NCBI GenBank assembly: GCA_012520945.1
Contig: JAAYNH010000010.1
Span: forward strand, 1 to 33,751
Direction: 5' to 3'
Length of the DNA stretch: 33,751 bases
Source of the DNA: Treponema sp.
Lineage (GTDB): Bacteria > Spirochaetota > Spirochaetia > Treponematales > Treponemataceae
A program made the translations under genes and the position numbers. The stretch's first letter is position 1. Each line of letters opens with the position of its first letter. Below are positions 1 through 33,751 of the stretch, in pieces. Below the pieces are notes generated by a model. The model ran no database searches, was not told the DNA's origin, and was given only the letters and a program-made list of their open reading frames with translations.

Positions 1-6
1 CTACTC

Positions 7-36
7 TTGACTAAAAATTAACATTTATGTTAATCT
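7..36 (+). promoter_or_regulatory. possible promoter of tRNA-Pro with internal palindrome
   Basis: A TTGACT box at 7-12 lies 15-20 bases before the likely transcription start, but the -10 (about 30-36) is poor. A perfect 8-bp inverted repeat, ATTAACAT/ATGTTAAT, sits at 17-24 and 27-34 between the boxes. Placement about 10 bases before the tRNA supports a promoter; the weak -10 argues against certainty. Confidence 0.35.
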
Positions 37-51
37 TATGTCACAATAATT

Positions 52-125
52 CGGGCAATAGCGCAGCTGGTTAGCGTACAAGTCTGGGGGACTTGGGGTC
101 CCCGGTTTAAATCCGGGTTGCCCGA
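52..125 (+). tRNA. tRNA-Pro (anticodon GGG)
   Basis: The cloverleaf closes fully. The acceptor stem is CGGGCAA (52-58) with TTGCCCG (118-124), followed by discriminator A125. The D stem is GCGC/GCGT. The anticodon stem CAAGT/ACTTG (79-83, 91-95) encloses the loop CTGGGGG, giving anticodon GGG at 86-88. The T stem CCCGG/CCGGG (101-105, 113-117) closes loop TTTAAAT. The C1-G72 pair is typical of bacterial tRNA-Pro. No CCA is encoded, so the end must be added by nucleotidyltransferase. Confidence 0.95.
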
Positions 126-237
126 CAAATTTTTTTGTATACATTTATAGGAACGAAAAAACACGAACAAGGATAAATTAAATATAAAAAGTTAAATACT
201 CCTAGAAGATTTTTCTAAACAATGATATGATTATAAT

Positions 238-582
238 ATGGAAACTTTTGTAATGGTTCGTTCCGAGCATTTAAATCATTATGGAAAGCTGTTTGGCGGT
301 CAACTACTTAAATGGGTTGATGAATTTGCATGGCTTGCGGCAAAAAGAAATTATAAACAAAACACATTTGTAACACGTGCCATGGATAATATCGAATTTC
401 ATCATATGGTGCCTACCGGAGCCATATTGCGTTTTCATATGGAAGAAGTAAAACGTGGAACTACCTCCGTTGTTTATTCCGTAGACGTTTATTATGAAGA
501 AAATGAAGATAAACATATTTTTTCAAATAATGTTACACTTGTGGCAGTGGACGGAGAAGGGAAAAAAACACCGTTAGTTTAA
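238..582 (+). CDS. acyl-CoA thioesterase, hotdog fold (YciA/BFIT-like)
   Basis: This 114-residue protein is a single hotdog domain that should hydrolyse acyl-CoA thioesters in the cytoplasm. The segment HLNHYGKLFGGQLLKWVDE (residues 11-29) is the characteristic start of the acyl-CoA hydrolase family: the Asn plus GGxLxxWxDE pattern contributes the catalytic acid and the central hot-dog helix. The later run TRAMDNIEFHHMVPTG matches the usual strand before the substrate loop. It is slightly shorter than typical YciA (about 130 residues), with little after the hotdog core. The ATG at 238 has no clear Shine-Dalgarno. It stands alone after tRNA-Pro and is convergent with the ABC gene. Chain-length preference cannot be read from sequence. 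Confidence 0.85.
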   Translation: METFVMVRSEHLNHYGKLFGGQLLKWVDEFAWLAAKRNYKQNTFVTRAMDNIEFHHMVPTGAILRFHMEEVKRGTTSVVYSVDVYYEENEDKHIFSNNVTLVAVDGEGKKTPLV

Positions 583-725
583 AAGACGAATATAAAAACA
601 ATCTCTTACGGTTTTAAAATTAGCGTCCACAATACACTGTTTTTTTTTACATTTTTTGTGTACCCTTTTTTTATGTACAAAAAATATGTTTTTAATTAAT
701 TTCATAAAAATGAAGTGTCGTATTA

Positions 726-2345
726 CTAATCTAAATTCACAATCTTATCAGCAATAGCTTTAATTTTTTCATCATGAGTTGCAATAACTATTGTATGATT
801 TTTTGAAAGCTCTTGAATTACTTTGATAACTTTCTTTTTTGTATCCAAATCCAACAAATCAATTCCTTCATCAAAAAACATCAACTTACTATTTCTAATG
901 AGCATTCGTGCAATCGACAACAATTGTTTAGCAATTGAGTTAAAATACGGATTATTATTAATTTCTGCATCACTATCCGTTCCAATATTTTTTAGATATG
1001 AATCAAGACCTATTTTTTTACAAATTGTAACAATCGTTTCATAATCTTCATTAATAAGCATTAAATTTTCTTTAACGCTTAAATTAAAGAAAAAAGGCTC
1101 CGCACGCGAAATTGAAACATAATTAAAATATTCTTTATCATCAATATTATTTATATTAATATCATCAAAAAAAACATTACCCTCGTGTTGACTATTTAAT
1201 TTGAGTAATAAATCAAAGACACCCGATGTTTTTCTGTTTTGTATACTTTCCAAGACAGTTATTGAATTAGGTTCAATAGTAAAAGAAACATTGTTCAACG
1301 TTGGATTATTTTTGTATCCATATAAAATATTATCAAAGACTATTCTACCATTGAAATTTTCAATTTTAGGTGTTTTAGATTTTGATTTTTTTACGCTATA
1401 TTCATTAATTTTATTCAGCCTGCCAAGAGAAATGTTGAGAATTCTATAATCCAAATTTATAGTTAAAATCATCGAAAAATTATCTATAATCTTTTGATAA
1501 TAATTGTAGATAATAAGAATAACACCAATTGCTATTATACCTTTTTTCAATAGCAAAAGTGCATATAAAACAGAAATTATTCTAACTATTTCCCATGCAA
1601 GTAAAAAAATCTGATTTGTATAAGTAGAGCGAGTGCTGTAATTTCTATTTGCTTCAAGATAGGAACCCATTTTATTACTTAACCCTTGTCGAATTTTATC
1701 AAAGATATTCAAACTTTTTATTTCTTTTATACCCATAAAAAATTCATTTGTTGACGAAACTAATTTATCTAAATTTAATTTAGTTTTAGTATTTAGACCT
1801 TGAAGCTTAACAGTGGCTTTAAAACTAAGTAAAAAAATAACAACACTACAAATAATTACAATCACAAAGAGAAAAATATTTAATTTTAAAAAATACGAAT
1901 AAATAAAAAAGAATTCCATGAATTGCACCACTCTAATAACTAACGTTGTATAAAAAGTTGAAACAACATTAATATCATTGATTACAATATTTGAGTATTC
2001 TCCCATAGTAAAACGTGACAAACTAAACATAGAATTATCGTTCGTAATGGAAATATATTTTTCATACATACTTTGATATTGCCTATTAAATAATCGATGA
2101 TAAACAAAACTGTTAAGACATTCAAAAAGCCTGTACAAAATAGCAATTCCAGCCATAATTAATAGCGTCAGAATAGCCTTTTTAAATTTAGACTCACTAA
2201 CGTCATTAATAAAATTTCCAAGTAAAATAGGCGTAATTAACAAAAGTGCCCGCACCATAATCGATGTAAGTAACTTATAAAAAAACCATAACGGATTATT
2301 TTTCAGTGCATTTATTAATTCGGGGAAAAAACCATTTTTTTGCAA
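726..2345 (-). CDS. ABC exporter half-transporter with degenerate ATPase domain
   Basis: This 539-residue fusion has an N-terminal six-helix ABC exporter membrane domain (about residues 20-300) and a C-terminal nucleotide-binding domain (about 335-539). The NBD is decayed. The Walker A position reads ESIQNRKT (366-373): the P-loop glycines are gone but K372-T373 remain. The signature LSGGQ is replaced by FNSIA (468-472), and the Q-loop Gln is replaced near residue 415. Walker B (LMFFDE, 488-493) and the H-loop His524 are intact. The start is TTG at 2345 with AGGAG six bases upstream. No second half-transporter is adjacent. It may be the non-catalytic half of a heterodimer encoded elsewhere, or an exporter losing function. 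Substrate unknown. Confidence 0.8.
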   Translation of the reverse strand: MQKNGFFPELINALKNNPLWFFYKLLTSIMVRALLLITPILLGNFINDVSESKFKKAILTLLIMAGIAILYRLFECLNSFVYHRLFNRQYQSMYEKYISITNDNSMFSLSRFTMGEYSNIVINDINVVSTFYTTLVIRVVQFMEFFFIYSYFLKLNIFLFVIVIICSVVIFLLSFKATVKLQGLNTKTKLNLDKLVSSTNEFFMGIKEIKSLNIFDKIRQGLSNKMGSYLEANRNYSTRSTYTNQIFLLAWEIVRIISVLYALLLLKKGIIAIGVILIIYNYYQKIIDNFSMILTINLDYRILNISLGRLNKINEYSVKKSKSKTPKIENFNGRIVFDNILYGYKNNPTLNNVSFTIEPNSITVLESIQNRKTSGVFDLLLKLNSQHEGNVFFDDININNIDDKEYFNYVSISRAEPFFFNLSVKENLMLINEDYETIVTICKKIGLDSYLKNIGTDSDAEINNNPYFNSIAKQLLSIARMLIRNSKLMFFDEGIDLLDLDTKKKVIKVIQELSKNHTIVIATHDEKIKAIADKIVNLD

Positions 2346-2419
2346 TTTAAACTCCTAAACAATTGTATCAAAAAAAACTAAATAATATCTATACAATTAT
2401 AAAATATTTTTTTTATTTT

Positions 2420-2534
2420 GGGCGTGTCGGTTTTAGCTCAATGCTAAAAACCGCCGTGCTTTGCGGGGTTACGCTTTCGCTCCATTCCTTCGCTACGCTC
2501 GGAATGCCTCCGGCACCCCTTCAATCACTCACGC
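2420..2534. repeat. GC-rich structured dispersed repeat, copy 1
   Basis: A GC-rich island in AT-rich flanks. It opens with GGGCGTG, forms a hairpin CGGTTTTAGC/GCTAAAAACCG (2428-2453, one bulge), contains an imperfect palindrome with arms CATTCC (2483-2488) and GGAATG (2501-2506), and ends in TTCAATCACTCACGC. Copy 2 at 27739-27856 has the same plan: GGGCG start, hairpin, a GCTTT/TCG core, a CATTCCT-CGCTA-CGCT segment and a CAATCxxTxxCGC end. It is not protein coding and has no T-run to make it a simple terminator. It resembles short structured repeats that I recall from Treponema and Bacteroidota genomes. Confidence 0.65.
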
Positions 2535-2591
2535 ATTTTTCCATAATCATAGCACAAAATAACAGGAATGCACATAGTGCAATGCGAAGAG

Positions 2592-2621
2592 TTGACAGCA
2601 TAAATAGTTTGATATTATTCT
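2592..2621 (+). promoter_or_regulatory. possible promoter for the lipoprotein at 2780
   Basis: A consensus TTGACA at 2592-2597 is followed after 18 bases by TATTCT (2616-2621, 4 of 6 matches). This would leave a leader of about 150 bases. A second -10-like TATAAT at 2755-2760 is closer to the gene but lacks a matching -35, so the start point is undecided. Confidence 0.3.
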
Positions 2622-2779
2622 ATTAATTTAATTAGCGGAATCAAGTTTTTTTATTGGATTGATTGCCTAAATTTTTGAAAATGACTGTGTGTGTTAAATT
2701 AACATAAAACTAATATTAAACCACCAAATTTTTAAATAACTGCTGTCATCAATGTATAATTAAAAGAGGAGATATAAAC

Positions 2780-3340
2780 ATGAAAAAATCAATCACATTA
2801 TTAATTTTAATTATGTTTTTTTTACTACCTTCATGCTCAAAGAAAAATGAAACTGTAATTGCAAAGAATGAATCGGTAGCACAAAAAGAAGAAACAAAAA
2901 CTCCGCTTTCGCTTAGTACTCAAGAAGGAATGATGGAAGTTTTGAAAGAATGCAATATCAAACTTCCTGAAAAACTGAAATTTATAGAAATAAATAAAAA
3001 AGTTTCTGCATATACGGCTTTATTTCAAATTGAAAATGTAGATGAAGTAGATAAAAAGGAAATTAAAGTATATAGCGATAATAATTCTATTTTGCAGATT
3101 ATGGAAATTTCGGATGATAAGAAATGGGTCATTTTGATTTCTATGCCTGTAAAAACGGAAGGAAGAGCGGAAATGACTTATTTGCTGGCTGATTTACAAA
3201 ATAGGCGGATTGTTAATAAAGAGCTTGAAAAGTATGCAGGAAATTATATGTATTTTTCGCGTGAAACTGATGGACATATTTATTTAAATTATATCGGGAA
3301 CGACTTTGAAGAATATAAAATAGAATTGAATAAATTATAA
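2780..3340 (+). CDS. lipoprotein of unknown function
   Basis: The 186-residue product starts with a lysine pair, a hydrophobic stretch and the lipobox LLPSC, so Cys19 is the predicted lipidated first residue. A linker rich in Lys, Glu and Thr follows (about 20-50), then a mixed alpha/beta domain of about 135 residues with no family I recognise. Its sequence (for example KKWVILISMP and MTYLLADLQ) looks like a periplasmic beta-rich fold. RBS AGAGGAG lies about 9 bases before the ATG. It stands alone between two repeat regions. Function not assigned. Confidence 0.8.
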   Translation: MKKSITLLILIMFFLLPSCSKKNETVIAKNESVAQKEETKTPLSLSTQEGMMEVLKECNIKLPEKLKFIEINKKVSAYTALFQIENVDEVDKKEIKVYSDNNSILQIMEISDDKKWVILISMPVKTEGRAEMTYLLADLQNRRIVNKELEKYAGNYMYFSRETDGHIYLNYIGNDFEEYKIELNKL

Positions 3341-3435
3341 TGCCTTAAAAAATGTTAATCGTATTGGGGCTAATACCTAAAAAGAAATAAATCTCCAACT
3401 TCAAGAACGGTCCCTTTAATCAACAGTTAGCAACG

Positions 3436-3765
3436 AATGCATACGAATAATAAAAATAGACACGAATGCACACGAATAAGGTGGTTTTGTTGAGCGATAA
3501 ATCTCTGTAAATTACAATTTTTTTTAGATACAGTTTTAACATAGCGTAATTTTCCCCATAGATTTACGTACCAAAAAAACATTCGTGTATGTTCGTGTTC
3601 ATTCGTGGCTTTACAACCACTCGCGTTAATTAGTTTTCATTCATGATTTTTTAAAACATTCGTGTTTATTCGTGTGCATTCGTGGTTTTAAAACACTCGC
3701 ATTAATTTAGTGTACATTCGTGGTTTCTCCAAAATATTCGTATTAATTTAGTGTTTCATCGTGGA
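3436..3765. repeat. ACGAAT/ATTCGT degenerate repeat field with 19-bp inverted pair
   Basis: This gene-poor stretch holds many partial copies of ACACGAATGC on the left (3433-3480) and its complement ATTCGTGTTCATTCGTGG on the right (3578-3765). CACGAATGCACACGAATAA at 3461-3479 has an exact reverse complement at 3666-3684. Toward the right, units of about 43 bases built on ATTAATTTAGTGTxxATTCGTGG recur. The last unit runs into the 3' end of the neighbouring ATPase gene and supplies its stop codon. Units are too uneven for CRISPR. Similar ATTCGTG-rich intergenic repeats occur in diverse bacteria (from memory); their role is unclear. Confidence 0.7.
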
Positions 3766-4972
3766 GAATTTTTCGTGCACTTATAGTAATTATCCCGTCT
3801 GATTTTTCGCTTTCTTCACCGATGAGATATTTAGGCCATGCATCATGAATAGCTAAAAGCGATTCTCGTTTTCGAAATTGTGTTGTTGCAGGAGCAGCGA
3901 ACGGGGAGATCTGAATGTAGAACTTTTTATTGTTTTTTGTACATATAAAACTAATATTCTCCAAAAAGTCTTTGCCTTTTGAAATGCGTCCTTTAGTAAC
4001 TGTGTATCCTTGATCTGTTAGTTTACAGTAGAGTGCGTTTTCGAAGGCTTTTTCTATGTTTGATTTTTTTAAGTTGCTGTCATTTGTAGTGGCAACGAAG
4101 GCATTCCTAAGGCCATTGTCGGTAAAATACCATGCAGAACCGGCTTCGATTGTTTTGAGCGTTTTTATATCTATTACAGGAATTTGTTCCAGAAGTCCGG
4201 ACAGACGACAATATTCGAGATATTCAATAACTGTTTGATTTGAAACTGTTATGCGATTTGCGGCGAAAGATTCACTTATGGCTCTACTTGATATTTGTGT
4301 ACCTTGTGTTTTAGCAATTTTTTCCAGTAGTTGCCTTATTATAGAAGGATTCCTGATAGAAAAGCGCTCAATGATGTTTTCAAGTATAAAAGAGTCTGCA
4401 TAAATTTTTTGTATCATATATGTATTTTCGGATGTGCAGGGAAGAATTAGGGCACGTGGTATGCCTCCGCATAATAAATAATGTATGAATGATATTTGAT
4501 TTTCTTTAAGGGAATGATATTCTAAAAATTCTTTATATGAAAAGCTGTGAATTTTGATAATTTCATATGTTATTGTTGTGCTTTGCTTAAGGATTTCTTC
4601 TAGAATAAGTGTTTTTTCTCCACTTAAGTAAATTGTTGTTTTGTATTTTTTATGAATTTCAACTATGGCAGGTAACAGATTTTCAATGTTCTCTGCATTG
4701 TCAATAATAAGTGCGGAAATACCTGCTCCTAATGCACGGGCTGCCTCAAGAAGATCATAGTCCGTTGAGATAATGTTTCCTCCTTTTATTTCTACTACAC
4801 GTACAGGAGGTTTATCTCGTCTGAGACATCGGGCGATTTCGTTGAGCAAGGTGGTTTTTCCGCAACCTCTCAAGCCACTTAAAAGCACTGTGTCATAAGT
4901 TTTTCCTTTTTCTAAAGCATTGATTAAATATTTTTCTCTAATAATATCCATATTGTCAATTATAATAGACAT
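3743..4972 (-). CDS. AAA ATPase with DUF4143-type C-terminal region
   Basis: This 409-residue protein is of the AAA_14/DUF4143 type. It has a P-loop ATPase domain with Walker A GLRGCGKTT (33-41) and Walker B ALIIDNAEN (87-95), followed near 114-118 by a YLSGE segment typical of the sensor strand. The middle part (about 150-330) carries a winged-helix-like region and the DUF4143 pattern. The C-terminal domain (about 310-400) has a nuclease-like look (EKAFENALYCKL, then the paired KNNKKFYIQIS), as often in this family. Function is poorly defined; the genes are widespread and mobile. The last seven codons lie inside the repeat field, so the C-terminus may have been replaced. The start at 4972 has no strong RBS; the Met at residue 8 is an alternative. 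Confidence 0.82.
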   Translation of the reverse strand: MSIIIDNMDIIREKYLINALEKGKTYDTVLLSGLRGCGKTTLLNEIARCLRRDKPPVRVVEIKGGNIISTDYDLLEAARALGAGISALIIDNAENIENLLPAIVEIHKKYKTTIYLSGEKTLILEEILKQSTTITYEIIKIHSFSYKEFLEYHSLKENQISFIHYLLCGGIPRALILPCTSENTYMIQKIYADSFILENIIERFSIRNPSIIRQLLEKIAKTQGTQISSRAISESFAANRITVSNQTVIEYLEYCRLSGLLEQIPVIDIKTLKTIEAGSAWYFTDNGLRNAFVATTNDSNLKKSNIEKAFENALYCKLTDQGYTVTKGRISKGKDFLENISFICTKNNKKFYIQISPFAAPATTQFRKRESLLAIHDAWPKYLIGEESEKSDGIITISARKILHDETLN

Positions 4973-5038
4973 TTATAGAATAATCAATATAAAGTATTTT
5001 ATAAAAACAAAATTATTCATTTTTTTTGTGTTTTTTTG

Positions 5039-5067
5039 TTGCATTAATTTTTTTATTTTCGTATACT
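5039..5067 (+). promoter_or_regulatory. predicted promoter of the leu/ilv operon
   Basis: TTGCAT at 5039-5044 and TATACT at 5062-5067 are separated by 17 bases, giving a start near 5074 and a leader of about 45 bases. The -10 is good and the -35 is weak. I see no T-box, leader peptide rich in Leu/Ile/Val codons or terminator hairpin before leuA, so attenuation is not supported. Confidence 0.5.
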
Positions 5068-5117
5068 TTTCTCATAATCCGATTTTATGCGGAAAAACAT
5101 ATATTAGGAGAATAAAT

Positions 5118-6671
5118 ATGCCAAGGCAAATTAAGATTTTTGACACAACATTACGAGATGGAGAACAATCTCCCGGTTGTAGTATGAATTTAAAAGATAA
5201 ACTCGATGTAGCTGAAAGTCTGGCACGCCTTGGCGTTGATGTTATTGAGGCGGGTTTTGCAATTGCAAGTCCCGGAGATTTTCAGTCGGTACAGGCCATT
5301 GCTCGCACTATTCGAGGAGTGTCGGTTGCCTCTTTGTGTAGAGCCTTAGAAAAAGACATTGATACTGCTTGGGAAGCAATTAAAGATGCGGAAAATCCGC
5401 GCATTCATACATTTTTAGCAACAAGTCCTTTACATATAGAATATAAATTAAAGAAAACGCCTGATCAAGTTTATGAACAAGCTGTTAAAATGGTTAAGTA
5501 TGCAAGAAATCTTTGTGGTGATGTTGAGTTTTCTCTTGAAGATGCTTCTCGTTCCGACCCTGCTTTTATGTACAGGATTATTGAAGGTGTTATTAATGCA
5601 GGTGCATCTACAATAAATATTCCGGATACTGTAGGTTACGCCGTACCTGAGGAATTTGCAGCACTTATAAAAAACATTCGCCATAATGTGCCGAACATTG
5701 ACAAGGCAATTATTTCCGTACATTGTCATAATGATTTGGGTCTTGCTGTTGCGAACAGTCTTGCAGCGGCAAAAGCAGGTGCCGGTCAAATTGAATGTAC
5801 CATTAATGGTATAGGTGAAAGAGCCGGAAATGCTGCTTTGGAAGAAATTGTGATGAATTTGTATACACGTAAAGAATATTATGATATGATAACATGCATC
5901 GATACTACTCAGTTGTACCAAACTTCAAAAAGAGTTTCAAAGGCTACCGGTGTGCGTTGTCAACCGAATAAAGCAATTGTCGGTGAAAATGCTTTTGCAC
6001 ATGAAGCGGGAATTCATCAGCATGGTGTACTTGCAAATCGTGCAACTTACGAAATTATGACACCGGAATCTATCGGTTTACCACATAATAAGATGGTTTT
6101 AGGGAAACACTCAGGGCGTCATGCACTTGAAGAGCGTTTGGTTTATTTGGGATATAATATCTCGGAAGAAGAGATAGAAAAAATATTTGCAGAGTTTAAA
6201 ATTCTTGCAGATAAAAAGAAAACTGTTTCTGACCGCGATATTGATGCACTTGTTTCAGGTTTTAGTTCAGGTGTTCCTAAAACATATAAACTTGATCGCT
6301 TTGTAATTAATTCGGGTTCTTCAATTACGGCTACTTCTGTTGTGCGTCTTATTAATAAAGATGGCGAAAAGATAGAAAAGGTTGCTATTGGCGACGGTCC
6401 TGTCGATGCTTCTCTTAATGCGGTTGATAAAATTATTGGCGGATCGGATATTAAACTTGAAGATTTTTCGCTCCAAATTGTAGATGCTATTGATACGGGA
6501 ACTGATGCGCAGGGTGAAAGCCATGTACGCATAACACGAGACGGAAGATCATGGAATGGTAGCGGAGTTTCTACAGATATTGTAGAATCGGTAATTAAGG
6601 CGTATCTTTCTGCAGTGAATACGATGACCTTTGAGCTGGAGCAGGAAAAAACCAGGAAGATTGATGCATAG
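5118..6671 (+). CDS. leuA: 2-isopropylmalate synthase
   Basis: LeuA condenses 2-oxoisovalerate with acetyl-CoA, the first step of leucine synthesis. The 517-residue protein has the DTTLRDGEQSPG motif (residues 9-20) at the barrel entrance, the metal-binding HCHNDLG (H202, H204) and the GERAGNAALEE motif. These precede a linker domain and a C-terminal LeuA allosteric domain (about 385-510) expected to bind leucine. The start at 5118 is chosen because AGGAG lies 8 bases upstream and the protein begins MPRQIKIFDTTLRDG as LeuA proteins do; an in-frame opening further upstream reaches into the divergent ATPase gene and is not coding. It is the first gene of the operon. Confidence 0.96.
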   Translation: MPRQIKIFDTTLRDGEQSPGCSMNLKDKLDVAESLARLGVDVIEAGFAIASPGDFQSVQAIARTIRGVSVASLCRALEKDIDTAWEAIKDAENPRIHTFLATSPLHIEYKLKKTPDQVYEQAVKMVKYARNLCGDVEFSLEDASRSDPAFMYRIIEGVINAGASTINIPDTVGYAVPEEFAALIKNIRHNVPNIDKAIISVHCHNDLGLAVANSLAAAKAGAGQIECTINGIGERAGNAALEEIVMNLYTRKEYYDMITCIDTTQLYQTSKRVSKATGVRCQPNKAIVGENAFAHEAGIHQHGVLANRATYEIMTPESIGLPHNKMVLGKHSGRHALEERLVYLGYNISEEEIEKIFAEFKILADKKKTVSDRDIDALVSGFSSGVPKTYKLDRFVINSGSSITATSVVRLINKDGEKIEKVAIGDGPVDASLNAVDKIIGGSDIKLEDFSLQIVDAIDTGTDAQGESHVRITRDGRSWNGSGVSTDIVESVIKAYLSAVNTMTFELEQEKTRKIDA

Positions 6672-6691
6672 AGCAAACTTGCAGATATTTT

Positions 6692-6719
6692 GTGCTTTCT
6701 CATTTCATTGCGAAAGCAC
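6692..6719 (+). other. intergenic hairpin between leuA and cimA
   Basis: GTGCTTTC (6692-6699) and GAAAGCAC (6712-6719) form a perfect 8-bp stem with a 12-base loop in the 105-base gap. No T-run follows, so it is more likely an RNA processing or stability element than a full terminator. Confidence 0.5.
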
Positions 6720-6776
6720 GAATAAAGTTACTTTCGAAAATTGAAACTTTTTCGTTGACTTTTTCATGGAGGGTTG

Positions 6777-8369
6777 ATGAATAAAAAAATAGATATATTT
6801 GATTCTACTTTGCGTGATGGGGCACAGGGAGAAGGAATTAGCTTTTCCGTTCAAGATAAACTCCATATTGTGAAAGCTTTAGATGAGCTTGGTGTTCCTT
6901 ATATAGAAGCCGGAAACCCGGGGTCTAATCCTAAGGATTTAGAATTTTTCAATGAGGTTAAAAAACTTAAGTTAAAACATTCTCATCTTGTTGCTTTCGG
7001 TTCAACGAGGCGTAAGGGCATTTCCGTTAAAGAAGATGCGAATGTGCAAAGTCTTTTGACCGCTGACACTGATTATGTGTGTATTTTTGGAAAGACTTGG
7101 GATTTTCAGGTTAAAGAAATATTAAAGGCGACGCTTGAAGAAAATCTTTCTATGATACATGATACAGTTGCATTTTTTGTAGCGGAAGGAAAAACGGTTT
7201 TTTACGATGCGGAACACTACTTTGATGGCTACTGTGCAAACCCGGAGTATGCCCTTGCAACGCTTAAAACTGCACATGAAGCCGGTGCTAAAACCCTTGT
7301 ATTATGTGACACAAACGGTGGAAAGCTGCCGGACGAAATAATGCAAATGACAAGTGTCGCTCTCAAGGAAACCGGTGCTCAAATAGGTATTCACTGTCAT
7401 AACGACACCGGTATGGCTGTTGCGAGTTCCTTGCTTGCTATTAAAGGCGGAGCAGATCATGTGCAAGGCACCCTACTTGGTTTTGGCGAACGTACCGGAA
7501 ATGCAAATCTTTCTACAATATTGGCTAATCTTCAGCTGAAAATGGAATATGATTGTTTGCCTGAAGGATGCATACAAAATCTTACATCTGTTTGTAGACG
7601 CATTGCAGAAATTACAAATATTGCACTTGACAGCAGTATGCCTTTTGTAGGATACAATGCTTTTTCTCATAAAGCAGGAATGCACATAGATGCGGTTACC
7701 AAAAATCCAAGTGCGTATGAACATGTAAATCCTGAGGCAATAGGTAATGAACGGCACTTCCTTATGAGCGAGGTTGCAGGACGTTCTTTAGTTATAGGAA
7801 AAATACGAAAATTCGATCCGAACGTTCAAAAAGACAGTCCTGTTGCTGCGGCAATTGTTGCACGAGTAAAAGAGCTTGAGCATGAGGGGTATCAATTTGA
7901 GGGTGCGGAAGGTAGTTTTGAACTTCTTATGCGAAAAAATATGGGAAAATATAAACCCTTTTTTGACCTTGAATATTATAAAGTTATTGTAGAACAACCG
8001 ATAGAAGGTGTTTCAAGTACTGCATTTGCACAAGTGAAAATAGGTGTTGATGGAGAGATGGCAATAACAGCCGGAGAAGGAGACGGTCCGGTACACGCAC
8101 TTGACGGTGCTTTAAGGAGAGGTTTGCAGAGATTTTATCCGCAAGTTAAGCAAATACGACTTACGGACTTTAAGGTACGTGTGTTGGATTCAAAAAGTGC
8201 TACCGCCGCAAAGGTTCGAGTTCTTATAGATTCAACTGATGGCGAAACTTCATGGACAACAGTGGGTGTATCGAGCGACTTGATCGAAGCTTCTTGGATA
8301 GCCCTTGTAGATTCATTTGAATACAAATTGATAATGGATGTAGAAAAAAGATTTAAGGCGTATCTATAA
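6777..8369 (+). CDS. cimA: (R)-citramalate synthase
   Basis: CimA joins pyruvate and acetyl-CoA to citramalate, allowing isoleucine synthesis from 2-oxobutyrate without threonine deaminase. The 530-residue protein carries FDSTLRDGAQGEGISFS (8-24), the diagnostic CimA form of the motif (AQGE in place of EQSP), the metal ligands in GIHCHNDTG (H206, H208), GFGERTGNANL, and a C-terminal LeuA-type dimer domain (about 390-525). Family knowledge separates this group clearly from LeuA, which sits just upstream. GGAGGG at 6768-6773 favours the ATG at 6777 over the TTG directly before it, which would be too close. The product enters LeuCD and LeuB, encoded next. Confidence 0.94.
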   Translation: MNKKIDIFDSTLRDGAQGEGISFSVQDKLHIVKALDELGVPYIEAGNPGSNPKDLEFFNEVKKLKLKHSHLVAFGSTRRKGISVKEDANVQSLLTADTDYVCIFGKTWDFQVKEILKATLEENLSMIHDTVAFFVAEGKTVFYDAEHYFDGYCANPEYALATLKTAHEAGAKTLVLCDTNGGKLPDEIMQMTSVALKETGAQIGIHCHNDTGMAVASSLLAIKGGADHVQGTLLGFGERTGNANLSTILANLQLKMEYDCLPEGCIQNLTSVCRRIAEITNIALDSSMPFVGYNAFSHKAGMHIDAVTKNPSAYEHVNPEAIGNERHFLMSEVAGRSLVIGKIRKFDPNVQKDSPVAAAIVARVKELEHEGYQFEGAEGSFELLMRKNMGKYKPFFDLEYYKVIVEQPIEGVSSTAFAQVKIGVDGEMAITAGEGDGPVHALDGALRRGLQRFYPQVKQIRLTDFKVRVLDSKSATAAKVRVLIDSTDGETSWTTVGVSSDLIEASWIALVDSFEYKLIMDVEKRFKAYL

Positions 8370-8481
8370 AAAAGGTACTTGAATAAGAAGATACCTTGTA
8401 ATATAACTTTAATTATGCTATAGTTGCTTTAATTATACTGCAGAAATTAGTGAAATATATTGACTTTTTTTAGGAGATGAT

Positions 8482-9750
8482 ATGGGAATGACAATGACCC
8501 AAAAGATTTTGGCGGCACATGCCGGATTAGATTCTGTTAAAGCTGGTCAGCTTATTGAAGCAAAGTTAGATCTTGTTTTAGGTAACGATGTTACCACTCC
8601 GGTAGCAATTACCGAATTTAATAAGATTGGGTGTAAAACGGTTTTTGACAGAACAAAAATCGCAATCGTTCCCGATCACTTTACGCCCAATAAAGATATC
8701 AAAGCTGCTGAACAAGCAAAGCTAGTTCGTGAATTTGCACGAAAGTACGACATTGAAAACTATTTTGAAGTAGGCTGTATGGGTATTGAACACGCACTTC
8801 TTCCCGAAAAGGGGCTTGTTGTTGCAGGTGATGTTGTAATCGGAGCAGACAGTCATACGTGTACATACGGTGCTTTGGGTGCTTTTTCTACCGGTGTTGG
8901 TTCTACAGATATGGCAGCCGGAATGGCTTCGGGAACTGCATGGTTCAAAGTGCCTTCTGCCATTAAATTTGTTTTGAAAAATAAGCTTTCCGGCTGGGCA
9001 AGCGGAAAGGACGTAATTCTTCATATAATAGGTATGATTGGTGTTGACGGAGCTTTGTATAAGTCTATGGAATTTACCGGTGATGGCATTGCTTCTATTG
9101 ACATTGACGGACGTTTTACTATTGCTAATATGGCAATTGAAGCGGGGGCAAAAAACGGTATTTTCCCTGTCGATGAAGTGACGTTGGCATATCTTAAAGA
9201 ACACGGAAAAAAAGCACCTACAATCTATGAGGCGGACGTAGACGCAGAATATGATCGTATTATAGAAATCGATTTGTCAACCATAAAACCAACGGTGGCT
9301 TTTCCGCATTTACCGTCGAATACAAAGACAATTGATGAGGCAAAAGGTTTGAAAATAGACCAGGTAGTTATTGGTTCTTGCACAAACGGACGCATTGAAG
9401 ATCTTCGCGTTGCTGCTTCCATTCTCAAAGGAAGAAAAGTTTCTCGCGATGTTCGCTGTATTATTTTTCCTGCTACTCAAAAAATTTATCTTCAAGCGGT
9501 TCGCGAAGGATTGGCTGAAATTTTTGTTGAAGCTAATGTTGCATTTTCAACACCTACTTGCGGTCCTTGCTTAGGCGGTCATATGGGTATTCTTGCAAAG
9601 GGCGAGCGTGCTTTGGCAACAACAAATAGAAATTTTGTTGGTCGCATGGGGCATCCTGAAAGCGAAGTGTATTTATCAAACCCTGCTGTAGCGGCAGCAA
9701 GTGCGGTAACCGGAGTTATAACAGATCCGGCAGAGCTTATGGTAAAATAA
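8482..9750 (+). CDS. leuC: 3-isopropylmalate dehydratase large subunit
   Basis: Aconitase-family large subunit, 422 residues, the shorter LeuC form common in anaerobes and archaea rather than the 460-470-residue enterobacterial form. The [4Fe-4S] ligands are visible: C300 in GSCTNGR, and C360 and C363 in TCGPCLGG. Also seen are [20 protein letters not shown] (about residues 133-152) and the VGRMGHP motif near the end. It acts with LeuD to isomerise 2- to 3-isopropylmalate, and with CimA present should do the same to citramalate. RBS AGGAG stands 7 bases before the ATG at 8482. A TTGACTTT motif lies 16 bases before the start, as at cimA. Confidence 0.95.
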
Positions 9751-9772
9751 TTAATAAGGACGGTCAAATTAT

Positions 9773-10264
9773 ATGAAAGCACATGGAACGGTTTTTAAAT
9801 ATGGTGACAATGTTGACACAGACGTAATTATTCCGGCACGTTACTTGAACACATCAAATGCAAAAGAGCTTGCCGCTCACTGTATGGAAGATATTGATGC
9901 AAGTTTTGTTTCAAAGGTCAAAGCGGGTGACATTATGGTTGCCGACAAAAATTTTGGTTGCGGTTCCAGCCGCGAACACGCACCGCTTGCAATAAAGACG
10001 GCAGGTATTTCTTGTGTTATTGCTTCTACCTTTGCACGTATTTTTTATAGAAACTCTATAAATATAGGGCTTCCTATTCTTGAATGCCCAGAGGCAGCTG
10101 CGGGTATAAAAGCCGGTGACGAAGTTGAAGTAGATTTCGATACCGGTCTTATTAAAAATATAACAAGCGGTAAAGAATTCAAAGCTCAGCCTTTTCCACC
10201 TTTTATGCAAGAAATTATTAAAGCTGACGGCCTAATTAATCAGCTTAAAAAGAAGCTTGCCTAA
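9773..10264 (+). CDS. leuD: 3-isopropylmalate dehydratase small subunit
   Basis: The 163-residue swivel-domain subunit pairs with LeuC. Markers are the N-terminal [15 protein letters not shown] (about residues 11-25) and [13 protein letters not shown] (about 61-73), the loop that binds the substrate carboxylate, followed by [18 protein letters not shown]. The gene starts 22 bases after leuC, preceded by AAGGA, and the two are surely cotranscribed. Length is normal for the short LeuD type. Confidence 0.95.
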
Positions 10265-10355
10265 ATAAGGTTTTCACGTATGTTTGCACCAATAATTTAT
10301 TATAAGTTTTTGCAAGGCGAACTTACTTAATTAAACAATAAAAGAGATGGATAAT

Positions 10356-11450
10356 ATGAAAATGAATATTGCGACAATTCCCGGAGATGGAATAGGACCC
10401 GACATTGTTAGAGAAGGATGCAAAGTTTTAAAAACAATCGGTAAAAAGTTTGGACATGAGTTTGTGTTTACAGAAACTCTTGCAGGGGGAGCCGCCTATG
10501 ATCTTTATGGAGAGCCCTTACCGGCAAAAACACTGGAGGCTTGTTGTAAAAGCGATGCAGTTCTTTTAGGAGCGGTTGGAGGACCCAAATGGGATTCTTT
10601 ACCCGGCAAAATGCGTCCTGAACAAGCACTTCTTGGTTTACGAAGCGGTATGAAAGTATATGCAAATATAAGGCCTGCTTTAATGTTCAAACAACTTTCC
10701 GACGCCTGCCCTTTAAAAAAAGAAGTAGTAGGCGAAGGGCTTGATATTTTAATAGTACGCGAATTAACGGGTGGCATATACTTTGGTGACAGAGGTAGAA
10801 CAGAAGACGGAAACGAAGCCTGGGATACAGAGCGTTACAGCAAAACTGAAATTGAGCGCATTCTAAAAATAGGTTTTGAGTCGGCACAAAAAAGACAAAA
10901 AAAGCTTTGTGTTGTAGACAAGGCAAATATTCTTGAATCGAGTCGCTTGTGGCGCGAAGTTGCCGAAGGTATGAAAGCAAGATATTCCGATGTGGAACTT
11001 TCATATATGTATGTCGATAACGCTGCTATGCAGCTTGTGCGCAATCCGGGGCAGTTTGATGTAATTGCTACAAGCAATATGTTTGGCGACATTTTGTCCG
11101 ATGAAGCAAGCCAGATTACCGGTTCTATTGGTATGCTCGCTTCCGCATCTATCGGAGATTCCGGTCCCGGTCTTTATGAACCCATTCACGGATCTGCACC
11201 CGACATTGCAGGAAAAGATTTGGCTAATCCATTAGCAACAATATTGAGCTGTGCAATGATGCTCCGTTTTTCTTTTAAGCTTGAAAAAGAAGCTCGTGCA
11301 ATAGAGTCTGCAATTGAAGCTGTTCTTGATGAAGGATGGAGAACCGGCGATATTGCAGGAAACTCTTCCCAAAGAGAAGCCCTTGGTAATAAACTGGTTG
11401 GTACAAAAAAAATGGGAGACTTGGTTAGCCAAAAAATTTCTTCAATGTAA
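10356..11450 (+). CDS. leuB: 3-isopropylmalate dehydrogenase
   Basis: LeuB oxidises and decarboxylates 3-isopropylmalate and, in the citramalate route, 3-methylmalate. The 364-residue protein shows [11 protein letters not shown] at the N-terminus, the [14 protein letters not shown] substrate loop, ELTGGIYFG, the Lys-containing [11 protein letters not shown], and the metal-site aspartates in [25 protein letters not shown] forms the NAD site. Two starts are possible. The ATG at 10356 is preceded at a good distance by GAGATGG, whereas the ATG at 10347 abuts its purine stretch, so 10356 is chosen. Gap from leuD is about 90 bases with no terminator. Confidence 0.94.
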
Positions 11451-11494
11451 TATTTCAATACGATTATACTATTTTAATAATAATTTTTTTTGAA

Positions 11495-11520
11495 TTGACT
11501 TTGTCTTTAGACAAAAGTAG
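11495..11520 (+). other. TTGACTTT motif and small hairpin before ilvD
   Basis: TTGACTTT (11495-11502) is followed at once by a perfect 6-bp stem TTTGTC-TTTA-GACAAA (11500-11515) ending just before the AGGAGG of ilvD. The hairpin could affect ribosome access. The same TTGACTTT occurs before cimA and leuC. Confidence 0.4.
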
Positions 11521-11531
11521 GAGGAACGAAA

Positions 11532-13190
11532 ATGAAAAGTAATAAAACAAAAAGCGGTATGGAGCGTTCACCTCACCGATCTCTTTTTAGAGCAATGGGC
11601 TATACTGACGAAGAATTAGCCTGTCCTATTGTCGGTGTAGTCAATTCAAAAAATGAAATTATTCCCGGACATACGCATTTAGATGTTATAGTAGAAGCCG
11701 TAAAAGCAGGCATTAGAATGGCAGGAGGAACACCTATGGAGTTTCCGGCCATTGGTGTATGCGACGGTATTGCAATGAATCATGAGGGAATGAAGTACTC
11801 GCTGGTGACAAGAGAGCTTATTGCAGATTCAACGGAATGTGTGACAAAGGCTCATGCTTTTGATGCACTCGTAATGATTCCCAACTGTGACAAGGTTGTT
11901 CCGGGCATGCTTATGGCAGCAGCACGGCTCAATGTTCCTACCGTTTTTGTTTCAGGTGGTCCCATGCTTGCCGGAAAATACAAGGGTAAAAGATTATCTT
12001 TGACAAATATGTTTGAAGCAGTAGGTGCTGTAGCGGCAGGAAAAATGAGTGAAAAAGAACTTCATGACATGGAATGTGCGGCTTGTCCAACATGCGGTTC
12101 GTGTTCTGGCATGTTTACTGCAAACTCAATGAACTGCGTAACTGAAGTTTTGGGCATCGGTTTACCCGGTAACGGAACCATTCCTGCTGTTTACGGCGAC
12201 CGCATTGCGCTTGCAAAAAAAGCAGGTATGGCGGTTATGGATATGTATAACAAAGGCATAAATGCTTGTAATATATTAACCAAAGAAGCCTTTGACAATG
12301 CACTTGCTGCAGATATGGCATTAGGTTGCAGTACAAACACTCTTTTACATCTACCTGCTATTGCTCATGAAGCCGGTGTAAAAATTGACTTACGAAAAAT
12401 AAATGACATATCTGAAAAAACGCCGAATCTTTGCCGTCTAGCACCGGCGGGAGAAACTTTTATAGAAGATTTGCATCAAGCCGGTGGCATTCAAGCTCTT
12501 CTTGCAGAACTTGCAAAGAAAAACTTAATACAAACATCTGTTATGACAGTGACAGGAAAAACTCTTGCAGAAAATATAAAACATGTTGTAAACTTTGACC
12601 CTGAAATTTTGCGACCTATAGAAAACCCCTGGTCAAAAACCGGAGGCATTGCCGTGCTTTTTGGCAATCTTGCTCCGGATGGATGCGTTGTAAAGCGTTC
12701 AGCTGTTGCACCTGAAATGATGAAACATTCAGGTCCTGCACGGGTTTTTTCGAGTGAAGAAGAAGCCTTCGAAGCAATACAAAAAGGAAGCATTAAAAGC
12801 GGTGATGTATTGGTTATTCGCTATGAAGGTCCTCGCGGCGGTCCGGGTATGAGAGAAATGCTTTCGGTAACAGCCGCTCTTGCAGGGCGCGGCATGGATA
12901 AAGAAGTTGCGCTCATTACCGATGGAAGATTTTCGGGGGCAACTCGTGGTGCTTCAATTGGTCACTGTTCTCCTGAAGCAGCTGTTGGTGGTCCTATTGC
13001 ATTAGTCCAAGAAGGTGACACAATCACTATTGATATTAATGCCTATAGCATTACACTTAATGTAAGCGATGATGAATTGGCAAAACGGAAAGCTGCGTGG
13101 GTATGTCCGCCTCCAAAAGCAACAAAAGGCTATCTTGCACGATACGTAAAATTAGTTTCAAGTGCCGACAAAGGTGCAATACTGGAGTAA
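11532..13190 (+). CDS. ilvD: dihydroxy-acid dehydratase
   Basis: IlvD dehydrates 2,3-dihydroxyisovalerate and 2,3-dihydroxy-3-methylvalerate, the common step to valine and isoleucine. The 552-residue protein has Fe-S Cys in PNCDK (C119) and in [11 protein letters not shown] (C185, C188, C191), plus [17 protein letters not shown] near the C-terminus. The position that supplies a third Cys in [2Fe-2S] plant and actinobacterial enzymes reads IIPGHTHLD here. This suggests the oxygen-labile [4Fe-4S] class, fitting an anaerobe (inference from family alignments in memory). RBS AGGAGG lies 7 bases upstream of the ATG. ilvB follows after 3 bases. Confidence 0.96.
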
Positions 13191-13193
13191 TAT

Positions 13194-14975
13194 ATGAAAA
13201 CACAAATTCAAACAAAAACTGTAACAAAAAACGAAACAAAGCCTTATATGGCACCTTTACCAAAAGAGGTGCAGCGAATGACCGGTGCTCAAGTTGTTAT
13301 TCAGTGTTTGCTTGAACAAGGAGTAGATACTGTTTTTGGTTATCCCGGTGGTGCCATATTAAATATTTATGATGAGTTATATAAAAGCTCCGATAAAATT
13401 CGCCACATTCTTACCGCACATGAACAAGGTGCATGCCACGCAGCCGACGGATACGCTCGCTCAAGCGGAAAAGTAGGTGTTGTTATGGCAACGAGTGGAC
13501 CGGGAGCAACAAATCTTGTAACGGGAATTGCAACCGCATACATGGATTCCGTTCCGCTTGTAGCAATAACATGTAATGTACCAATGGCATTGCTGGGTAA
13601 AGATAGCTTTCAAGAAGTAGACATTGCCGGTATTACAATGCCCATTACAAAGCATAACTATATTGTACGAGACGTAGCAAAGCTTGCAGATATAATTCGA
13701 GAAGCGTTTGAAATTGCCCGAAACGGTCGTCCGGGGCCTGTTCTTATTGATATTCCAAAAAATGTAACAGCGGAAGAAGTCGATTATATATTAGAAAAAA
13801 TTGACCCGAAAATAATAAAAAGCAATGCCGTTAAAAGAAGCAATGCAAAAATACCTCTTCCAACAATAGAAGAATTAGATGCTTTTGCAGAAATTTTAAG
13901 CAATGCAAAAAAACCCTTTTTCTTTGTTGGTGGTGGTGTTACTATTGCGAACGCTACCGAAGAATTAAAAACTCTTGCAGAAAAGTTACAAGCACCTGTT
14001 TCAGTTTCGCTCATGGGAAAGACAGCTTTTTCCTGCCGTCACGAATTAAACACAGGAATGATAGGTATGCATGGAACAAAGGCATCGAATGCACTTGCGA
14101 ATAAATGCGATGTTTTTATTGCCGTTGGTGCACGTTTTTCAGACCGTGTTATTTCGGACTCAAAAAAATTTGCTAGAGAGGCACGCGTAGTACATATTGA
14201 TATTGATCGTGGAGAAATAAATAAAAATATACCAACGGCGGCATCTTTAACAGGTAATATAAAAATAATTCTTAAAGAATTGGCAGATAGAGTAAAAATG
14301 CGAAAAAAAGACGAGTGGAATCTCGAAGCTGATGAACTAAAAAAACATATTCCTTTGATGTACACAAAAAAAACTCCTCTTCATCCTAAATTTGTTCTTG
14401 AAAAAATTAATGAGGTACTCGGAGATGAAACGATTATTACAACAGAAGTCGGTCAGCACCAGATGTGGGTTGCTCAGTTTTATCCGTTTACAAAACCGAG
14501 AACTTTTTTAACCTCCGGCGGCTTAGGCACCATGGGCTACGGAACAGGTGCTGCATTGGGGGCACAGATTGCTTGTCCTGATCGTCGTGTTGTGCATATT
14601 GCTGGTGACGGTTCGTTTCGTATGAACTTAAATGAGCTTGCTACAATCTCTCACTACAATATTCCGATTATTATTATTATTGCAAATAACGGAACATTAG
14701 GAATGGTACGTCAATGGCAAAAAATGTTTTATGGAAAACGTTACTCTGCAACAACGCTCGATCGAGCACCGGATTTTCTAAAATTAGCTGAAGCCTTTGG
14801 AGTGCGAGGTTTCCGTGCAGCCAATGAAAAAGAGTTTAGCGAAGCTTTTTCAAAAGCCGTAAGTGAAAACACACCCTGTCTCATAGACTGCGGAATAAAC
14901 ATAGACGAAATGGTTTTCCCCATGGTTCCTGCAGGAAAACCAATAGATGAGCTCCTTTTGGAAGCCGAATCCTAA
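13194..14975 (+). CDS. ilvB: acetolactate synthase large (catalytic) subunit
   Basis: ThDP-dependent enzyme that makes 2-acetolactate from pyruvate, or 2-aceto-2-hydroxybutyrate with 2-oxobutyrate. The 593-residue product has GVDTVFGYPGGAIL, the catalytic Glu77 in AHEQGACHAADGYARS, a central FAD-binding-type domain (about 220-360) and the C-terminal ThDP/Mg motif GDGSFRMNLNEL with NNGTLGMVRQWQ. It begins 3 bases after ilvD. The first about 28 residues are not conserved in the family. A second ATG at 13278, with AGAGGT upstream, would give the usual MTGAQVVIQ start, so both starts are possible. It ends the operon; a terminator follows. Confidence 0.95.
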   Translation: MKTQIQTKTVTKNETKPYMAPLPKEVQRMTGAQVVIQCLLEQGVDTVFGYPGGAILNIYDELYKSSDKIRHILTAHEQGACHAADGYARSSGKVGVVMATSGPGATNLVTGIATAYMDSVPLVAITCNVPMALLGKDSFQEVDIAGITMPITKHNYIVRDVAKLADIIREAFEIARNGRPGPVLIDIPKNVTAEEVDYILEKIDPKIIKSNAVKRSNAKIPLPTIEELDAFAEILSNAKKPFFFVGGGVTIANATEELKTLAEKLQAPVSVSLMGKTAFSCRHELNTGMIGMHGTKASNALANKCDVFIAVGARFSDRVISDSKKFAREARVVHIDIDRGEINKNIPTAASLTGNIKIILKELADRVKMRKKDEWNLEADELKKHIPLMYTKKTPLHPKFVLEKINEVLGDETIITTEVGQHQMWVAQFYPFTKPRTFLTSGGLGTMGYGTGAALGAQIACPDRRVVHIAGDGSFRMNLNELATISHYNIPIIIIIANNGTLGMVRQWQKMFYGKRYSATTLDRAPDFLKLAEAFGVRGFRAANEKEFSEAFSKAVSENTPCLIDCGINIDEMVFPMVPAGKPIDELLLEAES

Positions 14976-14981
14976 TAAACG

Positions 14982-15025
14982 AGGACTGAGAAAGGCATTT
15001 AGCTTAATCTCGGTCCTTTTTTTTT
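14982..15025 (+). terminator. rho-independent terminator after ilvB
   Basis: AGGACTGAGA (14982-14991) pairs with TCTCGGTCCT (15008-15017), 10 bp with one G-U pair, followed by a run of nine T. It ends the leu/ilv operon before the convergent flavodiiron gene. Confidence 0.9.
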
Positions 15026-15040
15026 GTATCGATGATACCA

Positions 15041-16312
15041 TTAAGAATTTTTAACTTGTCTTGCAAGTTCGCGTCCGCGTTCTTTTAGAGTGGTTTTATC
15101 TTCTGCACATGGTAATCCTTGCCATTCATAGCTTTCAATTTCTTCCCATTTTAACGGAAGAACGGCTTCATCATATTCTCTTTTTGCACCGCCAATCCAG
15201 CCCCAACTTCCAATGCGTAATGCTTTTTTACCTGAAAAATGTTTCCTGTTAAAAAGATTTAAGATATAAGCCATTGGAGGATACATTTTATATTCATATG
15301 TAGGCATTGCAAGAACGATGCCTTTTGCTTTATATGCTTCACCTAAAACAAAAGAGGCATTAGTAGAAGGAATTTCAAGTATATTAACATTAACACCTTC
15401 TTCTTTAATGCCTTCGATTACGGCATCCAAACCGATTTTTGTGTTACCATACATTGAACCCCAAATAACGCAAATTTCCTTTTCGAGTTCTCCACCTGTG
15501 TTATATCCGGCATAACGAATATAGTCATTAATAATGCGTTTTGGATTTTTTCGCCATACTAAACCGTGACTTGGGGCAACAACTTTAATCTGCGTTGAAG
15601 AAAATTTGTCGATAGCTTGTTTTACAAAGTGCGAAAAACTTGCAACGATATTAGCATAGTAACGTAGGGCTTCTTTTTCAAAAAAGATAAGCTCTTCTTC
15701 TGTGCATTCATCATCAAAAATGCGCGAAGGATTTTCTTTTGTTCCAACACAGCCGTATGAGCCAAAAGCATCACAAGAAAAAAGCACTTTAGATTTTTCT
15801 TCATATGTCATCATTGTTTCCGGCCAGTGAACGTTCGGTGTTTCCGTAAAATGAAGAACGACACCTTGCCCTAAATCTATGGAGTCTCCTGTTTTTACAA
15901 CTTGTACGGCTGTGTTTTGAAAGTCTTTTTCGTTATCGTTTACAGCTTTACAAAATTTTTCAACAAGTTCGGCACCTTTTTTTGTTGTTACGATTTTTGC
16001 ATTCGGACACATCTTTCTAAAATCTTTTAAAAAACCGGAGTGATCGCTTTCTAGGTGATTTAAAACTAAATAATGAATGTCGCATAAATCAATGCCAATT
16101 GAAGACATTTGTGATTTCATCTTTTCAGGAGCATCTTCCCAGTCGCGATATAAATCAATAAGTGCAACTTTATCAGACTTTACGATGTATGAGTTTAATG
16201 AAACACCGTGAGGTATTGGCCAAAAACCTTCAAAGTACGGTGCATCTTTTATATCTGCATGAAGTGCATAGACCCATGATGTAATTTCTTTTGCATTTAA
16301 ATTTTTGTTCAT
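15041..16312 (-). CDS. flavodiiron protein (A-type flavoprotein, FprA-like)
   Basis: Soluble oxygen- and/or NO-reducing enzyme of anaerobes. The 423-residue protein has an N-terminal metallo-beta-lactamase-like domain with the complete di-iron ligand set: H86, E88, D90 and H91 in NHLESDHSG, H162 in NVHWPETM, D181 in SCDAFGSYG and H249 in APSHGLVW. A flavodoxin domain (about 280-420) has the FMN phosphate loop GSMYGNTKIG and a TYEYKMYPP loop. No rubredoxin or flavin reductase domain is attached, so an external rubredoxin or similar donor is needed. RBS AAGGA lies upstream of the ATG at 16312. It sits antisense between ilvB and ilvN. O2 versus NO preference cannot be read from sequence. Confidence 0.94.
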   Translation of the reverse strand: MNKNLNAKEITSWVYALHADIKDAPYFEGFWPIPHGVSLNSYIVKSDKVALIDLYRDWEDAPEKMKSQMSSIGIDLCDIHYLVLNHLESDHSGFLKDFRKMCPNAKIVTTKKGAELVEKFCKAVNDNEKDFQNTAVQVVKTGDSIDLGQGVVLHFTETPNVHWPETMMTYEEKSKVLFSCDAFGSYGCVGTKENPSRIFDDECTEEELIFFEKEALRYYANIVASFSHFVKQAIDKFSSTQIKVVAPSHGLVWRKNPKRIINDYIRYAGYNTGGELEKEICVIWGSMYGNTKIGLDAVIEGIKEEGVNVNILEIPSTNASFVLGEAYKAKGIVLAMPTYEYKMYPPMAYILNLFNRKHFSGKKALRIGSWGWIGGAKREYDEAVLPLKWEEIESYEWQGLPCAEDKTTLKERGRELARQVKNS

Positions 16313-16356
16313 GATTGTGTTCCTTTATTATCCTCTTTAATTTTTTTATCTTTTTT

Positions 16357-16386
16357 ATTATAATATAAAATAGTTTAGTTTTGTAA
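16357..16386 (-). promoter_or_regulatory. predicted promoter of the flavodiiron gene
   Basis: On the minus strand TTACAA (16386-16381) and a consensus TATAAT (16362-16357) are 18 bases apart, about 45 bases before the start codon. Confidence 0.5.
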
Positions 16387-16491
16387 CACTATGTGAAGTA
16401 TAACATTTTAAAAGAATGACGACAAGGCGAAAAAACCTTATACGATTTTTTTTTAGATAAAATGATAGATGTACATTTGTAGGAGGAGAAT

Positions 16492-16980
16492 ATGAGATAT
16501 GTAATCTCTGTTCTTGTAGAAAATCAGGCGGGAGTTTTGAGTCGTGTATCCGGTTTGTTTAGTAGACGTGGATATAATATTGACAGTTTAACCGTCGGTG
16601 AAACATATAATCGTGATCAGTCGCGTATGACAATTGTTGTTCAAGGCGATGAATATATTCTTGAACAAATAGAAAAGCAACTTTCAAAACTTGTAGAAGT
16701 AATATCGATAGAACATTGTATAGCTTCCGAAACTGTTTTGCGTGATATGGCTTTAATTAAAGTAAATGCTAGTGGTGAAAAACGTATAGGCGTTATTGAA
16801 ACGGCAAATATTTTCCGTGCACATATTGTTGATGTGGGCATTGATTCTTTGGTAATTGAAGCCACAGGAAGTGAAGAAAAAATAGCCAGTTTAATCCGTC
16901 TTCTTGAACCGTTTGGCATAATAGAACTTGTAAGAACAGGATTGACAGCTATGGGACGCGGAATGAGAATTTTATCGTAG
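16492..16980 (+). CDS. ilvN: acetolactate synthase small (regulatory) subunit
   Basis: The 162-residue partner of IlvB confers valine feedback control and raises activity. It has an N-terminal ACT domain (about 1-75) beginning MRYVISVLVENQAGVLSRVS, with the GLFSRRGYNIDSLTVG segment that binds valine in this family, then the C-terminal small-subunit domain (about 80-160) with ANIFRAHIVDV and TGLTAMGRG. RBS AGGAGGAG directly precedes the ATG. It is not cotranscribed with ilvB: a flavodiiron gene and the ilvB terminator lie between. ilvC and ilvE are not in the window. Confidence 0.95.
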   Translation: MRYVISVLVENQAGVLSRVSGLFSRRGYNIDSLTVGETYNRDQSRMTIVVQGDEYILEQIEKQLSKLVEVISIEHCIASETVLRDMALIKVNASGEKRIGVIETANIFRAHIVDVGIDSLVIEATGSEEKIASLIRLLEPFGIIELVRTGLTAMGRGMRILS

Positions 16981-17040
16981 AGAAAAGACGTATATTAAAT
17001 TTCGTTTTTATAGTGAGAAGTTTTTCAGCACGAAAATATT

Positions 17041-17778
17041 TTACAAGTAGCTTTTTAATGCAGAGAAGGTGTTATATAAATCATTAAAACGTAATGAGGC
17101 ATATGTGTCTAGCGGAGTGGATTGCTCATTGACTATAACGAGTGTTCCTTTGTTTTTTAAGGTGTAAAGCGGAAGACTCGCGGCGGGTTGAACAATTAAA
17201 CTGGATCCAAGTACTATCATTAAATCTGCCATACTTGCATTTTGAACGGCTTTAGCAAAGACATCTTGAGGTAAATTTTCACCAAAAAAAACGATATCGG
17301 GTTTTATTGTATTACCGCACGATTGACAAAGCGGAACCTTACCGAAGCGAGCTCGTGGAGCCACTGTTTCAAAAGATTCTGTTTTATTACACGAAAGACA
17401 ACGATGAACAAGCGGACTGCCGTGAATTTCAAATACAGTTTTACTTCCGGCTTTTGTATGTAATAAATCAATATTTTGCGTGATAACGGCCTTTATATAG
17501 CCCTTTGCTTCTAAATCTGCTAATACTTCATGCACTATTGATGGTTTTTTTTCATCTAAACCGTAAATAAAATCTTTAGCAAGGTTATAGTATACAGACG
17601 GATCGGAGTGAAATAAATTTACATCGAACATTCTATCGGCATCTAACGTTTTATACAGACCGTCTTTTCCGCGAAAATCTTGAATACCAGAAAGTGTACT
17701 GACTCCTGCACCGGTAAAAGCTACACAATACTTTGCTGTTTTAATTTTTTTGACGAGTTCTTTTATATTTTCTTTCAT
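17041..17778 (-). CDS. NAD-dependent protein deacylase, Sir2 family
   Basis: The 245-residue sirtuin should remove acyl groups from protein lysines with NAD as cosubstrate. Motifs in order are GAGVSTLSGIQDFRG (23-37, NAD loop), TQNIDLLH (100-107) and the catalytic base H119 in EIHGS. The zinc site is C127 and C130 (HRCLSCNK) with C151 and C154 (PLCQSCGN), followed by PDIVFFGENLP and VLGSSLIVQPAA. The Ala-Tyr-Arg set that marks SIRT5-like desuccinylases is not obvious, so plain deacetylase activity is the modest guess. It is convergent with ilvN, about 60 bases apart with no clear terminator. Confidence 0.93.
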   Translation of the reverse strand: MKENIKELVKKIKTAKYCVAFTGAGVSTLSGIQDFRGKDGLYKTLDADRMFDVNLFHSDPSVYYNLAKDFIYGLDEKKPSIVHEVLADLEAKGYIKAVITQNIDLLHTKAGSKTVFEIHGSPLVHRCLSCNKTESFETVAPRARFGKVPLCQSCGNTIKPDIVFFGENLPQDVFAKAVQNASMADLMIVLGSSLIVQPAASLPLYTLKNKGTLVIVNEQSTPLDTYASLRFNDLYNTFSALKSYL

Positions 17779-17938
17779 TTATTGAATTATAACATGGATT
17801 AATAGAATTGTAAAATGTTCTTAGCGGGTCAATGCAAGTTAAAAATCTTTATCTAATCTTTATATTTCTTTTACACAATCTATATTGCAATGGTTCATAT
17901 TAAGTGTAATACTAAATCATACCAAGGGGGTAATTTGT

Positions 17939-18376
17939 ATGAGTAAAGCATTTGTTAGAAAATTTATTATTGCTATTTTTCTTATTGTCGCAGGAGTAGG
18001 AGCTTTTGCATGTGAGATGATTTTTACATTAGATGCAGAAAAATCAGTTTCCATGAATGTCATTCCGGGAAGTGAAGTAAAATTAGTAAAATGGCAAAGT
18101 TATAAATTAACTGTGGAATTTAATGAAGATCACCGAAATTGTAAAATTCCTGCATCAGAAACTATTTTTCTTTTAAATGGCGAAAAATGGAGAGTAAATA
18201 AGGAAACTCAATCATTAATCTTAAAAAATTCTATAGAATGGAAAGAAGAGACTAAAACAAAAAACATAGTTGTGATTGAATTTGTAGCATCCGTTGCCGG
18301 CGAACAAAAATTGCAAATAGTTAGAGAATGTTCAAAAGGAGGCTACAATGAAACAATTACCTTCGTGGTTGAATAA
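17939..18376 (+). CDS. small exported beta-rich protein coupled to the Fe-S membrane protein
   Basis: The 145-residue product has a signal segment (KFIIAIFLIVAGVGAFAC). Cys25 could be cleaved behind as a relaxed spirochaete-type lipobox, or the protein could simply be secreted by signal peptidase I. The mature part is a compact beta-sandwich-like domain with two more Cys (in HRNCKIP and RECSKGG) that could form a disulfide or bind metal. I do not recognise a named family. GGGGG stands about 7 bases before the ATG at 17939, which fixes the start. Its last 29 bases overlap the NapH-like gene, so the two are translationally coupled and likely work together on the outer face of the membrane. Confidence 0.75.
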   Translation: MSKAFVRKFIIAIFLIVAGVGAFACEMIFTLDAEKSVSMNVIPGSEVKLVKWQSYKLTVEFNEDHRNCKIPASETIFLLNGEKWRVNKETQSLILKNSIEWKEETKTKNIVVIEFVASVAGEQKLQIVRECSKGGYNETITFVVE

Positions 18377-19397
18377 GGCTTGGAAAAAAAAGGCAGTTAT
18401 TTTTCGAACGTTGGTGCAAATAATCGTTTTTATTGGAGCTGTATTTTTACCGGTTGGAATTTTCCACATGATTTGTCCTATGGGCGGAATTGCAACTCTT
18501 ACACGTTTTATTTCTCAAGGTTTGTATATTCCTAAAACAAGCATAGCAAATCTAATCATTTTAGGTGTAGTGCTTTTTATAACTATTATTGCCGGTCCTG
18601 TGTTTTGTGGTTGGATTTGTCCGCTTGGTTCCATACAAGATTGGATTAGAAGCCTTTCTATTAAATTGAAGATAAAAAGATTAACCGTTCCAAAACGCTT
18701 AAATACAGTATTGTCATTTTTACGGTTTGGCATTTTGTTCTTTGTAATTTATGTTACAACAAAAAGTCTTTCATTATTATTTATGCGTATAGATCCGTAT
18801 TATGCACTTACACATTTTTGGACAGGAGAAGTTTTTCCGCTTTCATTGTTGATTTTAGCCCTTACGTTGATAACATCATTTTTTATTGATCGTCCGTGGT
18901 GTCGATGGTTTTGCCCGTTAGGTGCCGTATTAAGTGTGCTTGGAAAGATAAGTATCTTTAAGATAAAAAAACCTTCGTCTAAATGTATTAGTTGCGGTTT
19001 GTGTAACAAAGCATGTCCGGTGGGTTTGTTTCCAGAAAAAAAAGATATTGATATACGATGTATAAGATGTGGTTTATGTACACCGGCTTGTCCTAAAAAG
19101 GTTCGCACCAATAAGTCAAATTATCTTGTCGGATTAATAAGTGCAATTATTTTAGTAATTGTTTTTTTTACAGTATCAAGTTTTACTGAAAAAACTTTTG
19201 GTGTAAAAGCTAAAGGTGAAATTTCTATGAATACTACAATTCATGAGGCATCACATAATCTTGGTATAAGTGAAAAAGAAATTCTTGAAAAACTAGGTCT
19301 TCCGGAAACGTTTGCAACAGGAACTAAATTGATAGATATTGAAGATCAGTATGAAGATATTACATGGACTTATATTAAGGAAACACTAAAATTTTAG
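18348..19397 (+). CDS. NapH/YccM-like membrane 4Fe-4S protein
   Basis: The 349-residue membrane protein should carry electrons across or along the inner membrane. Topology by eye is about five or six helices. The cysteine pairs FCGWICPLG (C87, C91) and WCRWFCPLG (C185, C189) are the polyferredoxin-family signature. Two ferredoxin clusters follow: C213-C216-C219-C223 and C238-C241-C244-C248. A last helix (about 258-280) leads to an outer-face domain with HNLGISEKEILEKLGLP. NapH, NosR/RnfH-like and CcoG-like proteins share this design, but no nitrate, nitrous oxide or oxidase genes are nearby, so the acceptor is unknown. RBS GGAGG lies inside the upstream gene. Confidence 0.88.
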   Translation: MKQLPSWLNKAWKKKAVIFRTLVQIIVFIGAVFLPVGIFHMICPMGGIATLTRFISQGLYIPKTSIANLIILGVVLFITIIAGPVFCGWICPLGSIQDWIRSLSIKLKIKRLTVPKRLNTVLSFLRFGILFFVIYVTTKSLSLLFMRIDPYYALTHFWTGEVFPLSLLILALTLITSFFIDRPWCRWFCPLGAVLSVLGKISIFKIKKPSSKCISCGLCNKACPVGLFPEKKDIDIRCIRCGLCTPACPKKVRTNKSNYLVGLISAIILVIVFFTVSSFTEKTFGVKAKGEISMNTTIHEASHNLGISEKEILEKLGLPETFATGTKLIDIEDQYEDITWTYIKETLKF

Positions 19398-19403
19398 ATG
19401 AAC

Positions 19404-19457
19404 AAATACAAGTTAATTTCTGTTTATATTATGCGGAAGTTAACTTGTATTTTTTTT
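19404..19457 (+). terminator. rho-independent terminator after the Fe-S membrane protein
   Basis: AAATACAAGTTAA (19404-19416) pairs perfectly with TTAACTTGTATTT (19440-19452), followed by T to 19457. The stem is AT-rich but 13 bp long. Confidence 0.8.
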
Positions 19458-19526
19458 GCAATTTTTAGTATGATTTAAAAAATTTAACAGTTCCGGTATG
19501 ATTATGAAAAATAAAAATTCTAAAAA

Positions 19527-20147
19527 CTATTGATATAAATTTTCATCTCCGTAACGCTTGTGATAAAAGTGTGGATTAAAAATTTTTCGTAAACTAAATT
19601 TTTCACCAAGGTAAAAAGTGTTAAGGTCTTTCATATATGGAACACAATAAGTTATGATGTCATTATTGTCTGCATATTGTGTTACGCTTTTACAACAAGA
19701 GTAAACATACATTTTACTTTTGTTGTTGCCAAAAATTTTTGGTGAACCAAATGTTACGACATCGCATTTTTGTTTTGTTCTGTAAAAAAAATCTTCACAA
19801 GCGAGTTGTGTAATTGCACCGCCGTAACTCCAGCCAATTATGGTTGGTTGATATTTTTTTACTAAATTGCATTCGGCAATATAATTTTTCATTATTTCAT
19901 CGTTACATGATTTCCAAGCATTACCAAATCCGCGATGTACTCGCATTATGCTAGTTTGCTTTTTATAAAGTTTGCTTGCAAAGTTAAAGTTATTTTGCCA
20001 ATCTCTTTTTGATTTTGTTTCTTGAAAAATAAGATAAATGCGTTTATTTTTTTTGTCTGTTTCAATATAATATTGAACATCATCGCCAACTGTAATATAT
20101 TGAGTTGTTAAAATTTTATTGTATATTAGATGCGGTTTATAATCCAC
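19527..20147 (-). CDS. class 3 lipase-like alpha/beta hydrolase
   Basis: The 206-residue protein has the nucleophile elbow GWSYGG (GxSxG) and the following ITQLACEDF helix, as in fungal-type class 3 lipases. Before it stands MRVHRGFGNAWKS, the usual lid-side segment HxGF, which supports this family. The acid may be the Asp in YADNNDIITY and the base a His in NPHFYHKRYG. No signal peptide is seen, so it is probably cytoplasmic or released by other means. The start is GTG at 20147, with TAGGA nine bases upstream. It stands alone and AT-rich. Substrate unknown; such small proteins also occur in phages. Confidence 0.7.
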   Translation of the reverse strand: MDYKPHLIYNKILTTQYITVGDDVQYYIETDKKNKRIYLIFQETKSKRDWQNNFNFASKLYKKQTSIMRVHRGFGNAWKSCNDEIMKNYIAECNLVKKYQPTIIGWSYGGAITQLACEDFFYRTKQKCDVVTFGSPKIFGNNKSKMYVYSCCKSVTQYADNNDIITYCVPYMKDLNTFYLGEKFSLRKIFNPHFYHKRYGDENLYQ

Positions 20148-20330
20148 TTTTTTTTTCCTATTATATTTATAGTAAATGTTTTTTTGAAAAAAGTATATAT
20201 GTTTAAAAAGGAAAAAAAAGAATGAAAAAAAGAAATTATTTTTGTTTATAGTATAAGTTATATTTTTTTAATAATTTTTTCAAAGCAATTTATATTGACA
20301 CTATTAAATTAAAATATGATATTAATACAT

Positions 20331-21851
20331 ATGAAAAAAATATCATTTCTAAACGATTCATTGTTTTCTTATTCCTTTCCCTATAGTGTTTCATGGAACA
20401 TTTTTCCCGGAGATGTGCATCTTGTGATTGGCTTAGACGGTGCCGATAAAAAAAATCTCTCTACTCTTTTTTCGTCTCTATCGTTTCCAATTGTATCATT
20501 TGAAGAAGCGTCGAATGTTATTGAAGAAGAGCGGAATAACGATGACTCAGAATTTATCGAAGGCGGTGTAGACCACGGGCGTTGTGTACGAACTTTTCTT
20601 AATCTACAAGAAAAACATCTTAATGAAAAAATTAATACCATCTGCGACATCGAACACATTTTAGATCGTGGCTTAAAGTACTTGTCAACGGGAGAAATGA
20701 AACGAACTCTTCTATATAAAGCACTCGCGTCGTCGTCTCCGCTGTTGGTACTCGACAATCCCTTCGACGGATTAGACACACATTCTCGTACTGCGATGCT
20801 ATCTGCCATACAAATATTGTCTCGCAACAAAACCGCGTTTGTAATATTTACGGAAGATACAAATTTGCTTGACTCAGCGTCTCATATTGTCTATGCCGAT
20901 ATCGATGATGCAAATGCCAATCATACAAATATAGATCATAACAACATCGAGCATACGAATGGCGAGCATGCAAAAAATGTTTTTATCGGGACGAAGGAAC
21001 AATTTCTGCACACTGATATATATCGGACGCTCGCACAAGACGCTTTGAAAACCGGTTCTTTTGATGAGGCGGGTTTTGAAAATATTTTTTCAACTTCTGT
21101 ACGAGCGCAGACGGATGACGCTCCGTATCAATCACATCAACCACAAAAAAAAGAGTTGGTGCGGATGGTGAACGTTACCGTACAATGGGACGGACGAAAG
21201 GTGCTCGACAATATCAATTGGACAGTCTATGAGGGCGATCACACGCTTGTGCAGGGAAAAAACGGCTGCGGTAAAACGACGCTGCTTGAGTTGATTACCG
21301 GCGACAATCCGCAAGTCTATGCGAACGATGTGTATCTGTTTGGTGCAAAACGCGGGAGCGGAGAATCGATCTGGGATATTAAAGCTAAGCTCGGCATTGT
21401 ATCGTACAAGCTGCACCTTGAGCATCGCCTCGTTCGCGGATATACCGTTGAACAAGTTATCGTTTCCGGCTTTTACGATTCTATCGGTTTGTATACGAAG
21501 CCGAACAAATCCGAAATCGATACGGCGCATCGATGGATCGATCTTGCAGGCATGCGTTCGCTTGCATCTAAAAATTTTTCAACGCTCTCGTACGGCGAGC
21601 AGCGAGCTGTCTTAATTCTTCGCGCTGTCGTAAAACATCCGCCCCTGTTAATTCTCGACGAACCGTGCCACTCACTCGACGCACAAAGCAAAGCCTTCGT
21701 ATTAGCCCTGTTACAAAAGATAGCGCTGATCGGAAAGACGACACTCATTCACGTCACACACGACCCCGAAGAAATACTGCCATGCGAAAAGTATGTGTTT
21801 CAATTTCTGACGGGGGAGATCCCGATGTATCGGGTAGATAAAAATCATTGA
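20331..21851 (+). CDS. tandem ABC ATPase, ModF-like, with inactive first domain
   Basis: The 506-residue soluble protein has two fused nucleotide-binding domains. NBD1 (about 1-200): Walker A region GLDGADKK (34-41) lacks the last Gly and Ser/Thr, signature LSTGE is kept (118-122), the Walker B glutamate is Asn143 (LLVLDN) and the H-loop His is Glu175 (FTEDT). NBD2 (about 275-500) is intact: GKNGCGKT (309-316), LSYGE (419-423), LLILDE (439-444), H477 in THD. The layout resembles ModF/PhrA ATPases, but no molybdate genes are near. A His-rich pentapeptide repeat links the domains. The second half is visibly richer in G+C than the first. The start at 20331 is preferred over 20316, which falls within a possible -10; neither has an RBS. 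Confidence 0.8.
   Translation: MKKISFLNDSLFSYSFPYSVSWNIFPGDVHLVIGLDGADKKNLSTLFSSLSFPIVSFEEASNVIEEERNNDDSEFIEGGVDHGRCVRTFLNLQEKHLNEKINTICDIEHILDRGLKYLSTGEMKRTLLYKALASSSPLLVLDNPFDGLDTHSRTAMLSAIQILSRNKTAFVIFTEDTNLLDSASHIVYADIDDANANHTNIDHNNIEHTNGEHAKNVFIGTKEQFLHTDIYRTLAQDALKTGSFDEAGFENIFSTSVRAQTDDAPYQSHQPQKKELVRMVNVTVQWDGRKVLDNINWTVYEGDHTLVQGKNGCGKTTLLELITGDNPQVYANDVYLFGAKRGSGESIWDIKAKLGIVSYKLHLEHRLVRGYTVEQVIVSGFYDSIGLYTKPNKSEIDTAHRWIDLAGMRSLASKNFSTLSYGEQRAVLILRAVVKHPPLLILDEPCHSLDAQSKAFVLALLQKIALIGKTTLIHVTHDPEEILPCEKYVFQFLTGEIPMYRVDKNH
20919..20978 (+). repeat. four 15-bp in-frame repeats coding a His-rich pentapeptide
   Basis: Codons 197-216 of the tandem ATPase read as four consecutive units, NHTNI, DHNNI, EHTNG and EHAKN. 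Each has His in the second place. The DNA units share the pattern rATCATAcaAATatc with drift. It lies at the end of the inactive domain. Confidence 0.75.
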
Positions 21852-21883
21852 CAATTTGTATACAGTGTATTATAATGTATACA
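21848..21883 (+). promoter_or_regulatory. consensus promoter and twin TGTATACA operator of toxin-antitoxin pair
   Basis: TTGACA (21848-21853), 17 bases, TATAAT (21871-21876): both hexamers are perfect. Two palindromes TGTATACA at 21857-21864 and 21876-21883, 19 bases centre to centre, flank the -10 and are a natural autorepression site for the ribbon-helix-helix antitoxin. The -35 overlaps the stop codon of the upstream ATPase gene. Confidence 0.85.
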
Positions 21884-21894
21884 CGGAGGTTGTA

Positions 21895-22128
21895 ATGGGA
21901 AAATCTGTAATTGCAACATTTCGCACAACAAAAGAACATAAAGATCGGATTGATAATCTTGCAAAGGCAACGAAACGGTCATCGGCTTTTTTCTACAATT
22001 ATTTGCTCGATGAATATCTTGATGAGTTAGAGGATATTTTTGTTTCTGAACAAAGAATGGAAGACGTACGCGCAGGAAAAAGCACTTTAATTTCTCTTGA
22101 CGAAATCGAAGAAAAATATGGCTTATAG
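21895..22128 (+). CDS. ribbon-helix-helix antitoxin (RelB/StbD-like)
   Basis: The 77-residue protein has an N-terminal RHH DNA-binding part (SVIATFRTTKEHKDRIDNLAK, residues 4-24 by eye, then KRSSAFFYNYLLDEYL) and an acidic C-terminal tail that should wrap the toxin, ending DEIEEKYGL. GGAGG sits 6 bases before the ATG at 21895, fixing this start; an opening 39 bases upstream lies inside the promoter and is rejected. It overlaps the toxin gene by 11 bases. Expected to neutralise the toxin and repress the operon through the twin palindromes. Confidence 0.88.
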   Translation: MGKSVIATFRTTKEHKDRIDNLAKATKRSSAFFYNYLLDEYLDELEDIFVSEQRMEDVRAGKSTLISLDEIEEKYGL

Positions 22129-22381
22129 TATTGCTTTTGAATCTCAGGCAGAAAAAGAATTTTCAAAGCTCGATAAAACAGCTCAACAAAACATATTTAA
22201 TTATTTAAAAAAGTTATCTACGTTAGAAAATCCACGCTTGTTAGGAAAATCATTAAAAGGGAACTTCTCAGATTTCTGGCGTTACAGAGTCGGCGACTAT
22301 AGAGTTATCTGTGACATTGACGATGAGAGAATTTTGGTAACTGTGGTGCGAATTGGTCATAGAAAGGATGTGTATAAATAA
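22118..22381 (+). CDS. RelE/ParE-family toxin
   Basis: The 87-residue protein shows the RelE core: AYSIAFESQAEKEFSKLD, then a helical pair with NPRLLGKSLKG, and the C-terminal strands WRYRVGDYRVICDIDDE and VVRIGHRKDVYK. The Arg and His of the last motifs are typical of mRNA-cleaving RelE toxins, whereas ParE gyrase toxins usually lack them, so ribosome-dependent mRNA cleavage is the likelier action (inference). The start at 22118 overlaps the antitoxin's end, and no separate RBS is needed. The module appears intact. Confidence 0.87.
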   Translation: MAYSIAFESQAEKEFSKLDKTAQQNIFNYLKKLSTLENPRLLGKSLKGNFSDFWRYRVGDYRVICDIDDERILVTVVRIGHRKDVYK

Positions 22382-22456
22382 TAGACTTTAATTTCACAAA
22401 GGCAAAGTATCTTTTTTAACTATGGTACGGTGTTGACCCTGAAATAGATTAACGGT

Positions 22457-22744
22457 TTATTTTTTCATCAATGCGGAATAGTTAAGGTTATTTTCTCTGG
22501 CATAGGAAATAAAATCTTTTTCTTCTTGGGTTACTCTCATTTGGTATTGTAAGGGCGAGCCGTATTTTTGTTTTCGACCTGCGTTATTTCTTGAGCCACC
22601 GTGTCCGAATTCCTTTTCATAAGATACAAGTCCGGATTTTTTCATATATTTTTTTTCGGAAATGATTTTTTCATCAGCAGAAATTTCAGACTCTAACTTT
22701 TTGGAAACGTATCCTTCAGTATCTTCGACAAATACGTATTTCAT
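22457..22744 (-). CDS. antitoxin-like protein with C-terminal RHH-type helix pair
   Basis: The 95-residue protein is encoded directly after a broken toxin gene; its ATG at 22744 lies 2 bases past the toxin stop and AGGAGG sits 7 bases upstream inside the toxin gene. The N-terminal half is acidic and charged (VFVEDTEGYVSKKLESE), the middle has a basic Gly-rich stretch GGSRNNAGRKQKYG, and the end (LQYQMRVTQEEKDFISYA) resembles an RHH-like DNA-binding unit. The reversed order, toxin first, is typical of HigBA-like modules. An orphan antitoxin now, if the toxin is dead. Confidence 0.65.
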   Translation of the reverse strand: MKYVFVEDTEGYVSKKLESEISADEKIISEKKYMKKSGLVSYEKEFGHGGSRNNAGRKQKYGSPLQYQMRVTQEEKDFISYARENNLNYSALMKK

Positions 22745-22746
22745 AC

Positions 22747-23021
22747 TCAAACCTCCTTTAACCTTTGCTTGGCTAGTTTGATTGTTTCTTTTGGAGTCTT
22801 TTGTGACTTCTTTACAAAAACGACTCCAATTACAATAATTTTTCCTTCTTTATATTTAAATAAAGATCGTAGTTCATTTGATTTTATTTCAAAAATTTTA
22901 TTTTGTATTGCTTTTACTTTTACAAATTCAATGCCTTCGCTTTCAATAACTCCTGTTGTGTAATTTCTAAATTCGAGATTTCTGATTCTACAGCAGGATG
23001 TTTTTCTACCTTGAATTTCAT
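22747..23021 (-). pseudogene. frame-broken Gp49/HigB-like toxin
   Basis: One minus-strand frame encodes about 60 well-matching residues ending at 22747: KIFEIKSNELRSLFKYKEG, then IIVIGVVFVKKSQKTPKE and IKLAKQRLKEV. The hydrophobic strand plus FVKKSQKTPK is the hallmark of the phage-derived Gp49-like (DUF891) RelE superfamily. This frame has no ATG, GTG or TTG before an upstream stop. The nearest ATG (23021) reads MKFKVEKHPAVESEI in another frame, which stops after 33 codons. A one-base shift near 22980-22990, or an unusual ATT start, would explain this. The family is normally about 100-115 residues, so the N-terminal part looks short or lost. Confidence 0.65.
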
Positions 23022-23174
23022 GATTAAATTATAATGGGACATCTTGATTTTGTCAACATATTCAAGAAACGATTGTTGAAAAGTATGTGGAGATGGGATA
23101 GGGTGGGAAAACGCAAAGGATGCTTTGTTTTCTACAATGTGATATAATACTGTTATGAAGCCGAAAGGAAATAT

Positions 23175-23205
23175 TTGACGCTAGAATTACAATATATTAT
23201 ATTGT
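23175..23205 (+). promoter_or_regulatory. promoter with 17-bp perfect palindrome before the MazE-like gene
   Basis: TTGACG (23175-23180), 17 bases, TATATT (23198-23203). The -10 lies inside the perfect inverted repeat ACAATATA-T-TATATTGT (23189-23205), which would serve as an operator for an AbrB/MazE-type or other dimeric repressor. Confidence 0.7.
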
Positions 23206-23228
23206 TTTTAAGTATCAGGAGGTAAAAT

Positions 23229-23354
23229 ATGCAAGCTGTGATCCAGAAATGGGGAGATAATTTAGGTTTTAAAATTCCTTCAGACTGGGCAGAAGATAAT
23301 GGAATAAAAAGTGGCAGTAAGGTTCAGGTAATTACAGAAAAGGAAAAAATCTAA
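23229..23354 (+). pseudogene. truncated MazE/AbrB-fold antitoxin
   Basis: A 41-residue reading frame, MQAVIQKWGDNLGFKIPSD then WAEDNGIKSGSKVQVI, is a clean SpoVT/AbrB swapped-hairpin domain as in MazE. A strong AGGAGG precedes the ATG at 23229. MazE proteins run to 75-85 residues with a toxin-binding tail; here the stop comes right after the DNA-binding fold and no MazF follows. The stop overlaps that of the convergent XRE gene. It could still bind its own operator, so it may be a live mini-regulator rather than debris. Confidence 0.7.
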
Positions 23355-23602
23355 TCCTTCCCACCATCCAACTTTTCTTCAACACGTCTCACAAACTCCG
23401 TCAGCGTTAAACCGAAAGCCTGTGCAATTTTGTAGATGACGGTAAGCGACGGTAGCTTGTCGCCGTTTTCAATTTCAGAAATATACACTTGGTGAGAATC
23501 GATAGCCTCCGCCAATTTCTCTTGAGAAACACCTTGTTCTTTTCGCAATTCACGTATAAGTTCGCCTACCGCTTTATTCACAAGGGAAATATAATATAAC
23601 AT
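23351..23602 (-). CDS. XRE-family helix-turn-helix regulator
   Basis: The 83-residue protein is essentially one HTH domain (about 12-70): IRELRKEQGVSQEKLAEAI for helices 1 and 2, then the recognition part SHQVYISEIENGDKLPSL, then IYKIAQAFGLTLTEFV. A short charged tail follows. The start at 23602 lacks a visible RBS; a GTG at codon 8 is an alternative. Convergent with the MazE-like gene (stops overlap). It may be a stand-alone regulator or the HigA/antitoxin part of a lost module; target unknown. Confidence 0.85.
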   Translation of the reverse strand: MLYYISLVNKAVGELIRELRKEQGVSQEKLAEAIDSHQVYISEIENGDKLPSLTVIYKIAQAFGLTLTEFVRRVEEKLDGGKD

Positions 23603-23654
23603 TGTAGTTAGTTATTATTTAACAAAAAATAAAGTCTTTTATTAAGAGTTAATT

Positions 23655-24104
23655 TTATTGTAGTTTACCACCGGCTTCTAAAAATTCTTGTATGGTTTTT
23701 AATGATTCTTCATCGCCTGCATCTGCTGCTTTTTTAAACCATTCGAGAGCTTTACCGGTATCGCCGGCCACGCCGGTTTCCCATAAGTAACATAAACCGA
23801 CTTCGTGCATTGCTTTTACGTGTCCCGCTTCAGCAGCTTTTTTATACCAATTAAAAGATTCTTCATCATTATCTTGTGTTCCTATACCTCTGTAAAAGAA
23901 TAATCCTAATTTGTACATAGCATCTATATTTCCGGCTTCAGCTGCTTTCTTATACCATTTGAAAGCATCATTACTATTACCTATATCTTCAAAGGCAAGA
24001 GCTTTTTCATAATAACTTATAGCTTTTTCACTTTTTGAACAACCGATGATAAGTAACATTGTCATAAGTAAAGTAATTAAGAGTAAAAGATTTATTTTTT
24101 TCAT
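23655..24104 (-). CDS. Sel1-repeat lipoprotein
   Basis: The 149-residue product has a signal segment with lipobox LIIGC (Cys22) and then about three Sel1/TPR-like repeats of 36 residues. Each repeat ends with a WYKKAAEAG-like turn followed by AMYKLGLFFYRGIG, AMHEVGLCYLWETG or similar. Such solenoids mediate protein-protein contacts on the cell surface or in the periplasm. RBS AAGGAGAAG precedes the ATG. A neighbouring partner is not evident. Confidence 0.88.
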   Translation of the reverse strand: MKKINLLLLITLLMTMLLIIGCSKSEKAISYYEKALAFEDIGNSNDAFKWYKKAAEAGNIDAMYKLGLFFYRGIGTQDNDEESFNWYKKAAEAGHVKAMHEVGLCYLWETGVAGDTGKALEWFKKAADAGDEESLKTIQEFLEAGGKLQ

Positions 24105-24333
24105 TTGTCTTCTCCTTTGTTTTTGTACGGTAAAAAAAATCTTAAAAAAAATATTTTTAATAGATTTTCTATATTTAAGTATGTTGTATTAATTTTGATC
24201 TGTCAATCAATATATGTATAGATGATATACCATAGGTAATGTACGTATAGATTTTGTTAACAATATTTGTGCAAAAAGTGCTATACTTTTATTTGTTTTT
24301 TATATATTATATTGAAGTTGATAAAAATTTTTT

Positions 24334-24405
24334 CGGGCAGTAGCGCAGGGGTAGCGCGCTTGGTTCGGGACCAAGAAGTCGGGGGTTCAAATCCCCCCTG
24401 CCCGA
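24334..24405 (+). tRNA. tRNA-Pro (anticodon CGG)
   Basis: Acceptor CGGGCAG (24334-24340) pairs with CTGCCCG (24398-24404), discriminator A24405. D stem GCGC/GCGC. The anticodon stem CTTGG/CCAAG (24359-24363, 24371-24375) holds loop TTCGGGA, so the anticodon is CGG at 24366-24368. T stem GGGGG/CCCCC encloses TTCAAAT. It is a different proline isoacceptor from the one at 52. No CCA is encoded. The bases 24105-24333 before it hold no gene I can support. Confidence 0.95.
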
Positions 24406-24415
24406 AAAACATTAA

Positions 24416-24457
24416 TTGACAATAAAAAAATTGACATATCTAAAAATAATATATGCT
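24416..24457 (+). promoter_or_regulatory. possible promoter region of the DUF1538 operon
   Basis: Two TTGACA boxes (24416-24421 and 24431-24436) lie 15 bases apart just after tRNA-Pro. The second has TATGCT at 24452-24457 with a short 15-base spacer. Suggestive only. Confidence 0.35.
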
Positions 24458-24590
24458 AAATTTAAAAACTTTCATTCGAAAAAAAATTAACATTTTTATT
24501 ACACATTGTTCTATTATCAATCTATAATCATTATTGATTTTTTACAAAATTTTTGTTATATTTAAAACATTATTTTATAGGAGAATTCTG

Positions 24591-26093
24591 TTGTTAGAAA
24601 AAATAAAAGAAACAGCAGTTTCCATCGGACCCATTGCTTTGATTGTTTTGCTTCTCAGCTTTACGGTTGTGCCAATGAGCTGGGGGCTGCGTGTTTCATT
24701 TATGTTATGTAGTGTTTTGACAATTTTTGGTTTGGCTTTATTTTTACTCGGTATCGACATTGGTATTCTTCCAATGGGAGAAAGAGTAGGTTCTGCCTTG
24801 GTTAGCAAACGAAATTTACCATTTTTAATAATTGCATCTTTTGTTATTGGTTTTATTATTACAATAGCAGAACCGGGTGTTCATGTTTTCACTACACAAG
24901 TTGTTAGCGTGGATCCTCGTATTAATGCAACTACACTCATGTTTATGATTGCCGGTGGCATAGGTTTTTTCATTTCGCTTGGTTTTGTTCGTGCAGTTTT
25001 TCAAATTCCTATAAGAATTTTTTATATCATCTTTTATGTAATCGCTTTCGTTTTAGCATTTCTTGCACCAAGCGAATTTTTTGCAATTGCTTTTGATGCA
25101 AGTGGTGCTTCTACAGGACCATTGACTGTACCTTTTATTATTGCTTTGGGTATAGGTGTTGCTTCTGTAAGAACTTCAACAGCAGATAGTAAAGCGGATA
25201 ATTTTGGCTTGACAGGTTTGGCTGCAATAGGACCCATTTTGGCTGTGTTAATCATGGGAATGCTTATGACTGGAGGAGAAAGCAATGTTAGCGAAGTTAC
25301 TGTTGCCGTTTCTGAAAGTGAAATAGCTAGCACTGTGGCGACGGGTTCGTTTGCAATGGAAATCAACAAAGTTATACAAATGCTTCCCGATACATTTATG
25401 GACGTTGTAAAAGCATTCTTACCGTTGATAGGTATGTTTATTGTATTTTTAATTTTTCTATTTAAAATGACTTTACGACAAGTAATTAAAATTTCAATCG
25501 GTATGATTTATGCATTTTTAGGTTTGTATTTATTCTTAGTTGGTATTAATGGAGGTTTTATTCCTGCCGGTACAATTATCGGAGAAACATTAGGTAATGG
25601 AAATTACAAAGCATTGTTAGTTATTCTTAGTTTGACATTTGGTGCAATTGTTGTTCTTGCCGAACCTGCTGTTTGGGTTTTGACAAAACAAGTAGAAGAA
25701 ATTTCCGGGGGCCTTATTCGAAGAAAAGTTCTTCTTGTCGCGTTATCAGCCGGTATTTCAATTGGAGTGGGACTTGCGATGGTTCGTGTAATTTTCGGTT
25801 TTAGTATTGCTTATATTCTCGTGCCGTTTTTTGCAGTTGCATTATCTTTGACATTTTTTTGCCCAAAACTTTTTACCGCAATTGCATTTGACTCCGGCAG
25901 TGTTTCATCCGGCCCAATGACAACTTCATTTATTTTATCGTTTGCTTTGGGAGCTTCTAATGCTCTTGGCGGAAATCCTTTGGTTGATGCATTTGGTGTT
26001 ATCGGTTTAGTTGCGGCAGCTCCACTTGTTGCAATTCAAATTTTAGGATTAATTTTTGCAAAAAAATCTGCGAAACAAGGAAAAGAAAAATGA
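24591..26093 (+). CDS. DUF1538 membrane protein with internal duplication
   Basis: This 500-residue integral membrane protein has about twelve to fourteen hydrophobic segments in two homologous halves. EPGVHV (94-99) and FDASGASTGP (168-177) in the first half recur as EPAVWV (358-363) and FDSGSVSSGP (433-442), an offset of about 264 residues. The buried acidic residues and GP turns look like those of a transporter with inverted or tandem repeats. I recall DUF1538 as uncharacterised and sometimes found beside PII-like genes. The start is TTG at 24591 with AGGAG 7 bases upstream; an upstream in-frame TTG at 24534 lacks an RBS. The last bases overlap the PII-like gene by 4 (ATGA). Likely a PII-regulated channel or transporter (inference). 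Confidence 0.82.
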   Translation: MLEKIKETAVSIGPIALIVLLLSFTVVPMSWGLRVSFMLCSVLTIFGLALFLLGIDIGILPMGERVGSALVSKRNLPFLIIASFVIGFIITIAEPGVHVFTTQVVSVDPRINATTLMFMIAGGIGFFISLGFVRAVFQIPIRIFYIIFYVIAFVLAFLAPSEFFAIAFDASGASTGPLTVPFIIALGIGVASVRTSTADSKADNFGLTGLAAIGPILAVLIMGMLMTGGESNVSEVTVAVSESEIASTVATGSFAMEINKVIQMLPDTFMDVVKAFLPLIGMFIVFLIFLFKMTLRQVIKISIGMIYAFLGLYLFLVGINGGFIPAGTIIGETLGNGNYKALLVILSLTFGAIVVLAEPAVWVLTKQVEEISGGLIRRKVLLVALSAGISIGVGLAMVRVIFGFSIAYILVPFFAVALSLTFFCPKLFTAIAFDSGSVSSGPMTTSFILSFALGASNALGGNPLVDAFGVIGLVAAAPLVAIQILGLIFAKKSAKQGKEK

Positions 26094-26719
26094 AATTAAT
26101 TATATCAATTGTACCACGTAATAAAGGCGAAGCTATTACAGAAGCAGTTCGCAAAATCGGTTCATCAGGTGCAACAATTCTTTTTGGAAAAGGTACTGCA
26201 AAAAATCCAATTTTAGGATTGTTCGGTTTTGGTACATCAAATAAAGATTTGATTTATATTTTAGCAAAAAATTCTGAATGTGAAAAATTCAATCAAACAA
26301 TTATTGACTTTACAAAAAATGAAAAAATAGGATTTGGTGTTTTGTTCAATGTTGACTGTGATAGAATTTTGAAAAACGGTTCAATAGAAATTGAAGAAGG
26401 AGAAAATTTTATGGCAACACATACATTAATCACAGTAATCTTAAATGCAGGTTTGGCAGAAGATACAATGGCTGTAGCACGAAAAGCAGGAGCAAGTGGC
26501 GGAACAGTGGTAAATGCTCGCGGAACAGGAAAAGAAGAAGATGAAAAATTCTTTGGTATTACAATTGTACCTGATAAAGAAATGTTAATTATTCTTGCAC
26601 AAAAAGAACAAGAACAAGATATTTTAGAGGCAATTCGTAAGTTGCCATATTTGCAAGAAAAAGGAACCGGAATTACATACTGTACGGATGTGAATAATTT
26701 TTCTCTTTTAGGAAAATAA
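26090..26719 (+). CDS. tandem PII-like signalling protein
   Basis: The 209-residue cytosolic protein is two PII-type ferredoxin-like domains in a row. Domain 1 (about 1-100) contains KIGSSGATILFGKGTA; domain 2 (about 108-205) contains the more typical KAGASGGTVVNARGTG, each followed by a strand ending in LIYILAK or LIILAQK and a terminal helix. The K/RGTG stretch is the PII phosphate-binding part before the T-loop; the T-loops here are short and lack the GlnB uridylylation Tyr. The gene overlaps DUF1538 by 4 bases, so synthesis is coupled. By analogy with GlnK-AmtB and SbtB-SbtA it probably gates its membrane partner in response to a nucleotide (inference). Confidence 0.8.
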   Translation: MKLIISIVPRNKGEAITEAVRKIGSSGATILFGKGTAKNPILGLFGFGTSNKDLIYILAKNSECEKFNQTIIDFTKNEKIGFGVLFNVDCDRILKNGSIEIEEGENFMATHTLITVILNAGLAEDTMAVARKAGASGGTVVNARGTGKEEDEKFFGITIVPDKEMLIILAQKEQEQDILEAIRKLPYLQEKGTGITYCTDVNNFSLLGK

Positions 26720-26752
26720 AACAGTTTACTAAAAATACATAACAAAATAAAA

Positions 26753-26787
26753 AAGCGTTGCATTAATTTGCAACGCTTAATTTTTTT
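26753..26787. terminator. bidirectional terminator between the PII-like gene and metF
   Basis: AAGCGTTGCA (26753-26762) pairs with TGCAACGCTT (26769-26778) over 10 bp. T7 follows on the plus strand, and A-rich bases before it provide a T-run for the minus strand, so it serves both convergent genes. Confidence 0.9.
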
Positions 26788-26791
26788 AAAA

Positions 26792-27667
26792 TTAAAATAA
26801 ACTTCTAACTGCATCATTAATTTTTTTTGCAACATACGGATTATTCATTGTGTAAAGATGTACACCATCTACCCCTTGACTTACTAAGTCGACAATTTGG
26901 TCGATAGCATATGCAATGCCCGCATCACGAATTGCTTCTGTGTTATCTCCGTATTTATCCATCATTGCAGAATATTTTTTTGGTAACGCAACACCACAAA
27001 TATTTACCATGCGTTCAATTTGTTTTTTATTTACAACCGGCATAATGCCCGCTTCAATCGGAACATTGATTCCGGCAATTCTTGTTTTTTCTAGAAAATC
27101 ATAAAAGTAATTGTTGTCAAAAAATAACTGACTCATTAAATGTGTAACACCATAATCAACTTTAATTTTTAAGTTTTGAATATCCTCAATCATAGATTTT
27201 GAAGTAGGATGCCCTTCAGGATAGCAAGCTCCTAAAATATTAAATTCTCCGTCATTTCGTTTTGAATCAAACTCTCGAATAAATTTAACTAAGTCTGATG
27301 CGTACAAAAAATCTCCCGCAGGTTCGCGTCCTTCAATTTTGTCTCCACGCAATGCTAAAATATTTTCAACACCGTTTTCACGAAAAGTTTCTAAAACTTT
27401 TGTCGCTTCATCTTTTGTTAAATATGTGCAAGTTAAATGGCTGACACTTTCAACGCCACAAACATTTTTTACGCGTTTAACAATATCCAACGTTGTGTCG
27501 CAGTTTTCGCTACCACCAGCACCATATGTTACGCTAATAAAATCAGGTCTTAAATCTTTCAACTCGTTCAACGCTTTGTAAACGGTCTCAACAGGACTCG
27601 TTTTTTTGGGCGGAAAAACTTCAAAAGAGAATACAGTTTTGTTTTTAAAAATGTCACAAGTTCTCAT
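26792..27667 (-). CDS. metF: methylenetetrahydrofolate reductase
   Basis: The 291-residue flavoprotein reduces 5,10-methylene-THF to 5-methyl-THF for methionine synthesis. It shows the N-terminal FSFEVFPPK with the catalytic Glu, PDFISVTYGAGGS, then HLTC, NILALRGD and the C-terminal PIEAGIMPVVN barrel segment. It is the bacterial MetF length with no regulatory extension. RBS is poor; ATG at 27667 gives the expected N-terminus. The B12 uptake operon lies just upstream on the same strand, and 5-methyl-THF is the partner of B12-dependent methionine synthase, a possible functional link. Confidence 0.94.
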   Translation of the reverse strand: MRTCDIFKNKTVFSFEVFPPKKTSPVETVYKALNELKDLRPDFISVTYGAGGSENCDTTLDIVKRVKNVCGVESVSHLTCTYLTKDEATKVLETFRENGVENILALRGDKIEGREPAGDFLYASDLVKFIREFDSKRNDGEFNILGACYPEGHPTSKSMIEDIQNLKIKVDYGVTHLMSQLFFDNNYFYDFLEKTRIAGINVPIEAGIMPVVNKKQIERMVNICGVALPKKYSAMMDKYGDNTEAIRDAGIAYAIDQIVDLVSQGVDGVHLYTMNNPYVAKKINDAVRSLF

Positions 27668-27738
27668 AAATTAAATTATATCAAATAATACATTTTTAAT
27701 CAAACTATACTACTTTATAAAAAATATATTTTAAATTT

Positions 27739-27856
27739 GGGCGGCCAGCAACTTTGTTGCTGCAGGCTTTTCGTTGTTCCGTGCTAAGCACTTCATTCCT
27801 ACGCTAACGCTACGGAACGCAAAAATAAATTTTTGCGCAACTCCAATCCTTGCCGC
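27739..27856. repeat. GC-rich structured dispersed repeat, copy 2
   Basis: It starts GGGCGG, then a perfect hairpin CAGCAAC-TTT-GTTGCTG (27746-27762). The pair GTTCCGT (27776-27782) and ACGGAAC (27812-27818) encloses GTGC-TAA-GCAC (27781-27791), and GCAAAAAT-AA-ATTTTTGC (27819-27836) follows. It ends CCAATCCTTGCCGC. Same layout as the element at 2420-2534, but the variable hairpins differ. It lies between metF and tonB and is not coding. Confidence 0.65.
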
Positions 27857-27874
27857 GTTAATTTTTTTAAAAAA

Positions 27875-28522
27875 TTAATTTAGTTTATATTCAATTAAAA
27901 TAATTTTTTCAAAAGGTAAATCTGAAAAATTTTTATCTATAGGAAAAATATTTTGTACTAGTTCTGTAGCAGCATTATCTAAAATTAAGCTATCTGAAGT
28001 TTTATGAATTTTACATAATTTAAGTAAACCATTTTCATCAACAGCAATTTTTAATTCCACAGTTCCGGAAATTTTTCTTTGTTTTGCTCTTACAGGATAA
28101 AAAAGATTTTCATTAATTTTAGTTTTCAAAAAATCAATTGCAAAGTTTTGAACAACACCATATGATTTATTTAAATTAACTTCATCAACTGAATCTTGAA
28201 TATTAATTTCTTTTTGATTCATGTTAACAAAATTTTGATTTGATTTTTTTAAATTTTCATTTGATAAATCAGAAAAAAAATAGGGTTCTTCTAAAGACGT
28301 TTTATTAATAGTACTTTCTATTTTATTTTTTGGTAAAATATTATTTTCTTTGGTTATGCTTTTTGTTTGTGTTTTTTTTTCGTTTAATATAATTTGTACA
28401 GGAGAAAAAGCATTTGCATTTTTATAATTTTTAATATTATATTTTATAGGAATAAAAAAAACACCAAACACAATAATTTGCGATAATAAAAATGAAATTA
28501 AATAACGCATATTCTTATTCAT
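27875..28522 (-). CDS. TonB-like energy transducer
   Basis: The 215-residue protein has one N-terminal inner-membrane helix (about 5-25), a long Asn/Lys/Ser-rich periplasmic spacer without the usual Pro repeats, and a C-terminal TonB domain (about 130-215). The domain shows YPVRAKQRKISGTVELKI, VDENGLLKLCKIHKTS and a terminal LIEYKLN strand. It passes energy from an ExbBD complex (not in the window) to the receptor. Its ATG overlaps the receptor stop by 4 bases, so it is dedicated to that receptor. It is last in the B12-controlled operon. Confidence 0.85.
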   Translation of the reverse strand: MNKNMRYLISFLLSQIIVFGVFFIPIKYNIKNYKNANAFSPVQIILNEKKTQTKSITKENNILPKNKIESTINKTSLEEPYFFSDLSNENLKKSNQNFVNMNQKEINIQDSVDEVNLNKSYGVVQNFAIDFLKTKINENLFYPVRAKQRKISGTVELKIAVDENGLLKLCKIHKTSDSLILDNAATELVQNIFPIDKNFSDLPFEKIILIEYKLN

Positions 28523-30510
28523 AATTTTAATTTAGCTCCAATTTTTAAAGACGTATTTGGCATAGGATAATCCTCAACTTCAAAATATTTTTCATTAAGT
28601 AAATTTTTTAAAACAAAATAAAATGTAAATTTGCTTTGTAAATTGTATTCAAAAGAAAAATCGAATAATGAATATGGTTTTAGATAAGTTATATTCAAAT
28701 TTGAAATGTATCTTTTTCCTGTGAAATTATATGAAATAATTGATTTAAAATTTTTATATTTAATAATTGCATCACAAGAAATAATATTTACAGGTGTGTA
28801 CATAATTCTAATATTATCATGCATTGTTAAATTATCTGTGAGCAAAAAAGATAAGTTCAAATCATATTTAGCATTAATTTCAAGCCATGAAAAAATATTT
28901 GTATTTATACTAATGTTTCCGCCAAAATAATTTGCTCTACCTAAGTTTTCAGGCTTCCATTTTCCTAAGTGATTTTGCCATTGAATTTTATTTTTATAAT
29001 GCATAGCAAAAATGCTACCATTAAATGAAAAAGTTTTTTTTATATAATCAAAAATAATATCTCCTCCAAATCCGTCTTCATTTTCAAGATTTGGATTTCC
29101 GGTAGCATATTCTGAATATTTCCAATATAGTTGGTTTAGTGTTGGAAATGTAAACATACGATATATGTTTGCACTAATAATAATCTGTTTGGTTTTTGAT
29201 TTTTCTAATTCATAAGTAAAACCTAATTTTGGAATAGGCATAAATAAATTTTTTGTAAATAAAAATTTTAAACTTGGAAATAATTTAATTTTATTTAAAT
29301 TAATTTCACTGCTTGCACCTATGCCAAAATTAATTTTTGTAATTATTGTATCATTAATAGAACAGTTTGTTGAATCAAGTATATCTGTTGAAAAATCAAA
29401 ACTTGGTGTTAGAGAAAATATGTCATTAAAATAAAATGTTGAACGATTTACAAATGATGCTGTGTGTAAGTTATGTAAACTTATTTCCCCATTAGATAAA
29501 TTTTCCATCGTATCTTCGTTATAATTTGTTTGATCAAATTTATATGAAACTTGAGATTGCATTTCAGCAAGTCCATTGAAAAGAAAAGGAATGTCTAAAT
29601 GAAATGACAAAGCATTAAAAATATTTTTTTGAATGCCATAAATTGTAGCTGAATAAGTTCCTGGTGTTTCGATATTGCCTAAAAAAAAATTTTCATTAAA
29701 TGTTAGTTTAATATCTTTACTTAATTTAAATATACTTGATGCATTCAATGTGACAGTTTTAGCTTCGTTATTTTTACGAACCGTTTTTTCATTGTTATAA
29801 TCATAATATAAAAAATTATTTTTTGCACTGACAAAAGATGAAGAAATTTTCCAGTTTGCAATATTTGTATTTTTTTTTATTGAAGCAAATATGTTTTGAG
29901 TGTCCAAAATATTACTTCCAAAGTAGCATAAGTTTGAAAAGTCTAAATCAAAAATAATTTTTTTTTCAGTGTCTGCATTTTTTTTTGTAATAATATTTAT
30001 AATACCGCCGGCAGCACCGCTAACCGTATATTTATTATCGCTTGCTCCACGAACAATTTCAATTTTTTCTATATCATCAACATTGATTCGTGTTAAATCA
30101 AATTCCCCCGTTTGACTTGAATTAACTTGTATACCATCAACCAAAATAGCAACCGTACTGCCGGCAAAATTTCTAAGATAAACACTGAATGCACTTCCGT
30201 ATGCACCATATTGTTTTATGGAAAGATTTGCATTTTTTCTTAAAACTTCTGCTAATGAGCTTGAGTGAGACTGTTGAATTTGTTTTTCACTAATGGAAAT
30301 TGAGTCTTGTGAATTATTTTTAATTTCAGTAGGTGCATTGGCAGAAATTGAAAAGCTAATTGTGTCTTCTTCTTTTTCTTCAATTGTATTATTTACAATA
30401 TTTTCTACAGTATCTATATTTTCAAAATTATTATTTGCATAAATTTTTATTATAGAAAAAAAACCGATTAAAAAAACCAATGCACAAATATGAAAATTAT
30501 TTTTTTGCAT
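28519..30510 (-). CDS. btuB: TonB-dependent outer membrane receptor, BtuB-like (cobalamin)
   Basis: The 663-residue protein has a signal peptide (about 1-27, ending IYANN) and a plug domain (about 70-180) with SLAEVLRKNANLSIKQYG, the LRNFAGSTVAILVDGIQVN core and IEKIEIVRGASDNKYTVSGA. A 22-strand-type barrel follows, ending with aromatic-rich strands and LKIGAKLKL. The plug matches the BtuB/Cir-like subgroup and the gene follows a cobalamin riboswitch, so B12 or another corrinoid is the likely cargo. The ATG at 30510 is chosen because it begins the signal peptide; upstream in-frame codons belong to the lipoprotein gene, with which it overlaps by 14 bases. The RBS is weak, suggesting coupled translation. 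Confidence 0.88.
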   Translation of the reverse strand: MQKNNFHICALVFLIGFFSIIKIYANNNFENIDTVENIVNNTIEEKEEDTISFSISANAPTEIKNNSQDSISISEKQIQQSHSSSLAEVLRKNANLSIKQYGAYGSAFSVYLRNFAGSTVAILVDGIQVNSSQTGEFDLTRINVDDIEKIEIVRGASDNKYTVSGAAGGIINIITKKNADTEKKIIFDLDFSNLCYFGSNILDTQNIFASIKKNTNIANWKISSSFVSAKNNFLYYDYNNEKTVRKNNEAKTVTLNASSIFKLSKDIKLTFNENFFLGNIETPGTYSATIYGIQKNIFNALSFHLDIPFLFNGLAEMQSQVSYKFDQTNYNEDTMENLSNGEISLHNLHTASFVNRSTFYFNDIFSLTPSFDFSTDILDSTNCSINDTIITKINFGIGASSEINLNKIKLFPSLKFLFTKNLFMPIPKLGFTYELEKSKTKQIIISANIYRMFTFPTLNQLYWKYSEYATGNPNLENEDGFGGDIIFDYIKKTFSFNGSIFAMHYKNKIQWQNHLGKWKPENLGRANYFGGNISINTNIFSWLEINAKYDLNLSFLLTDNLTMHDNIRIMYTPVNIISCDAIIKYKNFKSIISYNFTGKRYISNLNITYLKPYSLFDFSFEYNLQSKFTFYFVLKNLLNEKYFEVEDYPMPNTSLKIGAKLKL

Positions 30511-30949
30511 ACTCACCGAAATATTCAAAGTAGCCATTTTTAATTGTAAATTCTGTTTTTGCGTCATCTAAAGTTGTACAAGATTCTTTACCGTTAGCTT
30601 TATATGCCGTGCCCATTTGACAACCTTTTTCTGTAAGATTTTTATAAGCAACTGCACAATATCCCTTTGGAGCAACGGTGTAATTTTCATCATATTGAAA
30701 ATAAATATAATCATTGGAAATTTCAATTAATTTTCCTGTCCAACCAAAGCCATGACCGCCGTCATCATACAAAATTTCGTTTTCACTAATGATATAGCTG
30801 TCATTGTATTGACTTTTCCATGTTCCATAAATCGAACCGCCTGAGATTTTGGGTTCGTCACAAGACGTAAAAGAAATAACAAATAATAATGCTGTCAAAA
30901 CAAGAATTGTGCAAGAAAAAATCTTGCGTGAAAAATAGATGTGTTTCAT
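30497..30949 (-). CDS. riboswitch-controlled lipoprotein, possible corrinoid-binding accessory
   Basis: The 150-residue lipoprotein is predicted from the lipobox FTSC (Cys30). The mature part is one small beta-rich domain starting GGSIYGTWKSQYNDSYIIS, with DDGGHGFGWTGKLIEI and DYIYFQYDENY. The GTW start and repeated aromatic strands look lipocalin-like, although no family match is certain. The ATG at 30949 has AGGAG upstream; an earlier in-frame opening lies inside the riboswitch expression platform. It is the first gene after the cobalamin riboswitch and overlaps the receptor gene. Candidate surface or periplasmic corrinoid-handling protein, as BtuG is in Bacteroides, but unrelated in sequence (inference). 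Confidence 0.72.
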   Translation of the reverse strand: MKHIYFSRKIFSCTILVLTALLFVISFTSCDEPKISGGSIYGTWKSQYNDSYIISENEILYDDGGHGFGWTGKLIEISNDYIYFQYDENYTVAPKGYCAVAYKNLTEKGCQMGTAYKANGKESCTTLDDAKTEFTIKNGYFEYFGEYAKK

Positions 30950-30985
30950 AATATTCTCCTTGAAATTAGAATTGCGTAATTTCTT

Positions 30986-31012
30986 AAAAAATTGTTTCTT
31001 CATACGAAGAAC
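30986..31012 (-). terminator. possible riboswitch expression-platform terminator
   Basis: Minus-strand GTTCTTC (31012-31006) and GAAGAA (31001-30996) form a short stem with a GTAT loop, and T6 follows at 30991-30986. It lies between the aptamer and the first gene, where ligand-dependent termination would be expected. The stem is short and low in GC. Confidence 0.5.
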
Positions 31013-31014
31013 TT

Positions 31015-31156
31015 ATGCATCAATGTTTCCTGACTTACATATATAAGCAAAATCGCCTTCCCAAAATTTTCTTTTTCAGTGGCATAATAATTTTGCAAAA
31101 TGTTTACAGTTGCGCATCCAGTGCAGGATTTTCACCTGACTTCCATTGTAATGCAT
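31015..31156 (-). ncRNA. cobalamin riboswitch
   Basis: Read on the minus strand, the closing helix ATGCAT...ATGCAT (31156-31151 with 31020-31015) is extended by CAAT/ATTG. Conserved parts in order are GGTGAAAATCC (31136-31126), a GCACTGGATGCGCAACTGTA stretch, the GCCACTG B12 box (31083-31077), GGGAAGGCGA (31062-31053) and AAGTCAGGAAAC (31036-31025). This is the cobalamin aptamer order. It precedes the lipoprotein-btuB-tonB operon and should lower expression when B12 is present. Confidence 0.92.
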
Positions 31157-31161
31157 GACTA

Positions 31162-31190
31162 ATAATAAAAGAAATAATATTTTTTGACAA
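31162..31190 (-). promoter_or_regulatory. promoter of the B12 uptake operon
   Basis: Minus strand TTGTCA (31190-31185), 17 bases, TATTAT (31167-31162): each matches consensus at 5 of 6. The start point, near 31155, coincides with the 5' end of the riboswitch aptamer. Confidence 0.85.
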
Positions 31191-31231
31191 GTGTCTGTTG
31201 TCTTTTATAAAATTGAATGTTTTTAAATATC

Positions 31232-31750
31232 TTATTTTGAAAAAGCTTCAGAAATTTTATTTATCATATCTTTTGAAGGAATGAAGAATTTTGTGTCTCC
31301 TGAGTCGAATTCAACTTTTAGTTTTGCATTTGAAGAATGTAACGCATATAAAGTTTTTTCAAGACTTTGATTTTCAAGTATGGACGAAACTCTTATAAAA
31401 CCTTTTTTAGTATCACGGTCAATTGTTTTAATATTAGACAGAGTTATGATTTGTTCATCATGAAGTAAAAATGAAGCATTTTTAATAAAAGCGGTCGTTT
31501 GATAATATATCGTAAAATTAGTAAAAGAAGAAGTTACATAATCACGATTAACTTTTTGATATGTAAAATCGATTAAAGCGTAAGACTTATCATTTTTTTC
31601 TATTGAGTTCATTTTTGTTGGGCGAATATAATATTTAAGATTCCCGGACGGCATACAAGAAGTCATAACTCCACCTTTGAATGTAGTGGAATTAGTTGCA
31701 CAAGAAGTAAGTAATAAAACAGTTAAAATAATATAAATGTATTTTTTCAT
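31232..31750 (-). CDS. lipoprotein of unknown function
   Basis: The 172-residue product has signal and lipobox LLTSC (Cys17). The mature domain of about 155 residues is beta-rich (YALIDFTYQKV, FTIYYQTTAFI, KLKVEFDSGD) with Ser/Thr/Asn-rich loops, and I do not recognise it. The upstream base sequence lacks a strong RBS. It runs in the same direction as the B12 operon but is separated from it by the riboswitch promoter, and it has no terminator of its own that I can see. Function unknown. Confidence 0.75.
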   Translation of the reverse strand: MKKYIYIILTVLLLTSCATNSTTFKGGVMTSCMPSGNLKYYIRPTKMNSIEKNDKSYALIDFTYQKVNRDYVTSSFTNFTIYYQTTAFIKNASFLLHDEQIITLSNIKTIDRDTKKGFIRVSSILENQSLEKTLYALHSSNAKLKVEFDSGDTKFFIPSKDMINKISEAFSK

Positions 31751-31823
31751 ACAAACACAATATCATTAAAAGTCTTATATCGCAATAGTAAAATAACACA
31801 TACGATATAAGACATTTAAAAGT

Positions 31824-32111
31824 TTATTCACCGGAAACAACTGTTGTTACATAGTAAAAAGGAACAAACGGACCTAAAGGTAATCTAATTTTTAGATCAA
31901 CGGTTCCTACAGTTGAAATGCTTCCGTTTTGAGCTGCCTTGTAAATTCCACCTTCACCACCAATAGGCAAACCGAAAAGGAAAGATTCTGTGGCTTCTCC
32001 TGTTTTAGAACCGATTTTTCCTGTTGCACCGGCGATAGGGGACACTGTTGTACATGATGCAATAAGTAATACTGCAACTAATACAAATAAAAGTGTAACA
32101 ATTTTTTTCAT
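31824..32111 (-). CDS. TRL-like lipoprotein
   Basis: The 95-residue lipoprotein has lipobox LIASC (Cys20) and a mature domain SPIAGATGKIGSKTGEATES, then LFGLPIGGEGGIYKAAQNG followed by ISTVGTVDLKI. This small Gly-rich pattern is the TRL-like family, known from Leptospira and other bacteria; function unknown. It likely faces the periplasm or surface. The ATG at 32111 has AGGAG at proper distance; a longer opening to 32147 has none. Encoded just after the lipoprotein at 31232 in opposite order on the same strand, spaced by 73 bases. Confidence 0.85.
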   Translation of the reverse strand: MKKIVTLLFVLVAVLLIASCTTVSPIAGATGKIGSKTGEATESFLFGLPIGGEGGIYKAAQNGSISTVGTVDLKIRLPLGPFVPFYYVTTVVSGE

Positions 32112-32280
32112 TTTTTTTCTCCTATAAAAAAAATACTTTAAAAACATTGTAGCATTTAATATTAAAAAATCAAGAAAATATATTGTCTTAATAAAGAAAG
32201 TTTTGTTAAATAGAAATTTTGTTTAAAATTTTATGCTTTAATATGTTTCATTTTTTTGTATTTTTTGTTATGGTAAGTAT

Positions 32281-33045
32281 ATGGAAAAAAACATGAAAAA
32301 GTTTGAACAATATCATGATGATGATATGATTTTTCACAAAAGACTGAAATTTAATTTTAGTCAAGCAGATAAATATAAAAATATTACATTAAAAGAAATT
32401 TTAGCTTTTACTTCTGACACTGCAGTTGAAGATTATCATCAACGTGGGATTAGTTTTGACAGATTGTGCGAAAACAAAATAGGGTTAATCGTTTCTCGTG
32501 TATCTTTTCATTTTTATAAAATGATAAAAGCTGACGACATTGTTGTAATTCATACTTGGGAAGAAGCTCCAAAAGGATTGTTTTTTGTTCGACGCTATGA
32601 AATTGAAAATGAAGATGGGGAAAAATTACTCAGTGGAAACTCATTGTGGGTTTGCGTGAATTTGGAAAATCGTACCTTTATTCGCCCAAAAGATTTTACA
32701 TTGCGTCCTTTGCCTGCAAGAAGAACGGAATGTGTTTGCATTGAACCTGGAAAAATTAAACATCCTGAAAATCTGCAAAAATTGGGCAGTCGTAAAATTG
32801 TTTTTTCAGATATTGATAGGAATGGTCATGTGAATAATTCACGTTATGCACAAATGATTATGGATAACATAGCAGAAAATTTTCAAAGTAAAGATATTAA
32901 AGATTTTCGCATAAATTATGTTCATGAGGCTATTTTAAACGATGAACTGGAAATTTTTGCAAACTATGATGAAAAAAATCAAATGTTAACGGTTGTTGGA
33001 AAAAGTGACGACAAAATAAATTTCGAAGCGGAACTTATATACTAA
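32281..33045 (+). CDS. acyl-ACP thioesterase, two hotdog domains
   Basis: The 254-residue protein releases fatty acids from acyl carrier protein and so ends chain growth. It has two hotdog halves. The first (about 15-140) contains the segment TSDTAVEDYHQRGISFDRL and then the WEEAP strand; the second (about 165-250) starts at RKIVFSDIDRNGHVNNSRYA, which holds the Asn/His-type catalytic NGHVNNxxY motif. This is the bacterial FatA/FatB-related group often found in anaerobes and spirochaetes. The ATG at 32281 or at 32293 may be the start. Downstream is the convergent phosphatase gene. Fatty-acid role is by family. Confidence 0.9.
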   Translation: MEKNMKKFEQYHDDDMIFHKRLKFNFSQADKYKNITLKEILAFTSDTAVEDYHQRGISFDRLCENKIGLIVSRVSFHFYKMIKADDIVVIHTWEEAPKGLFFVRRYEIENEDGEKLLSGNSLWVCVNLENRTFIRPKDFTLRPLPARRTECVCIEPGKIKHPENLQKLGSRKIVFSDIDRNGHVNNSRYAQMIMDNIAENFQSKDIKDFRINYVHEAILNDELEIFANYDEKNQMLTVVGKSDDKINFEAELIY

Positions 33046-33069
33046 AGGTTATATTATTTGACGGCAACT

Positions 33070-33537
33070 TTATTTTAGCGAATCGTTATTTAGTTCTTTT
33101 AAAAGATTTGTGCAACCTTCTTTTACATCACGGTATGTTTTTTCAAAATTTCCTGTATACCAAGGATCCGCAATGGAGCGATCCAAGAACATACGAATTT
33201 TGCCTTCAGGGTCGCCACTACAGATGTGTTTCATATTTTGCACATTATGATTATCCATACCGATAAGTAAGTCATATTTTTCATAGTCGGCTTTTGTCAT
33301 TTGACGTGCACGATGTTTTCCGCATGGGATATTATTTTGTGCTAAAATGTTTTGTGTTCCCCTATGAACGTCACTACCTATTTCATCGGTACTGGTGGCG
33401 GCACTGTCGACTTCAAATAAGTGATTTATATTTTGTAAGTCGAGCATATTTTTAAAAACAAATTCTGCCATAGGTGAACGACAGATGTTTCCGTGACATA
33501 CAAATAAAATTTTTTTTATGTTTTTGTAATTTTTCAT
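33070..33537 (-). CDS. low-molecular-weight protein tyrosine phosphatase
   Basis: The 155-residue cytosolic enzyme dephosphorylates protein tyrosines or related small substrates. The P-loop CHGNICRSP (Cys14, Arg20) lies at the N-terminus as usual. The general acid Asp is in DPWYTGNFEKTY near residue 125. The family helices KADYEKYDLLIGMD and VKEGCTNLL are present. The length is standard. It is convergent with the acyl-ACP thioesterase gene. No tyrosine kinase or polysaccharide gene is nearby, so the substrate is unknown. Confidence 0.93.
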   Translation of the reverse strand: MKNYKNIKKILFVCHGNICRSPMAEFVFKNMLDLQNINHLFEVDSAATSTDEIGSDVHRGTQNILAQNNIPCGKHRARQMTKADYEKYDLLIGMDNHNVQNMKHICSGDPEGKIRMFLDRSIADPWYTGNFEKTYRDVKEGCTNLLKELNNDSLK

Positions 33538-33639
33538 ATAAAAATAATATCTAATAATAAAAAAATAAACAAGACAATAGAAAAAAGCTGTTATATTTTA
33601 AAAAATAATATCATTAAATATCATTAAAATAAAAAACAG

Positions 33640-33668
33640 TTGAATTTTTTTTTACAATTCGCTATCAT
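33640..33668 (+). promoter_or_regulatory. predicted promoter of the edge riboswitch transcript
   Basis: TTGAAT (33640-33645) and TATCAT (33663-33668) are 17 bases apart and place the start near 33675, at the beginning of the structured RNA. Confidence 0.6.
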
Positions 33669-33671
33669 TTA

Positions 33672-33738
33672 ATTATCACTTCTGGCGTTTAGATGGAACA
33701 AACCATCATGAAGTAACCTTCAGCCGCACGCCTGGGCT
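33672..33738 (+). ncRNA. ZTP (pfl) riboswitch, target gene outside window
   Basis: CTGGCG (33682-33687) is followed by hairpin GATGG-AACAAA-CCATC (33692-33707), then TGAAG-TAAC-CTTCA (33709-33722), and the ending GCCGCACGCCTGGGC. This order of CUGGCG, hairpin, small stem and CGCCUGGGC is the pfl/ZTP aptamer that senses the folate-stress purine intermediate ZTP/ZMP. Genes it controls are usually purine or one-carbon genes. The expression platform and gene lie past position 33751. Confidence 0.75.
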
Positions 33739-33751
33739 AGGAAAAATCAGA

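Follow-up and report, generated by a model that had tools for sequence, protein, structure and literature searches.

The locus considered here raises the question of what a PII-like signalling protein does when its gene is joined to that of DUF1538, a membrane protein whose family most genome annotations still list as a 'domain of unknown function'. The window, by which we mean the whole 33,751-nucleotide stretch of Treponema sp. DNA that was analysed (contig JAAYNH010000010.1), carries the two genes in tandem on the forward strand. In the genome annotation 'P-II family nitrogen regulator' already appears next to 'DUF1538', and no paper describing their pairing was found in the open-licence literature; the genes are known, but a DUF1538-PII system appears to be undescribed. 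Our preferred reading, to which we give a probability of roughly 0.55, is that an UmpAB-type antiporter is gated by a dedicated PII-like sensor.

The fused DUF1538 protein and its overlapping PII-like gene

Features of the two genes are collected in Table 1. The DUF1538 open reading frame, which begins with TTG, encodes a 500-residue product with two Pfam matches to PF07556 (407 bits, E=1.2e-122; gathering score 22.6), and an internal repeat alignment gave 34% identity between the halves (E=3e-28). The EP motifs begin at residues 94 and 358 and the FD..GP motifs at residues 168 and 433, offsets of 264 and 265 respectively, which bears out the internal duplication claimed in the initial annotation. 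In the 100 homologous systems compared, all 199 domains scored for the EP motif carry its Glu, and all 200 scored for the FD motif carry its Asp. The ATG of the PII reading frame lies inside the last DUF1538 codons, so that the genes overlap by the four bases originally noted. Its 209-residue product was likewise recognised as a duplication, with two matches to PF00543 (53 bits; Pfam cut-off 25) and halves 26% identical in an internal repeat alignment (E=8e-8). Comparison with single-domain relatives showed that domain 2 retains their consensus RGTGxxExxxFFGIxIxPEKE and PGxGI.

Table 1. Positions in the window of the DUF1538 and PII-like genes and of their sequence features
Feature	Position	Strand	Remarks
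AGGAG, Shine-Dalgarno-like, DUF1538 gene	24579..24583	+	7 bases 5' of TTG, read in sequence
Fused two-domain DUF1538 membrane protein (UmpA-UmpB-like), 500 aa	24591..26093	+	PF07556 x2
DUF1538 domain 1 (UmpA-like half)	24633..25265	+	
EPGVHV, half 1, E94	24870..24887	+	invariant Glu at helix break; candidate ion/proton site
FDASGASTGP, half 1, D169	25092..25121	+	invariant Asp
DUF1538 domain 2 (UmpB-like half)	25428..26054	+	
EPAVWV, half 2, E358	25662..25679	+	
FDSGSVSSGP, half 2, D434	25887..25916	+	
AAGGA, Shine-Dalgarno-like, PII gene	26077..26081	+	within DUF1538 reading frame, read in sequence
ATGA overlap, PII gene start and DUF1538 gene stop	26090..26093	+	
Tandem PII-like protein, 209 aa	26090..26719	+	PF00543 x2
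PII domain 1, more diverged copy	26090..26356	+	20.6 bits, alone under Pfam cut-off
T-loop region, PII domain 1	26183..26233	+	low pLDDT
PII domain 2, keeps consensus of single-domain relatives	26423..26698	+	35.5 bits; alignment
T-loop region, PII domain 2, NARGTGKEEDEKFFGITIVPDKE	26513..26581	+	strongly conserved
B-loop, PII domain 2 (KGTGI)	26657..26680	+	GxG kept, canonical Lys/Arg after GxG lost

The initial annotation had taken the substrate of the membrane protein to be undescribed, which is wrong at the family level. UmpA and UmpB of Halomonas zhaodongensis are DUF1538 proteins; E. coli KNabc co-expressing them regained tolerance of salt and alkali, its everted vesicles showed Na+(Li+,K+)/H+ antiport that depended on pH, and the two proteins co-precipitate as a heterodimer (PMC5484666). 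DUF1538 also figures in a list of genomic predictors of bacterial growth pH (PMC13255231). The window protein has the module arrangement that marks UmpAB, an UmpA-like followed by an UmpB-like DUF1538 module with conserved Glu and Asp. The UmpA model fits best on residues 4-225 (138 bits) and the UmpB model on residues 267-483 (134 bits), against equivalog cut-offs of 490 and 500 (NF041627/NF041628). Since these scores fall under the cut-offs, the window protein is classed on sequence as UmpAB-like and not as an assured equivalog, and with scores so far below them the ion carried could differ. A further difference is that UmpAB consists of two separate proteins, whereas the window encodes a single chain. 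No PII gene is described for UmpAB, and the paper characterising it does not mention PII (PMC5484666); in the window a PII gene adjoins, and in relatives closer to the UmpA and UmpB models (314-365 bits) a single PII gene comes next.

An AlphaFold2 model of the DUF1538 protein (pLDDT 82.7, pTM 0.84) places the Glu and Asp of the EP and FD motifs at helix breaks, as would be expected of candidate ion/proton sites. Because this model has no confident relative among PDB folds (Foldseek best E 0.036 at TM 0.15), a trimeric or elevator architecture is unsupported. The VIA fold search gave a best Z of 5.6 for a partial helical match, and a sequence search of A2 against the PDB returned no match up to E=10.

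For the tandem protein the PII fold that had been suggested was recovered by prediction. The AlphaFold2 model (pLDDT 80) contains two ferredoxin-like PII domains, and in a VIA fold search every leading match was a PII protein (Z up to 10.7), GlnK, GlnB and SbtB among them; domain 2 matched SbtB bound to AMP/cAMP with a Z of 9.2 and an rmsd of 2.2-2.5 A over 81-83 residues. The canonical GlnB/GlnK B-loop, GxG[KR][IV]F, occurs in 0 of 99 homologues, the B-loop of the window protein aligning as KGTGIT, and the C-terminal (C-loop) Arg pair of GlnB/GlnK has no counterpart in the alignment. Because both the Lys/Arg after GxG and the Arg pair are absent, the tandem protein is likely to have a ligand or a binding mode other than that of GlnB/GlnK.

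Beyond the pair, a methylenetetrahydrofolate reductase gene at 26792-27667(-) converges on the PII gene. A TonB gene lies at 27875-28522(-), with a TonB-dependent receptor gene nearby at 28519-30567(-) and a cobalamin riboswitch upstream of the latter at 31006-31173(-).

Conservation of the pair across genomes

The initial annotation had made its proposal depend on a neighbourhood conserved across genomes, and such a neighbourhood was found. In loci selected by DUF1538 alone, 104 distinct PII proteins are encoded directly 3' of DUF1538 in Spirochaetota, Desulfobacterota, Bacillota and Alphaproteobacteria, the last two being represented in the survey by plasmids only. DUF1538 itself was present in 145 of 393 Spirochaetota and 18 of 297 Desulfobacterota genomes, and both genes were present in the same 9 records of 72,556 plasmids. 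The spacing is tight: the PII start falls between -20 and +15 nt of the DUF1538 stop in 104/106 cases, at -4, the exact ATGA-type overlap, in 43 and at -8 in 20. Chance adjacency of the two genes is ruled out by this survey, and the pairing is real and widespread. No third conserved operon member was found; Pfs/LuxS and BirA are neighbours in no more than some Treponema-like genomes.

Exceptions are few. DUF1538 lacks a PII neighbour in two genomes (G294 and G373) and in one copy in a third (G280), all three of which encode tandem PII elsewhere; in G224 a second DUF1538 copy without its own PII follows a DUF1538-PII pair, and the remaining gaps are contig ends or fragments. When presence and absence were scored irrespective of linkage, tandem PII was found in 20/20 DUF1538-positive and 2/20 DUF1538-negative Spirochaetota genomes. 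The two negatives that have it belong to one genus and carry it at a syntenic Pfs-PII-BirA site (L160:5792-6448(+) and L161:4953-5582(-)), with a more degenerate domain 1, and such an orphan is what would be expected after loss of the transporter. Among approximately 57 DUF1538-negative Desulfobacterota genomes there was no full-length match.

Among the outlying members of the survey are very diverged DUF1538-PII pairs in two 1.2-Mb genomes (L131 and L132, from G318 and G326), which sit on a long tree branch. The arrangement in G224 (L147) reads DUF1538-PII-DUF1538 in one strand order, with two systems adjoining.

Proposed regulation of an UmpAB-type antiporter by PII

Several transporters are already known to be paired with PII proteins, and GlnK inserts its T-loop into AmtB, and SbtB into SbtA (PMC8352866). 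AmtB-GlnK resembles the window in that transporter and PII genes adjoin, and its T-loop plugging is the model for the gate proposed here; in contrast, the host genome has no AmtB (PF00909, present in 14/14 controls), the window PII is doubled and the residues with which GlnK binds ATP phosphates are missing from it. No GlnB/GlnK-type PII was found in the host genome either, which is 95% complete. SbtA-SbtB, the cyanobacterial bicarbonate transporter and its PII-like regulator, shares with the window a single operon and, as proposed here, Na+-linked secondary transport, and domain 2 superposes on SbtB. However, SbtA has no detected relation to the window transporter, for which only DUF1538 was matched in Pfam; the CGPxGC redox loop at the C-terminus of some SbtB proteins is absent from the window PII, which ends in FSLLGK; and the window PII is doubled. 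The PG0541 family, found behind RND pumps, is likewise a PII-like protein dedicated to a transporter, and besides the tandem protein the host has only one PII, a PG0541-family member whose gene immediately follows an RND efflux pump (L036:6692-6979(+)). The window PII reaches 19.4-20.5 bits against the NCBIfam cut-off of 45 for this family, is tandem and accompanies a different transporter. The best reading of these comparisons is that DUF1538-PII works in the manner of SbtA-SbtB with unrelated parts, and is a member of neither that system nor AmtB-GlnK nor PG0541.

The gene pair and its conservation, the domain-level folds, the conserved acidic residues and the loss of the canonical ATP-phosphate residues are the observations from which our proposal starts. 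The DUF1538 protein would be a single-chain UmpA-UmpB antiporter exchanging monovalent cations (Na+, Li+, K+) for protons, with candidate ion/proton sites in each half at E94/E358 and D169/D434. The tandem PII would be its dedicated cytosolic regulator, whose small-molecule ligand, probably a nucleotide or a metabolite resembling one, would bind in the cleft beside the B-loop (GxG). In one state of the PII protein the T-loop would stop transport by docking on the transporter from the cytosolic side; we propose the conserved T-loop of domain 2 as this contact. These points, from contact between the proteins to the class of ligand and the direction of control, are what we infer, as is antiport by the fused homologue, and translational coupling would hold the two proteins at a fixed ratio.

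The PII protein could instead gate a transporter with a different substrate, DUF1538 moving a nitrogen- or carbon-related metabolite or an anion and the antiport of UmpAB being a side activity of overexpression. The transporters known to be PII targets (AmtB, NrtBCD and SbtA) do carry nitrogen or carbon nutrients, and the window protein is distant from UmpAB. However, the sole experimental data for the family describe Na+/Li+/K+:H+ antiport (PMC5484666), neither acidic residue varies across the 100 systems, no neighbouring gene points to another substrate, and a nitrogen substrate in particular fits poorly with a host that has neither AmtB nor GlnB/GlnK; we consider this reading unlikely, if plausible. 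It is improbable that the PII protein, instead of being an on/off gate, is a partner or assembly factor or takes part in the transport cycle itself, for example by delivering a ligand or buffering it. Such a role would suit a protein that is kept with the transporter nearly without exception and whose domains multiply to two or three, the extra copies diverging in their ligand regions; however, no PII is listed among the genes on the clone from which Halomonas umpAB was active in E. coli (PMC5484666). PII is therefore not needed for basal activity; a regulatory role is more likely than one in the transport machinery, and PII proteins with known transporter partners do act as regulators.

The two genomes that keep tandem PII at Pfs-PII-BirA without DUF1538 bear on a further explanation, that the protein regulates another target, a soluble enzyme or several, and is merely co-expressed with the antiporter. 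Since they retain it after transporter loss, another partner may exist; yet the linkage and co-occurrence extend over four phyla, and the greater degeneration of domain 1 in those two genomes fits the loss of a partner, which makes this explanation very improbable.

Under the preferred reading of a PII-gated antiporter, PII signalling would reach into ion and pH homeostasis through a conserved partner of a cation/proton antiporter family. The pair suggests a widespread way for bacteria to switch ion antiport by a metabolic signal; the PII partner of DUF1538 would pose a concrete ligand-search problem, and a regulatory partner is supplied for a family otherwise known by its DUF number.

PII domain number and transporter architecture

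The initial annotation had also inferred a matched stoichiometry from the two-fold repeats of both proteins. This holds insofar as fused transporters always come with at least two PII domains: the fused transporter of approximately 500 residues has two in 68/68 uncut loci (3 more are cut by locus ends), the long fused transporter (620-750 residues, with inserts) has three in 18/20 and two in 1 (1 cut), and 2 other fused cases have three, with 1 more cut off. It fails for split UmpA+UmpB transporters, which have one PII domain (7) or two (3), and for the second fused lineage, with its three. PII domains are more numerous where the transporter is fused, without the match being strictly 2:2.

The unrooted DUF1538 tree separates a group of fused/two-PII loci (70 rows, support 100) from a group of long/three-PII loci (support 99). 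Because split loci attach to each of these groups, there have been at least two DUF1538 fusions, one in association with two PII domains and the other with three. The tree hints that PII duplication in split loci (L096-L098) was independent of that in fused loci, and AU tests rejected neither an independent nor a shared origin (p 0.4-0.6). Read-through of an in-frame stop separating umpA from umpB was considered for the split loci L100, L107 and L108 and rejected, these being ordinary adjacent genes with the stops TAA, TGA and TGA respectively.

According to a review, PII control of transporters seems to be limited to trimeric ones (PMC10710835). UmpAB was reported as a heterodimer, and the docking of trimeric tandem PII on three fused subunits is hypothetical here; the natural one-, two- and three-domain versions would offer a test of how PII symmetry matches its target. 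Taken across the family, we put at about even odds the wider proposal that dedicated PII proteins of one, two or three domains gate UmpAB-type antiporters widely, tying pH and sodium homeostasis to a metabolite through a pocket unlike that of GlnB/GlnK.

Three-domain PII proteins (approximately 370 aa) lie behind long DUF1538 at L121:5244-6362(+), in L101, L128 and others; as these escape the Pfam P-II model or score under its cut-off, they are easily overlooked. At L119 (G147) a long/three-PII and a long/two-PII system adjoin in divergent orientation.
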